DNA of 64,000 nucleotides from a bacterium. Its GTDB lineage: Bacteria > Oederibacteriota > CAKKQC01. Under the pieces are notes generated by a model. The model made no database searches, had not been told where the DNA came from, and worked only from the letters and a program-made list of their open reading frames with translations. The position numbers and the translations under genes were made by a program. The stretch is from contig CAKKQC010000010.1 in assembly GCA_919901855.1 (NCBI GenBank), positions 1 through 64,000 on the forward strand. The letters are read 5' to 3'. Below, in pieces: positions 1 to 64,000 of the stretch (positions are counted from its first letter, which is position 1; each line of letters begins with the position of its first letter).

Positions 1-3000
1 GGACCTATTCCGGCACCGTTGCGGGAGCGGTCACGCTCTCGACGACGGTGGCGGGAACGGACGCCAACTCGGGGGCGACGGTGACGGCCCCGTGCGCGGC
101 GGCCGCGGGAGCGGTCACGACGCCGGGAGCGTTCGCGGTGGCCGGTGCGGCGCCGGTCGCGGTTTCGGAGGGCCAGTGGTTCGCGGTCGCGCTCACGGTG
201 ACGAACACGGGCGGGACGGCGGTGACGGCTCTGTCGGCAACCGTGTACGCGGGCCCGGGCGGCGGGCTGGTGAGCGAGGCCGGAGGCCCAGTGCCCATCA
301 ACCTCGCTTCGCTGGCGGTCTCCGGGGCGACGACGTTCTACTTCAGCTTCACGGCGACTGGTACGGGGCCGGTCACGTTCACGGTGACGGTGGCGGGGAC
401 GACGCTGTGTGGCGGGGTGCCGGTGACGGTGGAGGCCGCCGGGTCGGTCACGGTGCAGGTCCAGGTGCCCGCGCAGTTGACCGCGCAGGCCGTCCAGTAC
501 GCGTCCACGATCTGCGCCGGCCAGCCGTACCTCGTCACGCTCACCGTGACGAATGTGGGTGAAGCCGATGCAACAGGGGTTGACGTCCAGTGGCCTTTGA
601 GCCCCTGGGCAGTCAGCGGCGGGGGTGGGGCGGTGTACGCCGCGGGGCCGGAGCCCGCGATGCCGGTGACGGTGGCGGGGAACACTTCGGTGACGTTCAC
701 GTGGACCTACTCCGGGTCACTCGCCGGGCTCGTGACCCTGACCACGACGGTGACGGGGACCGATGCGAACTCGGCCCAGGCGCTGGCTACCGCCCCCGTG
801 CCGGCGGGCGCGATCACGATCGCGGCGGCCGGGATCCTGGCGGCGCGCACAACGGTCTCGCCGGGGCAGGTGTCGACGGGGCAGTGGATCACGGTCGCCC
901 TCACGGTCACGAACGTCGGCGGCGCGGATGCGACGGCGGTGACGCCGGCGATCGACATCGGGCCGGGTGCGGTCGCCCTTGAGACGGGCCCGATCCCGGC
1001 GGGGCCGGTGACGCTGGTCGCGGGGGCGTCGCAGACGTTCGTGTGGACGTACTCGACGGCGGGGGCCGGGCTCGCGGTCTTCACGGCAACGGCGAACGGC
1101 ACCACGTGCGGTGGGACCGCGATCCTGGCCGCCTCGATCATCTCCGCCACGGTCCAGGCGCCCGCGCGGCTCGACGCGGTCGTGCACGTGACCGCTCCTG
1201 CGGCGTGCACGGGGCAGGCGTTCCTCGTGACGCTGACGGTGACGAATGCGGGAGAGGCGGACGCGACGGGGCTGACGGCGGCGGCGTGGGAGTTGAGCGG
1301 CGGCGGGGCGGCGACGGGGGTCGGGCCGAGTCCTTCATTCGGTGCGGCTCTCGCGGGCGCGGCCTCCCGGACGTTCACGTGGACGTTTACCGGGACCGTG
1401 GCCGGGCCCGTCACGTTCACGACGACCGTGACGGCGACCGACGCGAACGCGGGGACCGCGCTGACGGCCGGCCCGCTCGCGACGGGGCCGGTGGCCGTGG
1501 CGGCGCCGGGGGTGCTGGCGGCGGCGGCGAGCGCGCCTCCGGTCCTCTCGGTGGGGCAGTGGTTCCCGCTGGAACTCACGGTGACCAACACGGGTGGTGC
1601 GGATGTCACGGGGGTCACGGCGACCGCGTACGTGAACCCGGGAGCCGGGTTCGTGAGCGGGCTGTCGCCGGCGGACCCGGCGGGGCCGGTGACGCTGGTC
1701 GCGGGAGCGTCGCAGACGTTCGTCTTCGGAATGACGGCGACGGGGGCGGGAGTGGTGACGTTCACGGTGTCGGGCGCGGGGGCGACGTGCGGGGGAGGCA
1801 CGGCGCTGGTCGCGCAGTCGGGTGCCTCCGCCACGGTGCAGACGGCGGCAGCTCTGGTCGCCTCGATGCATCTCGTTCCGGGATCGGTCTGCACCGGGCA
1901 GGACGTACTCGTGACGCTGACGGTGACGAATACCGGCCAGGCCACCGCCTGGGGCCTGGATCTCGTGGCGCCGCCGTTGGTGATGACCGGGACGGGGAGC
2001 GTGAGCCCCGTCGCGGGGCCGGAGCCGGCCTTCCCCGTGTCGCTCGCGGGGGGGGTGGCGATGACGTTCACCTGGACCTACTCCGGCGCCGTCGCGGGGC
2101 CGGTCACGCTCTCGACGACGGTGGCGGGCACCGACACCAACTCGGGCGCGAGCCTCTCGACCGGGGTGGTGGCGGCCGCGGACACGATCACGACGCCGGG
2201 CGCATTCGCGGCCGCGATAGCCTCTCCGGCGATGGTGTCGACGGGGCAGTTGTACCGGGTCTGGTTGACGGTGACGAACACGGGCGGGACCGCCGTGACC
2301 GGGCTCTCGGCCACGATCTACGCGGGCCCGGGCGGCGGGCTCGTGAGCGGGCCGCAAGGACCGGTGCCCGTGGACCTCGGCTCCCTGGCCGCGGGGGCGG
2401 CGACGACGTTCGTCTTCAGCTATACGGCGACGGGGGCGGGGGCGGTCGCGTTCACGGTGACGGTGACGGGGTCGACGCTGTGCGGCGGAGTGGCCGTGCC
2501 GGTGCAGGCGGTGGAGACGGTGGCGGTGACGCAGCAGGCCGCGGTGGTGCTCGTGGCGTCCGCGGTCCAGTATGCTTCCGCGATCTGCGCCGGCCAGCCG
2601 TACCTGGTGACCGTCACGGTGACCAACACGGGTCAGGCGGACGCCACGGGCGTCGATCTCACTTCACCGTTCGCCGTGAGCGGCAGCGGGGTCACGGCGC
2701 CGTCGGCGGGGCCGAACCCGTCGCTGCCGTTCGTGCTGGCCGGCGGCGCCGCCGAGACGTTCACGTGGACGTTCTCGGGCTCGGTCGCGGGCCCGGTCGT
2801 GTTGACCGTCACCGTGGCGGGCACGGACGCGAACGGCGGCTGGCCGGTCGTTTCCGGCCCTGCGGTCACGAACTCCGTGGCCCTCCAGGCCGCCGGGATC
2901 CTGGCGGCGCGGACCAGCGTGTCACCCGGGCAGGTGTCGATTGGGCAGTGGATCACGGTCGTGCTCACGGTCACGAATACGGGCCAGGCAGACGTCACCG

Positions 3001-4150
3001 GGGTCGTGCCCGAGGTCGCCGTCGAGCCGGGCGGCGCACTCGTCGGACTCGAGGCGGGGCCGGTGCCCGCGGGTCCGCTCACGCTGACGGCGGGCGCATC
3101 GCAGGCCTTCGTCTGGACCTGGTCGGCGAACGGGGCCGGGCTCGCCGGGTTCACGGCGACCGCAACCGGGTCCACCTGCGGCGGCTCGCCGGTGCTGGCG
3201 GCTTCGAGCGTGTCGGCCACGATCCAGTCGCCCGCGCTCCTCGCGGCGTCGGTGGCGACCGGGCCCGGGGCGGCGTGCACGGGCGAGCCGATCATCGTCA
3301 CCCTCACGGTAACCAATACGGGGGGTGCGACGGCGTCCGGGCTGGCGGCGGCGCCGTGGTTCCTCGACGGCACGGGCGCGGTGGCGGGCGGGACCGGGCC
3401 GACGCCTGCGCTCGGCGGAGCGCTGGCCGGGGGCGCGTCGATGACCTTCACGTGGACGTACACGGGGTCGGCGGCGGGGCTCGTGACCTTCACCACGACG
3501 GTCACCGCCACGGACGCGAACAGCGGGCTCGCGGTCGGAGCCGGACCCGCGGCGTCGGCCCCGCAGTCCTTCGTGACGGCGGGCGCGCTCGTGGCGGCCG
3601 CGGCGGCGGGCCCGGTCACGGTCTCGGCGGGGCAGTGGGTGACGGTCGAGCTCACGGTCACGAATGCGGGCGGCGAGGACGTCTCCGGGATCACGGCGAC
3701 CGTCTACGTGGCCGGCTCCGCGTCCCTCGAGGCGGGCCCCGCGCCGGCCGGCCCCGTCACGCTGGCCGCGGGGGCGGCGCAGACGTTCGTCTGGACCTTC
3801 TCCACGGCGGGGTCGGGGGCGCTCGGGTTCACGATGACGGCCAATGGCATCACGCTGTGCGGAGGGACGCCGGTGCCGGTCCTCGGCGCCGCGACAGCCG
3901 CGGTCACGGTCCAGGCGCCGGCGGCGCTGGCCGCCCGGCTGGTCACGTTCCCGAGCCCGCGGACCGTGGGGCAGAACTTCCTCGTGACGCTGACGGTGAC
4001 CAACACGGGAGCCGCGGCTGCGCTCGTCGTGGACCCCGCGGCGTTCGAGCCTTCGGGTACCGGGACGGCCGGGCTCGTGGCGGGCCCCACCCCCTTGCCG
4101 CCGGTCACACTCGCGGGGGGCGCCTCCAGGACCTTCACCTGGACCTACAC
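1..4150 (+). repeat. Two copies of a ~2.07 kb six-domain super-repeat
   Basis: Domains 1-6 of the giant gene resemble domains 7-12 one to one. Base 1 (ggaccta) matches base 2074, the TVTNTGG codons at 195 match those at 2268 (offset 2073), and the GILAAR codons at 831 match 2895 (offset 2064). The window's first bases match the end of domain 6, so at least one more copy probably lies upstream. Domains 13-22 are single, more diverged units. Confidence 0.8.
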
Positions 4151-7100
4151 GGGCACGGTGGCCGGGACGGTGGTCTTCACGACTACGGTGACCGCCGTGG
4201 ACGCGAACAGCGGGCTGGGCGTGGCGTCCGGCCCGGTCGCCTCCGGCGGCGAGCTGATCCTGCCGCCCGCGCAGATCGACGTCGAGCTGCTCGCGCTGCC
4301 CGATCCGCGGAATGTGGGCCAGTCGTTCTTCCTGACGCTCACGATCACGAACACGGGCGCGACGCCCGTCACGGGCATCTCGTCCGGCGCGTTCGTGGTC
4401 TCCGGCTCGGGTGGCGCAGGCGGCGGCGTGGGGCCGACGCCGGCCCAGCCGCTCGCGTCGCTGGCGGCGGGCGCGTCCGTGACCTACACCTGGACGTACA
4501 CGGCGCTTTCGGTGGGGGTCGTGGACTTCACGACGACGGTCGTGGGGACGGACGCCGCGTTCAACCCCGTGACCGTCGGGCCCCTGGTCTCGAACCCGGT
4601 CGTCATCCAGGCGCCGGCCGGCCTCGCGGGGTCGCTCGTCATGGCCCCGGGCCAGGTCTCGACCGGGCAGTCGTTCCTCGTGATGCTGACGGTTACCAAC
4701 ACCGGTGGCGCCGCCGCGACCGGCGTGACGGCGAACGCGTTCCTGCGCACGGGGGCGGGGAACGCGGTGGCCATGGCCGGGCCCAATCCGTCCCTGCCGG
4801 CGACGCTCGCGGGCGGCGATAGCGTCGTCTTCACCTGGACGTACGCCGGGAGCGTGCCCGGGTCGTTCACTTTCACGACCACGGTCACGGGGACCGACGC
4901 GAACTCAGGCGCGGCGCTGACGACGGGCCCGCTCGTCTCGGGTCCCGAGGTCGTCCAGGCGCCCGCGGCGCTCGCCGCGTCGGCGGCCGCGTTCCCGTCC
5001 CCGGCGGCCAGCGGGGCGGGCTTCCTCGTGACGGTGACGGTCACCAATACGGGCGGAGCGGCGGCGACCGGGCTGACGCCGGCGGCGTTCGCGCCGTCGG
5101 GCACCGGGAGTGCGATCCTGGCGGCCGGGCCGCTGCCGGCGGCGCCGGTGGTCCTCGCAGGCGGGTCGTCCGTGACCTTCACATGGACGTACACGGCGGG
5201 GGCGACGGGGACGCTGGTACTGACGACGACGGTGACGGCCGCGGATGCCAACACGGGCGCGACGCTTTCCGCTCCTCCGGTCGTCGCCGGGCCGGTCACG
5301 ATCCAGACTCCCGCGATCCTGGCGGCGTCGCTGGCCGTGTCCCGCGCGACCTGCAACACCGGCCAGGACTTCCTCGTGATGCTGACCGTCACGAACACCG
5401 GCGGGGCTGTGGCGGCGGGCGTAACCGTGGCCGGCGCGCCCGTCCGGTCGGGGCCCGGGAACGCGACGGCGGGAGCCACCCCGGCCGGCCTCCCCGTCGT
5501 TCTCGGGATCGGCGCGTCGGCGACCTTCACCTGGACGTACACGGGCTCCGCCGCGGGGGCCGTCTGGTACACGATGACCGTGGGCGGAACCGACACGCTC
5601 CTGGGCGTACCCGTGGCGGCGCCTCCCGCCGTCTCGGGACCGGTCGTGATCCAGACGCCGGCCGCGCTCGTGGCGCGGACGACCGTGACCACGGCCGCCA
5701 CCTGCGTCGGCCAGCCCTTCCTGGTCATGGTCACCGTGACGAACACGGGCGGGGCGACGGCGGACCTCGCGGCGGCGCCGCTGCTGGAGACCGGCGGCGC
5801 CTCGACGCCCGCCGCCGGGCCGTCGCCGGCCGTGCCGCTCAGTCTGGCCGGGGGAATGACGGTTACCTTCACCTGGACCTACGCGGGGTCCGCCGGCGGC
5901 GCCTCGATCTTCACGGTCACGGTGGCGGGCACCGATGCGAACGCGGGCACGGCGGTGTCCGCCGGCCCGGCCGCGGCGGGGCCCGTGAGCGTCACGCCGC
6001 CTGGCGCGTTGGTGGCGGCAGTCTCGGCGCCGTCGTCGGTGACGGTGGGCCAGACCATCCAGGTCGTCCTGACGGCCACGAACTCAGGGATCGCGGCGGT
6101 GACGGGAGTCGTCCCCGCGGTCGCGATCGGGCCGGGCGGGGCCCAAGTCGTGCCCGCGGGCGGGCCGATCCCGGCCGGCCCGGTGTCCCTGGCGACGGGG
6201 GTGGGGCAGTCGTTCACCTGGCTCTACCTCGTGACGGGGGCGGGTCCCGTGGCCTTCAGCGCGACCGCCACGGGGAGCGACCTCTGCGCGGTCCGCGCGG
6301 CCGGCGCCACCGCTCCAATGGCCGCCCAGACGCCGGCTTCCCTCGCCGCGTCCCTCGCCATGCTCCCGCCCGCCACGAACGTGGGATCGGCTTTTCTACT
6401 CACGTTGACGGTGACGAACACGGGGTCGGCGGCGGTGAGCGGCTTCGCCGTCGAGCCCGTCTCGTTGGGCGGTTCCGGCGCCGTGACGCTCATCGCGGCG
6501 CCGGCGGTGCCGGCCTTCCTCGCGGGCGGCGCTTCCGTGACCTTCACGTGGACTTTAGCGGGGGCGTCGCTCGGCCCCGTGGACTTCACGACGACGGTGG
6601 CGGGGCTTGACGCGAACTCGGGGTGGGCCGCGGGCGGGGGCCGCGTGACGCTGGCGGCAACCGTGAACGCGAAAGCCGTGCTCGTGGCCGACGCCGCGCT
6701 CATGCCGGCCACCGTCTCGGTGGGCCAGACCATCACGGCGACGTTCACGGTGACCAACACGGGCACCAACCCCGCGCTGTTCGTGACACCCGTGGCCGTC
6801 AACGCATCCACGGCCGGGCTGGCTCAGTCCGCGCCCCTGCCGGGGGTGACGACGATCGCGGCGGGCGCGACCCGCACCTTCGTCTGGCAGTGGCAGGCCG
6901 TGTCGGCCGGGACGGTGGACCTGTCGCTCTCGGTGTCGGGACAGGATTCGGTCAGCGGGGAGATCACGTTCGCCACCCGCCAGCTCACGGGCGCGGTCCA
7001 GGTGCCCGGCTCGCTGGCGGCGTCCATCGCGCTCTCGGCCACCGACGTCATGGCCGGCGCGACCGTCTGGGTCTCGACCACGGTCACGAACACGGGCGGG

Positions 7101-7955
7101 GCGGCGGTGGCAGGCATCGTGCCGGTCCTCTCCATGATCGGCGGGGCGGTTGGTGTGCTCGCCGCGCCCCCGCCGGGGGCGATCACGCTCGCGGGCGGAA
7201 CGTCCGTCACGTGGACGTGGACGCTGACGGCCGCGGTGCCCGGGGTCGAGACGTTCACGGGGGCGGCCACGGGGACCGACGTCAACACCGGCGCGGCCGT
7301 CGGGACGGTCACGTCGACGCGGGGCCTGCGCATCGAGGGCACAGGGCTCTCGGTGGTGTCGTTCTCGGTGTCCGCCGGGCTCGCGGGGCTCGACGACCTC
7401 ATCCAGGTGCGGATGACGCTTTCTAACACGGGGACCGTTTCGGATCCCGCCGTGGCGCCCTCTACGCTCGCCGTGACCGGGGATGGCCGGGTGGCGCTGG
7501 TGTCGGGCCCCTCGCCGTCGACCACGACGCTCGGGGTCGGGCGGAGCGTTACCGTGATCTGGGTCTACCGGGCGGTCGGGGGTGGGACCGTGGCCTTCAC
7601 GGGATCGGCGTCGAGCGCGAACGGGGCGTCGACCGGGCCGGCGACTTCGGGGGCCGTCGTCATCCGCGAGGCCGGCGGCAGTCTCGCCGACGCCATCGTC
7701 TATCCCAACCCGTTCCGCCCGGCCGAGGCGGTGGGGGGGACGGTGAAGTTCCGCCGGATGCCGCCGAAGACGACGGTCATCCTCTACACGGTGGCGGGCG
7801 AGCGGGTCGGCAAGATGGAGGCCGACGCCAACGGGCTCGCGGAATGGAACGGGCGCAACCAGTGGGGAACCGCGGTGACGCCGGCCGTCTACTTCTACGT
7901 TCTCCAGGCGCCGGACGGTTCCCGCAGGATCGGGAAACTGCAGGTCACGCCCTAG
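1..7955 (+). CDS. Giant secreted Ig-like repeat protein, 5'-truncated by window edge
   Basis: The reading frame is open from the first bases of the window, so the true start lies upstream; the visible part is about 2,650 residues. It is built of at least 22 tandem Ig-like domains of roughly 110-120 residues, each with a strand reading close to LTVTNTGGA, as in CARDB/DUF11-type extracellular repeats. The last ~90 residues (about nt 7690-7955) form a FlgD/T9SS-like C-terminal domain starting YPNPFRP and containing LYTVAGERV, found at the end of exported proteins. The first twelve domains alternate between two types, each carrying one cysteine, and form a ~2.07 kb super-repeat. The composition is almost wholly Ala, Gly, Val, Thr, Pro and Ser with few charges. 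It is likely a cell-surface or extracellular fibre or adhesin; ligand unknown. No neighbour is clearly co-transcribed: two hairpins follow the stop. Confidence 0.85.
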   Translation, partial: TYSGTVAGAVTLSTTVAGTDANSGATVTAPCAAAAGAVTTPGAFAVAGAAPVAVSEGQWFAVALTVTNTGGTAVTALSATVYAGPGGGLVSEAGGPVPINLASLAVSGATTFYFSFTATGTGPVTFTVTVAGTTLCGGVPVTVEAAGSVTVQVQVPAQLTAQAVQYASTICAGQPYLVTLTVTNVGEADATGVDVQWPLSPWAVSGGGGAVYAAGPEPAMPVTVAGNTSVTFTWTYSGSLAGLVTLTTTVTGTDANSAQALATAPVPAGAITIAAAGILAARTTVSPGQVSTGQWITVALTVTNVGGADATAVTPAIDIGPGAVALETGPIPAGPVTLVAGASQTFVWTYSTAGAGLAVFTATANGTTCGGTAILAASIISATVQAPARLDAVVHVTAPAACTGQAFLVTLTVTNAGEADATGLTAAAWELSGGGAATGVGPSPSFGAALAGAASRTFTWTFTGTVAGPVTFTTTVTATDANAGTALTAGPLATGPVAVAAPGVLAAAASAPPVLSVGQWFPLELTVTNTGGADVTGVTATAYVNPGAGFVSGLSPADPAGPVTLVAGASQTFVFGMTATGAGVVTFTVSGAGATCGGGTALVAQSGASATVQTAAALVASMHLVPGSVCTGQDVLVTLTVTNTGQATAWGLDLVAPPLVMTGTGSVSPVAGPEPAFPVSLAGGVAMTFTWTYSGAVAGPVTLSTTVAGTDTNSGASLSTGVVAAADTITTPGAFAAAIASPAMVSTGQLYRVWLTVTNTGGTAVTGLSATIYAGPGGGLVSGPQGPVPVDLGSLAAGAATTFVFSYTATGAGAVAFTVTVTGSTLCGGVAVPVQAVETVAVTQQAAVVLVASAVQYASAICAGQPYLVTVTVTNTGQADATGVDLTSPFAVSGSGVTAPSAGPNPSLPFVLAGGAAETFTWTFSGSVAGPVVLTVTVAGTDANGGWPVVSGPAVTNSVALQAAGILAARTSVSPGQVSIGQWITVVLTVTNTGQADVTGVVPEVAVEPGGALVGLEAGPVPAGPLTLTAGASQAFVWTWSANGAGLAGFTATATGSTCGGSPVLAASSVSATIQSPALLAASVATGPGAACTGEPIIVTLTVTNTGGATASGLAAAPWFLDGTGAVAGGTGPTPALGGALAGGASMTFTWTYTGSAAGLVTFTTTVTATDANSGLAVGAGPAASAPQSFVTAGALVAAAAAGPVTVSAGQWVTVELTVTNAGGEDVSGITATVYVAGSASLEAGPAPAGPVTLAAGAAQTFVWTFSTAGSGALGFTMTANGITLCGGTPVPVLGAATAAVTVQAPAALAARLVTFPSPRTVGQNFLVTLTVTNTGAAAALVVDPAAFEPSGTGTAGLVAGPTPLPPVTLAGGASRTFTWTYTGTVAGTVVFTTTVTAVDANSGLGVASGPVASGGELILPPAQIDVELLALPDPRNVGQSFFLTLTITNTGATPVTGISSGAFVVSGSGGAGGGVGPTPAQPLASLAAGASVTYTWTYTALSVGVVDFTTTVVGTDAAFNPVTVGPLVSNPVVIQAPAGLAGSLVMAPGQVSTGQSFLVMLTVTNTGGAAATGVTANAFLRTGAGNAVAMAGPNPSLPATLAGGDSVVFTWTYAGSVPGSFTFTTTVTGTDANSGAALTTGPLVSGPEVVQAPAALAASAAAFPSPAASGAGFLVTVTVTNTGGAAATGLTPAAFAPSGTGSAILAAGPLPAAPVVLAGGSSVTFTWTYTAGATGTLVLTTTVTAADANTGATLSAPPVVAGPVTIQTPAILAASLAVSRATCNTGQDFLVMLTVTNTGGAVAAGVTVAGAPVRSGPGNATAGATPAGLPVVLGIGASATFTWTYTGSAAGAVWYTMTVGGTDTLLGVPVAAPPAVSGPVVIQTPAALVARTTVTTAATCVGQPFLVMVTVTNTGGATADLAAAPLLETGGASTPAAGPSPAVPLSLAGGMTVTFTWTYAGSAGGASIFTVTVAGTDANAGTAVSAGPAAAGPVSVTPPGALVAAVSAPSSVTVGQTIQVVLTATNSGIAAVTGVVPAVAIGPGGAQVVPAGGPIPAGPVSLATGVGQSFTWLYLVTGAGPVAFSATATGSDLCAVRAAGATAPMAAQTPASLAASLAMLPPATNVGSAFLLTLTVTNTGSAAVSGFAVEPVSLGGSGAVTLIAAPAVPAFLAGGASVTFTWTLAGASLGPVDFTTTVAGLDANSGWAAGGGRVTLAATVNAKAVLVADAALMPATVSVGQTITATFTVTNTGTNPALFVTPVAVNASTAGLAQSAPLPGVTTIAAGATRTFVWQWQAVSAGTVDLSLSVSGQDSVSGEITFATRQLTGAVQVPGSLAASIALSATDVMAGATVWVSTTVTNTGGAAVAGIVPVLSMIGGAVGVLAAPPPGAITLAGGTSVTWTWTLTAAVPGVETFTGAATGTDVNTGAAVGTVTSTRGLRIEGTGLSVVSFSVSAGLAGLDDLIQVRMTLSNTGTVSDPAVAPSTLAVTGDGRVALVSGPSPSTTTLGVGRSVTVIWVYRAVGGGTVAFTGSASSANGASTGPATSGAVVIREAGGSLADAIVYPNPFRPAEAVGGTVKFRRMPPKTTVILYTVAGERVGKMEADANGLAEWNGRNQWGTAVTPAVYFYVLQAPDGSRRIGKLQVTP

Positions 7956-7973
7956 GCCGCGTGACTCTTGGAG

Positions 7974-8021
7974 CGGTGCCGGTGGCACCGCGACCGCGCA
8001 GTCCCCAGGCTGTGCCTGGGG
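7974..8021. terminator. Tandem perfect hairpins after the giant gene
   Basis: CGGTGCC (7974-7980) pairs perfectly with GGCACCG (7984-7990) around GGT. CCCCAGGC (8003-8010) pairs with GCCTGGGG (8014-8021) around TGT. There is no T-run, so these are either a Rho-assisted or stalling terminator or palindromic repeat elements like those at 8814 and 9637. Confidence 0.5.
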
Positions 8022-8047
8022 CGGAGCGGCAGTGCCTGAGGCCTTGC

Positions 8048-8053
8048 TAACAT
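8048..8053 (+). promoter_or_regulatory. -10-like box for the secreted protein gene
   Basis: TAACAT lies six bases before the ATG at 8060, with no Shine-Dalgarno between, which fits a leaderless transcript. No good -35 was found. Confidence 0.3.
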
Positions 8054-8059
8054 ATGCCC

Positions 8060-8902
8060 ATGAGACCCGCCGCCCGCCCGAGCCTGATTCTCCTGCTGTG
8101 CACCGCTTCCCTCACCGCTTCCGCCGCCGAGGCGCCTACCGGCCTCACGGGCTGGAGATCGGCCCGCGGGATAACGCTCTCCTGGTCGCAGTCGCCGGCG
8201 GGCGGGTTCACGATCTGGCGGGGGACCGTGTCCGGCTCCCTGCGGACGCTCGCGTCCCTGCCGCCCGGCCAGGGCGGGTTCTGGGACACGTCCGCCGCGC
8301 GGCTGCAGGGGTACGTCTACGCGCTCGGCGATTCCCGGTCGCACGGCCCCGAGCTCGTCCTGGCGGGGGCGCCGCCGCCGGTCCGGATCATGGCCGGGCA
8401 GGTCACGACGTGCAGTGGGCTGAGGCGGGACGCCGTGTACCCCGCGGACACGCAGGCGTTCTTCACTCCTTCCCGGGACGCGTTCGTCGAGTACTTCGGG
8501 TATTTCCTCATGCGGCCGTTCGATCCGACCGTGCGGGAAGCCCGGATCGTGTGGCGCGACCCGAAGGGAGGGGTGTTCGCCGAGTACTCGCACCCGATCA
8601 CGCCCCGGCGCGTCGAGCTCCCGGAGGGGCCCGTCGGCCAGATCGTGCTGCCCCTGTCCATCGGTCTGCGGCAGGTCGTCGCGCAGAACGGGCAGACCCG
8701 GGTGCCCACCGAACCCGGGACCTACACGGTAGAGGCGTTCGTGGACGACGTGCCCGTGTCGCTCACGGTGTGGTACCTGCGGGAGGAGGCGTCGAAGAAG
8801 GCGGCCCCTCCAACAGGTGCTTCTGCACCTGGGGGCGCCCTGGAGCCGTCGCTTCCCGGCACCATGCCGCGCACCCCTCTGCCGGGCACCGCCCTCCCGT
8901 GA
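8060..8902 (+). CDS. Secreted protein of unknown function
   Basis: I do not recognise a family. The 280-residue product starts with a clear signal peptide (MRPAARPSLILLLCTASL, Ala-rich cleavage region near residue 23). The mature part is mostly beta, with a fibronectin-III-like opening (LTGWRSARGITLSWSQ, FTIWRGT) and a middle domain whose FFTPSRDAFVEYFGYF and YTVEAFVDD stretches look like an extracytoplasmic Ig-type domain. The C-terminal ~30 residues are Pro/Gly/Ala-rich and low in complexity; a perfect palindrome (8814-8831) lies in the DNA encoding them. ATG 8060 is preferred over ATG 8054 because it gives the cleaner signal peptide and sits six bases after a TAACAT box. The stop overlaps the GTG of holA (GTGA), so the two are probably co-translated. 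Confidence 0.7.
   Translation: MRPAARPSLILLLCTASLTASAAEAPTGLTGWRSARGITLSWSQSPAGGFTIWRGTVSGSLRTLASLPPGQGGFWDTSAARLQGYVYALGDSRSHGPELVLAGAPPPVRIMAGQVTTCSGLRRDAVYPADTQAFFTPSRDAFVEYFGYFLMRPFDPTVREARIVWRDPKGGVFAEYSHPITPRRVELPEGPVGQIVLPLSIGLRQVVAQNGQTRVPTEPGTYTVEAFVDDVPVSLTVWYLREEASKKAAPPTGASAPGGALEPSLPGTMPRTPLPGTALP
8814..8831. repeat. Short perfect palindrome, TTCT loop
   Basis: CAGGTGC (8814-8820), loop TTCT, GCACCTG (8825-8831). It lies inside the 3' end of the preceding coding region and has the same loop as the larger palindrome inside holA. Confidence 0.55.
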
Positions 8903-10095
8903 GCCCGCCCCGCGCGGGGTGGACATCCGCCCCGCCTGACGGCATCCCGACCGCCGAGACCGCCCTGCGGTCCCTCTCCGCGAAGACCATCCGGCCCGTC
9001 TACTTCCTCGTGGGCGACCAACCGTGGATTCAGGCCCGCCTGGCGGCGAGGATCCGGGAGCTCACGGTGCCGGAAGACTGGCGGTCCATGAACGCGGAGA
9101 CGGTCTGGGCCGACGAGGTGCCCGAGGGACGCGTCGCGGACGCCGCGTCGACCCCGCCGTTCGGGAGTCCGCGGCGGTTCGTGCTGTGTCGGGGGGTCGA
9201 GGCCTACCGGGGGGGCGCGCCTTCCGGTACCGGTTCCTCCGCCGCGGACGATGCCGACGAGGAGGCGCCGGCGGCCGCGCCGCGCAAGCGCCGGTCGAAG
9301 GCGAGCAAGTCCGAGGCGACCCCCCTGGTCGACTACGTGTCCCGGCCGTCTCCGGACACGGTCCTCGTCCTGACCTCGGAGAAGCGCGACCTCAAGTGGT
9401 GGGCCGGCGACGCCCTCTTCGAGGCCGCGGAGGCGGCGGGGGCCGTGGTCGCGTGCCTGCCGCCGGCGGACCTGCGGGGCTGGCTGGCGGAGCAGGCGGC
9501 GGGGCTGGGGGCGAAGCTCGAGCCCGCCGCCGCGGAGGAACTCGTGGAGAGGGCCGGGGCGGACCCGCTTCTCCTGCTACGGGAGCTCGAGAAGTTGTCC
9601 GCCTACGTGGGCGGGCCGGGAATCGCGTCGCCACACGGGGTTTCGGCTTCTGCCGAAACCCCGAGAGCTGCTCTTGCAGCTCCAATCACCGTCGAGCACG
9701 TGCAGGCGCTGACGGGCGAGACGGCTCCGCCGTCGGTGTTCGCGTACCTCGACGCGCTCTTCGTCGAACGCCAGCCCGCCCGGGCGCTGAGCCTGCTGGC
9801 CCGCCTGCTGGAGGAATCGCACCCGCTCGCGCTGCACGCCATGCTGCTCGGCCAGCTGCGCAAGCTCGTGGCCCTCAAGGGGGCGCTGGCCGCCGGGCTC
9901 ACGGACTGGCAGATCGTGGGCAAGATCCGCCTGCCGTTCGCGCTCGTGGGGTCGCTCAAGATGATGGTGGGGCGCACGAGGCCCGAGCGGTTCGCGGCGC
10001 TCCTGCGGGCGCTGGCCCAGGCCGAGCGGGAGTTAAAGCGCGGCCGCGAGGGCCGCGCGGTCCTCGAGGACCTGACGATCGAATGCTGCCGGTGA
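8899..10095 (+). CDS. holA: DNA polymerase III delta subunit
   Basis: This is the clamp-loader subunit that opens the beta sliding clamp during replication. The 398-residue product has the family's N-terminal nucleotide-fold start (PVYFLVGDQPWIQARL), the LVLTSEKRDLKWW strand, the LVERAGADPLLLLRELEKL helix pair of domain II, and the C-terminal collar domain (LLARLLEESHPLALHAMLLGQLRKL). It is somewhat longer than the usual ~340 residues. The excess is in two inserts: a Gly/Ala/Glu then Lys/Arg-rich loop near residues 105-140, and about 21 residues near 242-262 encoded by two perfect palindromes. GTG 8899 overlaps the upstream stop; homology begins shortly after it and no later start fits. The 3' end overlaps the next gene by 13 bases. 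Confidence 0.88.
   Translation: MSPPRAGWTSAPPDGIPTAETALRSLSAKTIRPVYFLVGDQPWIQARLAARIRELTVPEDWRSMNAETVWADEVPEGRVADAASTPPFGSPRRFVLCRGVEAYRGGAPSGTGSSAADDADEEAPAAAPRKRRSKASKSEATPLVDYVSRPSPDTVLVLTSEKRDLKWWAGDALFEAAEAAGAVVACLPPADLRGWLAEQAAGLGAKLEPAAAEELVERAGADPLLLLRELEKLSAYVGGPGIASPHGVSASAETPRAALAAPITVEHVQALTGETAPPSVFAYLDALFVERQPARALSLLARLLEESHPLALHAMLLGQLRKLVALKGALAAGLTDWQIVGKIRLPFALVGSLKMMVGRTRPERFAALLRALAQAERELKRGREGRAVLEDLTIECCR
9637..9682. repeat. Palindromic element inside holA
   Basis: There are two adjacent perfect hairpins. GGGGTTTCGGC (9637-9647), loop TTCT, pairs with GCCGAAACCCC (9652-9662). GAGCTGC (9665-9671), loop TCTT, pairs with GCAGCTC (9676-9682). The pair lies within a 63-base in-frame stretch bounded by AATC at 9621 and 9684, in a loop region where holA homologues need no extra residues. 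Confidence 0.65.
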
Positions 10096-10925
10096 CGACG
10101 GGGCTCCGCCTCCTGGCGGTGGCCGTCCTCGCCTACACGGCCCTCATGGTCGTCGTCGCCGTCTTTCAGCGCCGCCTCCTCTACATCCCCTCGCGCGGCT
10201 ACCCCGTCACGCCCGCCGCGATCCGCCTGCCATTCGAGGCGTCCCTCCTCACCGCGTCGGATGGCGTGCGGCTTGCTGCCTGGTGGATTCCGGGGATGCG
10301 GAAGGACGCTCCCGTCATCCTGTACTTCCACGGGAACGCGGCGACCCTCTCGAGCCTCGTCGAGCTCGCCGGCGCTTTCCGGTCGGCGGGGTTCGCGTTC
10401 GCGGCCGTGGACTACCGGGGGTACGGGGAGAGCGGCGGATCCCCGACGGAGGCCGGGCTCTACCGCGACGCCGAGGCGGCGTGGAGCTGGGTCACGGGCC
10501 GGGGTGCGGCCCCTGGCGCGGCCCCGGGCCGAGTCCTCGTCTGGGGGCAGTCGCTCGGCGCGGGCCCGGCGTCGTGGCTGGCGTCGCGGGTGCCGTGCGC
10601 CGGGATCGTGCTCGAGGGCGCCTTCCCGTCGGTGTACGCCTCGGCGCGCCTGCACTACCCGGCGATGTGGCTCCCGCCGTTCGCGATTCTCGACCGGTAT
10701 CCGGTCACGGCGCACGTGGCGAAGGTCGCGTGTCCCGTCCTCGTGCTGCACGGGGAACTGGACCGGATCGCGCCGCCCGCGTTCGGCGGCGCGGTCTTCG
10801 AAGCGGCGCGGGAGCCGAAGCGGCTCGTGATCATACCCGGCGCCGACCACAACTCGATCACGCCGGACCTTCCGGTCGTGCGCGCCGCGCTCGACGGGTT
10901 CCGAATGGTCTGCCTGAAGGACTGA
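10083..10925 (+). CDS. Membrane-anchored alpha/beta hydrolase (ABHD/BEM46-like)
   Basis: This serine hydrolase has 280 residues. A single N-terminal membrane segment (LRLLAVAVLAYTALMVVVAVF) is followed by RRLLYIPSRGYPVTP, the lead-in typical of the BEM46/ABHD13-like family. The oxyanion strand reads ILYFHGNAATLSS. The catalytic triad is visible as Ser157 in GQSLGAG, Asp227 in GELDR and His256 in GADHNS. The substrate is unknown; relatives act on acyl esters or thioesters near the membrane. ATG 10083 overlaps the holA stop. The 3' end overlaps the convergent YfhO-like gene by 68 bases. Confidence 0.85.
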   Translation: MLPVTTGLRLLAVAVLAYTALMVVVAVFQRRLLYIPSRGYPVTPAAIRLPFEASLLTASDGVRLAAWWIPGMRKDAPVILYFHGNAATLSSLVELAGAFRSAGFAFAAVDYRGYGESGGSPTEAGLYRDAEAAWSWVTGRGAAPGAAPGRVLVWGQSLGAGPASWLASRVPCAGIVLEGAFPSVYASARLHYPAMWLPPFAILDRYPVTAHVAKVACPVLVLHGELDRIAPPAFGGAVFEAAREPKRLVIIPGADHNSITPDLPVVRAALDGFRMVCLKD

Positions 10926-12867
10926 GCGGGCGAGGCCGGCGCCGGGCCGGAGCCCGGAAGCCGGCCGCCAGGAGGGCGACCGAGGCGAGCAGGCCCAGGC
11001 AGAGACCGGCTCGGGCCTGCCAGGGATCGTATCGGATCCGCACGGCATGGTCGCCCGGGGGGAGCGAGACGCCGAGCAGCGCGCCGCGCACGATCGCGAG
11101 CCGGGCGGTCGCGGGCGCCTCCATCCGCCAGCCGCGCAGGGCGCTCTCCGCGACGACGGCCGTGCAGGGCCGGGTGGTGCGCACCCGGAAGCTCCACCGT
11201 CCCGGCTCGAAGCGCTCCGGCGGATCGAGAATGCCGGCTCCGGCCGGTTCGAGCCACACCGGGCCGCGGCTTCCCGCGAGGGCGTAGATGGCGACGTGGC
11301 CGCGGAACACCGGTTGGTCGGGGGCGCGCGCGATGGGACCACGCGCGATCAGGTGCCGGACGCCGAGGTCGGCGAAGACGGCGGCGGCGGCGGGGGTCCA
11401 CGGCGAGGGCGAGGTCTTCGCCGCCGCGAGGCGGCTGGCCGTGCCGGCGGGCACGATCGGGTTGTCGGCGTCGGCGTCCCGGAGGCCGGCGACCGCGGTG
11501 AGGTTCGACCGCAGCGATGCCCGGAGGAGGCGCGCGGCCTCGTCCGCGCCGGCCGCGGGCTCGTCGCTCTCCTGGAGCCGGGGGGCGACGAAGACGCGGT
11601 GCCAGCCGGCGCCGGCGGGGCCCGCCAGGAACCGCTCGGTCGTGCCCGGGGTCATCGCGGCTCCGGCGCGGGCCGTGAGCTGGATCCGGTTTCGCACGAG
11701 GGCGAGATCGACCCAAGTGAGGGCCGCGAGGGAAACCAGGATCGCGGGCGCGTGGCGGAGCCGCGAGCGGGCGGCGAGGGCGTCGGCTCCGGTGGCGGCG
11801 AGCCATGCCAGGCCGAACCCGCCCAGACTCATCCACATGGCGGGGTGCCGCAGGCGATCGAGCGGGGGCAGACGGAGCAGAAGTTCTCCCAGCCCCGGCA
11901 CGGACGGTCCCACCGCCAGGACGAGGCCAGCCGCCAGAATGGCGGCGGCTGCTCTCACGGATGGATCGCGCCGGAGGGCGACCAGGGCTCCGGCCGCGAG
12001 GAGGGCGGGGATGACGCCCAGGTAATGGAGGGAGGGCCACAGCCCGACGGCGGCGGCGCCGGGCCCGGCAGGGATGACGGCGGCAGGCCAGACCAGCCCG
12101 AGTAGGCCGGCAGGGCGCATCGCGTCCAGCCCGGCGGCGCCGGGCGTCAGCGGGGCGGCGCGGATGGACTCGCCGAGATAGCCCGCGAAGGGGAGCAGGA
12201 CGCCGGCCGCGAGCGCGAGCCCCAGGGCGCCCGCCGCCGTCGCGCCTCCCAGTCGGGCGACACTCCGACCGCCAGGCACGGCGAGGAGGATCGCGGCCAG
12301 CGCGCATCCGTAGACCGCGTAGGGGGGGGAACCCGCGAGAAAGAGCCAGCCGAGCGCGATGGCGAGTCCGGCGGTCTCACGGGCGCAGGGCCGGTCCGTC
12401 ACGCGGGCCGCGGCGGCGGCAACCCATGGAAGCCACGCGTACCCGCACAGCGCCGGCGGCACGGCCAGCAGGAACGACGGGTGCGCTCCGAGCCCGAATC
12501 CGACGGCCCCGACCGCGGCGGCCGCGGGGGTGAGGCCCCGTCCACGCAGGAAAACGGCCATGCCGGTCGTGGCCAGGATGGCGTGGAGCGCGAGGAACCA
12601 GCCGAACGCTTCGGGGAACGGAAGGAACCGGAAGAGAAGCGCGGGCGGGTACAGGACGTGTGCCTGCGGGTCGGCGAGGAGCGGCAGGCCGCATGCGAGG
12701 TACGGGTTCCACAGCGGGATCCGTCCCGGCGCGTCGGCGAGCACGCGCGAGAGCGAGACCTGAGCGGGGTAGTACTGGTGGAACGCGTCGACGAGGAAGA
12801 CGATCCTGCGGCCGGTAAGAAGCGGCAGGAACGGGACGCTCGCGGCGGCCAGCAGGCCCGCGAGCAG
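10858..12867 (-). CDS. YfhO-like multi-spanning membrane protein, start uncertain (CTG?)
   Basis: This large polytopic protein has about a dozen hydrophobic helices and a C-terminal extracytoplasmic domain with WSFRVRTTRPCTAVVAES and LRGWRM, which match the YfhO/DUF6044-type family linked to cell-surface glycosylation. The family signature of a first helix, then DxxxQYYP, then PLWNPYLACGLPLL, is present, but its first half lies upstream of the only standard start (GTG at 12744). In frame from 12867 one reads LLAGLLAAASVPFLPLL, then VDAFHQYYPAQ. No ATG, GTG or TTG occurs there; a CTG at 12867, two bases after the rpsT stop, is the best candidate, giving 669 residues. The conservative call is 10858-12744 (628 residues). 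Probably co-transcribed with rpsT. Confidence 0.72.
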   Translation of the reverse strand: MLAGLLAAASVPFLPLLTGRRIVFLVDAFHQYYPAQVSLSRVLADAPGRIPLWNPYLACGLPLLADPQAHVLYPPALLFRFLPFPEAFGWFLALHAILATTGMAVFLRGRGLTPAAAAVGAVGFGLGAHPSFLLAVPPALCGYAWLPWVAAAAARVTDRPCARETAGLAIALGWLFLAGSPPYAVYGCALAAILLAVPGGRSVARLGGATAAGALGLALAAGVLLPFAGYLGESIRAAPLTPGAAGLDAMRPAGLLGLVWPAAVIPAGPGAAAVGLWPSLHYLGVIPALLAAGALVALRRDPSVRAAAAILAAGLVLAVGPSVPGLGELLLRLPPLDRLRHPAMWMSLGGFGLAWLAATGADALAARSRLRHAPAILVSLAALTWVDLALVRNRIQLTARAGAAMTPGTTERFLAGPAGAGWHRVFVAPRLQESDEPAAGADEAARLLRASLRSNLTAVAGLRDADADNPIVPAGTASRLAAAKTSPSPWTPAAAAVFADLGVRHLIARGPIARAPDQPVFRGHVAIYALAGSRGPVWLEPAGAGILDPPERFEPGRWSFRVRTTRPCTAVVAESALRGWRMEAPATARLAIVRGALLGVSLPPGDHAVRIRYDPWQARAGLCLGLLASVALLAAGFRAPARRRPRPLSPSGRPFGTRRARRARPEGPA

Positions 12868-12869
12868 TC

Positions 12870-13139
12870 CTATTTCTTGCTGGCGGGGAACTTCCGGTTG
12901 ACGAACTCGGCCAGCCTCGACTTGTGCCGCGCGGCCGTCCGCCAGTGCACGAGATCCTTGTGCGCGCCGCGGTCCAGCAGGCCGCTTGCCGTCTTCAGGG
13001 CCGCCAGCGCGGCATCCCGGGTGGCGGCCGCCTGCACGGCATGGATGGCGGTCGACAGCCGCGTGTCCCGGGCCTGATTGCGGCCGGTCCGGCGGGCCGT
13101 GCGGCGGATATCCTTGATCGATGACTTCAGGTTCGCCAT
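12870..13139 (-). CDS. rpsT: 30S ribosomal protein S20
   Basis: The 89-residue product opens MANLKSSIKDIRRTARR and ends in a Lys/Arg-rich helix (HKSRLAEFVNRKFPASKK). Both the length and the three-helix pattern are those of S20, which binds 16S rRNA early in 30S assembly. The stop is followed after two bases by the presumed start of the YfhO-like gene. No ribosomal neighbours are present, as is usual for rpsT. Confidence 0.93.
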   Translation of the reverse strand: MANLKSSIKDIRRTARRTGRNQARDTRLSTAIHAVQAAATRDAALAALKTASGLLDRGAHKDLVHWRTAARHKSRLAEFVNRKFPASKK

Positions 13140-13235
13140 GGGTCTCTAAGGTAGCAATGGAGCGCGGCGCCTGTCAAACCGCGCGGGGGGGGTGCGGAGG
13201 CCTCCCGGCAGGACCGGGGCTCCCGGAAAACGAAC

Positions 13236-13259
13236 GGGGGATCCCTTTCGGGATCCCCC
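13236..13259 (-). terminator. Intrinsic terminator of the pilin gene
   Basis: GGGGGATCCC (13236-13245), loop TTTC, GGGATCCCCC (13250-13259): a ten-pair perfect stem. Read on the minus strand it lies 35 bases after the pilin stop and is followed by GTTCGTTTTCC, a modest T-rich tail. Confidence 0.75.
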
Positions 13260-13294
13260 ATTCACATTGCCTTCAGAGCCGGTTCAGTTCGTGC

Positions 13295-13762
13295 TCAGTA
13301 CCCGTAAGTCGAGTACGCAACCGACTTCGAGTCGGTCGCCGAGCTGTTCACGAACACGTGCCCGTTGAGAGAGTTGTACCGCCACCCCGTGCTGACCGCC
13401 GTGATGGCCTCGTCGGTCGAGTGGAGGACGGACGTTCCGGACGGAGTCTCTTGGATCCCGCTCCCGATTCCCGAATGCGTGGCCTTGACCGGGGGCACGT
13501 TCTCCAGATACTTGGAGAAGGAATACCCCACCGAGCAATAGAGCCACGTGGGATACACGCCCTCGTTGTCCCCGTAATAGATGGACACCGCGGAAGTCAT
13601 CGAGTTCAGGTTGCCCTTCGTCGCCGCCTCGCGAGACTTCTCGACGAGGGACGCGAACTTCGGCAGGGCCAGGGCGGCCAGAATGCCGATAATGGCCACG
13701 ACGATCATGAGCTCGATCAGCGTGAACCCGTGTTCCTTGCGGCCCTTTCTCATCTTTGTCAT
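13295..13762 (-). CDS. Type IV pilin (major pilin-like)
   Basis: This is a structural subunit of a type IV pilus or pseudopilus. The 155-residue prepilin has a short basic leader (MTKMRKGRKEHG), the prepilin peptidase site G/FTLIEL, and the hydrophobic N-terminal helix MIVVAIIGILAALALPKF with the conserved Glu5 of the mature chain. A helix-to-globular boundary follows (SREAATKGNLNSM), then an aromatic Tyr/Ser-rich head. Start ATG 13762 is chosen because a strong ribosome binding site precedes it; the in-frame start at 13783 would lie upstream of that site. A sigma-54 promoter lies about 50 bases upstream, and the divergent neighbours are a histidine kinase and an NtrC-type regulator, as in pilSR-pilA loci. 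Confidence 0.92.
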   Translation of the reverse strand: MTKMRKGRKEHGFTLIELMIVVAIIGILAALALPKFASLVEKSREAATKGNLNSMTSAVSIYYGDNEGVYPTWLYCSVGYSFSKYLENVPPVKATHSGIGSGIQETPSGTSVLHSTDEAITAVSTGWRYNSLNGHVFVNSSATDSKSVAYSTYGY

Positions 13763-13766
13763 ATAT

Positions 13767-13775
13767 CTCACCTCC
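13767..13775 (-). promoter_or_regulatory. Ribosome binding site of the pilin gene
   Basis: On the minus strand GGAGGTGAG ends four bases before the ATG at 13762. It fixes this start over the upstream in-frame one. Confidence 0.8.
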
Positions 13776-13812
13776 AGTAGCAATCCAGTTGATGCAGTCT
13801 ACCACAAGTAGA

Positions 13813-13828
13813 TGCAAGAACCGTGTCA
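13813..13828 (-). promoter_or_regulatory. Sigma-54 (-24/-12) promoter of the pilin gene
   Basis: Read on the minus strand: TGACACG (13828-13822), four bases, TTGCA (13817-13813). This matches TGGCACG-N4-TTGCW at 15 of 16 constrained or spacer positions with exact spacing; the one mismatch is the second G of the -24 GG. Transcription would start near 13802, giving a ~40-base leader that contains the ribosome binding site. Confidence 0.75.
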
Positions 13829-13931
13829 GAGGGGAATTCGGCTGCAGGCCAGCGTATTCGCAATGCCTGGGCCTGTTGGGATGTCAGGAAACCATGCTAG
13901 CGTCCGGAATCCGGACTGGTGCTATCCGGGG

Positions 13932-13937
13932 TAGAAT
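13932..13937 (+). promoter_or_regulatory. -10-like box of the histidine kinase gene
   Basis: TAGAAT ends five bases before the GTG at 13943 with no Shine-Dalgarno, so the mRNA is probably leaderless. Confidence 0.4.
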
Positions 13938-13942
13938 AGGCC

Positions 13943-15223
13943 GTGCTCACCTGGCTCCGGAGCCGCAAGGGTTATGTCGTCTCGCTCCAGTGGCTACTCA
14001 CAGTCGTGGTCGCGATCTGGGGCGCCACAACGGGGGCGTGGCGGGAGTCACCGACCGTATTCTGGGCGCTCGTGGCCCTCTCGGCCATCGGGAACATTGC
14101 CCTCACCCGGCTGCCCCTGCCGTCGTTCTACCGGCCCGTCAACTGGATGTACATCTTCGTGGGGGACACGGTCTTCGTTGGGGCCGCCCTCTACTGCATG
14201 CGGGGTTTCGACACCGGGCTGTACCTGCCGTATTTCCTCATCATCCTGACGGCGGCTCTCACCCGCAGCATGGCCCGGGGGATGCTCGTTGCGGCCTTCG
14301 TCAGCGGGCTCTACGTGTTCCTGGTCTGGCGCGAGGGCGATGCCGCGGGCCTCCTCGATCCCGGATTGCTGATCCGCCTCCCCTTCTTCTTCATCATCGC
14401 GATCTTCACCGGCTACCTCGCCCAGAGCGCGCGTCTGCAGCAGGAGGCGCTCGAGGCCTCGCAGTCGCTGGCCGCGCGGGTCCACGAACTGCAGCAGCTC
14501 GCGGCCGGGATCGCGCACGAGGTGCGCAACCCGCTCACCGCGATCAACAATGACCTGCAGGCGATGCAGGCCCGGCTGCCGGCCGACGGCACGGAACGGG
14601 CCCTGGTCCGGGACGCGCTGGACCAGGTGAGCCGCGTCACCCGGATCGTGCAGGAGACGCTGGACCTGGCCCGCCCCGCGGTCGTGAGCGCCGGCTGGCT
14701 GGATGCGAACGTCCTGCTCGAGCGGGCGATGGCCGACGCCCTGCGACTGCCCGGGGCGTCCGGGATCGAGGTGCGGCGCCGGCTCGTCCCGCGGCCGCTC
14801 CAGTTCTGGGGCGACGCGCGCCTGCTCGAGCTGGCGCTCGCGAATATCATCCGGAACGCGGTGGAGGCGATGCCCGGGGGCGGCCTGCTCGAGGTGGAGA
14901 CGGCTCCGGACCTCTGGGGCGGACGGGAGGTCGTGGCGTTGCGGATCGCGGACAACGGCCCGGGCATTCCGCCGCACCAGCTAGCCAGACTCTACCAGCC
15001 CTTCTACACGACGAAGGCCCACGGCACGGGGCTGGGCCTGTCCCTCGCGCGCAAGTACGTGAGCGCGCACGGCGGCGAGCTTCGCGTGACGAGCCCGTCG
15101 GGGCGCGGTCCGGACGGGCAGGCCCGGGGCACGACGATCCGGATCGTGCTCCCGGTGGAGGGCGCCACCGCGGCGGCGGCGGCGCTGGCGGCGGCCGCGG
15201 ACGCGGGGAAGGGCCGTGGCTAA
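13943..15223 (+). CDS. pilS: PilS-like membrane sensor histidine kinase
   Basis: This is a two-component sensor kinase of 426 residues. The N-terminal ~160 residues form about six membrane helices with no large periplasmic domain, the layout of PilS. The kinase core has the H-box AAGIAHEVRNPLTAIN (phospho-acceptor His192), the N-box NIIRNAVEAM, the G1 box DNGPGIPP and the G2 box GTGLGLSLARKY. An Ala-rich tail ends the protein. It overlaps the downstream regulator by eight bases. Adjacency to an NtrC-type regulator, and to a divergent pilin with a sigma-54 promoter, points to pilin control rather than nitrogen control. The gene name rests on context; the sensed signal in known PilS proteins is pilin level in the membrane. 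Confidence 0.82.
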   Translation: MLTWLRSRKGYVVSLQWLLTVVVAIWGATTGAWRESPTVFWALVALSAIGNIALTRLPLPSFYRPVNWMYIFVGDTVFVGAALYCMRGFDTGLYLPYFLIILTAALTRSMARGMLVAAFVSGLYVFLVWREGDAAGLLDPGLLIRLPFFFIIAIFTGYLAQSARLQQEALEASQSLAARVHELQQLAAGIAHEVRNPLTAINNDLQAMQARLPADGTERALVRDALDQVSRVTRIVQETLDLARPAVVSAGWLDANVLLERAMADALRLPGASGIEVRRRLVPRPLQFWGDARLLELALANIIRNAVEAMPGGGLLEVETAPDLWGGREVVALRIADNGPGIPPHQLARLYQPFYTTKAHGTGLGLSLARKYVSAHGGELRVTSPSGRGPDGQARGTTIRIVLPVEGATAAAAALAAAADAGKGRG

Positions 15224-16556
15224 GCACCTGCTCGTCATCGACGACGATCCCGCCGTCCGGCGGTCGCTCGCGGCCGCGCTCGAAGGAGACGGGCTCCGCG
15301 TCACGCTCGCGGCCACGGCGGCGGAGGGGCAGGCCCTCTACCTCCGGGAGACGCCGGACGTCGTGGTCCTCGACCTCTTCCTGCCGGACCGGCACGGTCT
15401 CGAGGTTCTCAAGACCCTGCGGGCGGGGGATCCCGAGGCGGCCGTGATCGTGGTGACGGCGTCCGACGACGTCCGGGACGGCGTCGAGGCGATGAAGCTC
15501 GGGGCGCTCGAGTACCTCGTTAAGCCCTACGACCTCGACGCGCTCCGGGTGTTGATCGGACGCACCGTGAGCCGCCAGCGCGAGGTGCAGGAACTCGGAG
15601 CGCATCGCCGCCAGCAGAGCCAGCGGTACACTTTCGAGGCGCTGGCCAGCGAGAACCCGGCGTGCGCGGCCATGGTGGCCACCGCCCGCAAGCTCGCGAC
15701 CTCGCCGACCGTGACCCTCCTGCTCGAGGGCGAGACCGGGGTGGGGAAGGAGTTCATGGCGCGGGCCGTGCACCACGCGAGTCCCCGCGCCGCCGGGCCC
15801 TTCACCGCGATATCGTGCGCCGCGATCCCCGAGACCCTGCTCGAGAGCGAGCTTTTCGGCCACGAGGCCGGAGCGTTCACGGATGCCCGGTCGCGCAAGC
15901 GGGGCCTTTTCGAGCTCGCGGAAGGGGGCACCCTGCTCCTGGACGAGGTGGCCGAGATGGTGCCGGCCACGCAGGCCAAGTTCCTGCGCGTGATCGAGGC
16001 CAGGTCCTTCCGGCGGGTCGGGGGGACCGAGGACCTGACCGTGGATACGCGCATCATCGCGGCGACGAACGCCGTGCTCGAGCGGGCCGTCGAGGCCAAG
16101 CGGTTCCGCGAGGATCTCTACTACCGGCTCAAGGTCGGGCACCTCGTGATCCCGCCGCTCCGGGACCGGCCGGAGGACCTCCTGCCCCTTGCCGGCCGCC
16201 TGCTCGCGGACATCTGCCGGGAACTGCGCCGGCCGGTGCCCGCGTTGTCGCCGGCGGTGCAGGAGGCGTTCCGGGCCTACCATTGGCCCGGCAACGTGCG
16301 CGAACTGCGGAACGTACTGGAGCGGGCCGTCATCCTCCACGAGGGTACGGGGTCGATCGAGCCCGCGCACCTGCCCCCGCTGTCCGGGCCCGCCACCGCG
16401 GGTTCGGCCACGCTCACGGACATCGAGCGCGAGCACATCTTGCGCGTGCTGGAGCATCACGGAGGCAACCAGACGAAGGCAGCGAAAGCGCTCGGGATTT
16501 CGCGCAACACGCTTTGGGAGAAGCTCAAGCAGTACCGGTCGGGGGGAAATCGATGA
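15216..16556 (+). CDS. pilR: NtrC-family sigma-54 response regulator (PilR-like)
   Basis: This is a 446-residue transcription activator. The receiver domain (residues ~1-120) has the acidic pair DDDP, phospho-acceptor Asp53 in VVVLDLFLP and the switch Lys in VKPYD. The AAA+ domain (~140-380) has Walker A GETGVGKE (172-179), the sigma-54 contact loop GAFTDA (219-224) and Walker B GGTLLLDEVAEM. The C-terminal Fis-type helix-turn-helix reads QTKAAKALGISRNTLWEKL. The family remodels sigma-54 polymerase bound at -24/-12 promoters, and such a promoter lies 1.4 kb away in front of the pilin. The GTG start overlaps the kinase gene; the stop overlaps the murJ ATG. Confidence 0.88.
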   Translation: MAKHLLVIDDDPAVRRSLAAALEGDGLRVTLAATAAEGQALYLRETPDVVVLDLFLPDRHGLEVLKTLRAGDPEAAVIVVTASDDVRDGVEAMKLGALEYLVKPYDLDALRVLIGRTVSRQREVQELGAHRRQQSQRYTFEALASENPACAAMVATARKLATSPTVTLLLEGETGVGKEFMARAVHHASPRAAGPFTAISCAAIPETLLESELFGHEAGAFTDARSRKRGLFELAEGGTLLLDEVAEMVPATQAKFLRVIEARSFRRVGGTEDLTVDTRIIAATNAVLERAVEAKRFREDLYYRLKVGHLVIPPLRDRPEDLLPLAGRLLADICRELRRPVPALSPAVQEAFRAYHWPGNVRELRNVLERAVILHEGTGSIEPAHLPPLSGPATAGSATLTDIEREHILRVLEHHGGNQTKAAKALGISRNTLWEKLKQYRSGGNR

Positions 16557-18214
16557 CGGCGCCTCACGCGCGCGTCGCGGACGACGGACACGCGAACCGG
16601 CCGGTTCGCGCGGGCGAGCGCCGGGCCTTCGTGCGATCCGCGTCAGTGCTCGGGAGCTGGACCCTCGTTTCCCGGGTCCTCGGGTACGTCAGGGATTCGC
16701 TGAACGCCGCGCTCTTCGGGGCCGGGGCGGTCGCGGACGCCTACTTCGTCGCGTTCCGCATCCCGAACCTGCTCCGGGACCTCGTGGGGGAGGGCGCGTT
16801 CTCGGCGGCGGTCGTGCCGACGGTCGTCTCGACGCTCCAGAAGGGGGGGCCGAGGGAGGTGCATCGCCTGCTGGCCGCCCTTCTGACCGTCGTCGCGCTG
16901 GGCGGCGCGGTCGTGGCCGCGGTCGGGGTCCTCATCGCCCCGTGGCTCGTTTCCCTGCTGGCGCCCGGGTTCGCGGCGTCGCCGGCGAAGTTCGCCCTCA
17001 CGGTCACGCTCACGCGCTGGCTTTTCCCGTTCATCGCGTTCATGAGCCTGGCGGCTTCGGTGATGGGCTACCTGAACGCGCGGGAGCGGTTCGGCCCGGG
17101 CGCCTTCGCCCCGGTGGCCCTCAACCTGTGCATAATCGCGGGCGGGGTTCTGCTCTGTCCGCTCTTCGGGACGGGACCGGAGACCCGGATCTACGGCTGG
17201 ACGCTCGGCGTGCTCCTGGGCGGACTGGCGCAGTGGCTGGTGCAGTTGCCGGCCGCCCGCTCGCTCGGGTTCCGGTACGAATGGCGGCTCTGGCACCCGG
17301 GCCTCCGCGCGATCGGGGTGCTCATGGTGCCGGCGCTCGTCGGGTTCTCGGTCAGCCAGATCTACCTGCTGGTGAACACGATCCTGGCCTCGCTCCTCGC
17401 CGAAGGGAGCGTCGCCTACCTCTACTACGGCAACCGGCTTATGCAGTTGCCGCTGGGGGTCATGGGGGTCGCGCTCTCGACGGCGGCGTACCCCGTGGTC
17501 GCGCGTGCGCTCGCGAAGGGGCGTCCAGGGGACGCAGCCGTCCCCCTGAACCACGCGCTTGCGCTGACCGCGTTCTCGGTCCTGCCGGCGTCCGCGGGCC
17601 TGATCGCGCTCTCGCCCTGGATCAACCGCCTCCTCTTCCGGTACGGCCGGTTTGGCGCCGAGGACGCGGCCGTGACGGCGGCGGTGGCGTCCGCATACGC
17701 GATCGGGATCGTCGGTCACGCGTGCGGCCGGGTCCTGACCCCGCCGTTCTACGCGGCGGGCCGGCCGTCCGTGCCGGTCGCCGTCGCCGTCGCCGGCGTC
17801 ACCTGCAACATCCTGCTTTCGGTCGTGCTCATGTTCCCGCTCGGCGCGGCCGGCCTGCCGCTCTCGACGAGCGTGGTCGCCATCGTGACGGCGGTCTGGC
17901 TGGGCTGGCGCTTGCGCGGGATCGTGCCCGGACTGGGGGGGCTGCGGCTGGCCGGCGCCTTCGCGGGGTCGCTCGCCGCTTCGGCCGCCATGGGGCTGGC
18001 CGTCTGGGCGGGGGCCCGCTGGGGCGACCAGGCGCTCGCCGCGGCGGGATGGGGGATGCGCGCGCGCGACGCGGCCGTGACCGTCGGGGGGATCGCGATG
18101 GGGCTGTCGGTCTACGCCGCGTTTACGTGGACGCTGGGTCTCCGCGAGTTCGAGGATGCGCGCGACGGGCTTGCGCATCTGACGACGCGGGCGCGGCGGA
18201 CGACGCGCCCGTGA
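16553..18214 (+). CDS. murJ: Lipid II flippase MurJ
   Basis: This inner-membrane flippase exports the peptidoglycan precursor lipid II. The 553-residue product belongs to the MOP superfamily and has about 14 hydrophobic helices. Family hallmarks are visible: SASVLGSWTLVSRVLGYVRDSL at the N-terminus, ADAYFVAFRIPNLLRDLVGEGAFSAAVVP, the VAYLYYGNRLMQLPLGVMGVALSTAAYP stretch, and the later GRVLTPPFYAAGRPSVPV segment. ATG 16553 overlaps the regulator's stop (ATGA) and is preceded by GGGGGGAAA. It forms one unit with the PilSR-like genes and the alkyltransferase that follows; a link between pilus control and murJ is not obvious. Confidence 0.92.
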   Translation: MTAPHARVADDGHANRPVRAGERRAFVRSASVLGSWTLVSRVLGYVRDSLNAALFGAGAVADAYFVAFRIPNLLRDLVGEGAFSAAVVPTVVSTLQKGGPREVHRLLAALLTVVALGGAVVAAVGVLIAPWLVSLLAPGFAASPAKFALTVTLTRWLFPFIAFMSLAASVMGYLNARERFGPGAFAPVALNLCIIAGGVLLCPLFGTGPETRIYGWTLGVLLGGLAQWLVQLPAARSLGFRYEWRLWHPGLRAIGVLMVPALVGFSVSQIYLLVNTILASLLAEGSVAYLYYGNRLMQLPLGVMGVALSTAAYPVVARALAKGRPGDAAVPLNHALALTAFSVLPASAGLIALSPWINRLLFRYGRFGAEDAAVTAAVASAYAIGIVGHACGRVLTPPFYAAGRPSVPVAVAVAGVTCNILLSVVLMFPLGAAGLPLSTSVVAIVTAVWLGWRLRGIVPGLGGLRLAGAFAGSLAASAAMGLAVWAGARWGDQALAAAGWGMRARDAAVTVGGIAMGLSVYAAFTWTLGLREFEDARDGLAHLTTRARRTTRP

Positions 18215-18504
18215 CGGCCTTCCGCCTGCCCGCGGGAACGGGTACGCCGTTCCAGCGCCGGGTCTGGACGCTCGCTCTCACGATCCCGCGCGGCCGCGTC
18301 CGGACCTACGGGTGGATGGCGGCGCGGCTGCACTCGTCGCCGCGCGCGGTCGGCCAGGCGCTCAAGGCGAATCCGTTCGCGCCCCGGGTGCCGTGCCACC
18401 GGATCGTTGCGGCGGACGGGATCGGCGGCTACGGGGGCCGCTGGAACTCGGAGAAGAAGCGGCGCCTGCTCGCGCGCGAGGGCGTGGTGGTCCCGCGCCC
18501 GTGA
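18211..18504 (+). CDS. Small MGMT-fold DNA alkyltransferase
   Basis: This 97-residue protein consists only of the DNA-binding and active-site domain of O6-methylguanine-DNA methyltransferases. It has the wing region IPRGRVRTYGWMAARL, the arginine-finger helix SPRAVGQALKANPF, and the active-site motif VPCHRIVAADG with Cys62. Because the cysteine is kept it is not an ATL protein, in which Trp takes that place, though it has the ATL-like short length. It may repair O6-alkylguanine directly, or hand lesions to nucleotide excision repair. GTG 18211 overlaps the murJ stop, so it is translated as the last gene of that unit. Confidence 0.82.
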   Translation: MTAFRLPAGTGTPFQRRVWTLALTIPRGRVRTYGWMAARLHSSPRAVGQALKANPFAPRVPCHRIVAADGIGGYGGRWNSEKKRRLLAREGVVVPRP

Positions 18505-18525
18505 GGGCGCTCGTCCAGCGGGGCC

Positions 18526-18554
18526 TTGACTGGTACCCGGGTTTCTGGTCTCAT
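18526..18554 (+). promoter_or_regulatory. Sigma-70-type promoter of the ferredoxin gene
   Basis: TTGACT (18526-18531), 17 bases, TCTCAT (18549-18554). This would give a leader of about 50 bases that carries the strong ribosome binding site. Confidence 0.5.
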
Positions 18555-18595
18555 TGTCCTGTCTTCAATATTGTTTGACCCGCAAGACAAAGACG

Positions 18596-18604
18596 AGGAG
18601 GAGG
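18596..18604 (+). promoter_or_regulatory. Ribosome binding site deciding the ferredoxin start
   Basis: AGGAGGAGG lies six bases before ATG 18611. It rejects the longer in-frame reading from 18554, whose extra residues are not ferredoxin-like. Confidence 0.75.
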
Positions 18605-18610
18605 ACCGAC

Positions 18611-18928
18611 ATGGCGTATGTGGTTGGGGAGAAGTGCCTGGGTGAGCAGTACGCACAGTGCGTTTCCGCGTGCCCGGTCGAGTGCATGTATCCGGGCGAG
18701 CACAACGGCGAGAAGTTCCTCGTGATCGACCCCGAGCTGTGCATCAACTGCGGGGCGTGCCAGCCGCAGTGCCCGATCCTGGCGATCTTCGACAGCGAGG
18801 ACAGCGCCGGGCCGCAGTGGACGGCGGTCAACAAGGACCTCGCACCGAAGTTCAAGGCCAACGCCAAGGTGGAGCCGCGCGCGGCGAACGATCCGCCGAA
18901 GAAGCCGGGGCACAAGCTCGGCGGCTGA
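18611..18928 (+). CDS. 7Fe ferredoxin ([3Fe-4S][4Fe-4S])
   Basis: This is a small soluble electron carrier of 105 residues. The cysteines have the spacing of Azotobacter-type 7Fe ferredoxins: Cys9-x7-Cys17-x3-Cys21-x3-Cys25, then Cys44-xx-Cys47-xx-Cys50-xxx-Cys54-Pro. In that family Cys9/17/54 hold the 3Fe cluster and Cys21/44/47/50 the 4Fe cluster. The PVECMYPGE and CINCGACQPQCP segments are typical. The Lys/Pro-rich tail is probably flexible. It is monocistronic: its own promoter lies upstream and two hairpins follow. The redox partner cannot be told from context. Confidence 0.9.
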   Translation: MAYVVGEKCLGEQYAQCVSACPVECMYPGEHNGEKFLVIDPELCINCGACQPQCPILAIFDSEDSAGPQWTAVNKDLAPKFKANAKVEPRAANDPPKKPGHKLGG

Positions 18929-18952
18929 CGCCCAATAGGCGGTTCCTGCAAG

Positions 18953-19036
18953 ACGGGCGGGCTCGCCGGTAGCGGAGAGCCCGCCCGGTGCGTTTCCGGG
19001 GCCCTGCCTGCGGGTCCCTTGACCGGCTGGGACCCG
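18953..19036. terminator. Two GC-rich hairpins after the ferredoxin gene
   Basis: CGGGCGGGCTC (18953-18963) pairs perfectly with GAGCCCGCCCG (18976-18986). GCGGGTCCC (19009-19017) pairs with GGGACCCGC (19028-19036). Neither has a T-run. The second ends one base before the GTG of the next gene, so it could also hide that start. Confidence 0.5.
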
Positions 19037-19037
19037 C

Positions 19038-21254
19038 GTGCGGAGAATGATCCTGGCGGGCAATAGCCCCGGGAGGGCCGATCTGCCGAACGTGTGGGAC
19101 AACCTCTGGGCCGCGATCGCGGGAAGGCCGGGCGCTTCCCCGGCGGCGAACGATGCATGGTCGCACGAAGTCTTCCGGCACCATCCCCTGCCCATGTGGA
19201 TTACGGACGTGGAGACGGGGGAGTTCGTCGAGGTGAACGCGTCGGCCCTCCGCCACTACGGTTACACTCGGGCCGAGTTCCTGCGGTTGACCCTCAACGA
19301 TCTGCGCCTCCCCGAGGACATCCCGCGCGTCAAGGCGTATCTCGAGAGCCTGGGTCCCCTGACCGGCCCGGTGGACGTCGGAGTCTGGCGGCATCTTCGC
19401 AAGACCGGGGAGTCCGTCGAGATGCACGTCACGCTGATGCCGGTCGAGTTCGCGGGGCGTCCTTCCCGCGCGGTCATGGCCTCCGATGTGACGCCCCAGC
19501 GGGTAGCCCAGGACGCTCTCGCCGAGATCCGCCAGCAGTTCGGATCGCTCCTGGATATCGTGCCAAATCCGATCACGATGACCGACCTCGAGGGCCGCGT
19601 GGTCCTCGTCAACCAGAAGGCCAAGGAGCGCTGGGGTGTCACGGATGAGAAGCAGTTGCTTGGTCTCAACGCCTTCGACTTCATCGCGCCCGAGGACCGG
19701 GAGCGGGCGAAGGAGAACATGGCGGCCACCATGCGCGACGGGGCCATTCGCGAGGTCGAATACACGATCCTGCGGCGGGACGGCTCGTCGTACCCGGGCG
19801 AGCTCTCGGCCTCCCTCGTCCGCGACGCGCAGGGAAACCCGAAGTGGTTCCTCGGCGTCATCCGCGACCTCTCGGAGCGCAAGATGGCCGAAGCCCAGCT
19901 CAAGCACTACGCTCTCCACGACGCGCTCACGACCCTGCCGAACCCCGAGCTCTTCCGTGAGCATGTGGCCCGGTCCGTGGACCGCGCGGTCCGGCAGGAC
20001 GGGTGGCAGTACGCCGTGCTCCTGCTCGACCTCGACCGGTTCAAGACCGCGAACGAGAGTCTGGGCCACCACGCCGGCGACCAGCTCCTCATGGGCGTGA
20101 CCGGCCGGCTCAAGGACTGCGTTCGGCCGGGCGACATCCTCGCCCGGTACGGCGGCGACGAGTTCGCCGTCCTGCTCAACGCCCTCAAGGACCGGCACGA
20201 CGCGATCGCGGTCGCGGACCGGATCCAGCAGGCGCTCAAGGAGCCGTTCCGAATCCAGGGGCAGGAAGTGCACATCTCGGCCTCGGTGGGCATCGCCCAC
20301 GGCCAGCCCGTTCACGCCAAGGCCGAGGACGTGCTCCGCGACGCCGCGGCGGCGCTGACGCGGGCGAAGGGTATGGGGAAGGCCCGGTTCGTCGTGTTCG
20401 CGGACGGGATGCAGTATCCCGCGATCAAGCTCGTCCAGCTCGAGAACGAGCTGCGGCACGCCGTGGACCGGCTCGAATTCGAGGTCCACTACCAGCCGCT
20501 GGTGTCCCTGAAGGACGGCGGGATCACGGCGCTCGAGGCCCTCGTGCGCTGGCGCCATCCGACGCGGGACCTGGTCCTGCCGGCCGAGTTCATCCCGATG
20601 GCCGAGGACACGGGGCTGATCGAGCCGATCGGGGAATGGGTGCTGCGGACCGCGTGCGCGCACCGGCGCGAGTGGCGGGCCCCCGGCGGCCGGCCCCTGC
20701 GCGTGAGCGTGAACGTGTCGGCCCGCCAATTCCAGCGCCAGAACCTGCCCGAGCTCCTGCGCCAGGTGCTCAAGGACGAGGCCGTGCCGGCCTCCGCCCT
20801 GGCGCTCGAGATCACGGAGTCCGTGGCGATGGAAAACCTCGCCTACAGCGTGTCGGTGCTGACCGAGCTGGCGCGGATGGGCATCGAGGTCATGATCGAC
20901 GACTTCGGGATCGGCTACTCCTCCCTGAACTACCTCAAGCGGTTCCCGATTCGGACGATCAAGGTGGACCGGTCGTTCATCCACGACGTCGCCACGAGCC
21001 CGGACGACGCCGCGATCACGCGTGCGATCGTGGCCATGGCGCACAGCCTGAATCTCGTCGTCGTGGCGGAGGGGGTGGAGACGGCGACCCAGCTCGCCCT
21101 CGTCCGCAAGTTCCGGTGCGACCAGGCGCAGGGCTTTCTCCTCAGCCGGCCGGTCCCGGCATCGACCGTGGCCGCCCTGCTCGCGAAGAAGCACCCCTTC
21201 GAATCGTTCCGCGCCGGGCGCGGGACGAGCGGCGGGCCGAAGAAGAAGGGTTGA
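19038..21254 (+). CDS. PAS-PAS-GGDEF-EAL cyclic-di-GMP enzyme
   Basis: This cytoplasmic signalling protein has 738 residues and no membrane segment. Two PAS domains (about residues 45-160 and 170-290; FRHHPLPMWITDVETG and DIVPNPITMTDLEGRVV) are followed by GGDEF (about 290-470) and EAL (about 475-720). The cyclase site YGGDEF (372-376) and the product-inhibition I-site RPGD (363-366) are both intact. The EAL domain keeps LEALVRW (499-505), NVSARQF, EITES, IDDFGIGYSS, IKVDRSF and EGVET, so both cyclase and phosphodiesterase may work. GTG 19038 is the first start after the ferredoxin hairpins; a later start is possible since conserved sequence begins near residue 40. Another c-di-GMP protein (PilZ) lies at 61846. 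Confidence 0.9.
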   Translation: MRRMILAGNSPGRADLPNVWDNLWAAIAGRPGASPAANDAWSHEVFRHHPLPMWITDVETGEFVEVNASALRHYGYTRAEFLRLTLNDLRLPEDIPRVKAYLESLGPLTGPVDVGVWRHLRKTGESVEMHVTLMPVEFAGRPSRAVMASDVTPQRVAQDALAEIRQQFGSLLDIVPNPITMTDLEGRVVLVNQKAKERWGVTDEKQLLGLNAFDFIAPEDRERAKENMAATMRDGAIREVEYTILRRDGSSYPGELSASLVRDAQGNPKWFLGVIRDLSERKMAEAQLKHYALHDALTTLPNPELFREHVARSVDRAVRQDGWQYAVLLLDLDRFKTANESLGHHAGDQLLMGVTGRLKDCVRPGDILARYGGDEFAVLLNALKDRHDAIAVADRIQQALKEPFRIQGQEVHISASVGIAHGQPVHAKAEDVLRDAAAALTRAKGMGKARFVVFADGMQYPAIKLVQLENELRHAVDRLEFEVHYQPLVSLKDGGITALEALVRWRHPTRDLVLPAEFIPMAEDTGLIEPIGEWVLRTACAHRREWRAPGGRPLRVSVNVSARQFQRQNLPELLRQVLKDEAVPASALALEITESVAMENLAYSVSVLTELARMGIEVMIDDFGIGYSSLNYLKRFPIRTIKVDRSFIHDVATSPDDAAITRAIVAMAHSLNLVVVAEGVETATQLALVRKFRCDQAQGFLLSRPVPASTVAALLAKKHPFESFRAGRGTSGGPKKKG

Positions 21255-21261
21255 CCCGGCG

Positions 21262-22827
21262 CTACCTTCGCAAGTCGAGGACGACGGCCAGCGGCACGCC
21301 CATCCGCGATACCGTGATGACTTCCTTCCCTCCCCGGGGAGGCACGCATTCGCCCCAGGCAGCGGTCATGCCCAGGTAGAAATCGGCCCGCGCACCCCCG
21401 GTGGCGCGCACGAACCGGGGCCCCAGGGCCTCCGAGGCGGGCGCCCAGTCGCCGCACAACCGTACCCGCCATGTCCCGGTCCGCGGCTCCGCGGCCACGC
21501 GCGATGACAACCCGGCCGCCGCTTCCGTAATCGCGGTGCCCCAGTACTCGGTGTCGAACCGCCCCGCGGCGCCCCGGAGCCCCCCGGCGAAGGCGTTGAA
21601 CGACGCGTACTCGTACGGAAACAGCCGGGCGGTTAGAACGACCTGGCGGGCCGCGGCCACGACGAGAACAGCCGCGAGGACGGCGCTGCTCCGGTGGGAC
21701 AGGTGCGCCAGCAGGCGCTCCAGCGCGACCGCGGCGAGACAGGCGAGCGCGGGGAGGATGAAGAGCGTGTGGCGAATGCCGTTGTACATGGGCGTCCGGC
21801 GGGCGACGGCGTAGAGCAGCGGGAAGGCCGCACAGAGGCACACCGTCGCGACGGCGAGCACGGCGGGGTCGCGCCGCCATTCCCGGCGCCGCCGGCCCAG
21901 GCGCCGGAGCCGCGCCACCGCGAGCCCCGCCCCGGCCGCGAGCAGCAGGAGCAGGGGCTCGGGGAGGGTGAGGCCCAGCAGCACGGGTAGGTACGACCGC
22001 GGCAGCCGGGTCGCGACCTCGAGCCGGCCGTCGAAGAGGACGGGGAACGGGGTCGGGAACCGGTCGAAGACCCGCAGGGCGTCGAAGAGCCCGGTGACCG
22101 GGTGCGCGAGCGCGTATGGCCACGCCGCGAGCATGACGAGCCAGGCAATGCACGTCGTCAGCAGAAGGGTCCGCGCATACGGCCACACCCCCGGACGCCC
22201 CGGCGCGATCGCGGCGTGGGTGGCCAGCAAGGCGGCCAGACAGGCGAGGTAGATGACGCCTCCCGCCCGGACGCCGAGCGCGGCGCCGATGGCCACACCC
22301 GTCAAGGCCGCGAGGCCGGGCGGCGGGGCGCCGCCCGCCCGCGCCATCCGGACCAGCCCCGAAAGCGCCCACGCGCCGGCCGCCGCGAAGGGGATGTCCT
22401 TGGAGTTGATGAACATCTGGCCCCACCAGCCCGGGATGAGCGCGAGCAGGAGGGCCGCCACGAAGGCCGCGCGGGGTCCCCCGAGCGCGAGGGCGGCGTG
22501 CCAGCATCCCGCGATCCCGGCCAGTCCGGCGACGGCGCCCGCCAGCGACCGGGTTGCGTGGACGCCGAGGGCAGAGCGCGACGCCAGCCACGAGACCGGG
22601 GTCTCGAAGAGGCCGCCGTAGTAGCGCCAGTCCCAACTGAAGTTGCAGCGGACGTCACGTCCTCCCGTGGCGTAAAACCGTCCGAGGAGCGTTCCGTAGG
22701 CCTGCTGGGTCGGCTCGTCCGCCGCTACGCCGTAAGAGCGGAACGTGGCCAGCGCGACGCCCGCCAGGACGGCGAACAGGACGAGCGTGGCGAGGTGCCA
22801 GCGGGCGCCGGACCCGGGGGGAGCCAT
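21262..22827 (-). CDS. GT39/ArnT-like membrane glycosyltransferase
   Basis: This polytopic protein of 521 residues has about ten membrane helices. The first loop carries acidic AADEPTQQAYGTLLGRFY and the next WDWRYYGGLFE, resembling the catalytic loops of polyprenyl-phosphate-dependent mannosyl/arabinosyl transferases (GT39/GT83 clan). PGWWGQMFINSKDIPFAA and YNGIRHTLFILPAL also fit that group. It probably transfers a sugar to a protein or lipid outside the inner membrane; donor and acceptor are unknown. ATG 22827 is chosen because a TATGAT box lies seven bases upstream; ATG 22839 is in frame but falls inside that box. It diverges from the next gene over a shared promoter core. Confidence 0.72.
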   Translation of the reverse strand: MAPPGSGARWHLATLVLFAVLAGVALATFRSYGVAADEPTQQAYGTLLGRFYATGGRDVRCNFSWDWRYYGGLFETPVSWLASRSALGVHATRSLAGAVAGLAGIAGCWHAALALGGPRAAFVAALLLALIPGWWGQMFINSKDIPFAAAGAWALSGLVRMARAGGAPPPGLAALTGVAIGAALGVRAGGVIYLACLAALLATHAAIAPGRPGVWPYARTLLLTTCIAWLVMLAAWPYALAHPVTGLFDALRVFDRFPTPFPVLFDGRLEVATRLPRSYLPVLLGLTLPEPLLLLLAAGAGLAVARLRRLGRRRREWRRDPAVLAVATVCLCAAFPLLYAVARRTPMYNGIRHTLFILPALACLAAVALERLLAHLSHRSSAVLAAVLVVAAARQVVLTARLFPYEYASFNAFAGGLRGAAGRFDTEYWGTAITEAAAGLSSRVAAEPRTGTWRVRLCGDWAPASEALGPRFVRATGGARADFYLGMTAAWGECVPPRGGKEVITVSRMGVPLAVVLDLRR

Positions 22828-22833
22828 GGACCG

Positions 22834-22840
22834 TATCATA
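22834..22840. promoter_or_regulatory. Bidirectional -10 core between divergent membrane genes
   Basis: TATCATA serves both strands. Plus TATCAT (22834-22839) is seven bases before ATG 22847; minus TATGAT (22840-22835) is seven bases before ATG 22827. Both transcripts would be leaderless. Confidence 0.5.
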
Positions 22841-22846
22841 GAAGGA

Positions 22847-25450
22847 ATGCACGCACTCTTCGTGGTCTGGGCAGTCGTGATCCTCGTCCAGCTCGCCCGG
22901 CCGCTCTCGGGCGCGTGGGCCGGGGCCATGGTCCAGCTCGGGACGGGCTGGGCCGCGCCGTCGGCCGCCGGCGTCCTCGCCGCCGCGACGGCCCACGCCT
23001 CGGTCCTCCTCGCGGCGGGCGGGATCGCGGGGGTCCTGTGGCTCGCGGGGCTCGCCGTTCTGCCGTGGAGCCGCTCCCCGCGCGGGCTCTCGGCGTTCGC
23101 CGCGTTCCCCGCCGGCTACGCGGGGGTGAGTCTCGGGTATCTCGGCCTCGCGCTGACGGGGCTCTGGTTCCCGCGCGTGCTCCTCCCGGTCCTGGTCCTG
23201 CCCGGGCTGGTCGCCGTGCTCGTCCGCGGGCGCCGGCTGCTCCCGCGCGGGACGGCGTGGCCGGCGGCGGACGGCCCGGGTGTGCTTGCGCTGGCGGTCC
23301 TCACGTGCGTCGTGCCGTGGGCGCTCGCGCCCGAGACGCACCCCGACGGCTGGGAGTACTTCCTCGCCGGGCCCGCGCGGTGGCTCGCGGCGCACCGGTT
23401 CTCGGTCCGGGGCGGGACGCCGCCCCTGCACTATCCCGACATCGCCGAGATGCTCTACGTCCTCCCGGTGTGGCTGGGGCTGGATGCGGTCGCGAAGTGG
23501 CTGAACGCGCTCGCCATGCTCTGCGGCGCGCTCTCCGTGGCCTCGCTCCTCCCGCGGGAATCGCGGAGCATGGGGTTGCTCCTGTTCGTGACCGCCGCGA
23601 CGCCGTTGTTCCTCATGACGACGGGGAAGAACGAGGGCTTCGCGGCGGGGTTCGTCCTCCTCGCGGTCGCGTGCGCGTGGCGGAATGCCTGGACGGCGGG
23701 CGGGTTCTTCGCCGGGCTCGCGCTCTCGACGAAATACCTCTCGGTGCTCAACCTCGCCTGGCTGCCGCTCCTCATGACGCCGGGGCGCCGCCGCGCCCAG
23801 TTCACGCGGTGGGCCGCGCTCGCGGCGGGCACGACGGCGGCGTGGTGGGTGAAGGCGTGGCTGCTGACCGGCGATCCCGCGTACCCGGTGGCGTCCGGGT
23901 TCCTGCCCGGTCTGGTGGACGGCTGGGACGCCCGCAACGCCCGCGTCTGGCACCTGTGCACGGCCGTCGACCGCCCGGCCGGATCCTGGCCGGTCCGGGC
24001 CGTGCAGGGGTTGACACTGGAGAACGCGGCGCTCGCGCTGTGCCTCCCCGCCCTGCTCTGGGAGAAGGGGCGGGCGCGGCTCGCGGTCGCGGGCTCCGTG
24101 GCCGTCTACGCCGCCTGGCAGATCGGGTTCCCGGGACCCCAGACCGTGCGATGGGCGTTCCCCGGCGTGGCGGCGGCGCTCGTGCTCTCCGGCGGGCCGG
24201 CCCGCCGGTGGCTGGCGGGCCCGAAATATCTGCGCACGGCGTTGCTGGCCGTCTGCGTCGCGGGCGGCGTGCACGCATTCCTGCGGCTGGCCGGGAACGG
24301 CATGAACCCCCTGCCCTATCTCGCCGGAGCCGAATCCCGGGCGGGCTATCTCGCGCGGGCCTTTACGACCCTGGTTCCGGCGTCCGACGCGGTCCGCCGG
24401 GGCTTTTCCGGCGGCGCCCTGCTCCTCGTCGGCGAGGTGCGCGAGTACGGCCTGCCCTTCCCCTGCCGGCTCGCGAGCGCGCATGCGAGCGGGGAGGCTC
24501 CGCTCCTGTGGCGGCTCGTGCACGCGAGCGCGACCGAGCGCGACCTCGAGGTCCGGTTCCGCCAGCTCGGCATCCGCCGCGCACTGTACAACTACGTCAC
24601 GGTCAAGAACGTCCAGTTCTGCCACGCGCCGTTCCGGTGGGACGACCGGATGCTCAGGCTATACGCTGGGTTCGTCCTCCGGCACTTCAAGCCCCTCCGC
24701 GTCTCCGACGTCGCGGATTTCTCCAACGGCGGGTTCATTGTCTACGGCGTGACCGCCCGGGCGATCCCGAACCCTCCGAAGACGGCGCCGTACCTCCCGG
24801 GCGCGGAGGCCTACTGCCACACGGCGGTGCCGCTGCGGAACGCCGGGCGTATGCCGGAGGCCCTGCGCGCGTACGAGGCGCTCGCCGGGCTCTGTCCCGA
24901 GGTCCTGTCGTTCCAGGCGGAGTGGGGGCACACCCTCGAAATGGCCGGCGACTGGCCGGGGTCGTTCCGCCTCCTCGGGGCCGCGGTGCGCGCCGGATTC
25001 GCGGAGCCCTTTCACCTCGTGAACTTCGGGCTCGCCGCCCTCCAGATGGATCGCTACGCCGAGGCCGACGCCGTCCTCACGCGGTGCCTGGCCGGCGCGC
25101 CGTCGCATGCGGGCGCGGTTCGCGTCTCGCTGGGCTGGGCCCGCTACGGGCTGGCGCTGGAGGCGGGGAAGAAGCGGAATCTGGCGGTCGCGGAGGTGCG
25201 ACTGGCGGAGGCCGAGGGGCTCCTGGGCCTCCCGGCGGGCCCCCCGGGCGACCGGATCGAAAACGAGCGTCGGCGGCGGCTCGCGTACGTGCGCGGCCTG
25301 CAGGGCGACCTCGCGCGCGCCCGCCGCGAGTTCCCCCGCGCCGTCGAGCGATACCGCGCGGCGGCCGCGCTCGTGCCGGGGACCAACGAGGGGAACGTCT
25401 GGTCGGAACTGGCGTCCCGCCTCGCCAACCGCGGTATCACGGGTCCCTGA
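22847..25450 (+). CDS. Polytopic membrane protein with C-terminal TPR domain
   Basis: I do not recognise a named family. Of 867 residues, about 500 form roughly a dozen hydrophobic helices with GT-C-like features: the loop APETHPDGWEYFLAGP after an early helix, and TTGKNEGFAAGFVLLAVA. An extracytoplasmic domain follows (FNGGF-type segment DFSNGGFIVYGV), then ~250 residues of TPR-like helices (RMPEALRAYEALAGLCPEV, YAEADAVLTRCL). A paralogue with the same order lies at 30264. I infer a role in envelope glycan assembly, perhaps O-linked transfer, but no acceptor is known. ATG 22847 follows a TATCAT box by seven bases; ATG 22826, which overlaps the divergent gene's start, is an alternative. Confidence 0.72.
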   Translation: MHALFVVWAVVILVQLARPLSGAWAGAMVQLGTGWAAPSAAGVLAAATAHASVLLAAGGIAGVLWLAGLAVLPWSRSPRGLSAFAAFPAGYAGVSLGYLGLALTGLWFPRVLLPVLVLPGLVAVLVRGRRLLPRGTAWPAADGPGVLALAVLTCVVPWALAPETHPDGWEYFLAGPARWLAAHRFSVRGGTPPLHYPDIAEMLYVLPVWLGLDAVAKWLNALAMLCGALSVASLLPRESRSMGLLLFVTAATPLFLMTTGKNEGFAAGFVLLAVACAWRNAWTAGGFFAGLALSTKYLSVLNLAWLPLLMTPGRRRAQFTRWAALAAGTTAAWWVKAWLLTGDPAYPVASGFLPGLVDGWDARNARVWHLCTAVDRPAGSWPVRAVQGLTLENAALALCLPALLWEKGRARLAVAGSVAVYAAWQIGFPGPQTVRWAFPGVAAALVLSGGPARRWLAGPKYLRTALLAVCVAGGVHAFLRLAGNGMNPLPYLAGAESRAGYLARAFTTLVPASDAVRRGFSGGALLLVGEVREYGLPFPCRLASAHASGEAPLLWRLVHASATERDLEVRFRQLGIRRALYNYVTVKNVQFCHAPFRWDDRMLRLYAGFVLRHFKPLRVSDVADFSNGGFIVYGVTARAIPNPPKTAPYLPGAEAYCHTAVPLRNAGRMPEALRAYEALAGLCPEVLSFQAEWGHTLEMAGDWPGSFRLLGAAVRAGFAEPFHLVNFGLAALQMDRYAEADAVLTRCLAGAPSHAGAVRVSLGWARYGLALEAGKKRNLAVAEVRLAEAEGLLGLPAGPPGDRIENERRRRLAYVRGLQGDLARARREFPRAVERYRAAAALVPGTNEGNVWSELASRLANRGITGP

Positions 25451-25468
25451 TCCGCCGGGAACCGGCCT

Positions 25469-27739
25469 TTAGGGCAAGGAGCCGCGCCAGACGCCGCCGC
25501 CGCAGGTCGTGACCCAAAGTGTTCCGGCGTTCACGGGATCGAACGCCACGCGCTGACATCCCGCGAACGGAATCCCCGCCACCTCGGTCCACGTCTTCCC
25601 GGCGTTCCTGGTCGCGAACAACCCGTGCGTCGGGATCCCGGCGTACACGGTGTCGGGCGCCTGGGAGTCCAGCGAGAGGAACAGCGCGTGCGCAGTCGAC
25701 GATATCTCCTGCGGGAGGGTCTCCTCCCCGAGGACCTTCTTCCAGCTCTTGCCCCCGTCGGCGGTCCGGTAGACGCCGCCGTCACCGCGGCCGGGAACGG
25801 ACGCGAGGGCGAGGTAGATGACATTGGGATCGACCGGGTGGACGGCGGCGTCGCCGGGCCACCGGGGCAGGAGGGTCGCGGTGAGATCGTCCCAGGTGGC
25901 GCCCCGGTCGCGCGACCGCCAGAGTCCGCCGGGCACGGGGAAGGCGTCGCCCGCGCGGCGGCCCGTGACGACGCAGAAGACCGACCCGCCGGGGTGGACG
26001 ACGAGCCGGAAGAAGTGGCGGTTGCCCTCGCGGCCCGGCTGGGCCGGCGTCGCGCCCCAAGTGCGGCCGCCGTCGTCGCTCCGGTGAACGCCCTTTCCAT
26101 ATGAAGAGGCGAAGAGGACGCGGGCGGCCTTCGGACTGCGGGGATCCATGACCACCGAGGTCACGGGCGATTCCGGCAGGCCCCGGCCGGACGGCGTCCA
26201 GGTCACCCCGAAGTCGCGGCTGACGACCACGCCGCCGGAGCCCGTGGGCCCTTCGAGGCTCGACCAGTGGGGGATATCGGGCTGGTCGGACGCCGCGGCC
26301 CAGACCAGCCCCGGGATGCCGGGGTCGAACGCGAGCTGGTAGAACGTGTTGCGCCAGGGGGAGCCGCCGGCGGCCCAACGCCACGTGGCGCCGCCGTCGT
26401 CGCTGGCTTCCAGTCCGGCACCGGACGATCCGACCAGGACTCGGCCCGGCCGGTGGGGGTCGAAGACGATGTCGCAGCCGGAGGTGCCGTCGAGCCCGGT
26501 CGAGGTCCACCGGGCGCCCTCCTTCCAGGGGGGCCCCGGTTCGGCGGGGCGGCTGTAGGTTTGGGTCCAGATCCCGCCGCCGTCCCGGGTCTGGTAGAGC
26601 TCGCCGCCGTCGGTGAAGACGGCATGATCGGGATACCGGTCGTCGGCTGCGATTCCGCCCCCCGCGCCGTTCCACCAGCCGAGGACGTGGTCGGCCGTCA
26701 GCCAGCCCGGCACGAGGTTGGCGCGGATGCCCGAAGCCTCGCCCCGGGGGTCGCCGAAGACGACCGCGCGCCACGTCGCCCCGCCGTCGTCGGTGCGATA
26801 GATGGTCGTGTGGTTCGGGGGCCAGTAGCCGGTGCCGTCCGCGGTGACCCAGACCGTGTACGGCGCCGCCCGCGGGACCGCGAGCCGGCCGTACTGGGCG
26901 GTCTCGCCCGGTCCCCAGGCGTCGGCGCGGGTGACCTCCACGTTGATCCCGGCCCCCATCGCCGTCTGCCAGGTGGCGCCGTGGTCGAGCGACCGCCAGA
27001 CGCCGCCCTCGAGGCGGCCCTGGACGGCACGGCTCGGGAGGGTCACATAGCATGCGATCTTGCCGGACTTCGCGTCCCCGGCGCCGCGGAACGCGCGCAG
27101 GTCCCGGGCGGGCAGTCCGCCGTTCGAGTCGTGCCACCGGGAACCCGAGTCGCCGGACCGGAAGATCCCGGCGGTCGTGCCGATCACGACGATCCGGTTG
27201 CCCGGCGGCGTCGTGGGGTCGATGAGGATGCCGATAGTGCGGCCGCGCACCCCGACGCAGATCCCCCAGGTCTTTCCGCCGTCGAGACTGCGGAACGCTC
27301 CGTACGAAGTCCCGGCGAGCATCATCTTCGCGTCCGGCTCGTCCACGGCCAGCGCGGTCAGCGCCTCTCCGCCCCAGGGCTGGTTGAGGCATAGCGGCTT
27401 CCACGTGACGCCGGCGTCCTTCGACATCCTGAGCGACCCGGCCCCGCTCGCGTAGATCCATCCGCCGTAGACCGGGTGCCACACCATGGGGGCCGCGGCG
27501 GCGTCCCGGAGCTGGCGCTTGTCGATCAGGTTCCAGCTCGCGCCGCCGTCGCCGCTCCGGAAGACCCCGCCCTTCTCTGAGGCCACGAACAACAGGTTCG
27601 GGTCGTGGGGCGAGATCGAGGGCACGACGAGCGCTCCGCCGCCGCCGGGGCCGACCGGGAGGAACGTCGCTACGGCGGGGGCGGCACCGGCCTCGCGCGT
27701 GAGGCACGCGCAGGCCAGAAGCCATGCAGCGGGGCGCAT
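25469..27739 (-). CDS. Exported BNR/Asp-box beta-propeller protein
   Basis: The 756-residue protein is filled with Asp-box repeats of the form SxDGGxTW (SGDGGASWN, SLDGGKTWG, SDDGGATWR, SRDFGVTWT, SRDRGATWD, TADGGKSWK, TRNAGKTWT), ten or more in all. This spacing is typical of the two seven-bladed propellers of the GH74/VPS10-sortilin-like group. An N-terminal signal (MRPAAWLLACACLTREAGAAPA) indicates export; an LLAC lipobox is conceivable but very early. No GH74 catalytic Asp pair can be assigned with confidence, so this may be a binding protein rather than a glycosidase. Start ATG 27739 sits six bases after a perfect TATAAT, while the longer in-frame reading from 27796 would cross that promoter. 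Confidence 0.8.
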   Translation of the reverse strand: MRPAAWLLACACLTREAGAAPAVATFLPVGPGGGGALVVPSISPHDPNLLFVASEKGGVFRSGDGGASWNLIDKRQLRDAAAAPMVWHPVYGGWIYASGAGSLRMSKDAGVTWKPLCLNQPWGGEALTALAVDEPDAKMMLAGTSYGAFRSLDGGKTWGICVGVRGRTIGILIDPTTPPGNRIVVIGTTAGIFRSGDSGSRWHDSNGGLPARDLRAFRGAGDAKSGKIACYVTLPSRAVQGRLEGGVWRSLDHGATWQTAMGAGINVEVTRADAWGPGETAQYGRLAVPRAAPYTVWVTADGTGYWPPNHTTIYRTDDGGATWRAVVFGDPRGEASGIRANLVPGWLTADHVLGWWNGAGGGIAADDRYPDHAVFTDGGELYQTRDGGGIWTQTYSRPAEPGPPWKEGARWTSTGLDGTSGCDIVFDPHRPGRVLVGSSGAGLEASDDGGATWRWAAGGSPWRNTFYQLAFDPGIPGLVWAAASDQPDIPHWSSLEGPTGSGGVVVSRDFGVTWTPSGRGLPESPVTSVVMDPRSPKAARVLFASSYGKGVHRSDDGGRTWGATPAQPGREGNRHFFRLVVHPGGSVFCVVTGRRAGDAFPVPGGLWRSRDRGATWDDLTATLLPRWPGDAAVHPVDPNVIYLALASVPGRGDGGVYRTADGGKSWKKVLGEETLPQEISSTAHALFLSLDSQAPDTVYAGIPTHGLFATRNAGKTWTEVAGIPFAGCQRVAFDPVNAGTLWVTTCGGGVWRGSLP

Positions 27740-27745
27740 GTGCGG

Positions 27746-27751
27746 ATTATA
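27746..27751 (-). promoter_or_regulatory. Consensus -10 box of the BNR propeller gene
   Basis: TATAAT on the minus strand (27751-27746), six bases before ATG 27739, with no Shine-Dalgarno: a leaderless layout. No clear -35. Confidence 0.55.
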
Positions 27752-27808
27752 TGTGAAGAAAGTGCATTCTGGACGGACGAGGCGGGGCTTGGTCACGCGG
27801 GTGTGTGG

Positions 27809-27814
27809 TATGGT
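27809..27814 (+). promoter_or_regulatory. Extended -10 of the serine palmitoyltransferase-type gene
   Basis: TGG followed by TATGGT (27809-27814) forms a TGN-extended -10, eight bases before ATG 27823. Confidence 0.4.
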
Positions 27815-27822
27815 ATTCCGCG

Positions 27823-29070
27823 ATGCCAGTACACAAATCCGACGACCACACGGCCACGGCGCACGGCGCCGCCAAGCCGGTGGATCTCTTCACCAAGTGC
27901 TATGAATGGCCCGTAGTCAAGAAGGCGATGGCGGAGGGCTACTACCCGTATTTCACTCCGATCACGGGGGAGCAGGGCGAAGAGGTCGTCATCCGGGGCA
28001 AGCGGTTCATCATGCTGGGCTCGAACAACTACCTCGGGCTCACGAACGACCCCCGGGTGAAGGAGGCCGCCCGCGAGGCCATCCTCAAGTACGGCGTCGG
28101 GTGCACGGGGTCCCGGTTCTTGAACGGCACCCTCGACCTCCACCTCAAGCTCGAGGCGGAGCTCGCGGCGTTCCTGAAGAAGCCCGCCGCCCTCGTCTTC
28201 TCGACCGGCTACCAGACCAACCTCGGAATCATCGCCTCCCTCGTCGGCAAGGACGACGTCGTCATCAGCGACCGGCTCAACCACGCCTCGATTTTCGACG
28301 GGTGCCGGATGGCCTACGGCAAGACCCTCAAGTACCGGCACGACGATCTCGCGGACCTCGAGCGCCTGCTCAAGGGCGCGCCCGCGCGGGCGGGCAAGCT
28401 CGTGGTCGTGGACGGCGTCTTCAGCATGGAAGGCACGTGCCCCAACCTCAAGCGGATCGTCGAGCTGTGCCACCAGTACACGGCGCGGCTGATGGTCGAC
28501 GAGGCGCACGGCCTCGGCGTGCTGGGCGAGGGCGGCCGGGGAGCCTGCGAGGAGCAGGGGGTCCTCCCGCAGGTGGATGTCATCATGGGGACCTTCTCGA
28601 AGTCGTTCGCCTCGATCGGGGGCGTGGCGGCGGGCGACCAGGACGTCATCGTCTACATCAAGCACCTGGCGCGGGCCATGATCTTCTCGGCGGCCCTGCC
28701 GCCGCCCGCCATCGCGACCGTGCTCAAGTGTCTCGAGATCCTCAAGGCCGAGCCCGACCGGCGCAAGCGCCTGCTCGCGAACGCGGACCTGCTGCGGAAC
28801 GGGCTGCGCGGCATAGGGTTCAACGTCGGCAACTCGGTGACCCCGATCGTCCCCGTGCTCGTCGGCCGGGACGACCTCTGCTTCGCGCTGTGGAAGGGCC
28901 TCTTCGAGGAGGGCATCTTCGTGAACCCGGTCGTCGCGCCCGCGACGCCGCCGGGCCACGCGCTTCTCCGGGTTTCTACCATGGCGACGCACACGCCCGC
29001 GATCCTGAACCGCGCGCTCGAGAAGTTCAAGGCGGTGGGGACGCGCCTCGGAGTCCTGGGCGGGCGCTAG
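27823..29070 (+). CDS. spt: Serine palmitoyltransferase-type alpha-oxoamine synthase
   Basis: This PLP enzyme of the alpha-oxoamine synthase family has 415 residues. It would condense an amino acid (serine in SPT) with a long acyl thioester to give a 3-keto sphingoid base. Visible are the SPT-like lead GYYPYFTPITGEQGEEV, the SNNYLGLTNDPRV strand, GCTGSRFLNGTLDLHLKLE, LVFSTGYQTNLG, DEAHGLGVLG, and the PLP lysine Lys260 in GTFSKSFASIGG. That last motif is the bacterial SPT form; BioF and Kbl usually read GTLGKA. The next gene is a GNAT-type acyltransferase and a dehydratase-type reductase lies 3.8 kb on, the three activities of bacterial ceramide synthesis. Alternatives are a BioF or Kbl-like role, or sulfonolipid (cysteate-using) synthesis. 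Confidence 0.8.
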   Translation: MPVHKSDDHTATAHGAAKPVDLFTKCYEWPVVKKAMAEGYYPYFTPITGEQGEEVVIRGKRFIMLGSNNYLGLTNDPRVKEAAREAILKYGVGCTGSRFLNGTLDLHLKLEAELAAFLKKPAALVFSTGYQTNLGIIASLVGKDDVVISDRLNHASIFDGCRMAYGKTLKYRHDDLADLERLLKGAPARAGKLVVVDGVFSMEGTCPNLKRIVELCHQYTARLMVDEAHGLGVLGEGGRGACEEQGVLPQVDVIMGTFSKSFASIGGVAAGDQDVIVYIKHLARAMIFSAALPPPAIATVLKCLEILKAEPDRRKRLLANADLLRNGLRGIGFNVGNSVTPIVPVLVGRDDLCFALWKGLFEEGIFVNPVVAPATPPGHALLRVSTMATHTPAILNRALEKFKAVGTRLGVLGGR

Positions 29071-29074
29071 TCGC

Positions 29075-30214
29075 ATGCTCAGGCTGGTCGAGGTCGGGGT
29101 CCAGGACAAGGCCCAGCGTCTCCGGTTCGTGAAAATGCCATGGGTCGTCTACCGCGGAAATCCGTACTGGGTCCCTCCCATCATCCACGACGACATGCAC
29201 CTCCTCGACCGGGAGCACCACCCGTTCTGGACGGACAGCGGCAAGGGCCGGTTCTGGGTCGCCGAGCGCGACGGTAAGGACGTCGGCCGGATCGCGGCGA
29301 TCCGGAACTTCCCCCACGAGAAACGCTGGAAGGAATCCGCCGGGTTCTTCGGGTTCTTCGAGTGCGCGGAGCAGGGCGCGGCCGGGCTCGAGGTCACGAA
29401 GATGCTCCACGAGGCGGTCCGCGAGGCCGTCAAGGGCTGGGGCCTGACCCACTACTACGGCCCCGCGAACCCGTCCTCGAACTACGCCTTCGGGGCCCTG
29501 ATCGAGGGATTCGACCTCACGCCCCGGATCATGATGACCTATAACCCGTCCTATTACGACGGACTGATGAAGGAGGCCGGGCTCGCGAAAGCCAAGGACC
29601 TCCTGGCCTGGGACCTGTCGCCCAAGTCCGACTTTTCCCGGATCAGGAGGATCGCGGACCGGATCGAGTCCCGTCACCGGGTCCGCATCCGCGACATCAA
29701 CATGAAGAAGTACAAGGAAGAGATCGCGATCATCAAGAGTATCTACACCGACGCCTGGTCCGACAACTGGTGCTCGTGCGAGATGTCCGACGGCGAGTTC
29801 GACGCGATGGCCAAGGAGATGCTCCCGATCGTGGACCCGGACTTCGTGTACATCGCCGAGATCGAGGGCCAGCCGGTCGGATTCTCGCTCTCCCTGCCCG
29901 ACGCGAACCCGGCGGTCAAGGAGATCAACGGACGGCTCTGGCCGTTCGGCGTGCCCCGCCTCCTGTTCCACACGAAGGTGTGGCCGAAGCTCAGGGGCAT
30001 CCGGATCCTTACGCTCGGCATCCGCAGGAAGTACTGGACGCTGGGGATCGGCACGTCGTTCTACATCCGGTCCCACGATCGGGTCGGAGCCAAGGGCCTT
30101 ACCTACGGCGAGGCGTCCTGGATCCTCGAGGACAACAACCTCATGAACCACGCGCTCGAGGCCATGTCGGGCAAGGTCACCCGCAGGTACCGCGTGTACC
30201 GCGGAGAAGCCTGA
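29075..30214 (+). CDS. GNAT-fold acyltransferase, candidate bacterial ceramide synthase
   Basis: The 379-residue protein starts four bases after the previous stop. The N-terminal half reads MPWVVYRGNPYWVPPI, GRFWVAERDGKDVGRIAAI and SAGFFGFFECAEQ, a GNAT-like acyl-CoA transferase pattern; the second half has another GNAT-like strand set (FVYIAEIEGQPVGFSLSLPD, LGIRRKYWTLGIG). There is no membrane segment. Bacterial ceramide synthase (bCerS of Caulobacter) is a GNAT-superfamily protein unrelated to eukaryotic CerS. The close pairing with an SPT-type gene makes N-acylation of a sphingoid base the best inference. Proteins of this type are usually annotated only as hypothetical or N-acetyltransferase, so the substrate is unproven. 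Confidence 0.62.
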   Translation: MLRLVEVGVQDKAQRLRFVKMPWVVYRGNPYWVPPIIHDDMHLLDREHHPFWTDSGKGRFWVAERDGKDVGRIAAIRNFPHEKRWKESAGFFGFFECAEQGAAGLEVTKMLHEAVREAVKGWGLTHYYGPANPSSNYAFGALIEGFDLTPRIMMTYNPSYYDGLMKEAGLAKAKDLLAWDLSPKSDFSRIRRIADRIESRHRVRIRDINMKKYKEEIAIIKSIYTDAWSDNWCSCEMSDGEFDAMAKEMLPIVDPDFVYIAEIEGQPVGFSLSLPDANPAVKEINGRLWPFGVPRLLFHTKVWPKLRGIRILTLGIRRKYWTLGIGTSFYIRSHDRVGAKGLTYGEASWILEDNNLMNHALEAMSGKVTRRYRVYRGEA

Positions 30215-30224
30215 CGGGAGCCCT

Positions 30225-30247
30225 ACCGGTCGCAATCTGCGACCGGT
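30225..30247. terminator. Perfect ten-pair hairpin between acyltransferase and TPR gene
   Basis: ACCGGTCGCA (30225-30234), loop ATC, TGCGACCGGT (30238-30247). It starts ten bases after the acyltransferase stop and ends 16 bases before the next ATG. There is no T-run; it could attenuate transcription or protect the upstream mRNA. Confidence 0.55.
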
Positions 30248-30263
30248 TCCCGGCTTCTCTCCG

Positions 30264-32873
30264 ATGACGACGGCGCTCGCGTTGGGGTGGGCAGCCGTCG
30301 TGATCCGCTCCGCCCGCGGCGACGGGGCCGCCTGGCTCGACCGGCTCCGCGACGCCATCCGGCATCCGCCGCAGATCCCGGCGCTTTCCGGCCTGGCCGT
30401 CGCGTGCGGGCGCCACTCGGTCACGGTCCTCGTGCTCGCCTCCCTTGCCGCGTTGGCGTGGCTCGCAGGCCGCCGCGTCGCCGCCCTCGTGCGGGCCCCG
30501 CGTGTCCCGCCGGCCGCGGGGTTCGGGTTCGCCGTCGCGTCCGGGTGGGGCCTGCTCGGGTTCCTCCTCCTTGGGCTGGCGCTGACCGGGCTCTTCCAGC
30601 CTGCCGTGGTGCTCTCCGCTATCGCGGTTGCCGGGGCCGCCGGCATCGGGGCGCCGGGACGGCTCCCCGTTCTCCCGCGGCTCGACCGGGGCACGGCCGC
30701 GATCCTGGCCGTCGTGGGCCTCCCGGGAGTCGTGCTGGGCGTCGCGGCGCTCCTGCCCGACGTCTTCTACGACACCTACGCGAACCACCTCGCGGCGCCC
30801 GCCCACGTCCTCGGGCTCCACCGGCTCGTGACCGCCGGCCAGCACTACACGATCAACTACCAGCTTGCCTCCGAGCTCCTGAACGCGCTAGCCATTGTCT
30901 TCCGGCGGGATGAAATCGCGCACGGGGTCTCCCTGATCCCGTTCCTGGCGGGGCTGGGCGTGGCCGCGGCGTGGACGGCCCGGGTCGCGGGTCCGCGGGC
31001 GGCCGCACTCGGGGCCGCGCTGGCCCTCGACCTCGGCGGGTTCTGGTGGGTGGTGCTCCGGGGCAAGAACGATCCCGCGGCGGCCGGGTTCATTCTGCTC
31101 GCCGTCGTGTTTTCCGTGGACCGGCGGTGGATCCTCTCCTCCCTGTGCTGGGGGTTCGCGCTGGCGGCCAAGCTCAACGCGTACATGCTCGCGATGCCGG
31201 CGGCCGCGCTCGCGGCGTTCGTGATCCTGCGGGCGCCCGCCGGCCGCCGCGGCCGTACGCTCGCGTGGTCCGCGGGGCTCGCCGCCATCCCCGCCCTGCC
31301 CTGGATGGTCCGGTCATGGCTCGACCGCGGGACACCATGGTGGCCGCTCCTCTCCGCCCGGTTCCACGGCGTGCCGTGGGAACCCGACACCGTGGTCGCG
31401 CTCGCCCAGTACCACACCGGGCCGTCGTTCGTGACCGAGTCGCTCTCGAGCTTCGTGCCAACGTGGCTGGCGGACAACCCCATCCTGCTCTGGGCCCTGC
31501 CCGTCGCGGCGTGGCAGCTGCGACGCGCGCCTGCGGCGCTCCGGCGGATGGGGGGATGGGCCGCGATGCTGTTCCTGTTCCTCTTTGGCGTCATCCATAT
31601 GGAGTACGGCCGGTACTCCCTGCCCATCCTCGTCCTGCTCGGGTTCGCGTGCGCGCCCGCGATCCTGTCGATGATCCCGTCCGGCCGGGGCCGGTGGATC
31701 GGGTGGGCGGCCGTCGTCGCGCTCGCGTGGGCCCCCGCGGCGGGCGCGCTCCGGGAGATGGGGCTCGGCGCCCGGGAGATCGCCGGGTACGCCTCCGGGG
31801 CGATCACGAACGGAGAGTGGATGGACCGGGTCCTGACCACGCGCCGCGCCGCCCAGCAGGCGGTGGCCGCGATGCCGGGAGTCCGCGGCGTCGTCCTCGT
31901 GGACGAGGTGTACGCCTACGGGTGGCCGGGCCGCGTCCGAACCGACGAGATCCCCGGCCGGGCGATCCCGTGGGTGCTCACCCACGAAGCGTCGACCCCG
32001 GCGCGGGTTCGCGTCGGGCTCCGGCAGTTGCGCGCCAGCCACCTCGTCCTGAACTACGTGAGCGAGGGCCACCCCTACAACGCGAGCATCTACGAATGGT
32101 CCGACCGCCAGCTCGAACTCTGGCGCGCGTTCCTGAAGCGGCACGCCGAACGCGTCGCGATCGACCTGCCATGCGACGTGCCCAATGGCGGGTTCTGCCT
32201 CTGGAGGCTCGTGGCCTCAGCTCCGCCGGAGCCGTTGTTCTACCTGCTCGGGATCAAGCCCCTGCGGGTCTGGATCCGGAAGCCGTACCTCGACGCCGGG
32301 GACGCCCCGGCCTCGGCCGCCCGCGCGCTCGCCGTGAGTGCGCGGTTTCCCGACGTGCTCGTCTTCAAAGCCGATGCCGGGCTCTTTCTGGCCGGGTCGG
32401 GCGAGTGGGCCAGGGGCTACCCGCTGCTGCGTGAGTGCGCGGCGGCGGGGATGGTGGGGGAGGCGCTCCACACGTACCTCGGGTCGGCGGCCATGCACCT
32501 GAACCGGTACGACGAGGCCCTGCGCCACCTGGCGACGGCCGGGCGGCTCTACCCCGGCGCAAGAGCCGATATCGAGGCGAGGACGGGGGAAGTGCTGGCG
32601 CGGAAGGCCCGGGCCGAACTCCGCGCCGGTCTCTACGGGCGCGCGCTCGACCTCGCGATCGAGGCGGTGCGCCTCGCGCCCGCATCTTCGTTTTCCCTCG
32701 TGACGCTGGCTGACGTGCGGATGGTGCGTGGAGAGACCGCGGAGGCGCTTGCCGGCTACCTCCGGCTCGCGTCGCTCGCGGGCGTCCCGGACGGAATCCG
32801 GCGGCACGCGGACGAGATGATCGCGAGGTGCCGGGCTACGCCCAGCGGTTCGCCCGGTACCAGTCCCAGGTGA
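30264..32873 (+). CDS. Polytopic membrane protein with C-terminal TPR domain (paralogue)
   Basis: The 869-residue protein has the same plan as the gene at 22847: about a dozen membrane helices, an extracytoplasmic domain, and a TPR-like C-terminus (MHLNRYDEALRHLATAGRLYP, YGRALDLAIEAVRLAPAS). Shared marks include VLRGKNDPAAAGFILLAVVF against TTGKNEGFAAGFVLLAVA, and DVPNGGFCLW against DFSNGGFIVY. The early loop has DVFYDTYANHLAAPAHVLG, acidic as in GT-C transferases. A function in envelope glycan or lipid modification is inferred only from fold and neighbours. It follows the acyltransferase by 49 bases with a hairpin between. The 3' end overlaps the convergent reductase gene by 38 bases. Confidence 0.72.
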   Translation: MTTALALGWAAVVIRSARGDGAAWLDRLRDAIRHPPQIPALSGLAVACGRHSVTVLVLASLAALAWLAGRRVAALVRAPRVPPAAGFGFAVASGWGLLGFLLLGLALTGLFQPAVVLSAIAVAGAAGIGAPGRLPVLPRLDRGTAAILAVVGLPGVVLGVAALLPDVFYDTYANHLAAPAHVLGLHRLVTAGQHYTINYQLASELLNALAIVFRRDEIAHGVSLIPFLAGLGVAAAWTARVAGPRAAALGAALALDLGGFWWVVLRGKNDPAAAGFILLAVVFSVDRRWILSSLCWGFALAAKLNAYMLAMPAAALAAFVILRAPAGRRGRTLAWSAGLAAIPALPWMVRSWLDRGTPWWPLLSARFHGVPWEPDTVVALAQYHTGPSFVTESLSSFVPTWLADNPILLWALPVAAWQLRRAPAALRRMGGWAAMLFLFLFGVIHMEYGRYSLPILVLLGFACAPAILSMIPSGRGRWIGWAAVVALAWAPAAGALREMGLGAREIAGYASGAITNGEWMDRVLTTRRAAQQAVAAMPGVRGVVLVDEVYAYGWPGRVRTDEIPGRAIPWVLTHEASTPARVRVGLRQLRASHLVLNYVSEGHPYNASIYEWSDRQLELWRAFLKRHAERVAIDLPCDVPNGGFCLWRLVASAPPEPLFYLLGIKPLRVWIRKPYLDAGDAPASAARALAVSARFPDVLVFKADAGLFLAGSGEWARGYPLLRECAAAGMVGEALHTYLGSAAMHLNRYDEALRHLATAGRLYPGARADIEARTGEVLARKARAELRAGLYGRALDLAIEAVRLAPASSFSLVTLADVRMVRGETAEALAGYLRLASLAGVPDGIRRHADEMIARCRATPSGSPGTSPR

Positions 32874-33816
32874 GCTTGAGGCCGGACTCCAGCGGCGTGG
32901 ATGCCGTCCAGCCCAGCTCCTCGCGCGCGCGCGACGGATCGGAGTGCCAGCGCAGGGCGTGGAAGTCGTGGAACCGGTCGGCAACCGCCGCTAGCCCGGG
33001 GATCCGGGCCAGCCGGTCGGGATGGAGCAGGAAGGCCGGAGCCCGGACCGTCAGCGCCCGGCGGCCCATCGCCCGCTCGATCGCGGCCCCGAACGAGCGG
33101 TAGGTCTCCGGCTCCGGCGGCACGATGTAGTAGGCCCGCGGTTCGCCCGCGGGGGCGCGCAGGGCGCAGAGCGCGGCGTCGGCGACATCGGGGCCGTACA
33201 GGATCTGGAACCGGCGGAGGCCGTCGCCGAGCTGGGGCTTGAGCCGCAGCCGCACGAGCTTGAAGTAGGCGAGGAAGGCCCGGTCGGCGGGCCCGTAGAG
33301 CGCGCCGGGACGCAGGAACACCCGCCGCGTTATGGCGCCGCCGTCCGCGATGATCGCGAGCTCGCCCTCGCGCTTGGACTTCCCGTACCACGACCGCGGA
33401 TCGGGGGGGTCGTCCTCGCGCCGGGCGGGCGCGCCCTCGGCCACGGGGCCGGTGGCGGCCTGGCTCGAGATGTAGATGAACGTCTCGACGCCCGCCGCCC
33501 CGGCGGCTCGCGCCGCGGCGGCGGTTCCATCGCGGTTCACGCGGAGATAGGTCTCGAAGTCCGGGGCCTGGACGACGCCCGCGTTGTGGACGAAGATCCG
33601 GGCACCGCGGGCGAGGGCGGCGAGCGCGGCCTCGTCGGCGAGCGAGCCGCGCACGATGTTGGGGCGGAGCCCCTCGATCCGGGAGAGGTCGCTCGCGGGG
33701 CGGGCCAGGACCGCGAGCGACGCGCCCGCGCGCGCGAAGGCGGCGGCCAGGTGCCCGCCGAGAAACCCGGTCGCCCCCGTGAGCGCGACCCGGACGCCCG
33801 CGAGATCGGGCGTCAC
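32836..33816 (-). CDS. NAD-dependent epimerase/dehydratase family, candidate ceramide-pathway reductase
   Basis: This extended short-chain dehydrogenase has 326 residues. The Rossmann motif VALTGATGFLGGHLA lies at the N-terminus, FVHNAGVVQAPDF is at the usual substrate edge, and the catalytic set is visible as Ser in YISSQA and Tyr-xxx-Lys in WYGKSKREGE. C-terminal Trp-rich helices (LTWDWYRANRW) end it. Bacterial 3-ketosphinganine reductase CerR is a member of this same broad family, and an SPT-type and a GNAT-type gene lie close by on the other strand. The family is large, so sugar-nucleotide epimerisation remains possible. GTG 33816 overlaps the upstream gene's stop and gives the normal N-terminus; ATG 33858 would add a non-conserved Arg-rich stretch. 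Confidence 0.6.
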   Translation of the reverse strand: MTPDLAGVRVALTGATGFLGGHLAAAFARAGASLAVLARPASDLSRIEGLRPNIVRGSLADEAALAALARGARIFVHNAGVVQAPDFETYLRVNRDGTAAAARAAGAAGVETFIYISSQAATGPVAEGAPARREDDPPDPRSWYGKSKREGELAIIADGGAITRRVFLRPGALYGPADRAFLAYFKLVRLRLKPQLGDGLRRFQILYGPDVADAALCALRAPAGEPRAYYIVPPEPETYRSFGAAIERAMGRRALTVRAPAFLLHPDRLARIPGLAAVADRFHDFHALRWHSDPSRAREELGWTASTPLESGLKLTWDWYRANRWA

Positions 33817-34262
33817 GGCCGGCCCACGATCAGGCGCCCGTGTTCGATCTTCGTGCACCGGTTCATGACGACCGTGATCCCGGCCGCCCGCGCCTGCGCG
33901 GCAGCGCCGGCATGGACGATGCCCAGCTGCATCCAGACGCAGTTCACGCCCTTGCGGATGGCGGCGTCCACTACCGGGGGGATATGCTCGGGCTTGAGGA
34001 AGAGGTTGGCCATGTCCACGCGCTCCGGGATGTCATCCAGGCTGGCGTAGCACTTCTCCCCCAGAATCCCGGTCTGCCCCGGATTGACGGGGATGATCCG
34101 GTAACCGGCTTCCTGGAGGTACCGGGCGACGCCGTGGCTGGGCCGGTCGGGATTAGATGAGAGCCCGACGACCGCGATCGTCTTCGCCTGCCGCAGGACG
34201 CGTTCGAGGTCGGGGTCGGGCGGGTTGTCCCTCGTGATCGGGCAGTCGGTGTGGGTCGCCAC
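33813..34262 (-). CDS. CoA-binding domain protein (YccU-like)
   Basis: The 149-residue single-domain protein has the CoA_binding_2 fold. The nucleotide motif TIAVVGLSSNPDRPSHGVARYL is followed by YRIIPVNPGQTGILGEKCYASLDDIPE, DMANLFLKPEHIPPVVDAAI and NCVWMQLGI, closely following the YccU family and the N-terminal part of acyl-CoA synthetases. The role in the cell is not established; binding of CoA or an acyl-CoA is likely. GTG 34262 is chosen because homology starts near it and a GAGAAT box lies six bases upstream; the longer reading from 34373 adds Pro/Arg-rich filler and runs into the divergent rmuC gene. It overlaps the reductase gene (GTGA), so the two share a transcript. Confidence 0.78.
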   Translation of the reverse strand: MATHTDCPITRDNPPDPDLERVLRQAKTIAVVGLSSNPDRPSHGVARYLQEAGYRIIPVNPGQTGILGEKCYASLDDIPERVDMANLFLKPEHIPPVVDAAIRKGVNCVWMQLGIVHAGAAAQARAAGITVVMNRCTKIEHGRLIVGRP

Positions 34263-34268
34263 CCTGCG

Positions 34269-34274
34269 ATTCTC
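34269..34274 (-). promoter_or_regulatory. -10-like box of the CoA-binding gene
   Basis: GAGAAT on the minus strand, six bases before GTG 34262; leaderless layout. Confidence 0.35.
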
Positions 34275-34311
34275 CCCCGCGACGGCGTCACGTCGCAACT
34301 CGCTGGTGTGG

Positions 34312-34317
34312 TAGCGT
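34312..34317 (+). promoter_or_regulatory. Extended -10 of rmuC
   Basis: TGG followed by TAGCGT (34312-34317), seven bases before ATG 34325; no Shine-Dalgarno. Confidence 0.35.
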
Positions 34318-34324
34318 AACGGCG

Positions 34325-35494
34325 ATGGGCTGGATGGCCGGATTCGCGGTCGCGGTCGTGGCGGCGCTCGCACTGGGCGTCCTGTGGTGGCGCACGGAAG
34401 GCGCCGCAGCGGCGCTGCGCGCCGAGCACGAGGCGCTCAAGGCGCACCGCGAGGCCGACGCCGACAAGCTCGCCTGGATCGACCGGGCCCAGGCCGAACT
34501 GCGGGAAGCCTTCGAAGCGCTCGCGGCGCGCGCGATTCGCGAGAACGGGGCCCAGATGGTCGGGGACGCGGAGAGGGTCGTCAAGCCGCTGAAAGAGACC
34601 CTCGACCGGCTCGAGGGCCACGTCCGGGACCTCGAGACGAAGCGGGCGGGCGCGTACGGGGAGCTGCTGAACCAGCTCGGGAGCCTCCAGTCGGCGAACG
34701 CCGAGTTGACGCGCACGACGGCGACCCTGTCGCAGTCCCTGCGCTCTTCGGGCGTCCGGGGCCGGTGGGGCGAGCTGCAACTCAAGCGGGTGGTCGAGCT
34801 GGCCGGGTTGCAGGTGCACGTGGACTTCGTCGAACAGGAGGCCCGGGGCGAGGGGCGGCCCGACATGATCGTCAAGCTGCCGGGCGGCGGCGAGCTCCCC
34901 GTGGACGCGAAGGCCCCGATGGACGCCTACCTCGACGCGCTGGCGGCGACCGACGACGCCGCGCGGAGCGCCAAGCTCGACGCCCACGCCGAGGCGATCC
35001 GGCGGCGGCTCAAGGAACTGGGGGACAAGGTCTACTGGAAGCAGTTCCGGCAGGCCCCGGAGTTCGTGGCCATGTTCGTCCCCGTCGAATCCTGCCTCTC
35101 GGCCGCCTTCGAGCGCGACCCCGGCCTGCTCGAGTTCGCCATGTCCCGCCAGGTGCTCCTCGTGACCCCCGTTACCCTCCTGGCACTCCTCAAGACCGTC
35201 GCCTGGGGATGGCAGCAACAACACGTCGCCGCGAACGTTCTGCAGATCGAGGAGCTGTGCCGCGAGTTCTACGGCCGGCTCCAGCCGTTCTTGGCCAGGT
35301 TCGCGGAAACGGGGAAGAAGCTCGATCAGGCCGTGGAATCCTACAATGCCACGGTCGGGTCGGTGACCGACCGGGTGCTCCCTGCGGTGCGACGGCTCAA
35401 GGAGTTGGGCGCCGGCGCGGAGGAGCCCCCGGAGGCGAAGACGATCGAGCACCGCCCCCGCAGGGCCGAGGGGACCGGGGACAGCCGGGGCTGA
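34325..35494 (+). CDS. rmuC: RmuC family DNA recombination protein
   Basis: The 389-residue protein has an N-terminal membrane anchor (WMAGFAVAVVAALALGVLWW) and a long helical, coiled-coil-prone region rich in Ala/Glu/Leu/Arg (about 25-150). The RmuC nuclease-like domain follows: RGRWGELQLKRVVELAGL, GRPDMIVKLPGGGELPVDAKAP, MFVPVESCLSAAF and LVTPVTLLALLKTVAWGWQQ are all family signatures. RmuC limits inversion at short inverted repeats in E. coli, which is of note in a region with many short palindromes. It is monocistronic, with tRNA-Glu downstream. Confidence 0.9.
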   Translation: MGWMAGFAVAVVAALALGVLWWRTEGAAAALRAEHEALKAHREADADKLAWIDRAQAELREAFEALAARAIRENGAQMVGDAERVVKPLKETLDRLEGHVRDLETKRAGAYGELLNQLGSLQSANAELTRTTATLSQSLRSSGVRGRWGELQLKRVVELAGLQVHVDFVEQEARGEGRPDMIVKLPGGGELPVDAKAPMDAYLDALAATDDAARSAKLDAHAEAIRRRLKELGDKVYWKQFRQAPEFVAMFVPVESCLSAAFERDPGLLEFAMSRQVLLVTPVTLLALLKTVAWGWQQQHVAANVLQIEELCREFYGRLQPFLARFAETGKKLDQAVESYNATVGSVTDRVLPAVRRLKELGAGAEEPPEAKTIEHRPRRAEGTGDSRG

Positions 35495-35505
35495 CGATTG
35501 CCGAG

Positions 35506-35535
35506 GTGACGGGGCACGAGCCGTTCGGTTACAAT
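35506..35535 (+). promoter_or_regulatory. Sigma-70-type promoter of tRNA-Glu
   Basis: GTGACG (35506-35511), 18 bases, TACAAT (35530-35535), with the mature tRNA 5' end 20 bases further on. Confidence 0.5.
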
Positions 35536-35555
35536 GTCCGTGTCCGCTTTTAGAC

Positions 35556-35628
35556 GCCCCCATCGTCTAGTGGCCCAGGACATCTGGTTCTCAGCCAGGA
35601 GACCGGGGTTCGACTCCCCGTGGGGGTA
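35556..35628 (+). tRNA. tRNA-Glu (anticodon CTC)
   Basis: A 73-base cloverleaf. The acceptor GCCCCCA pairs with TGGGGGT, with a G1:U72 wobble. The D-arm TCGTCTAGTGGCCCAGGAC is nearly that of E. coli tRNA-Glu. The anticodon stem TCTGG/CCAGG carries loop TTCTCAG with CTC at 35590-35592. The T-arm is CGGGG-TTCGACT-CCCCG. The discriminator is A and CCA is not encoded. Glutamyl-tRNA is also the substrate of HemA, encoded at 56190. Confidence 0.95.
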
Positions 35629-35644
35629 GGCTTGCGTGATGTGA

Positions 35645-35652
35645 TTTTTTTT
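35645..35652 (+). terminator. T8 run after tRNA-Glu
   Basis: Eight consecutive T stand out in this GC-rich DNA, 16 bases after the tRNA. No separate hairpin precedes them, so termination would have to rely on the tRNA structure itself. Confidence 0.35.
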
Positions 35653-35671
35653 CGGGATTGAGGTGGCCCAC

Positions 35672-36400
35672 ATGAGCCAGGTGACAATCGCGAAGTACGC
35701 GTACCGGGGGATGGACGTCGAGATCAGCTCCGGCGTATTCCAGCCCAACCGTACCACGGAACTCCTGCTGGACGCCGTTCTGGGGGAGGATCTCTCGGGC
35801 AAGAGCGTGCTCGACCTCGGGTGCGGGTCCGGCGTGGTCGGCCTCGCCGTGCGCAGCTTTTCGAAGGCCCGCGATGTCGCGGGGTCCGACATCTCGGTCA
35901 AGGCGGTCGAATGCGCCAAGGCGAACGCCAGGCGCCTCGGGCTCGAGATCGACCACCGGGAGGGGAGCATGTTCGATCCCTGGGCCGGCCGGATGTTCGA
36001 CGTGATCGCCGACGACGTGTCGGGCGTCGCGGAGCCGATCGCGCGCATCACGCCCTGGTATCCGCCCGAGATCGTGTGCGACGCGGGCCTGGACGGCACC
36101 ATCAACTCGATAAGGATGCTCGAGGCGGCCCGGTCGCATCTCAAGCCCGGCGGCGTCATCTTCCTGCCGACCGTGTCCCTGTCCAACGAGGCCAAGATCC
36201 TCGAGGTGGCGCGGAAGCTCTACCATCAGGTCCAACTCCTGCTGAAGAAGAGCTGGCCGTTCCGGGAGGACATCTGGCAGAAGGTCGCCGCGAACGGGGC
36301 GTGCAAGCGGCTGATCGAAGAGGGCATCATCAAGGTCGTGCCGCGGGGGAGCCGGATGCTCTGGGACACGAGCGTCTACAAGGTCTGCCTGAACCCGTGA
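35672..36400 (+). CDS. SAM-dependent methyltransferase (HemK/PrmA-like)
   Basis: The 242-residue class I methyltransferase has motif I SVLDLGCGSGVVGLAV, an acidic post-I strand (AGSDISVKAVECAKANA), and DVIADDVSGVAEP where protein-glutamine or ribosomal methyltransferases carry NPPY. The NPPY-type motif is therefore missing and the substrate is unclear. The N-terminus (ISSGVFQPNRTTELLLDAVL) is like that of HemK/PrmC-related small-molecule or protein methylases. ATG 35672 is chosen over GTG 35663 because GAGGTG (35660-35665) is a good ribosome binding site for it. The stop overlaps the asd GTG, so it heads an asd-thrS-nfo unit. Confidence 0.72.
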   Translation: MSQVTIAKYAYRGMDVEISSGVFQPNRTTELLLDAVLGEDLSGKSVLDLGCGSGVVGLAVRSFSKARDVAGSDISVKAVECAKANARRLGLEIDHREGSMFDPWAGRMFDVIADDVSGVAEPIARITPWYPPEIVCDAGLDGTINSIRMLEAARSHLKPGGVIFLPTVSLSNEAKILEVARKLYHQVQLLLKKSWPFREDIWQKVAANGACKRLIEEGIIKVVPRGSRMLWDTSVYKVCLNP

Positions 36401-37440
36401 GTTCGCCGCGGCCGGTCCGTGTCGCCGTCCTCGGCGCCACGGGCGCCGTGGGAACCGAGATGCTCCGCGTCCTGGAGCAGCGCAAGTTCCCCGTCGCCTC
36501 GTTGCGCGCGCTCGCGTCCGAGCGCTCCGCCGGCCGCCGTCTGCCGTTCGCGGGTGGCGAGGTGACCGTCGAACCCGTCGGTCCCGCCTCTTTCCAGGGC
36601 ATCGACCTCGCGATCTTCTCCGCGGGCGCCACCGCGAGCAAGCAGTGGGCGCCGATCGCGGTGCGTTCCGGCGCCACCGTCGTGGACAACTCCAGCGGGT
36701 GGCGGACCGACCCCAAGGTGCCGCTCGTAGTGCCCGAGGTGAACGCGCGCGCCCTGGAATGGCACGGAGGGATCATCGCCAACCCCAACTGCTCGACCAT
36801 CCAGATGGTCGTCGCGCTCAAGCCCCTGCACGACGCGGCGAAGATCCGGCGCGTGATCGTTTCGACCTACCAGGCGGTTTCGGGCAAGAGCGGCCGCGCG
36901 ATGGCGGAGCTGACCGAGGCCACCCGGGCCGTGCTGGACGGCAGGACGCCGCCCGCCGTGCTCTTCCCGAAACCCATGGGATTCAACGTCTCCTTCGACT
37001 GGCCGTTCGCCGAGAACGGGTTCACCGAGGAGGAGATGAAGATGACCAAGGAGACGGTCAAGATCATGGAGGACACCTCCATCAAGGTGACCGCGACCAC
37101 CGCGCGCGTGCCCGTCTACCGGGGCCACGCCGAGGCCGTCTACATCGAGACCGAACGACGGCTGTCGGCGGCGGCGGCGCGCGAGCTCCTGGCGAAGGCG
37201 CCGGGCGTCGTCGTCCAGGACGACCCCGCGACCAAGACCTGGCCGTCCCCGCGCGAGGCGGAGGGCCGGGGCGAGGTCTTCGTGGGGCGCATCCGCGAGG
37301 ACCACGCGCAGGACCGGGCGCTGTGGCTCTGGGTCGTCTCCGACAACCTGCTCAAGGGCGCGGCCCTGAACGCCGTCCAGATCGGCGAGATCCTGCTGGC
37401 GAAGGGCATGTTCAAGCCGAAACAGCCTCTGTTCGTCTAG
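36397..37440 (+). CDS. asd: Aspartate-semialdehyde dehydrogenase
   Basis: It converts aspartyl-phosphate to aspartate semialdehyde with NADPH, feeding lysine/diaminopimelate, threonine and methionine synthesis. The 347-residue product has the cofactor motif VAVLGATGAVGTEML, the SAGATASKQWAP and VVDNSSGWR strands, the catalytic Cys132 in NPNCSTIQ, and the STYQAVSGKSGRAMAEL and RVPVYRGHAEAVYIE segments with the conserved Arg/His. GTG 36397 overlaps the methyltransferase stop (GTGA), and thrS starts four bases after its end. Having an aspartate-family enzyme next to threonyl-tRNA synthetase is suggestive but may be chance. Confidence 0.93.
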   Translation: MSSPRPVRVAVLGATGAVGTEMLRVLEQRKFPVASLRALASERSAGRRLPFAGGEVTVEPVGPASFQGIDLAIFSAGATASKQWAPIAVRSGATVVDNSSGWRTDPKVPLVVPEVNARALEWHGGIIANPNCSTIQMVVALKPLHDAAKIRRVIVSTYQAVSGKSGRAMAELTEATRAVLDGRTPPAVLFPKPMGFNVSFDWPFAENGFTEEEMKMTKETVKIMEDTSIKVTATTARVPVYRGHAEAVYIETERRLSAAAARELLAKAPGVVVQDDPATKTWPSPREAEGRGEVFVGRIREDHAQDRALWLWVVSDNLLKGAALNAVQIGEILLAKGMFKPKQPLFV

Positions 37441-37444
37441 CGAC

Positions 37445-39208
37445 ATGGCCGACCAGGTAGTTCCGTTCTCGAATCCAGCGGGCCGGGAGCTCTTCTGGCA
37501 CAGCGCCTCCCACCTCATGGCGCAGGCGGTCAAGGAGCTCTGGCCCGGGGCGTTCCTGACCATCGGCCCGGCGGTCGATGACGGGTTCTACTACGACGTC
37601 GATTTCCCCGCGCCCATCACGGAGGCGGACTTGCCGCGGATCGAGGCCCGGATGCACGAGATCGTGGACCGCGACAGCCCCATCGTGCGGCGCGAGATGC
37701 CGAAGTCGGAAGCCCTCGAGTTCTTCCGGGCGCGCGGCGACACCTACAAGGTCGAGATCCTGAACGAGATCCCGGACGCGACCGTGAGCCTCTACGAGCA
37801 GGGCGGGTTCGTCGACCTCTGCCGCGGCCCGCACGTGCCTTCGACCGGCGCGCTCAAGGCGTTCAAGATCACGTCGATCGCGGGCGCGTACTGGCGCGGC
37901 GACGAGCACAACAAGATGCTGACGCGGCTCTACGGCGTCGCGTTCCCGACGCAGGCCCAGCTCGACGAGCACCTGAAGCTCCTGGAAGAGGCGAAGAAGC
38001 GCGACCACCGCGTCCTGGGCCGCGACCTCGACCTGTTCTCGTTCCACGAGGAGATGGGGCCGGGCTTGCCGGTTCTGCACCCGAAGGGGGCGATCATCCG
38101 GCGGGTGATCGAGGACTTCTGGCGCGAAGAGCACGCCAGGAACGGGTACGAGACGATCTTCTCGCCGCACATCGGAAAGGCCACGCTCTGGGAGACCTCG
38201 GGGCACCTCGGGTTCTACAAGGACTCCATGTACGCGCCGCTCGAGATCGAGGGGCAGAAGTACTACCTCAAGCCCATGAACTGCCCGTTCCACATGCTCG
38301 CCTACAACAACCGGCAGCATTCGTACCGGGAACTCCCCATCAGGTACTGCGAGCTCGGGACCGTGTATCGCTACGAGCGCAGCGGCGTCCTGCACGGCCT
38401 CCTGCGCGTGCGCGGGTTCACCCAGGACGACGCCCACATCTTCATGCGGCCCGACCAGGTCGACGCGGAGGTGACCCAGGTCCTGAAGTTCGTCCTGTTC
38501 ATGCTCCGCACGTTCGGGTTCGCCGAATTCGACGTCTATCTCTCGACCCGGCCCGAAGGGCGCGTCGGGACCGAGGCGATGTGGGACACCGCGGAGGGCG
38601 TCCTCCTCCACGCGCTCGACGAGGCCCGGAAGGCCGGGCTCATCTCGTCGTTCACCGAGGACAAGGGGGGCGGGGTGTTCTACGGCCCCAAGATCGACGT
38701 CAAGGTCAAGGACGCGCTTGGCCATGCGTGGCAGTGCTCGACGATCCAGGTGGACTTCAACCTGCCCGAGCGGTTCGACCTGACCTACATCGCCGAGGAC
38801 GGGAGCAAGCAGCGGCTGGTCATGGTCCACCGGGCCCTCCTGGGCTCGATCGACCGGTTCATGGGCGCCCTGATCGAGCACTATGCCGGCGCCTTCCCGC
38901 TCTGGCTGGCGCCCGTGCAGGCCCGCGTTCTCACCATCACGTCGGACCTCGAGGCGTACGGTCGCGGGATCGTGGACCAGCTCAAAGCCGCGGGGATCCG
39001 GGCGGAGGGGAACTACTCGCCGGAGAAGATCGGACACAAGATCCGGGCCGCCGAGCTCGAGAAGGTCCCCTACATGCTCGTCGTGGGGAAGCGCGAGGCC
39101 GCCGACGGCAAGGTCGCCGTCCGGAAGAAGGGCAAGGGGGACGAGGGAGTGGCCGTGGTGGCCGACGTCGTCGCCCGGCTGGCCGGGGAGGCGCGGGAAC
39201 GCCGCTGA
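37445..39208 (+). CDS. thrS: Threonyl-tRNA synthetase lacking the TGS domain
   Basis: The 587-residue class II synthetase charges tRNA-Thr. It starts directly with the N2 editing domain (HSASHLMAQAV, giving HxxxH, with DDGFYYDVDF); the ~60-residue TGS domain found at the front of most bacterial ThrRS (~640 residues) is absent. The catalytic core has motif 1 (MGPGLPVLHPKGAIIRRVIE), the zinc Cys280 in KPMNCPFHML, motif 2 (RYCELGTVYRYERSGVLHGLLRVRGF) and motif 3 (MVHRALLGSIDRF). The C-terminal anticodon-binding domain is complete (LAPVQARVLTI). ATG 37445 follows the asd stop by four bases. Confidence 0.94.
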   Translation: MADQVVPFSNPAGRELFWHSASHLMAQAVKELWPGAFLTIGPAVDDGFYYDVDFPAPITEADLPRIEARMHEIVDRDSPIVRREMPKSEALEFFRARGDTYKVEILNEIPDATVSLYEQGGFVDLCRGPHVPSTGALKAFKITSIAGAYWRGDEHNKMLTRLYGVAFPTQAQLDEHLKLLEEAKKRDHRVLGRDLDLFSFHEEMGPGLPVLHPKGAIIRRVIEDFWREEHARNGYETIFSPHIGKATLWETSGHLGFYKDSMYAPLEIEGQKYYLKPMNCPFHMLAYNNRQHSYRELPIRYCELGTVYRYERSGVLHGLLRVRGFTQDDAHIFMRPDQVDAEVTQVLKFVLFMLRTFGFAEFDVYLSTRPEGRVGTEAMWDTAEGVLLHALDEARKAGLISSFTEDKGGGVFYGPKIDVKVKDALGHAWQCSTIQVDFNLPERFDLTYIAEDGSKQRLVMVHRALLGSIDRFMGALIEHYAGAFPLWLAPVQARVLTITSDLEAYGRGIVDQLKAAGIRAEGNYSPEKIGHKIRAAELEKVPYMLVVGKREAADGKVAVRKKGKGDEGVAVVADVVARLAGEARERR

Positions 39209-40065
39209 CCCCCCCCCGCATCGGCTGTCATGTCTCGATCGCGGAAGGCGTCTCGAAGGCGATCGAGCGGGCCGAGGCGCGCGAGTGCGAGTGCATCCAG
39301 ATCTTCACCACCTCGCCGCGCGTGTGGGCGCACGCCACGCACGCCGCGGAAGAGGTCGCGGGGTTCCGCGCCGGCGTGGCCCGCCTCGGGCTCGTGCCGA
39401 TCGTCGTGCACGCGAGCTATCTCCTGAACATGGCGTCGCCGGACGAGGGTCTCCGCGCGAGGAGCGTGGCCCTCCTGAGCGCGACCGCGCGGTGGTCGGC
39501 CGAGCTCGGCGCGTCCGCGGTCGTGATCCATCCCGGCTCGTGCGCCGATTTCGACGGCGGCGGGTGCGTGTCGCGGGTGGCGGAGACGCTCCGCGCGGCG
39601 TTTGCCGAGTGGCCCGCGGGCGTCGCGCTCGCGCTCGAGCAGTCCGCGGGCGGTCCCACCACGGTCGGGGGCCGGTTCGAGCACCTCATGGACATCATCG
39701 CCGCGCTCGGCGGCGACGCCCGGCTCCGGGTCTGGCTCGACACCGCGCACGCGTTCAGCGCGGGGTACGATCTCGCGCACCCCGAGGGGATCGACCGGCT
39801 GGTCGCGGACGTCCGGCGGACGGCGGGCTGGGACCGCGTCGCCGGCGTCCACGCGAACGACTCGAAGGAGCCCCTGGGCTCTCGCCGGGACCGCCACGAG
39901 AACATCGGCGAGGGGCTGATCGGGCGCGAGGGGTTCCGGCTCCTGCTGCGGCACGAGGCCTTCCGGGGCCTGCCGTTCCTGCTCGAGACGCCCGGATTCG
40001 ACGGGGAAGGGCCGGATCTCGAGAACATGACCCGGCTCAAGCAGTTGAGGGACGCAACAGGTTAA
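39205..40065 (+). CDS. nfo: Endonuclease IV (AP endonuclease), probable CTG start
   Basis: This base-excision-repair enzyme of 286 residues cuts DNA at abasic sites. The TIM-barrel metal ligands are all seen: His in GCHVSIAEG and VHASYLLN, Glu in LEQSAGG, Asp/His in WLDTAHAFSAGYD, His in GVHANDSKEPLGSRRDRHENIGEG, and Glu in LLETPGF. Homologues begin just before RIGCHVS, where no ATG, GTG or TTG exists in frame; the CTG at 39205 overlaps the thrS stop as CTGA and is the best start. A run of nine C (39209-39217) directly follows, so a sequencing indel is an alternative explanation. It is last in the asd-thrS unit. Confidence 0.88.
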   Translation: MTPPRIGCHVSIAEGVSKAIERAEARECECIQIFTTSPRVWAHATHAAEEVAGFRAGVARLGLVPIVVHASYLLNMASPDEGLRARSVALLSATARWSAELGASAVVIHPGSCADFDGGGCVSRVAETLRAAFAEWPAGVALALEQSAGGPTTVGGRFEHLMDIIAALGGDARLRVWLDTAHAFSAGYDLAHPEGIDRLVADVRRTAGWDRVAGVHANDSKEPLGSRRDRHENIGEGLIGREGFRLLLRHEAFRGLPFLLETPGFDGEGPDLENMTRLKQLRDATG

Positions 40066-40068
40066 TAT
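40063..40068 (+). promoter_or_regulatory. -10-like box of the beta-helix gene
   Basis: TAATAT overlaps the nfo stop (TAA, 40063-40065) and lies nine bases before ATG 40078; no clear -35. Confidence 0.35.
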
Positions 40069-40077
40069 GGGGCAACC

Positions 40078-42288
40078 ATGAACCTACGATTTGCGGTGTC
40101 CGCCTGCCTGCTCATCGCCTCCACCGCCCACGCCGCCCCGGTTGCGGACGCAACTGCCCGCGCGGTCGTCACCGGCACCACGCTTCCGCTGATCACCGAC
40201 GGCGCGACCGTGAAGGCCGGGGACAAGAAACAGGAGGCGCTCGAGATTCCGTTCAACCTTCCGACGCGCGGGGTCTGGTACCTCTGGTTGCGCGTCACCG
40301 CGAAGTCGGGGAGCAACAGCGTGCTCACCTACGCGCTCGACGGGAAGGGCTACCGGAGCGCCCGGGGCCGGATCACGGTCCAGCCTTCGGCGAAGTCCCA
40401 GTGGCTCTCGCATTCGGACTACCGGGAGTTCAACGCCGAGGTGCACGCGGACGCGCCCGGCGAGCACGTGCTCCGGATCCGGGCCGAGTACGGCGAGGTC
40501 TCAATCGAGAAGGTCGCGCTCACGCTCTACTTCTCCGCGAAGCCGGCCGGCGACACGCTGGACCATGCCGGCGACCCGGGCGAAGGCCAGGCGGTCTTCC
40601 CCGATGCTCCCAAGCGCGTGGACGGGTTCCGGCCGGACTGGGTTTCGCCGCCGGTCAAGGCCGAGCGCACGTACTACGTCGACGCGGCTGCCGGCGACGA
40701 TGCCCGGGACGGGTTGACGGCGGCGACGGCGTGGAAGTCCTTCCGGAACGTGAACGGCCGCGCATTCCAGCCGGGCGACGCGATCCTCCTCAAGCGCGGG
40801 AGTACCTGGGAAGAGGGACTCTCTCCGGGCGGCTCCGGCACACCGGAGAAGGTGATCACGATTGGGGCGTACGGCGACGGGCCGCGGCCCGTCATCGACG
40901 GCATCAACCGCGATGCGGTCCACCTCGAGGAGCAGTCGTACTGGACGATCCAGGATCTCGAGCTCACGACCGATCCGGCGCATCACCGGTGCGGACTCCG
41001 GGTCGAGACCACGGCGGGCCATCCCCAACCGAAGGGAATCCGGGTCTACAACGTGATCGCGTACGACAACGGCCCGTCCGGCATCTCCGTCGGGAGCAGT
41101 CACGGCGAGGGCAACGGGTACGACGGGGTGGTCATCGAGAACTGCCTCGCCTACGCGAACGACTCGGACGGCATCGTGACATCCGGGAGCGACCAGAACG
41201 GGTGCCGCAACACGGTCATCCGGTACTGCACCGCGTATTCGAACCTCTACGCGGCGGGCATCTGGATCACCTCGGGCGAGAACGGGCTGATCGAGCACTG
41301 CCTCGCCTACAACAACGCCTGCATCAATATCTGGGCCTGGAACGCGATCAACATCACGATGCGGCACTGCGAGGCCTTTCGGGGCCGGACGCCCCGGGAC
41401 GCGGGCGGGTTCGACATCGACTGGAGCGTCGAGGCGAGCACACTCGAGTACTGCTACTCGCACCACAACGAGGGCGTCGGCATCCTGCTCATGGGCGGCG
41501 GCACCGGTACCTACCGCAAGTTCCCGATGGCGAGCCGGTACAACCTCGCCCGGTACAACATTTCGGAGAACGACAACCCCGGCATCGGCATGGTCGAGAC
41601 GTTCGAGGACGGGAAGGTGGTCCACAATCTCGCCATCGCGTCGGGGGCCGGCCGCGACGGGAAGCCGAGGACGGCGATCGACATCTCGGGCTGGCCGGTC
41701 CAGCCCGACTGGGGGTCGGAGGAGCGGCACGGCGGCTGGCCGGCCCGCACCGAGTACTTCGACAACATCTTCATAGGCCGGCACGGGGCCCTGCCCGCGG
41801 CGGTCGACGACTGGGCCGCGACCAGGAAGCACGCAAACGTCTTCGACGCGAACCTGTACTGGCGCGATACGCCGGGAGCGCTGATCCGGTGGGACGGCCG
41901 GCGGAACGGCAATGGGTTCTGGATGGGGACGGAGTCGACCGACCTCAAGCCGGCGGAAGAGTTCGCGTCCCTCGAGGCGTTCCGGAAGAAGACCGGCCAC
42001 GAGCGCCACGGACTCAACGCGGACCCGGGGTTCGCGAACCCGTACCGGGGCGAGTATGGCCGGCTGCCGATGGATTCGTATCGCCTCGCGGCCGGTTCCC
42101 CGGCGGCGAAGGCGGGACGCCCGGTCACGCTCTCGAAGGCGTGGCTGAAGGGACGCGCGAAGTACCTGACGAACACGGGGGCGGAGGCGTACGGCATCCC
42201 GATGGCGCCCGCCGAGGCCGTCGAGGACTTCTGGGGCGAGCCCCTGACGCCGGGATCGTCTCCCGCGATCGGACCCTCCGGCCGATAA
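40078..42288 (+). CDS. Secreted right-handed beta-helix protein
   Basis: The 736-residue protein has a signal peptide (MNLRFAVSACLLIASTAHA). Residues ~25-170 form a jelly-roll or CBM-like domain (TRGVWYLWLRVTAKSG, HVLRIRAEYGEVSIEKV). From about residue 195 comes a parallel beta-helix: TYYVDAAAGDDARDGLTAATAWKS is the usual entry, followed by many rungs with Asn/Gly turns (VIENCLAYANDSDGIVTSG, VIRYCTAYSNLYAAGIWI, LIEHCLAYNNACINIW). The fold is that of pectate lyases and other polysaccharide lyases or hydrolases, but no catalytic set can be assigned. It is likely to bind or cut a polysaccharide outside the cell. It is probably monocistronic. Confidence 0.82.
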   Translation: MNLRFAVSACLLIASTAHAAPVADATARAVVTGTTLPLITDGATVKAGDKKQEALEIPFNLPTRGVWYLWLRVTAKSGSNSVLTYALDGKGYRSARGRITVQPSAKSQWLSHSDYREFNAEVHADAPGEHVLRIRAEYGEVSIEKVALTLYFSAKPAGDTLDHAGDPGEGQAVFPDAPKRVDGFRPDWVSPPVKAERTYYVDAAAGDDARDGLTAATAWKSFRNVNGRAFQPGDAILLKRGSTWEEGLSPGGSGTPEKVITIGAYGDGPRPVIDGINRDAVHLEEQSYWTIQDLELTTDPAHHRCGLRVETTAGHPQPKGIRVYNVIAYDNGPSGISVGSSHGEGNGYDGVVIENCLAYANDSDGIVTSGSDQNGCRNTVIRYCTAYSNLYAAGIWITSGENGLIEHCLAYNNACINIWAWNAINITMRHCEAFRGRTPRDAGGFDIDWSVEASTLEYCYSHHNEGVGILLMGGGTGTYRKFPMASRYNLARYNISENDNPGIGMVETFEDGKVVHNLAIASGAGRDGKPRTAIDISGWPVQPDWGSEERHGGWPARTEYFDNIFIGRHGALPAAVDDWAATRKHANVFDANLYWRDTPGALIRWDGRRNGNGFWMGTESTDLKPAEEFASLEAFRKKTGHERHGLNADPGFANPYRGEYGRLPMDSYRLAAGSPAAKAGRPVTLSKAWLKGRAKYLTNTGAEAYGIPMAPAEAVEDFWGEPLTPGSSPAIGPSGR

Positions 42289-42292
42289 CGCG

Positions 42293-42298
42293 TATCAT
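42293..42298 (+). promoter_or_regulatory. -10-like box of the TldD-like operon
   Basis: TATCAT, nine bases before GTG 42308. The surrounding CGTATCATAG is shared with the divergent promoter at 22832-22841. Confidence 0.35.
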
Positions 42299-42307
42299 AG
42301 GGAGTCC

Positions 42308-43972
42308 GTGAAGCGCCTCTACGCCGGACTCGCCTGGCTCGTTCTCCTTGCCGCGCCCGCGCGCGCCGAAGGGCCCGGGGTGCTCGGGGCGCTGCGCGGG
42401 GAAGTGGACCGGCTCTTCGCGAGGTTCTCGGCGCTGCCGGAGCACCCCGTCTACTACCTGTCGACCGGGGTCTTCGACACCCGGTACGTGCGCATCTCCG
42501 CGGCGTGGGGCGGCGTGCTCGAGCACAAGCGCGACGCGGACCGGGTTCTCGACCTCGAGATGCGCATCGGCACCCCCGCGCTCGACAACACGCACCACGC
42601 CTGGGGCGAGGGCGGTCCCGGCCTTCCCGTTACCGTGGACGACGACGCCGGCGCGCTGGCCGCCGACCTCTGGATCGAGGCCGAGCGCCGGTACCGGGAC
42701 GCCGCCGAGAAATACGTCAAGGTCGTCGCGGACCGGGCGGTCAAGGTCAAGGAGGAGGACCCCTCGCCCGACTTCTGTCCCGCCCCCAGGGTCTCGTTCT
42801 CGGAGGCCCCGGCCGCCCTGGTCGTGGACGAGGACGCCCGCGAGGCCGAGGTGCGCCGCGTCTCCGCCGTGTTCCGCCGGTTCCCGGAGGTCCTCGAGTC
42901 TTCGTGCACCTTCTCCGCCCAGGTCCAGACGCGCTACTTCGTCAACAGCGAAGGGTCGGCCATCGCGCAGGTCCGGCCCCTGCACGAGATCCGGCTCCTG
43001 GCCAGTTCCAGGGCGGACGACGGGATGGAGTTCACGCTATACCGGCACTGGGTCGCGAGGGACACCGCGTCGCTCGTGGGCGAGGCCGAGGTCACGGCGG
43101 AGGCCGAGTCGATCGGGCGGACCCTGACGGAGCTCAAGGCCGCGCCGCTCGTGGACCCGTTCATCGGGCCGGCCCTGCTCTCGGGGCGCGCGGCGGCCGT
43201 GCTGTTCCACGAGGTGCTCGGCCACCGGCTCGAGGGGCACCGGCAGAAGGACGACAACGCGGACCAGACGTTCACGAAGAAGCTCGGCAGCCGGATCCTG
43301 CCCGAGTTCATCTCGATCGTGAGCGATCCCACCCGCGACACCATGGCGGGCACCACGCTCATGGGCTCGTACCGGTACGACGACGAGGGTGTCGAGGCGC
43401 GGCCCGTTTCCCTCGTCGACCGGGGGGTCCTGAAGTCCTGGATGATGTGCCGCTCGCCCGTCCGGGGCTTCCCGGCGTCGAACGGCCACGGCCGCAAGCA
43501 GGCGGGGACCGGCGCGGTGGCCCGGCAGGCGAACCTCCTGGTCGAGGCGTCGCGTACGATGCCCGTGGCGCGCCTGCGCGCGGAACTGATCAGGCTCTGC
43601 AAGGCGGCGAAGAAGCCCTACGGGCTCTACTTCGAGGACATCGAGGGCGGGTTCACGTTCACGGGCCGCACTACTCCGAACGCGTTCAACGTCATGCCCG
43701 TCGTCGTGCGCCGGATCTTCACCAACGGCCGCCCCGATGAGCTCGTGCGGGGCGTGGACCTGATCGGGACGCCGCTAACGACGCTGGCCCGGATCGTGGC
43801 GGCCGGGGACGACACCGGGGTCTTCAACGGCTACTGCGGCGCGGAGTCCGGTTACGTCCCCGTCTCGGCGACCTGTCCGACCCTCCTGATCGCGGAGATG
43901 GAGATCCAGCGCAAGCAGAAGGGGGAGGAGCGGAATCCCCTCCTGCCCCAGCCCGCGTGGTTGCGGCGATGA
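42308..43972 (+). CDS. Exported TldD-like metallopeptidase
   Basis: The 554-residue product is a member of the TldD/PmbA (U62) protease family. The zinc site is present as HEVLGH (301-306, the HExxxH form of TldD) in AAAVLFHEVLGHRLEGHR, followed by STPRD-like SDPTRDTMAGT and DDEGVEARP, RGVLKSWMMCRSP and the FPASNGHGRKQ segment. E. coli TldD is cytoplasmic, but this protein begins with a signal peptide (MKRLYAGLAWLVLLAAPARA), so it should act outside the inner membrane. The next gene is a diverged partner without the zinc motif, as TldE is to TldD. The substrate is unknown; TldD/E in E. coli trim modified peptides (microcin B17, CcdA). Confidence 0.85.
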   Translation: MKRLYAGLAWLVLLAAPARAEGPGVLGALRGEVDRLFARFSALPEHPVYYLSTGVFDTRYVRISAAWGGVLEHKRDADRVLDLEMRIGTPALDNTHHAWGEGGPGLPVTVDDDAGALAADLWIEAERRYRDAAEKYVKVVADRAVKVKEEDPSPDFCPAPRVSFSEAPAALVVDEDAREAEVRRVSAVFRRFPEVLESSCTFSAQVQTRYFVNSEGSAIAQVRPLHEIRLLASSRADDGMEFTLYRHWVARDTASLVGEAEVTAEAESIGRTLTELKAAPLVDPFIGPALLSGRAAAVLFHEVLGHRLEGHRQKDDNADQTFTKKLGSRILPEFISIVSDPTRDTMAGTTLMGSYRYDDEGVEARPVSLVDRGVLKSWMMCRSPVRGFPASNGHGRKQAGTGAVARQANLLVEASRTMPVARLRAELIRLCKAAKKPYGLYFEDIEGGFTFTGRTTPNAFNVMPVVVRRIFTNGRPDELVRGVDLIGTPLTTLARIVAAGDDTGVFNGYCGAESGYVPVSATCPTLLIAEMEIQRKQKGEERNPLLPQPAWLRR

Positions 43973-45747
43973 GGGCCTTCGCGGGATTCCTGGCGGCCGC
44001 CATGCTCCTCGCCGGCGGCGTCCGGGCGGCCGAGGCGCCCGACCCGATCGTGCGCGCGCTGGAGCCCGAGCTGAGCCGGAACCTCGCGAAGCTCCTGCTG
44101 CCCGACCAGCCCCGGCCGTACTGGTTCGCGTTCAGCGGGATGGCGATGGAGAATCTCGAGATCGGCGGGCGGCTCGGCGACATCGTCCAGGACGACCTCT
44201 CGCGCCTGCACTACCTGCAGGCCCGCATCCGGGTGGGGTCGACGATCATGGACAACACGAACTTCATCGGTTACGGCGACGGGGGGAGCGTGCGGATGAC
44301 CACGGGCGATGACACGCCCGGGCCGGTCGTGCGCGACGCGTGGCTGGCCGCCGACGGCGCCTACAAGAACGCCGTGGGCACGCTGGCGGCGAAGGAGGCC
44401 GCGCTGAAGCGGGAGACCCAGGAGGACCGCGCGCCGGATTTCTCGCCCGCCGAGCCCGCGGAGGTATGGGAGGAGCCCGCGACGCTGTCCGACGCCGACC
44501 GCGGCGTCCTGCGCGACCACGCTAGAGCGCTCTCGGCCGTCTTCCGCGCCTTCCCCGCGATCCAGCGGGGCGACATCCGGATCAACGCCCGCGCCGCCAC
44601 GTTCCGGTTCGTGGATACCGAGGGTTTCCGCTTCCGCGCTTCGCAGCGCGCCGTCCGCATCCTGGTCACGGCGAACACGCAGGCGACCGACGGCACGCCC
44701 CTCCAGGACGCCGTCTCGGTGATGGCGCCGACGGCGCCGGCCCTGCCGTCCGCCGCCTCGCTGGCGGGGACAGCGCGCGCGCTCGCGGAGCGGCTGTCGC
44801 GCCGGGTGACCGCCGAGGGGCTCAAGGACCCGTACCTGGGCCCCGTGCTCTTCACGGCGCCCGCGGCGGCGGAGTTCGTTCGGCAGACGCTGGCCGGCGA
44901 GCTCGCGGGCACCCCCGCGCCGGTCGCCGCCGAGGATTACATGAAGGCCTCGGTCAAGGGCGGCCTGCTCGTGAAGTTCCTGGACCTGCGGGTCCTGCCG
45001 GAGTGGATGGACGTCGTGGATGACCCCGGTCGTACGGAGTGGCAGAGTACGCCGCTATGCGGCGGCTACGCCGTGGACCGCGAGGGCGTGCGCGCTCGCC
45101 GGGTGGACCTCGTGCGCGACGGCCGGCTCGTGAGCCTGCTCATGTCGCGCGCGCCGTCGGACAAGTTCAAGGAGAGCAACGGCCACGGCCGGATCGTGGC
45201 GGGCAACATGGCGCGGGCTGCGATCTCGAACCTGATCATGACCGCGCGCAAAGGGCAAAGCGAGAAGGCCTTGGTGGACCGGCTGCTCAAGATGGCCCGC
45301 GCGGAGGGGCTGCCCTACGCGATCATCGTCCGCCACCTGAACGAGCCGGCGACGGGCGAGGGCGGGGGGCCGAGGCGGATCACGATGGGCACGGGCCGCG
45401 AGGACCCCTCGGAGGCGCCGTCGCGGTGGGGCCTCAGCCCGGCGCTCGACATCGTCCGGGTCGACGTCAGGACGGGAGTCGAGACCCCCCTCCGGGGCGC
45501 CATCTTCGGCCCCGTGGGCGTCGCCGAACTGCGGACCATCGTCGCCGCGGGCGAGGAGTCGGCCGTGTACTCGTTCTTCATTCCGTCCGACATGGTCGGC
45601 GTGTACCAGTGGCCGCAGGAGGACACGCCGGCGTCGATCGTGGCGCCGTCCCTGCTCTTCTCCCAGCTCGAGGTCCGGCCGACGGCGAAGAAGCACGTGC
45701 CCCTGCCGTTCCTGCCGAACCCGTTTTTCGCCAGGGGCGCCCCCTGA
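43969..45747 (+). CDS. Exported TldE/PmbA-like partner lacking the zinc motif
   Basis: The 592-residue paralogue of the preceding gene also has a signal peptide (MRAFAGFLAAAMLLAGGVRA). It aligns through PYWFAFSGMAMENLEIGGRLGDIV, the middle FVDTEGFRFRASQRAV region and the C-terminal SNGHGRIVAGNMARAAISNL. Where TldD has HEVLGH, this protein reads AAAEFVRQTLAGEL, so zinc binding is lost. TldE likewise lacks the motif and forms a heterodimer with TldD. ATG 43969 overlaps the upstream stop (ATGA), in keeping with equal production of two subunits. The nearby GTG 43957 is possible but less coupled. Confidence 0.82.
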   Translation: MRAFAGFLAAAMLLAGGVRAAEAPDPIVRALEPELSRNLAKLLLPDQPRPYWFAFSGMAMENLEIGGRLGDIVQDDLSRLHYLQARIRVGSTIMDNTNFIGYGDGGSVRMTTGDDTPGPVVRDAWLAADGAYKNAVGTLAAKEAALKRETQEDRAPDFSPAEPAEVWEEPATLSDADRGVLRDHARALSAVFRAFPAIQRGDIRINARAATFRFVDTEGFRFRASQRAVRILVTANTQATDGTPLQDAVSVMAPTAPALPSAASLAGTARALAERLSRRVTAEGLKDPYLGPVLFTAPAAAEFVRQTLAGELAGTPAPVAAEDYMKASVKGGLLVKFLDLRVLPEWMDVVDDPGRTEWQSTPLCGGYAVDREGVRARRVDLVRDGRLVSLLMSRAPSDKFKESNGHGRIVAGNMARAAISNLIMTARKGQSEKALVDRLLKMARAEGLPYAIIVRHLNEPATGEGGGPRRITMGTGREDPSEAPSRWGLSPALDIVRVDVRTGVETPLRGAIFGPVGVAELRTIVAAGEESAVYSFFIPSDMVGVYQWPQEDTPASIVAPSLLFSQLEVRPTAKKHVPLPFLPNPFFARGAP

Positions 45748-46934
45748 TGCCCGGAGGGCCGGCCGCTCCCAAGGCCGGATTCTTCAACCTGCCGAAGAAC
45801 GTCGTCCTGCTCGGCTGGACGAGCCTGCTCACGGACGTCGGCAGCGAGATGATCCTGCCGATCCTCCCGCTCTTCCTCAAGGGGGCGCTGGGCGCCCCCA
45901 TCGCGGCCATCGCGTTCATCGAGGGCGTCGCCGAGGCCACGGCCAACGGGTTCAAGCTCGTGAGCGGCGGGCTCTCGGACCGGATCGGCCGGTCGAAACC
46001 CTTCGTCTTTTTCGGCTATGGGCTCTCGACGATCGTGAAGCCCATCCTCGCGATCGCGCCGACCTGGCACTTCGTCCTCGGGGTCAGGTTCGCGGACCGG
46101 GTGGGCAAGGGGCTCCGGACGGCGCCCCGGGACGCGATCGTGGCCGCCTCGACGCCCAAGGAACAATACGGCAAGGCCTACGGCTTTCACCGGTCGATGG
46201 ACACGACCGGCGCGCTCCTCGGCGGGGCGATCGCCATGGTCGTCATGTGGTTCGTGACCGACGTCAACTCGACGGCCATCCGGTGGATGTTCGCGTTCTC
46301 CGTGGTCCCGTGCCTCGCGGCCATGTTCTTCATCGTGCCCGTGCAGGAGGAGGCCGCGCCCCAGCCGGGCAAAGGTCTCCGTCTCATGTTCGACTTCCCG
46401 GCGCAGGTGTGGCTGCTCATGGCCGGAATCACGCTCTGGGAGCTGGGGAACCTCTCGTACGCGCTCGTCCTGCTTCGTATCTATGATCCAGTTGTCGGCG
46501 TGAGCGCGAAGTGGGTCCCCGTCGTCTACTTCGGCTACAACCTCGTCTATCTCGTGGTGGCGATGCCCATGGGGATGCTCTCGGACAAGTTCGGGATCAA
46601 GGCGGCGCTCCTGACCTCCCCGCTCCTGGGCGCCGCCGCGTTCTGGACGCTCGGGGCGCCGGTGCCGTGGGTGGCGGTGACGGGCGGTATCGTCCTGTAC
46701 GCCCTGCACTCGGCCGCGATCAACACGATTCCCCGCGCGGCGGTCGCGCACTACGCGACACCCGGCGCCCGCGGCACGCTCTTCGGCCTCGTCGGCGCCT
46801 GCGCGTTCCTCGGCAACACGCTCGCGGGCCAGATCTGGCAGAGGGTGGACTCCTCGACCGCCATGCGCGTGGCCGGCGCGCTCTCCCTTCTTTCTCTGAT
46901 CCCCTTCGCCCTCCTCAAGCCTAAGCAGAGCTGA
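45747..46934 (+). CDS. MFS transporter
   Basis: The 395-residue major facilitator protein has about 12 helices. The family's loop 2-3 motif is visible in GFKLVSGGLSDRIGRSKPFVFFGYG and a second copy in LVVAMPMGMLSDKFGIKAALL; RFADRVGKGLRTAPRDAIVA marks the subfamily often linked to sugar, tetracycline or drug-type efflux. The substrate is unknown. ATG 45747 overlaps the TldE-like stop (TGATG), so it is the third gene of that unit; it might export the product made by the exported TldD/E-like pair or be unrelated. A small hairpin (46943-46960) follows the stop. Confidence 0.85.
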   Translation: MPGGPAAPKAGFFNLPKNVVLLGWTSLLTDVGSEMILPILPLFLKGALGAPIAAIAFIEGVAEATANGFKLVSGGLSDRIGRSKPFVFFGYGLSTIVKPILAIAPTWHFVLGVRFADRVGKGLRTAPRDAIVAASTPKEQYGKAYGFHRSMDTTGALLGGAIAMVVMWFVTDVNSTAIRWMFAFSVVPCLAAMFFIVPVQEEAAPQPGKGLRLMFDFPAQVWLLMAGITLWELGNLSYALVLLRIYDPVVGVSAKWVPVVYFGYNLVYLVVAMPMGMLSDKFGIKAALLTSPLLGAAAFWTLGAPVPWVAVTGGIVLYALHSAAINTIPRAAVAHYATPGARGTLFGLVGACAFLGNTLAGQIWQRVDSSTAMRVAGALSLLSLIPFALLKPKQS

Positions 46935-46942
46935 CGGAAGTC

Positions 46943-46960
46943 CCGGGGGCCTGACCCCGG
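46943..46960 (+). terminator. Short hairpin after the MFS gene
   Basis: CCGGGG (46943-46948), six-base loop, CCCCGG (46955-46960). No T-run; weak terminator candidate. Confidence 0.35.
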
Positions 46961-46970
46961 CGGCACAGGG

Positions 46971-46999
46971 TTGATCGTGACAATACGGCCGAGTAAGGT
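46971..46999 (+). promoter_or_regulatory. Promoter of the propeller/barrel pair
   Basis: TTGATC (46971-46976), 17 bases, TAAGGT (46994-46999), then seven bases to ATG 47007: a complete -35/-10 pair in a leaderless arrangement. Confidence 0.5.
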
Positions 47000-47006
47000 G
47001 GGACCG

Positions 47007-48434
47007 ATGGCTTGTGATGTCTCCGGCGGGGACCGTTTGCCCGCCAGGACGGTTCAAGGGATCTCCTGCCTCCTGCTGGCGGTCATCGTGTCCGGTGCCG
47101 CCTTCGGGAGCTGTCTCGAATGGGAGGCACGTTACGACCCGCCCCCGCCGGGCAACTATGCGGAAGCTCGGAGCGTGGCCGTCGATTCGTCGGGAAATAC
47201 CGTCACAGTCGGGTTCGAGACCCGGAACGACTTGGGGCAGGGAAACGACTGGATCCTTCGGAAGTACGACAAGGCGGGGTCTTTGCTGTGGAGCCGGTCA
47301 TATGCCAGTCCGGTACACGACGACGCCAATGGGGTGGCTATCGCGCCCGATGGAACCGTGGTCGTGGCGGGGACGGCGGGCGGGTGGTGGATGGTCCGGG
47401 CCTACGGGGCTGACGGGGCGGACCTCTGGTCGAACACGATGACTGGCGTGTGGCACGCCAATGCTGCGGCCGTGGGTCCCGACGGCAACGTGGTTGTGGT
47501 TGGGGGATTCCCCTTCTGGGTCGTCCGGAAGTACTCACCTGCCGGGGCCATTCTGTGGACCCGGACGTTCACGGACGCCGCCAACCCGTATGACGACGCC
47601 TATGGGGTCGCGGTGGGGCCAGCGGGCGACATTGTGGCGGTCGGGCAATCCTCTCAGGGCTGGTGCATCCGGCTCTACGATGCCGGTGGCAACGACACCG
47701 GCGGGTTCGGGGAGTTTCATGACGGAACCCCCCAGGACGTCGCGACGTCGGTGGCGATGGACGCGGCCGGGAATCTCGTGGTGGGCGGGCGCATCGGGAT
47801 CGGGATGGGTGTCCTGCCTATCCAGTTGAAGATGTATGACCATGGTGGCGGTGTGCGATGGTTCCGGAAACTGTGGGCGCCATACACCGCGACGGCTGTC
47901 GTGGTCGCCGGCGATGCGCGTATCTACGTGGGCTCGGGTGACGGGGTCGTCGGGGTCAAGTCGGCGACCGGTGATCAGGTGTGGCGGGACCGCTTCGACG
48001 ATCAAGGGATCTACATGGATGTCTCAGGGCTCGCGATCGGTCCGAATGGGAGGATGATCGCCGTGGGGGGAGGGGGTTGGGGGACCTTTCGGACTCGCAG
48101 CTACTACGATCTCTCAACGTGTCCCGGGGCGATTCTCTCACCATACGGATCCGGCGACGTGGTGGTGGCCTATCCTAATCCCGTGACGGGAGACACCACG
48201 CGGCTCGCGGTCGCACTTCAGGCCGACGGGGACGAGGTCACGGTCGACCTGTTCAATGCGGCCATGCGGTGCGTCTACACGGGCTCCTGGAGGAACGTGC
48301 GGCAGGGGGAGGGCGGGGTGACGATGACGGGGTTGAGCCGGTTGGCGCCCGGGCTCTACTACGTCAAGGTTCGCGAACGAGGCAGTCGTGGATCGCATGG
48401 CTATCCCCTGGCGCGGCTCGTGATCAAGCGATGA
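47007..48434 (+). CDS. Exported beta-propeller protein with sorting-type C-terminal domain
   Basis: The 475-residue protein has a signal-like hydrophobic stretch (GISCLLLAVIVSGAAFGS) after a basic N-terminus. It carries SBBP/NHL-like propeller repeats with alternating ARSVAVDSSGNTVTVG, NGVAIAPDGTVVVAG, AAVGPDGNVVVVGG and GVAVGPAGDIVAVG. The last ~85 residues, from VAYPNPVTGDTTRLAV to LARLVIKR, are a FlgD/T9SS-type C-terminal domain like that of the giant protein at the start of the window. Start ATG 47007 follows AAGGTGGG and sits seven bases after the -10; TTG 46971 falls in the -35 and is rejected. Codon use is looser (more A/T third bases) than in flanking genes. It overlaps the next gene (ATGA). 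Confidence 0.78.
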   Translation: MACDVSGGDRLPARTVQGISCLLLAVIVSGAAFGSCLEWEARYDPPPPGNYAEARSVAVDSSGNTVTVGFETRNDLGQGNDWILRKYDKAGSLLWSRSYASPVHDDANGVAIAPDGTVVVAGTAGGWWMVRAYGADGADLWSNTMTGVWHANAAAVGPDGNVVVVGGFPFWVVRKYSPAGAILWTRTFTDAANPYDDAYGVAVGPAGDIVAVGQSSQGWCIRLYDAGGNDTGGFGEFHDGTPQDVATSVAMDAAGNLVVGGRIGIGMGVLPIQLKMYDHGGGVRWFRKLWAPYTATAVVVAGDARIYVGSGDGVVGVKSATGDQVWRDRFDDQGIYMDVSGLAIGPNGRMIAVGGGGWGTFRTRSYYDLSTCPGAILSPYGSGDVVVAYPNPVTGDTTRLAVALQADGDEVTVDLFNAAMRCVYTGSWRNVRQGEGGVTMTGLSRLAPGLYYVKVRERGSRGSHGYPLARLVIKR

Positions 48435-49348
48435 TCACCGTGGCGCTTCTGATCGGGGGAATGCTGGCCGGGGGAGCTAACGGCCGGGCGGCGACGCCGG
48501 GCGAGGTCACGGTCTTCGAAGCGGCGGCCGTGCGGGGCAACGCCCTGCTCGCGCCGATGGACGCCCGCCGTACCGGCCTCGGCGAGGCGTTCGTGGCGGC
48601 CGGCGATGACGGATCGGCGGCGGGCAATCCGGCCGGCCTGGGTCAGGTGACGCGGCCCGGTGTCTTCGGGAGCTACCACAGGGCGGGAAGCGCCTACAAC
48701 GCCACTCACGCCGGCGTGGCGGTGCCGCTCGGTCCGGGGACCCTCGCGGCGGGTTTCTCGTACTTCGATCTCGGCCGGCCGGACTTGCGGGACGCCGATG
48801 GGTGGGGTCTCTCGCCCCAGTCGTTCTACGACTACGCGCTCTTCCTTGGCTGGGGCATGGCCAATCCGGGCTGGACCGGGATTCCCGGCTGGATGGGCGT
48901 CTCCGTGGAGGCCGTGCAGGAAGGTGTGGGAGGAGCAGCGGAGGCGGTCACTTTCGGGGAAGTGGTGCCGCTGGGCGACAAGCTCAAGGCGGGCGTGATG
49001 GTGGAACATCTTGGCGTCAAGCTGGATGGATACGCGCTGCCTTCCGCCGGAAGGATCGGGGCCGTATACCAAGTGGCTCCCACGCTCGATGGGGCCGTGG
49101 ACGTGCGCTACGGGTTCACGGATCGTCAGACCGATTTGGCAGTGGGGTTCGAGGCCTTCCGTGACCGGGCGCTTCAGCTTCGCGCCGGCTACCGTGTGCA
49201 GTCGCCCTCCCTCGGTGCGGGCTCCATGGCGGGACTCTCATTCGGAGTGGGCGCGCGCTGGAAGGGGTTTCATCTCGACTACGCGTTCCAGTCCTACGGT
49301 GACATCGGGAGCGGCCAGTTCGTGACCCTCGGTTGGGGAGGCCGGTAG
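48431..49348 (+). CDS. PorV/PorQ-like outer-membrane beta-barrel protein
   Basis: The 305-residue protein has a signal peptide (MITVALLIGGMLAGGANGRAA). After a short exposed part comes the family entry GRTGLGEAF-type segment (RRTGLGEAFVAAGDDGSAAGNPAGLG), in which predicted surface proteins have conserved NPAGL. It continues as amphipathic strands ending FQSYGDIGSGQFVTLGWGGR, with the aromatic/basic end of an outer-membrane barrel. PorV shuttles T9SS cargo in Bacteroidota; here it overlaps a gene for a protein with a sorting-type C-terminus, which suggests a carrier/cargo pair. No other T9SS core gene is present in the window. Confidence 0.72.
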   Translation: MITVALLIGGMLAGGANGRAATPGEVTVFEAAAVRGNALLAPMDARRTGLGEAFVAAGDDGSAAGNPAGLGQVTRPGVFGSYHRAGSAYNATHAGVAVPLGPGTLAAGFSYFDLGRPDLRDADGWGLSPQSFYDYALFLGWGMANPGWTGIPGWMGVSVEAVQEGVGGAAEAVTFGEVVPLGDKLKAGVMVEHLGVKLDGYALPSAGRIGAVYQVAPTLDGAVDVRYGFTDRQTDLAVGFEAFRDRALQLRAGYRVQSPSLGAGSMAGLSFGVGARWKGFHLDYAFQSYGDIGSGQFVTLGWGGR

Positions 49349-49390
49349 CGGCTCCATTCCCTGTGGCATGATGGGCTTGGAGACAGAAAC

Positions 49391-49603
49391 ATGACCGTCG
49401 CACAGATCGAACGCATGATCAGCCGCCTGCCGAAGGCCACCCAGGCCGACCTGGTGCGCCGACTCGAGGCGAAGACCTGGTGCATCCGGTTCACGGCCGT
49501 GGTCGGGAAGCTCCGTCGGCAGGCCGGCCGGGTCCGGGACGCCGAGATCACCCGGGTCGTTGAGGAAGTCAGGCAGGCCCGGTATGCATCGGGCGGACAT
49601 TGA
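49391..49603 (+). CDS. Small protein, possible orphan antitoxin
   Basis: The 70-residue protein is helical and highly charged (MTVAQIERMISRLPKATQADLVRRLEAKTWCIRF). It resembles small antitoxins that usually precede PIN-family toxins, but no PIN gene follows. It lies 31 bases upstream of an antitoxin of another family. Start ATG 49391 follows GGAGACAGAAAC, a fair ribosome binding site. Whether it is functional or a leftover is unclear. Confidence 0.5.
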   Translation: MTVAQIERMISRLPKATQADLVRRLEAKTWCIRFTAVVGKLRRQAGRVRDAEITRVVEEVRQARYASGGH

Positions 49604-49634
49604 CGCGGCTTCCCGCCTCTGGGAGGATATAGCC

Positions 49635-49922
49635 ATGAACACGGCTATGTCATTCATCAATACCGTGACCCTGAAGAACGAGGCCAACAAGGTGATCCGC
49701 CGGGTCACCCGGTCGCGGGCGCCGGTTATCGTGACGCAACGCGGCAAGCCTGCCGTCGCCATCATCCCGGTTGATGATGGCGCGCTCGAGCTCTCGTATG
49801 CTCACCGCTACCAGGCGGCGATCCAGGAGGGACTGGCCGACTACCGGGCCGGTCGTCACGTGCCTCTGGGCGCGTTCGTCAAGAAGCACTTCCCCCGGCA
49901 CGTCGAGCGCCTGTCGCGGTAG
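49635..49922 (+). CDS. Phd/YefM-family antitoxin
   Basis: The 95-residue protein has the Phd/YefM N-terminal DNA-binding fold (SFINTVTLKNEANKVIRRVTRSRAPVIVTQRGKPAVAIIPVDD) and a C-terminal tail that would bind a toxin. GGGAGGA lies ten bases before ATG 49635. A RelE/ParE-fold gene starts 16 bases after its stop, giving a standard antitoxin-first pair; such antitoxins repress their own promoter with the toxin as corepressor. Confidence 0.82.
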   Translation: MNTAMSFINTVTLKNEANKVIRRVTRSRAPVIVTQRGKPAVAIIPVDDGALELSYAHRYQAAIQEGLADYRAGRHVPLGAFVKKHFPRHVERLSR

Positions 49923-49938
49923 CGCTCCAGAGTCGGCG

Positions 49939-50259
49939 ATGCCGGCCGAATCACAGGGTGCCACCGGACCCGTTGGCCTCCCGGCTAATGCCCGGCTCTT
50001 GGCGCGTGCCGAACGCGATCTGCTCGACCTGCTCCGCCGTAATCCCCGGGAAGCGCTGCGAGTCATCGAGGACATCATCCGGCTGGCGCGCCGTGACCTC
50101 CCCTTGGGTCAGGTGAAGAAACTGCCGGGCATGGGGGTGAACCGGGAGCTTTCCAGCGGCCGCTTTCGCGTCGTGCACTTCTGGAACAATGGGCGGCTCT
50201 TCATCGTGACCGTCTTCCCCAAGAAGGATCAGCGCAAAGTCTTCCGGCATCTGCCATAA
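49939..50259 (+). CDS. RelE/ParE-fold toxin
   Basis: The 106-residue protein has an N-terminal helical pair (RAERDLLDLLRRNPREALRVIEDIIRLARR) and a C-terminal sheet (NRELSSGRFRVVHFWNNGRLFIVTVFPKKDQRKVF), the RelE/ParE plan with basic residues for RNA or gyrase contact. A partner antitoxin of the Phd/YefM type precedes it. It is likely an mRNA interferase; a gyrase poison is possible. ATG 49939 is chosen because earlier in-frame starts lie within the antitoxin gene. Confidence 0.72.
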   Translation: MPAESQGATGPVGLPANARLLARAERDLLDLLRRNPREALRVIEDIIRLARRDLPLGQVKKLPGMGVNRELSSGRFRVVHFWNNGRLFIVTVFPKKDQRKVFRHLP

Positions 50260-50337
50260 CCGCCGCCGGGGAGTTGCGGGTCCTCAGTAATTGGGGGACG
50301 TGCTGAGCAAGTTACGCGCGAGAAGTGGCCACGGTCT

Positions 50338-51615
50338 CTACGCGCCTTCGGCCAGCTTGCGGTAGTGCTCCGGGGGCTGGAAGATGCCGCCGGTCATCTC
50401 GTGGTAGATCGCGTCGAGATCGAACCCGCCGCGGCGGACCTCGGTCCACGAGGCGCCGGCCTTGGGATGGTACGACTGCATCGTCGTCCAGTTCGCGTAG
50501 TACTGGGAGCCGTTGGTCTCGAACGCGGGGGCGTCGAGGCCGGGGAGCGCGGGCAGGCGGGCCGCCACGGCCTTGTTCCAGTCCACGAGGATCGGGGAGA
50601 CCGTTAGATCGGCGACGAAGCAGGGGATCCTGGCAGCCGTGGCTGCGGCCAGCATCCGGAGTGTGATCGAGAGCGTCTTGGCCGCGGGCTTGAGCGCGAT
50701 CGCGCCGTAGCCGAGCGCGATGCGCCGCCGGACCTCGACGTCCGAGTGCGCGCTCTCGTCGGCGGCGACGCGGACCCCGAGGTCGCCGACGTTGACTTCC
50801 AGCTCCTCCGGGTACGGCTCCTCGAGCAGCACGATCCGGTCGAAGGCGCCGATGGCTCGGGTATGGTCGAGCAGTCGGTTGAGCCGGTCGGGGGAGTCGT
50901 ACCGGCCGTTGGCATCTAGATAATAGAGGACGTCGCCGCCGGCCGCGTTGTGGATTTCCTCCACCCGCCGCATGTCCCAGCGGACCATCTTCTCGGGGTC
51001 GCCGTCGCCCTCCGGGTCCGACCCGATCTTGATCTTGAGCAGGCGGTGGCCGTCTTCCACGAGCCCCCGGATCCGGTCCGTCGGAATCGCGTACCCGACG
51101 AGCGGGATGATCGTCAGCCGCGTCGCCAGCGGGCTCAGCAGGTCCCGTTCCCCGGCCGTGAGGAGATTGTTCAGCCGCGAGGTCGCGTGCGACCGGGCGT
51201 GCAACTGCCACGCGGCGTTGTCGAGCGCGACGAGGGCGTTGAGCACGAACGTCAGCCGCACGTCGAGGCCGGTGACGGCTTTCGCCTTCGCGATCGCGCC
51301 GGGCAGGACCGAGTCCAGGAGCTGACCCGGCCGGCTGAACGGAATCCCGGCGGCGCGGCGGGCGGCATCCTCGAGCACGGCGAACATGAACTCGTTGCCC
51401 CGGTCGCTTCCGTGGCGCATGAAGACCTCGCGGTCGGACCAGAGGACCCCCTGGGTGCAGAGCCCGACGCCGAGGCGGCCCTCGGTGTCCCGGAGCGCGA
51501 CCACGGTCTGCCACAGGTCGGTCTGGGCCCCGCCCTTGAACCCGAGCGGCGTCGAGAGGGGCTCGCGCTCGCAGGCGCACCGGGCGGAGGCGACAACGAC
51601 GGGGGGATGGTCCAT
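50338..51615 (-). CDS. Enolase-superfamily enzyme (mandelate racemase/muconate lactonizing type)
   Basis: The 425-residue enzyme has the capping domain (SARCACEREPLSTPLGFKGG, VALRDTEGRLGVGLCTQG) and a (beta/alpha) barrel with the superfamily residues. The KxK general base is in LLKIKIGSDPEG, the metal ligands are Asp in YYLDANGRYD, Glu in VLLEEPYPEE and Glu/Asp in RVAADESAH, and the opposite-face Lys is in AIALKPAAKT. The reaction always begins by removing a proton alpha to a carboxylate; whether it ends as racemisation, dehydration or lactonisation cannot be told. It stands alone, transcribed away from resB. ATG 51615 lies nine bases after a TACGAT box (51630-51625) and gives the normal N-terminus. 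Confidence 0.82.
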   Translation of the reverse strand: MDHPPVVVASARCACEREPLSTPLGFKGGAQTDLWQTVVALRDTEGRLGVGLCTQGVLWSDREVFMRHGSDRGNEFMFAVLEDAARRAAGIPFSRPGQLLDSVLPGAIAKAKAVTGLDVRLTFVLNALVALDNAAWQLHARSHATSRLNNLLTAGERDLLSPLATRLTIIPLVGYAIPTDRIRGLVEDGHRLLKIKIGSDPEGDGDPEKMVRWDMRRVEEIHNAAGGDVLYYLDANGRYDSPDRLNRLLDHTRAIGAFDRIVLLEEPYPEELEVNVGDLGVRVAADESAHSDVEVRRRIALGYGAIALKPAAKTLSITLRMLAAATAARIPCFVADLTVSPILVDWNKAVAARLPALPGLDAPAFETNGSQYYANWTTMQSYHPKAGASWTEVRRGGFDLDAIYHEMTGGIFQPPEHYRKLAEGA

Positions 51616-51624
51616 AGTGCCGTT

Positions 51625-51630
51625 ATCGTA
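51625..51630 (-). promoter_or_regulatory. -10-like box of the enolase-superfamily gene
   Basis: TACGAT on the minus strand, nine bases before ATG 51615; no Shine-Dalgarno between. Confidence 0.35.
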
Positions 51631-51673
51631 GCGCGTTGTCCGGCCGGTCTTTCGCCGGGGGCGGCGGGGGTGC

Positions 51674-51679
51674 GATAAT
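51674..51679 (+). promoter_or_regulatory. Extended -10 of the resB-hem run
   Basis: TGC followed by GATAAT (51674-51679), ten bases before ATG 51690. It is the only promoter-like site seen in front of this ~10 kb set of tightly spaced genes. Confidence 0.4.
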
Positions 51680-51689
51680 GCAGACCTCC

Positions 51690-52853
51690 ATGAAACGCAC
51701 ACTGGAGGCCCTCGGCTCCCTCAAGCTCGCCGTCGTCGGCATGGTCCTGCTCATGCTGCTAGTCGGGGCATGCACGCTGGCGCAGGTCCGGCTCGGCATC
51801 TACGGCGCCGTCGCGGTCTATATCCGCACGTTCCTCGTCTGGGTCCGGGTCCCCGGCACCGCGCTATCGGTGCCCGTATTCCCCGGCGGGGGATTCGTCG
51901 GGTTGCTCCTCATCGTCAACATGACCGCCTCGCTCGTGACCCGCTGGTCGGCGGGCCGGCTGAAGCCGGGCCTCGCCCTCACCCATATCGGCGTCATCCT
52001 CCTGCTCGCGGGCGAGTTCCAGACGGCCTTCCGCGCCCACGAGTCATCGCTGTCCATCGAGGTCGGGCAGACGCTCGACTACACCGAGGCGACCCGGCGC
52101 ACGGAACTCGCGATCGAGGAGGGGAAGGCCCCGGCGGCCCACGGAACGAAGGCGGAGGCGACGCCAGCGGGGAAGCCGCTCGCGACGATCTCCGAGCGCG
52201 ACCTGGCCCGCGGCGGCGAGCTGGCCCTGCCGGGCCTTCCGGTGTCGCTCAAGGTCCTGCGGTTCCTCCGCAACGGGCACCTCGTGATGCAGAAGGAGGC
52301 CGCGGCCGGCGCGATCGTGGTGACGGCCGGGTCCGGCCGGAAGCTCACGGTCGTCGAGCTGCCCGCCGCGACGTCGGACGACGAGCCGGAAACCCCCGTC
52401 GCGTACGTCGAGGCGGTCGCGGGGGGCAAGAGCCTGGGCGTCTGGCTCGTGTCGCCCGTGCTCGGACCCCAGGTCCTCGAGGCGGGGGGGCGCAAGCTGG
52501 CCCTCTCCATGCACCCGGAGCGGGTCTGGATGCCGTTCACGCTCACGCTCAAGCACTTCAGCCACGACGTCTATCCGGGCACCGATATTCCGCGCAACTT
52601 CTCGAGCCTCGTCCGGCTCGTGGACGCGGAACGGCACGAGGATCGTGACGTCCTGATCTGGATGAACCACCCCTTAAGGTACCGCGGCCTGACCTTCTAC
52701 CAGGCGAGCTACGGGAAGGGCGACACGCTCTCGGTCCTGCAGGTGGTCCGCAACCCCGGCTGGATCCTGCCGTATCTTTCGTGCCTGATCGTGACCGTCG
52801 GCATGGCGTGGCATTTCCTCCTCAGGCTGGCGGCGGCCCGGAGGGACCCGTGA
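51690..52853 (+). CDS. resB: Cytochrome c biogenesis protein ResB/Ccs1
   Basis: This is the membrane half of the System II haem delivery complex that attaches haem to apocytochromes c outside the inner membrane. The 387-residue protein has the ResB opening LGSLKLAVVGMVLLMLLVGACTLAQ, helices at about residues 70-90 and 100-115, a large extracytoplasmic domain (FSHDVYPGTDIPRNFSSLVRLVD, MNHPLRYRGLTFYQASY, both family marks), and a last helix WILPYLSCLIVTVGMAWHFLLRL. ATG 51690 follows the extended -10; ATG 51678 overlaps it. Its stop overlaps the next gene's GTG. Confidence 0.88.
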   Translation: MKRTLEALGSLKLAVVGMVLLMLLVGACTLAQVRLGIYGAVAVYIRTFLVWVRVPGTALSVPVFPGGGFVGLLLIVNMTASLVTRWSAGRLKPGLALTHIGVILLLAGEFQTAFRAHESSLSIEVGQTLDYTEATRRTELAIEEGKAPAAHGTKAEATPAGKPLATISERDLARGGELALPGLPVSLKVLRFLRNGHLVMQKEAAAGAIVVTAGSGRKLTVVELPAATSDDEPETPVAYVEAVAGGKSLGVWLVSPVLGPQVLEAGGRKLALSMHPERVWMPFTLTLKHFSHDVYPGTDIPRNFSSLVRLVDAERHEDRDVLIWMNHPLRYRGLTFYQASYGKGDTLSVLQVVRNPGWILPYLSCLIVTVGMAWHFLLRLAAARRDP

Positions 52854-54724
52854 GCGCCTTGTTGAAGAAACACCTCGCCTGGCTGGCGCCGGTCCTGATC
52901 GCGCTCTGGGTGGCCGGCTCATTGCGCGCGCCGAAGCGGGCCGACGGCGCGGACATCGCGGGATTCGCCGCGCTCCCGGTCCTGCACGAGGGACGGGTCA
53001 AGCCCCTGGACACCGTGGCCCGGTCGAGCCTGCTGGCGCTGCGCGGCAAGCAGACGATTCCGGTCCGCGGCCGCACCGTTGGCGCGGCGGAGTGGCTGCT
53101 CGACATGAACGCGCGACCCGGCGTCGCCGACACCTATGAGGTCTTCGGGATCGACAGTCCGGACGTTCTCGGGGCCGCCGGGTTGGGGCCTACCGACCGG
53201 CGCCGGTTCTCGATGAAGGAACTACAGCCCGGCCTGCCCGAGCTCGGCTCGCAGGCCGAGCAGGCGGACGCCGTGCCCGCGCGGGAGCGGAGCCGGTTCC
53301 AGGTCGCGATCCTGGGGCTCAACTCGCGGTTCATGACGTACCGGGGACTGCAGAACAGCCTGGCGCCCGGGGATACGGCGGACTACCCCGGCGAGATCGC
53401 CGCGTACGCCAAGGTGCTCGGCCCGGGCATCAAGGCGCTCCACGCGCATCGGACGGGCGCCGGGATCGACCGCAAGGCCCTGTCGGCGCTGGGCGGCTAC
53501 TTCCGGCGCTACCAGTACATGGCCGAGAGCGCCCCGTTCCGGGCGCTCCCGCCCCGGGACGGGGACCCCGCGGACGCCTGGGAGAACGCGGGCGAGGGGC
53601 TGATCGAGGGGATGCAGACGGGCGAGATCCACCCCCATGTGGCCGTGTTCGCGGGGCTGCTGGACGCGTGGAAGCGCGGTGACGCCAAGGCGTTCAACGC
53701 CGGGCTCGGGGAATACCGGCGCTGGCTGGCCGACCACGCGCCGAAGGCGGCCCGCGCCGCGGTGGCCGAGGTCCTCTTCAACCGCGCCCAGCCCTTCTAC
53801 GCCGGCATGGTCATCTACGTCCTCGCGCTCCTGCTCGGGTTCGCGGCGTGGCTGGTATGGCCCGAGACACTCCGGCTCACGGCGTTCCGCCTCATGGCGC
53901 TCGCCTGGGGGATTCACACGGCCGGGCTCGCGTTCCGGATCATCCTGCAGGGGCGCCCCCCGGTCACGAACCTCTACTCCTCCGCGGTCTTCGTCGGCTG
54001 GGCCTCGGTGGGGCTGGGCCTCGAGCTCGAGCGCCGGTTCCGCAACGGGCTGGGGACCGTCGTCGGGGCCCTGATCGGGTTCGTGACGCTCATCATCGCG
54101 CACCATCTCGCGGCCCAGGGCGACTCGATGGAGATGATGCGGGCGGTGCTCGACTCGAACTTCTGGCTGGCCACGCACGTGGTGACGATCACGATCGGGT
54201 ACGCGGCGACCTACCTCGCGGGCGTTCTGGCCATCGCGTACATCCTCCGGGGCACGCTGACGCGGTCGCTCGACGAGGCGCAGGCGGCGGCACTCTCGGG
54301 CATGGTGTACGGCATCGTGGCCTTCGCCCTCTTCTTCAGCTTCATCGGGACCGTGCTGGGTGGGATCTGGGCGGACCAGTCGTGGGGCCGGTTCTGGGGC
54401 TGGGACCCGAAGGAGAACGGGGCGCTGCTCATCGTGCTCTGGATGGCCGTGATCCTGCACGCGCGGAACCGGTACGTCTCGGACCGCGTGATCATGGTCA
54501 TGGCCGTCTTCGGGAACGTCATCACGAGCCTGTCCTGGTTCGGCGTGAACATGCTCGGGATCGGCCTGCACTCGTACGGGTTCATGGACCGCGCGTTCCT
54601 ATGGCTCTCGGTCTTCGTCGCGTCCCAGCTCGCGGTGATGGGGCTGGGGCTCATGCCGCTCCACCGCTGGCGCTCCCGCCTCCCCGGCGAGCCGGGCCCG
54701 TCTCCGTTCCTGCCGGAGCGCTGA
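52850..54724 (+). CDS. ccsA: Cytochrome c synthase subunit CcsA/ResC with long N-terminal domain
   Basis: The 624-residue protein has one N-terminal membrane helix, ~270 residues outside the membrane (FAALPVLHEGRVKPLDTVARSSLLALRGK is the usual entry), then about eight helices forming the CcsA core. The haem-handling motif is visible as WGRFWGWDPKENGALLIVLWMA, with His in VTLIIAHHLAAQ and LHSYGF-type segments. With ResB it forms the System II holocytochrome c synthase. GTG 52850 overlaps the resB stop (GTGA). Another CcsA-family protein lies two genes on. Confidence 0.9.
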   Translation: MSALLKKHLAWLAPVLIALWVAGSLRAPKRADGADIAGFAALPVLHEGRVKPLDTVARSSLLALRGKQTIPVRGRTVGAAEWLLDMNARPGVADTYEVFGIDSPDVLGAAGLGPTDRRRFSMKELQPGLPELGSQAEQADAVPARERSRFQVAILGLNSRFMTYRGLQNSLAPGDTADYPGEIAAYAKVLGPGIKALHAHRTGAGIDRKALSALGGYFRRYQYMAESAPFRALPPRDGDPADAWENAGEGLIEGMQTGEIHPHVAVFAGLLDAWKRGDAKAFNAGLGEYRRWLADHAPKAARAAVAEVLFNRAQPFYAGMVIYVLALLLGFAAWLVWPETLRLTAFRLMALAWGIHTAGLAFRIILQGRPPVTNLYSSAVFVGWASVGLGLELERRFRNGLGTVVGALIGFVTLIIAHHLAAQGDSMEMMRAVLDSNFWLATHVVTITIGYAATYLAGVLAIAYILRGTLTRSLDEAQAAALSGMVYGIVAFALFFSFIGTVLGGIWADQSWGRFWGWDPKENGALLIVLWMAVILHARNRYVSDRVIMVMAVFGNVITSLSWFGVNMLGIGLHSYGFMDRAFLWLSVFVASQLAVMGLGLMPLHRWRSRLPGEPGPSPFLPER

Positions 54725-54728
54725 TCCC

Positions 54729-55364
54729 GTGCCGATGCTGCTCGAGCCCGGCGACGTGGTCGTGTTCCAGGGCGACAGCATAACGGACGCCGGGCGGGAC
54801 CGCGGAGTCGCGGACTCGATGGGGTCCGGATACGCCATGATCGCCGCGGGGTGGTTCTCGGCCGCGTATCCCGACCGGTGCGTCCGGTTCATGAACCTCG
54901 GGATCAGCGGCGACCGGGTGAAGGATCTCAAGGCGCGGTGGCAGGCCGACTGCGTCGGCCTGCGTCCGACGTGGATCTCGATCCTCGCCGGCATCAACGA
55001 CGTCTGGCGGCGGTACGACTCGGACGACCCGACTCCCGTCGAGGCGTTCCGGGCGGGGTATCGCGACCTCCTGACGGCCGCGCGCGCCGCGGGGGACGCG
55101 CACGTCATCATTATGGAGCCCTTCCTGCTTCACGCGAAGCCGGGGCAGGAGCGCTGGCGCGAGGACCTGGACCCCAAGATCGCGGCGGTCCGGGAGCTGG
55201 CGGCCGAGACGGGCGCGATCCTGATCCCGCTCGACCGGCTCTTCGCGGACGCCTGCCGGCGCCAGGATCCCGCGTTCTGGGCCGCCGACGGGGTGCACCC
55301 GACGCCCGCCGGGCACGCGCTGATCGCCCGGGCGTGGCTGGACGCGGTCGGGGGGGCTTGCTGA
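54729..55364 (+). CDS. SGNH/GDSL hydrolase
   Basis: The 211-residue cytoplasmic hydrolase has all four SGNH blocks: VVVFQGDSITDAG (nucleophile Ser17), NLGISGDRV (Gly), SILAGINDVWR (Asn), and AADGVHPTPAGH (Asp/His). It probably removes an acyl or acetyl ester; the substrate is unknown. Its place inside a cytochrome c and haem run is unexpected, but the gene is tightly coupled: it starts four bases after ccsA and its stop overlaps the next ATG (TGATG). Confidence 0.85.
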   Translation: MPMLLEPGDVVVFQGDSITDAGRDRGVADSMGSGYAMIAAGWFSAAYPDRCVRFMNLGISGDRVKDLKARWQADCVGLRPTWISILAGINDVWRRYDSDDPTPVEAFRAGYRDLLTAARAAGDAHVIIMEPFLLHAKPGQERWREDLDPKIAAVRELAAETGAILIPLDRLFADACRRQDPAFWAADGVHPTPAGHALIARAWLDAVGGAC

Positions 55365-56179
55365 TGGCGACGATCCTGCTCCGGGCGGCCTTCGCCGGCT
55401 ACCTGGGCGGGACGCTCGCGTTCCTGGGGTACCTGGCGACGAGGCGGCACGGGCTGGCGAAGATCGGGCTGGGCCTCTCGGTGGCGGCCCTGGCGGTGCA
55501 CACGGCCTCCTACGGCACGGACTGCGCCGTGTACCGGGCGATGGTGATCGTGACCCCGCGCGGCATGTGCTCGCTGCTCGCGTTCGTGACGGCGGCGCTG
55601 ACTCTCGCGATCGCCGCGCGCCACCGGCTCCTGATCCTGGGCGCGTTCATCATGCCCATCGTCGCGATCCTCGCCGGCGTCGCGGTCGCGGCTCCCGAGC
55701 CCGGGACCCCGGCGGTCGTCCTCCAGGGCCCGCTCTTTCCACTGCACGTCTGGACCACCTACCTCGGGTTCGCGGGGTTCACGGTCGCGTTCGGCGTGGC
55801 CGTGGCGTGGCTCGTGCAGGAGCGCGAGATCCGGTCGCGCCATCCCAAGCCGCTCGCGTTCGTGCTCCCGCCGTTGGACACGATCGAGCGGCTGAGCCTG
55901 TCGCTCGTGAACCATGCGCTCCTGCTGACGGGGGCGGGCATCGTGACGGGCGTCCTGTACCTCAAGCAGACCGACGGCGTGTGGTGGGCGTGGGAGCCGA
56001 AGGCGACGGCGACCGTTGCCTGCTGGGGAATCTACGCGGCGGTACCCGTGCTTCGCCGGACGGCGGGCTGGCGGGGCCGCCGGCTGGCGCTCCTCCTCGT
56101 CGCCGGGTTCGTATTCGTCGTCTTCATCTTTGGTGGCCTCAGCCACCTGCCCGGGCCGCTCAAGCCGGGTCCGCGCTAG
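55364..56179 (+). CDS. HemX/CcsA-like cytochrome c assembly membrane protein
   Basis: The 271-residue protein has about eight helices. The CcsA-family haem motif appears as DGVWWAWEPKATATVACWGIYA (a WWxWE/D form), with TTYLGFAGFTVAFGVAVAWL and a final FGGLSHLPGP. Proteins of this size next to hemA are often annotated HemX and are thought to regulate or stabilise glutamyl-tRNA reductase. Here it lies ten bases upstream of hemA, so either that role or a second System II component is plausible. Confidence 0.82.
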   Translation: MATILLRAAFAGYLGGTLAFLGYLATRRHGLAKIGLGLSVAALAVHTASYGTDCAVYRAMVIVTPRGMCSLLAFVTAALTLAIAARHRLLILGAFIMPIVAILAGVAVAAPEPGTPAVVLQGPLFPLHVWTTYLGFAGFTVAFGVAVAWLVQEREIRSRHPKPLAFVLPPLDTIERLSLSLVNHALLLTGAGIVTGVLYLKQTDGVWWAWEPKATATVACWGIYAAVPVLRRTAGWRGRRLALLLVAGFVFVVFIFGGLSHLPGPLKPGPR

Positions 56180-56189
56180 CCCTCCAGCC

Positions 56190-57482
56190 ATGGGCCTGCT
56201 GTGCCTGGGCCTGTCGCATCGCACGGCGCCGCTCGCCGTGCGGGAACGCCTGGCGTTATCCCGGGACGAGATCGCGGAGGCGGCGGCCATGGTCCGGCGC
56301 CTCTCCGGCATCGACGAGGCCGTGGTGGTGTCCACCTGCAACCGGATCGAGCTCTACATCGCCGGGGCCGGCCGCGCGGCCGGGCCGGCCGAGCCGCCCG
56401 GGGTGGCGTGGCGCCGCACCGTCGGCGCGGTCGTCCGGCTCCTCGCCAAGGCTCGCCGGGTGCCGGCGGGCGTCCTCGCCCGGTCGTCGTACGTGCACGC
56501 GGACCTCGACGCCGTGCGCCACCTGATCGAGGTCGCGGCCGGCCTCGACTCCCAGGTCGTGGGGGAGGCCCAGATCCTGCCCCAGGTGCGCCGCGCCCAC
56601 GAGGCCTCGTTGCGCGCGGGCGCGACGGGCCCGGTCCTGAACGGCGTCTTCAACCGGGCCCTGGCCGCCGCCAAGCGCGTTCGCACCGAGACCGAGATCG
56701 GACGGCTGCCGGCGTCCGTGAGCTCGGTCGCCGTGGACCTCGCGGAACGGATCTTCGGCGAGCTGGCCGGGCGCACGGTGCTCCTGATCGGGACCGGCGA
56801 GACGGCGGAGCTCGTGGCCGAGAACCTGGTCGGGGACAGCGATCTCATGGTCCTGGTGGCGAGCGAGCGGCACCACGAGGCCGCCCGGCGAATCGCGCAC
56901 CGGTTCGGGGGCGAGGCCATCGAGCTCGCGGCGGTGCCGGCTGCGCTGGCCCGCGTGGACATCGTGATCGCGGCCACGGCGGTCAAGGAACCGGTTATCC
57001 TCCGGGCCCACCTCGCCGCGGCCATGGCGCACCGCAAGGCGCGCCCCATCTTCCTCGTCGACCTCGGCGTCCCGCGCAACATCGAGGCGGGCGCCGGCGA
57101 CGTGGCCGGCGTCTACCTCTACGATCTCGACGACCTCAAGGGGGTGGCGGACGGCAACCTGAAGCGCCGGGAGGAATGGATCGCGCCCGCGCGCCGCATC
57201 GCGGAGGCGGAAGTGGCGGCGACCGGAGCGTGGCTCGCCACCCTCGAGGTCGTCCCCGTCATCCGCGACCTCGAGCGGTTCGGCGAGGCCTGCCGGCAGG
57301 CCGTGCTGGCGCGCGCCGGCCGGCGCGTGCGCGACCTGCCGCCGGAGACGCGGGAGGAGGTCGAGTACCTGACGAAGGCGCTGGTGGCCAAGCTGCTGCA
57401 CCCGCCGATCCGCAACCTCAAGGACCTGCCCGGTCCGGGGCGGTACGCCGACCTCGTGCGCCGGCTCTTCGGATTCCAGTGA
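56190..57482 (+). CDS. hemA: Glutamyl-tRNA reductase
   Basis: This is the first enzyme of the C5 haem pathway, reducing glutamyl-tRNA-Glu to glutamate semialdehyde with NADPH. The 430-residue product has the N-terminal LGLSHRTAPLAVRERLA, catalytic Cys50 in VVSTCNRIELY, GLDSQVVGEAQIL, the nucleotide motif VLLIGTGETAELVAENL, DLGVPRNIEAGAG and the C-terminal dimerisation helices (EEVEYLTKALVAKLLHPPI). HemL is not in this window. ATG 56190 is preceded by CCTCCAGCC with no good Shine-Dalgarno, so translation may be coupled to the HemX-like gene. Confidence 0.95.
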   Translation: MGLLCLGLSHRTAPLAVRERLALSRDEIAEAAAMVRRLSGIDEAVVVSTCNRIELYIAGAGRAAGPAEPPGVAWRRTVGAVVRLLAKARRVPAGVLARSSYVHADLDAVRHLIEVAAGLDSQVVGEAQILPQVRRAHEASLRAGATGPVLNGVFNRALAAAKRVRTETEIGRLPASVSSVAVDLAERIFGELAGRTVLLIGTGETAELVAENLVGDSDLMVLVASERHHEAARRIAHRFGGEAIELAAVPAALARVDIVIAATAVKEPVILRAHLAAAMAHRKARPIFLVDLGVPRNIEAGAGDVAGVYLYDLDDLKGVADGNLKRREEWIAPARRIAEAEVAATGAWLATLEVVPVIRDLERFGEACRQAVLARAGRRVRDLPPETREEVEYLTKALVAKLLHPPIRNLKDLPGPGRYADLVRRLFGFQ

Positions 57483-58411
57483 TCGCCGCGCCGTTGCGGC
57501 TCGGCACGCGGGGGAGCCCGCTCGCGCTCGCGCAGGCGACGCTCGTGGAACGCACCCTCGCGGCCGCGCACCCCGGCCTAGTCGTGGAGCGGATCGTGAT
57601 CAGGACGACCGGGGACCGGGCCCCGCAGACGGGGTCATTGGAAACAGGCGGGCCGATGCCGGGCAAGGGCGTCTTCGTGAAGGAGATCCAGGAGGCCCTG
57701 CTCGCGCAGGTCGTGGACGTCGCCGTCCACAGCCTCAAGGACCTGCCCGTCGAGCCCGTGCCCGGCCTCACTCTCGCCGCGGTCCTGCCCCGCGAGGACG
57801 TGCGCGACGCGTTCTGTTCCCGGGACGGCCGGACGCTGGACGAGCTGGAGCCGGGCGCGCGGGTGGCGACCGGGAGCCTGCGGCGCGAGACCCAGCTCCG
57901 CCGGGCCTACCCGCACTTCGCGTTCGTCCCCATTCGCGGCAACGTGGACACGCGGCTGCGCAAGGTTCGCGAGGGCCAGGCTGAAGGCACGATCCTGGCG
58001 CGCGCCGGGCTCGTGCGGCTCGGGCTGGAGGCGGCGGTTACGGAGCTGATCCCGGCTGCCGTGTGCCTGCCCGCGCCGGGCCAAGGCGCGATCGGGTGCG
58101 AGGTGCGGAGCGACGACCGGGTCACGGGCGATGTCATCCGCTGCCTCGACCATCCGGCGACCATGACCGCGGTCGTCGCCGAGCGCGCGTTCCTGCGGCG
58201 GCTCGGCGGCGGCTGCCGGACGCCGATCGCGGCCTGGGGACAGCCGGAGCCCAAGGGGACGATCACGCTCCACGGGTTCGTCGGGAACCCGCGGGGACCC
58301 GAGTTCCTCGCCTCGTCGGTGACCGGACCCGCGACCGGGGCGGAGGCGCTGGGCACGAGGCTGGCCGAGCGTTTCCTCGCCGAGGGCGCTGCCGCGTTCC
58401 TGACGGAATGA
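57479..58411 (+). CDS. hemC: Hydroxymethylbilane synthase (porphobilinogen deaminase)
   Basis: It joins four porphobilinogens into hydroxymethylbilane. The 310-residue product shows the start LRLGTRGSPLALAQATLVE, VFVKEIQEALL, VHSLKDLPVEP, the substrate-binding arginines in GSLRRETQLRRAYP and PIRGNVDTRLRKV, LPAPGQGAIGCEV, and the cofactor-attaching Cys246 in LGGGCRTPIAAW. GTG 57479 overlaps the hemA stop and its own stop overlaps the hemD ATG. Confidence 0.95.
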   Translation: MIAAPLRLGTRGSPLALAQATLVERTLAAAHPGLVVERIVIRTTGDRAPQTGSLETGGPMPGKGVFVKEIQEALLAQVVDVAVHSLKDLPVEPVPGLTLAAVLPREDVRDAFCSRDGRTLDELEPGARVATGSLRRETQLRRAYPHFAFVPIRGNVDTRLRKVREGQAEGTILARAGLVRLGLEAAVTELIPAAVCLPAPGQGAIGCEVRSDDRVTGDVIRCLDHPATMTAVVAERAFLRRLGGGCRTPIAAWGQPEPKGTITLHGFVGNPRGPEFLASSVTGPATGAEALGTRLAERFLAEGAAAFLTE

Positions 58412-59199
58412 CCCGGCCGCCGCTGGCCGGCGTGCGCGTGGTCACCACGCGGGAAGGGCCCGCGGATCCGGTGCTGGCTCGTCACCTTCGGCTGGTCGGA
58501 GCCCGCGTGATCGGCTGCCCGGCGATCCGGCTGGAACGGATTACCCGCCCGCGAGGCGCGGTCGCCGTCGTGCGGCGGTGGCCGGCGTTCGACTGGATCG
58601 TCTTCACGAGCGCCGCCGCCGTCCGTGACTGGAACCGGTTCCGCCGGGCGAGAAGGCTGGGTCCGCGGGGACCGCGGGCCGCCGCGGTGGGACGCGAGAC
58701 CGCGCGCGCGATCCGGAACGTCCTCGGCCTCCGCGTGGCCGCCATGCCGAAGAGGTTCTCGGGGGACGCGCTGGCCGGCGCGCTCGGCCCGGTCCGCGGC
58801 CTCAGGATCCTGATCCCGCGCGCCCTCGTGGCCCGCGAAGCCCTGCCGCGCGAGTTGAGGCGGCGGGGGGCCACGGTCACGATCCTCCCGCTCTACCGGA
58901 CCCGTCCCGACGCGCAAGGGCTTCTGGCCCTCCGCCGCCTCGTCCTGGCCGGCCGCGCCGACTGGGTGGCGTTCGCGAGCCCGTCGGCCGCGGCGTCCGT
59001 CTTCGGCGCCCTGGGCGTGGCGGGGCGCCGGGCTTTCCGGGCGCGCGTCCGGGCCGCCTCGATCGGCCCCACCACGTCGGCGGCGCTTCGCCGCCGGGGG
59101 CTGCCCCCGGCGGCGGAAGCGGCGACATCGACCATGGCCGGCCTCGCGAGGGCGATCCTGCGGTACCATCGGAGGAGACATGTCACCCCGGCTCGCTGA
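58408..59199 (+). CDS. hemD: Uroporphyrinogen-III synthase
   Basis: It closes hydroxymethylbilane to uroporphyrinogen III with inversion of ring D. The 263-residue protein has low overall similarity, as is normal for HemD, but the two-lobed pattern is there: [50 protein letters not shown]-type [33 protein letters not shown] and [16 protein letters not shown]. The C-terminus is Arg-rich and overlaps hemB by 20 bases. No methyltransferase is fused. Confidence 0.88.
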
Positions 59200-60166
59200 T
59201 CTCCGTGTCCGCCCGCGGCGCCTGCGCCGTTCCGAGGCCCGCCGCCGGCTGGTCCGCGAGACCGTCCTCACTCCGGACGATCTCGTCATGCCGTACTTCG
59301 TCATCCCCGGCCGCCGGCGCCGGGAGCCGGTTCCGTCGATGCCCGGCGTCGAGCGGCTCACGGTGGACGAACTAGTCCGCGAGGCCGCGGCGCTGTTCCG
59401 GCTCGGGGTGCCCGGCGTCATCCTGTTCGGCCTGCCGTCCCGCAAGGATGCGACCGGCAGCGAGGCGTGGTCCGGTTCCGGCGCCGTTCAGCAGGGCGTC
59501 CGGGCGCTCAAGCGGGCCGTGCCGGATCTCGTCGTCATGACCGACGTTTGCCTGTGCGAGTACACCCACCACGGCCACTGCGGCGTGTTCCACGGCGGCG
59601 AGGTGGACAACGACGCGACCCTGCCCCTGCTGGCAAAAGCCGCTCTGTCGCACGCCCGCGCGGGAGCGGATCTCGTGGCGCCGTCGGACATGATGGACGG
59701 GCGCGTGCGCGCGATCCGGCGGGCGCTGGACCGGGCCGGATTCGCGCGGACCGGCATCCTCGCCTACGCGGCCAAGTACGCGTCCGGTTTCTACGGGCCC
59801 TTCCGCGAGGCCGCGGGGTCCACGCCGCGCTCCGGGGACCGGCGGGGCTACCAAATGGACCCGCCCAACGCGCGCGAGGCGATGCGCGAGATCGCCCTCG
59901 ATCTCGAGGAGGGGGCGGACGCGGTCATGGTGAAACCCGCGCTCGCGTACATGGACGTGATCCGGATGGCGCGGGAACGGTTCGATGCGCCGCTCGCCGC
60001 CTACAACGTGAGCGGTGAGTACGCGATGGTGAAGGCCGCCGCCGCGCGGGGGTGGCTGGACGAGCGCCGGGTGGTCCTCGAGATCCTGACGGGGCTGAAG
60101 CGCGCCGGGGCCGACTTCATCCTCACTTACCACGCGAAGGACGCGGCACGGTGGCTGCGCGGGTGA
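59180..60166 (+). CDS. hemB: Porphobilinogen synthase (delta-aminolevulinate dehydratase)
   Basis: It condenses two 5-aminolevulinates to porphobilinogen. The 328-residue product keeps both active-site lysines: Lys199 in [14 protein letters not shown] and Lys252 (Schiff base) in [13 protein letters not shown]. The zinc cysteines are present in [17 protein letters not shown], so it is the Zn-dependent type. [14 protein letters not shown] is conserved. GGAGGAGACATG gives a close ribosome binding site within hemD. With hemA, C and D it covers most steps from glutamyl-tRNA to uroporphyrinogen III except HemL. Confidence 0.95.
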
Positions 60167-60831
60167 CGGCGAAGCGGCGTGGATTCGCCGTGCGATACAC
60201 CGATGCGGTCCAGCGGCGCCGGGACGAGTTGTGTTTCGGCGTCTGGGGGATCGGATTCCTCGTCGCCTGGGTCCGGATCTGGCGTGACCCCGATCCCGTG
60301 GGCGTATGGGATCGGTTCCCGCGTCTCTTCGCGGGGGAGTGGCGTCCCGAAACCCCGGTGGCCTGGATCTGCCTGCTGGCCGGCGTGGGATTCCGCGTCT
60401 GGGCGGCGGGGAACCTCGAGAAGAACCGGTTCGACCGGCCCAAAGGTCCGTACCGGATGGTCCGCCACCCCTTGTACCTAGGCACCCTCCTCGTCTCGCT
60501 GGCGTTCTTTCTCTCCATCGGCCTGCCCGTGACCGGGCTCCTGCTCTGGGTCGGCCTACTCGCCGGCGTCTTCCTGCCCGTGCTCCGCAAGGAAGAGCGC
60601 GAACTGGCGGGCTGGTTTCCCGGCCCGTACGGACGGTACCGACAGTTGGTGCCGGCGCTGGTCCCCGACCCGCGCGCGGTGCCCGCGGCCCTGGCGTCCG
60701 ACGTCTTCACGCTCGAGCGGGCGCGGCGGAACTTCGGACTGCGGGCGCTCTGGTTCCTTCTTCTGGTCCCCGCGCTCAACGTGGGACTGGAATGCTGGAT
60801 CTGGTACCGATGGCACTACCCCGCGGCCTGA
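60163..60831 (+). CDS. Membrane methyltransferase of the ICMT/PEMT type
   Basis: The 222-residue protein has about five membrane helices. The cofactor region shows [18 protein letters not shown] and, after the next helix pair, [20 protein letters not shown], the RHPxYxG plus EE(R)E signature of isoprenylcysteine carboxyl methyltransferases and phospholipid N-methyltransferases. The acceptor is unknown; a lipid or quinone-like small molecule is likelier than a prenylated protein in bacteria. GTG 60163 overlaps the hemB stop; the 3' end overlaps the next gene by 22 bases. Confidence 0.75.
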
Positions 60832-61853
60832 CATATGCCGTCCTGCTGACGGCTGTCCTCGCCACCGGGTGCAGTGGGATGCGGACGTATCCGAACGGGA
60901 TCAACCACTGCTACCTGTGCGCGGTCAAGATCGCGCGGCTGAACGGCTACCAGATCCGGGAGCAGGACTTTCACCCCAAGGCGGGCGACCTCGTCGCGGC
61001 CCGCAGCGTCCCGGACCCCAAGGAGACGAAGGTCTCGCGCGGCTTCTTCCGGAGGGCCTGGGAGGTTCTGTGGAACCTCTGGGAGCACGGCAAGTTCGAG
61101 CTCTGGGACGAGGACCTCGCGGCGGCCCGGGTGAAGACCGAGGAGCGGTTCACGGTGTCGTTCACGTCGCGCGTGAGCGGGCCGCTCGGCTGGCTGGGCG
61201 TGAGCCGTCCCCGCGAGACCCGGATCAAGGTCGAACTGGACGTCTCGGACTACGGCCGCGAGGACTGGGTGATGGCCCGGAAGAAGCTGAAACCCGCCGA
61301 CCACGAGCGCGTGTACAAGGAGATCAAGGACTGCCTCGCCTATGCCAGCCCCACGGCCTATCTCACGGCCACCAAGAAGGCTCGGGTCGCAGTCGAGACG
61401 GCTGCGTCACAGCCGACGGCCGTCTCAGCAGCCCTGGCGCAGCCGACGGCGCAGCCAGTCGCCGGGACTCCGCAGGCCTCCGCTATCGGGGCAACCACCA
61501 CAGTCGAGTCGGCGGCGTCTCCGTCATCGGCGACCGCGGCAGAGTCGTCGACTCCGAAGCCCCCGACGGCAACCTCGATGTCGGCCGAGGCGATCGCGTC
61601 ACTGCTGAGCCGGGGCCGGGGGAGCTACGACGCGGGGAAGTACGAAGAGGCGATCCCCCTTCTGGAGCAGGTGATCGCGGCGGATCCCGAGAGCGCGGAG
61701 GCGTTCGGGTATCTCGGCGCCGCCTACTACCAGCGCAAGCGGCTGGACGACGCGATCCGGGCCTACGAGGTCTACGTCAAACTCGTGCCGTCGGACACCC
61801 GCACGCAGGCGTTCCTCGGGGAGATCCGGAAGGAAAAGTCCCAGCCTAGGTGA
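60810..61853 (+). CDS. TPR-containing lipoprotein
   Basis: The 347-residue protein has a lipoprotein signal (AVLLTAVLATGC; lipid-bearing Cys near residue 21). A globular N-terminal domain of no known family follows (YLCAVKIARLNGYQIREQDF, FTVSFTSRVSGPLGWLGVSRPRET). Next comes a ~75-residue Ala/Ser/Thr/Pro linker whose codons are less GC-rich, and finally about two TPR units (YDAGKYEEAIPLLEQVIAADP, AEAFGYLGAAYYQRKRLDDAIRAYEVYVKLVP). It may be a periplasmic scaffold or BamD-like helper. ATG 60810 gives the better signal; ATG 60792 would add six residues. The 3' end overlaps the convergent PilZ gene by eight bases. Confidence 0.75.
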   Translation: MALPRGLTYAVLLTAVLATGCSGMRTYPNGINHCYLCAVKIARLNGYQIREQDFHPKAGDLVAARSVPDPKETKVSRGFFRRAWEVLWNLWEHGKFELWDEDLAAARVKTEERFTVSFTSRVSGPLGWLGVSRPRETRIKVELDVSDYGREDWVMARKKLKPADHERVYKEIKDCLAYASPTAYLTATKKARVAVETAASQPTAVSAALAQPTAQPVAGTPQASAIGATTTVESAASPSSATAAESSTPKPPTATSMSAEAIASLLSRGRGSYDAGKYEEAIPLLEQVIAADPESAEAFGYLGAAYYQRKRLDDAIRAYEVYVKLVPSDTRTQAFLGEIRKEKSQPR

Positions 61854-62259
61854 GGGGGGTCGGGCTGGTCTTCTTCGCGTAACCGACGAGGGATTCGATG
61901 TCCTCCCCGGTGCGGTCCCGGAAGGCGACGCCGGCGAGGAACCGGCCCAGGTTCTCCATGGCGTTGTGCCGCATCCACTGGATCTGGCCCTCGAACCGGA
62001 GTTCCGCCTGGGTCTCGGGATGGCGGAAGGCGAGCCGCAGAACGTCCCCGTCGCTGACCTCGCTGTCGAACGCGATCAGGAATCCGCCCCGGCTGATGTT
62101 CAGGGTCTCGATCCGAAACCGGTCCTGGCCCCGCAGGGCGGGGTCTCCGGAGGCCTGCTCGCGCGAGCGCCGGTAGAGGGGTTCCGCGGTTCCGATCACG
62201 TGCAGGGAATATCGGGCGTCATTCCGTCGTTCCGCATAGGAGGAATCGGTGTCGGGCAT
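61846..62259 (-). CDS. PilZ-domain cyclic-di-GMP receptor
   Basis: The 137-residue protein is a single PilZ domain. Both ligand motifs are present: RxxxR as RRNDAR near residue 11, and (D/N)xSxxG as NISRGGFLI near residue 54. LRLAFRHPETQAELRFEGQIQWMR completes the barrel. It should bind c-di-GMP and act through a partner protein, perhaps the type IV pilus or another motility machine. A GGDEF-EAL enzyme is encoded at 19038. A CRP/FNR-like palindrome overlaps its start codon. Confidence 0.85.
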   Translation of the reverse strand: MPDTDSSYAERRNDARYSLHVIGTAEPLYRRSREQASGDPALRGQDRFRIETLNISRGGFLIAFDSEVSDGDVLRLAFRHPETQAELRFEGQIQWMRHNAMENLGRFLAGVAFRDRTGEDIESLVGYAKKTSPTPLT

Positions 62260-62275
62260 GTGTTACCTGTCACAT
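62258..62275. promoter_or_regulatory. CRP/FNR-family-like operator
   Basis: TGTGT-TACCTG-TCACA (62259-62274), flanked by A and T, differs from the CRP core TGTGA-N6-TCACA at one base. It covers the PilZ start codon and lies 28 bases upstream of the -35 of the divergent FecR-domain gene. Confidence 0.45.
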
Positions 62276-62301
62276 CTTACCCCAGCCGGACCGCTCTATC
62301 C

Positions 62302-62330
62302 TTGACAGGCGGCCCGGGGGGGACGAAGAT
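62302..62330 (+). promoter_or_regulatory. Sigma-70-type promoter of the FecR-domain gene
   Basis: Perfect TTGACA (62302-62307), 17 bases, GAAGAT (62325-62330). The leader would be ~50 bases and include GGGAGGAG (62372-62379) before ATG 62387. Confidence 0.5.
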
Positions 62331-62386
62331 AGACCCGGGAACAGGATCGCCGTGCGGAGAGTTGCTTGTACGGGAGGAGAACATAC

Positions 62387-63871
62387 ATGAAAAAGGTACT
62401 CGTTCTTGCCATCATCGCCCTTGCGGCCGTCACGGTCGCCGGGAGCGTCTTTGCCGAAAGCCGGATCGTGGCGATGTCCGGCATCGTACGCGTCTCGCCG
62501 CCGGCCCAGCCCGGGAGCGAGACGTGGTCGCAGGCCGCGGTGGGGCAGCCCCTCGTCGCCGGAAGCCTCGTGATGACGGGCGAGAACAGCCGCGTTTCGA
62601 TCGAGGTCAGCCCGGGCAACACGGTCCGGCTCCGGGGCAACGCCAAGATCGTGATCGGAGGTCCCCAGGGCCGGACGACGCGGTTCAAGCTGCTGTCGGG
62701 AGTCCTGCGCGGGGCGTTCAACCGGCTCACGGGCGGGGAACGGTTCGAGGTCGAATTCTCCTCCATGAGCGCCGTCGCGTCCGTGAAGGGCACGACGTTC
62801 GAGGCCGAGGAGGGCTCCAACGGGGCGAGCATCCGCACGCTCTTCGGCGCGATCGAGATGGCCCTGAGCGGAGGCTCCCAGAGCATCCCGCAGGGTTGCG
62901 GCCTCTTCGTGACGCCGGGCGGCGTGATCCAGATCCGGCCGCTGACCGAGGGCGAGATCCAGGACGGGCTGGGCAAGGGCCAGGGCAACCGGCTGGATCT
63001 GCATGACTTCGTCCAGAACTCCCGGGACGCGGCCGCCGCGGACCAGGACATCATCGTCCAGATCCGGGAGGACGACTTCGCGGTCGGTCGGAGCCTCCGG
63101 GACGTGCACGGGAACCTGGCGCGGGTCGACCAGCGGCTGGTCCGCCCCACCCCCTACTCGATCGAGTTCGTTAACATCGTGAAGCGGGATTCCTACCGTT
63201 ACAACGGCAAGTTCTCGTACGCCGGCTCCCCGGGTCCCCGGTTCGACTACCTCATGGGCCGGATCGACTTCAACATGGGGCTCCCGGACAAGGTCGTGGC
63301 TTGGCCCGGGTTCTTCATGGACAACAAGGACACGCTCAAGGCGACGCACGCCTTCGTGGAGCTCGCCAACGGCCGCCTCGGGCACGCCACCCTGGTCGTC
63401 CGGCGGGACACGAACTTCGGGGACAACGAAGGGGACGCTTTCAAGCTCAACGGCCTCCCCTTGATCGTGGACGGCGACGCCCCGACCACGGACGCCGACG
63501 GGCACGAGGCCGGCGACCTCTGGGCAACGACGGTCATGACGGCCTACGGCGACACGAACGCCAACGGGATCCTGGACCTGGGCGAGAAGACCCTGGCGAA
63601 CCGGGTGGACCTCCGGATGGAGGCCTATGTGCTCAACGCGACCGGCAAAGTCCTGAATGTGGGCGACTTCACCGGGAACGCGCTCAACGATCCGTTCGGA
63701 TTCGCGAAGACGGTGGCCATGGAGAGCATCCTGTCGTTCGCGGATTACCGGCCGGCGGGCACCGCCGTGGCGGCGGGGAACAACATCGACCTGATCGTCA
63801 TCCCGGACCTCGTGATCGCGATCGCCGAGAGGTTCGGACCGAGCCTGGCGACGGTCGACACCGGCAACTGA
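62387..63871 (+). CDS. Secreted FecR-domain protein
   Basis: The 494-residue protein has a signal peptide (MKKVLVLAIIALAAVTVAGSVFA). A FecR-like domain follows: VRVSPPAQPGSETWSQAAVGQPLVAGSLVMTGENSRVSIEVSPGNTVRLRGNAKI, then SGVLRGAFNRLTGGERFEVEFSSMSAVASVKGTTFEAE. This is the stand-alone type found in secreted proteins, not the TonB anti-sigma factor, since there is no inner-membrane helix before it. The C-terminal ~250 residues contain Asp/Asn-rich loops (DGDAPTTDADGHEAGD, YGDTNANGILDLGEKT), the latter like dockerin/EF-hand calcium loops. Function unknown; a cell-surface or extracellular binding protein is likely. ATG 62387 has a strong ribosome binding site. Confidence 0.78.
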   Translation: MKKVLVLAIIALAAVTVAGSVFAESRIVAMSGIVRVSPPAQPGSETWSQAAVGQPLVAGSLVMTGENSRVSIEVSPGNTVRLRGNAKIVIGGPQGRTTRFKLLSGVLRGAFNRLTGGERFEVEFSSMSAVASVKGTTFEAEEGSNGASIRTLFGAIEMALSGGSQSIPQGCGLFVTPGGVIQIRPLTEGEIQDGLGKGQGNRLDLHDFVQNSRDAAAADQDIIVQIREDDFAVGRSLRDVHGNLARVDQRLVRPTPYSIEFVNIVKRDSYRYNGKFSYAGSPGPRFDYLMGRIDFNMGLPDKVVAWPGFFMDNKDTLKATHAFVELANGRLGHATLVVRRDTNFGDNEGDAFKLNGLPLIVDGDAPTTDADGHEAGDLWATTVMTAYGDTNANGILDLGEKTLANRVDLRMEAYVLNATGKVLNVGDFTGNALNDPFGFAKTVAMESILSFADYRPAGTAVAAGNNIDLIVIPDLVIAIAERFGPSLATVDTGN

Positions 63872-63887
63872 TCCCGGAGGCCCTGAG

Positions 63888-64000
63888 ATGAACCACGTGA
63901 TTCGAGCGCTATCCCTGTGTTTCGCGGTCGTCTGGGCGTCCGCGGCTCCCGCGTCGATCAAGAACGAGCTGATCCGGATCGGCGAGGCTGTCCTCACGAA
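63888..64000 (+). CDS. Start of an exported protein, cut by window edge
   Basis: From ATG 63888 the 37 visible codons encode a signal peptide (NHVIRALSLCFAVVWASAAPA) and the start of a mature chain (SIKNELIRIGEAVLT). CGGAGG lies ten bases upstream. It begins 16 bases after the FecR-domain gene and is probably co-transcribed with it. The family cannot be told. Confidence 0.7.
   Translation, partial: MNHVIRALSLCFAVVWASAAPASIKNELIRIGEAVLT

Follow-up and report, generated by a model that had tools for sequence, protein, structure and literature searches.

Can three neighboring genes of an uncultured bacterium of the Oederibacteriota account for the synthesis of a ceramide? In ceramide synthesis, serine palmitoyltransferase (SPT) condenses serine with an acyl thioester, a ceramide synthase (bCerS) adds a second acyl chain, and a reductase (CerR) reduces the keto group. 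The initial annotation of the window (the whole 64,000-nucleotide stretch of contig CAKKQC010000010.1 analyzed here) had placed all three enzyme types within 6 kb and had proposed the pathway from them. The three open reading frames (ORFs) show the codon-position GC of real genes in this DNA (∼0.93 at the third position), and their motifs are intact, which bears out the gene set. Family placement, motifs, linkage, and co-occurrence agree, and we consider it very probable that the three predicted activities together make a ceramide (dihydroceramide) backbone, with an SPT that is Bacteroidota-like; the bacterium itself probably makes sphingolipids.

The first gene (positions 27823 to 29070, plus strand) encodes an alpha-oxoamine synthase that motif, NCBIfam, PDB, and tree comparisons assign to the serine palmitoyltransferases, of a Bacteroidota-like type. 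Its longest ORF spans 27805-29070(+), with the likely start at the ATG at 27823. The PLP lysine lies within GTFSKSFASIGG (motif GTFSKS); it is K266 in the longest ORF and, counted from the ATG, the K260 that had been named initially. In an alignment with 8guh, 2jg2, named SPTs, Kbl, and BioF, the lysine motif reads FSKS in the window synthase and the SPTs, LGKA in Kbl, and FGKG or LGKA in BioF (FGKG in E. coli BioF), and the catalytic motifs of the window synthase are those of 8guh and 3a2b. The top NCBIfam model was SerpalmtaseCFB (Bacteroidota-type SPT) with 494 bits, compared to 378 for bioF and 317 to 375 for the Kbl-type models. The Bacteroidota-type SPTs 8guh and 3a2b are the best solved relatives of the synthase (388 bits, E value of 5e-115), ahead of 2jg2-type SPTs. 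NCBIfam has three lineage-specific SPT models, and the protein scores under the curated cut-off of each (640 bits for the CFB model); no non-SPT model reached its own cut-off. Identity to the rhodobacterial type of SPT is only 40%. A tree built from 82 synthases places the window protein in one group (93% SH-aLRT) with SPTs from Sphingomonas, Roseomonas, Diaphorobacter, E. coli, Rubrobacter, Aureispira, and Myxococcus, and the BioF, Kbl, and ALAS references all fall outside this group; the genome's second synthase (contig C68) also lies outside the SPT clade and groups with BioF. By sequence, then, the synthase is of the SPT type, among the SPTs and away from BioF, Kbl, and ALAS. Its closest partner in the tree comes from a Candidatus Eisenbacteria genome (97% SH-aLRT). 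A kinship of the two bacteria on this basis was rejected on the evidence of threonyl-tRNA synthetase, which is 49% identical to that of the Candidatus Eisenbacteria genome and up to 59% identical to those of same-phylum genomes.

Bacteroidota SPTs use acyl-CoA, and rhodobacterial SPTs rely on a dedicated carrier, AcpR, which AasR loads (PMC11324152, PMC9386255). In E. coli BL21 and Caulobacter, the set that has been described comprises five genes: spt, acp, cerR, a fatty acyl-AMP ligase gene, and yghO (PMC9386255). Unlike this set, the window has no acp ORF (acpR) adjoining the SPT gene, and the genome yielded no good match to AasR (the best had 49 bits over 97 residues); the rhodobacterial five-gene subtype with AcpR and AasR was therefore rejected for this locus. 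Because the SPT is nearer to the Bacteroidota type and neither partner was found, acyl-CoA is the likelier donor. The synthase would thus join a fatty acyl thioester to an amino acid, most likely L-serine, to form 3-ketosphinganine; the thioester, as for the SPTs of Bacteroidota, is probably acyl-CoA. The same machinery could instead take alanine, glycine, cysteate, or another amino acid and give a 1-deoxyceramide or a sulfonolipid-like lipid: 1-deoxysphingolipids have been reported, SPT-like enzymes may accept alanine or other amino acids (PMC11334938), and a cysteate acyltransferase (28eh) is a relative of SPT. However, this cysteate enzyme matched the synthase with 260 bits in comparison to 388 bits for the serine palmitoyltransferases, and the window holds no sign of a cysteate route. 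We regard a substrate other than serine as unlikely and keep serine as the predicted one.

The second gene (29075 to 30214, plus strand) begins four bases past the SPT stop codon on the same strand and encodes a tandem-GNAT acyltransferase of 379 amino acids; both the gap and the GNAT fold are as initially annotated. The Pfam match (Acetyltransf_1) is barely over its cut-off. Compared to SPT-linked bCerS-type proteins, including E. coli YghO, the protein is 31 to 36% identical with 97 to 99% coverage (E values of 1e-48 to 3e-75), and these alignments place it in the YghO/bCerS family, which in E. coli is encoded next to other ceramide genes, rather than in a non-lipid family. An AlphaFold2 model of the protein is confident (mean pLDDT of 93) and matches tandem GNATs over its full length, with VIA-align Z scores of up to 24.5 over 306 residues; the nearest folds are MAB_4324, a glucosamine N-acetyltransferase, and mycothiol synthase, and N-myristoyltransferases also match (Z of about 16.5). 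The modeled fold fits an N-acyltransferase, and a common fold proves no function. A literature search found no structure of a bacterial ceramide synthase. In the family tree, the window protein sits on a long branch and its position in the family is not fixed, with SPT-linked and unlinked members mixed together. Six genomes of the phylum (G011, G012, G014, G016, G017, and G018) carry a bCerS-family GNAT without an SPT-clade synthase or CerR, and their GNATs may have another substrate. Given the long branch, the unfixed position, and these six genomes, family membership by itself is no proof of a ceramide role; taken together, homology, fold, and linkage make the window GNAT a probable ceramide synthase.

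The third gene (32836 to 33816, minus strand; GTG start) encodes an extended-SDR reductase of the NAD-dependent epimerase/dehydratase family (Pfam Epimerase, E value of 2e-25) with intact TGATGFLG (TGxxGFxG) and WYGKSK (YxxSK) motifs, which agrees in family and strand with what had been proposed. Profile and reciprocal searches point to a probable CerR. A profile made from 41 SPT-linked reductases of other bacteria scored it at 246.6 bits, compared to 131.6 bits for the runner-up among 14 other SDRs from the same genome, and it was the first match in this genome to the E. coli CerR-type reductase. Its matches to SPT-linked reductases of other bacteria have E values of 1e-37 to 1e-48. The reductase tree places it on the side of CerR, at a split with weak support (75/80). 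Its placement with the SPT-linked CerR-type proteins, rather than with non-lipid families, is therefore supported by the profile score, the reciprocal search, and genome co-occurrence, with weak support from the tree. Caulobacter CerR is reportedly periplasmic (PMC11087976). In the window reductase, neither a signal peptide nor a membrane segment is evident, and the Rossmann motif lies ∼12 residues from the start. Upstream of the reductase gene lies a gene for a CoA_binding_2 (YccU-like) protein (33813 to 34373, minus strand; PF13380, E value of 5e-45) with no known role in the pathway. Its TGA stop codon overlaps the GTG start codon of the reductase as GTGA, and the two are therefore probably cotranslated.

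How the three genes are distributed links them further. SPT (E below 1e-114, with the next match at 3.5e-85) and CerR (E below 1e-25) were found in the identical 20 of 45 genomes from the phylum, and 19 of these 20 also had the GNAT. Two such sets of 20 among 45 would coincide by chance with a probability of 3e-13, a value that is not corrected for relatedness. SPT and CerR are thus present or absent jointly in the phylum, and a sparsely sampled candidate lineage joins the predicted sphingolipid makers. The one genome compared from the same taxonomic family as the window (G001, 83% complete) lacks the three-gene set. Across bacteria, 52 of 80 GNAT loci had SPT nearby, and 29 of 32 tested genomes with such a GNAT also had SPT somewhere. 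In 56 of 66 SPT loci, the GNAT is the next gene after SPT and is encoded on the same strand; this figure is biased upward since most of these loci were gathered via the GNAT. The three-gene neighborhood, whose conservation the initial annotation had proposed as a check, is thus kept in related loci.

For comparison with known systems, the clusters of Sphingomonas, Roseomonas, Diaphorobacter, and E. coli were used as references in place of the Caulobacter proteins. The window shares the three enzyme families and the gene linkage with Spt, bCerS (CC_1154), and CerR (CC_1164) of Caulobacter crescentus and with the E. coli set; identity to the E. coli members over near full length is 31% for the GNAT and 29% for the reductase. 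It also resembles SPT-bCerS-CerR clusters of Bacteroidota/Ignavibacteriota, Zixiibacteriota, Myxococcota, Acidobacteriota, Candidatus Eisenbacteria, and others, in which bCerS likewise follows SPT on the same strand; compared to these clusters of other phyla (compare PMC11334938), SPT is mostly 45 to 59% and the GNAT 34 to 43% identical. Unlike in those clusters, CerR in the window lies 2.6 kb downstream of SPT-bCerS in convergent orientation, on the opposite strand and past a membrane/TPR gene. The position of CerR varied among the 66 SPT loci: 30 had it upstream and divergent, and on the SPT strand, 8 had it upstream and 12 downstream. The pathway was found in Caulobacter, then predicted in 9 phyla and later in ∼40 phyla from Black Sea metagenomes (PMC11334938), and the window is one more well-supported instance of this widespread, known pathway and no new system.

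This gene order bears on the last two steps, for which acylation first and reduction first are in dispute (PMC11087976, PMC11324152). Bacterial cerS has been described as always lying in a different operon from spt (PMC11324152). In the window, by contrast, bCerS directly follows SPT, and, judged by gene order, SPT and bCerS in the same operon are common outside the Rhodobacteria, contrary to that description. Here and in many related genomes, SPT and bCerS probably form one transcription unit, with CerR separate. The tandem-GNAT bCerS, probably encoded on the same transcript as SPT, would transfer a second fatty acyl chain to the amino group, and CerR, from its separate opposite-strand unit, would reduce the 3-keto group with a nicotinamide cofactor to give dihydroceramide. 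A transcript with SPT and bCerS but without CerR fits acylation before reduction, and a possible, still tentative explanation of the arrangement is that N-acylation of 3-ketosphinganine precedes reduction across these phyla. If so, the step order put forward for Caulobacter by one group would be the general bacterial order. Gene order (bCerS behind SPT, and CerR apart and often divergent) offers a simple comparative argument in the dispute. However, some loci have CerR on the SPT strand immediately upstream of SPT, and the argument from gene order is therefore only suggestive.

The initial annotation had further suggested that two GT-C-like membrane/TPR paralogues and an ArnT-like transferase flank the set and might glycosylate the lipid. 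The membrane/TPR protein encoded between bCerS and CerR (30264 to 32873, plus strand) has TPR matches and multiple hydrophobic segments, and its paralogue is encoded at 22745 to 25450 (plus strand). The paralogy holds (BLASTP of the C-terminal parts, 30% identity over 372 columns, E value of 5e-23), while the assignment to GT-C goes back to a single marginal Pfam ALG3 match in the 30264-32873 protein (24.0, with a cut-off of 23.6). The "ArnT-like" protein (21262 to 22929, minus strand) has hydrophobic segments and no Pfam match. That the locus makes a glycosylated ceramide, with these GT-C/TPR proteins as the glycosyltransferases, would agree with their proximity and with the ALG3 match and hydrophobic segments of the 30264-32873 protein. 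However, among 80 related loci, none had a match to that protein close to the ceramide genes, its paralogue is encoded ∼2 kb from SPT in the other direction, separated from SPT by an unrelated BNR-repeat protein, and the 21262-22929 protein lacks Pfam support. Given the marginal GT-C match and the missing linkage elsewhere, we find the glycosylating role unsupported and a glycosylated product very improbable; the 30264-32873 protein is probably not part of the pathway. Least credible of all is that the synthase is a BioF, Kbl, or ALA synthase (ALAS) that lies by chance beside a GNAT and a sugar epimerase, both unrelated to it: the families are all broad and the synthase stays below the curated SPT cut-offs, but its tree placement, the genome's own BioF-like paralogue elsewhere, the conserved three-gene neighborhood, and the identical distribution of SPT and CerR speak against it. 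The window also encodes glutamyl-tRNA reductase (GlutR; 56016-57482, plus strand) and ALA dehydratase (ALAD; 59180-60166, plus strand) of the C5 heme route, and so an ALA synthase is not needed.

The dihydroceramide predicted for this locus would enter the envelope of a bacterium that bears LpxC and presumably has two membranes. LpxC is present in this genome and in 44 of the 45 genomes of the phylum, so that a loss of lipid A is not suggested, and a sphingolipid in place of lipid A was rejected as an explanation.

When plasmid records were searched with the window GNAT, E. coli yghO was found next to spt, acp, and genes for an epimerase-family reductase and a fatty acyl-AMP ligase; in this E. 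coli record, which is listed as a plasmid (NZ_MG591698.1), the genes lie by the glc operon. This grouping with spt, acp, the cerR-type reductase, and the acyl-AMP ligase makes YghO the likely ceramide synthase of E. coli. In SPT clusters of Myxococcota (L080, L085, and L086), the reductase is flanked by two bCerS-family GNAT copies, which suggests acyltransferases that differ in acyl or base preference. Linked ceramide genes were also found on plasmids of Sphingomonas, Roseomonas, Diaphorobacter, Rubrobacter, and Aureispira. The 122-kb Aureispira anguillae plasmid pAUEa (NZ_AP026868.1) carries a CerR-SPT-bCerS cluster, plasmid 1 of Rubrobacter radiotolerans carries all three ceramide genes, and a conjugative IncP plasmid of Diaphorobacter carries spt, acp, the acyl-AMP ligase gene, and bCerS together with LptF/LptG-like genes; the ceramide genes are thus mobile.
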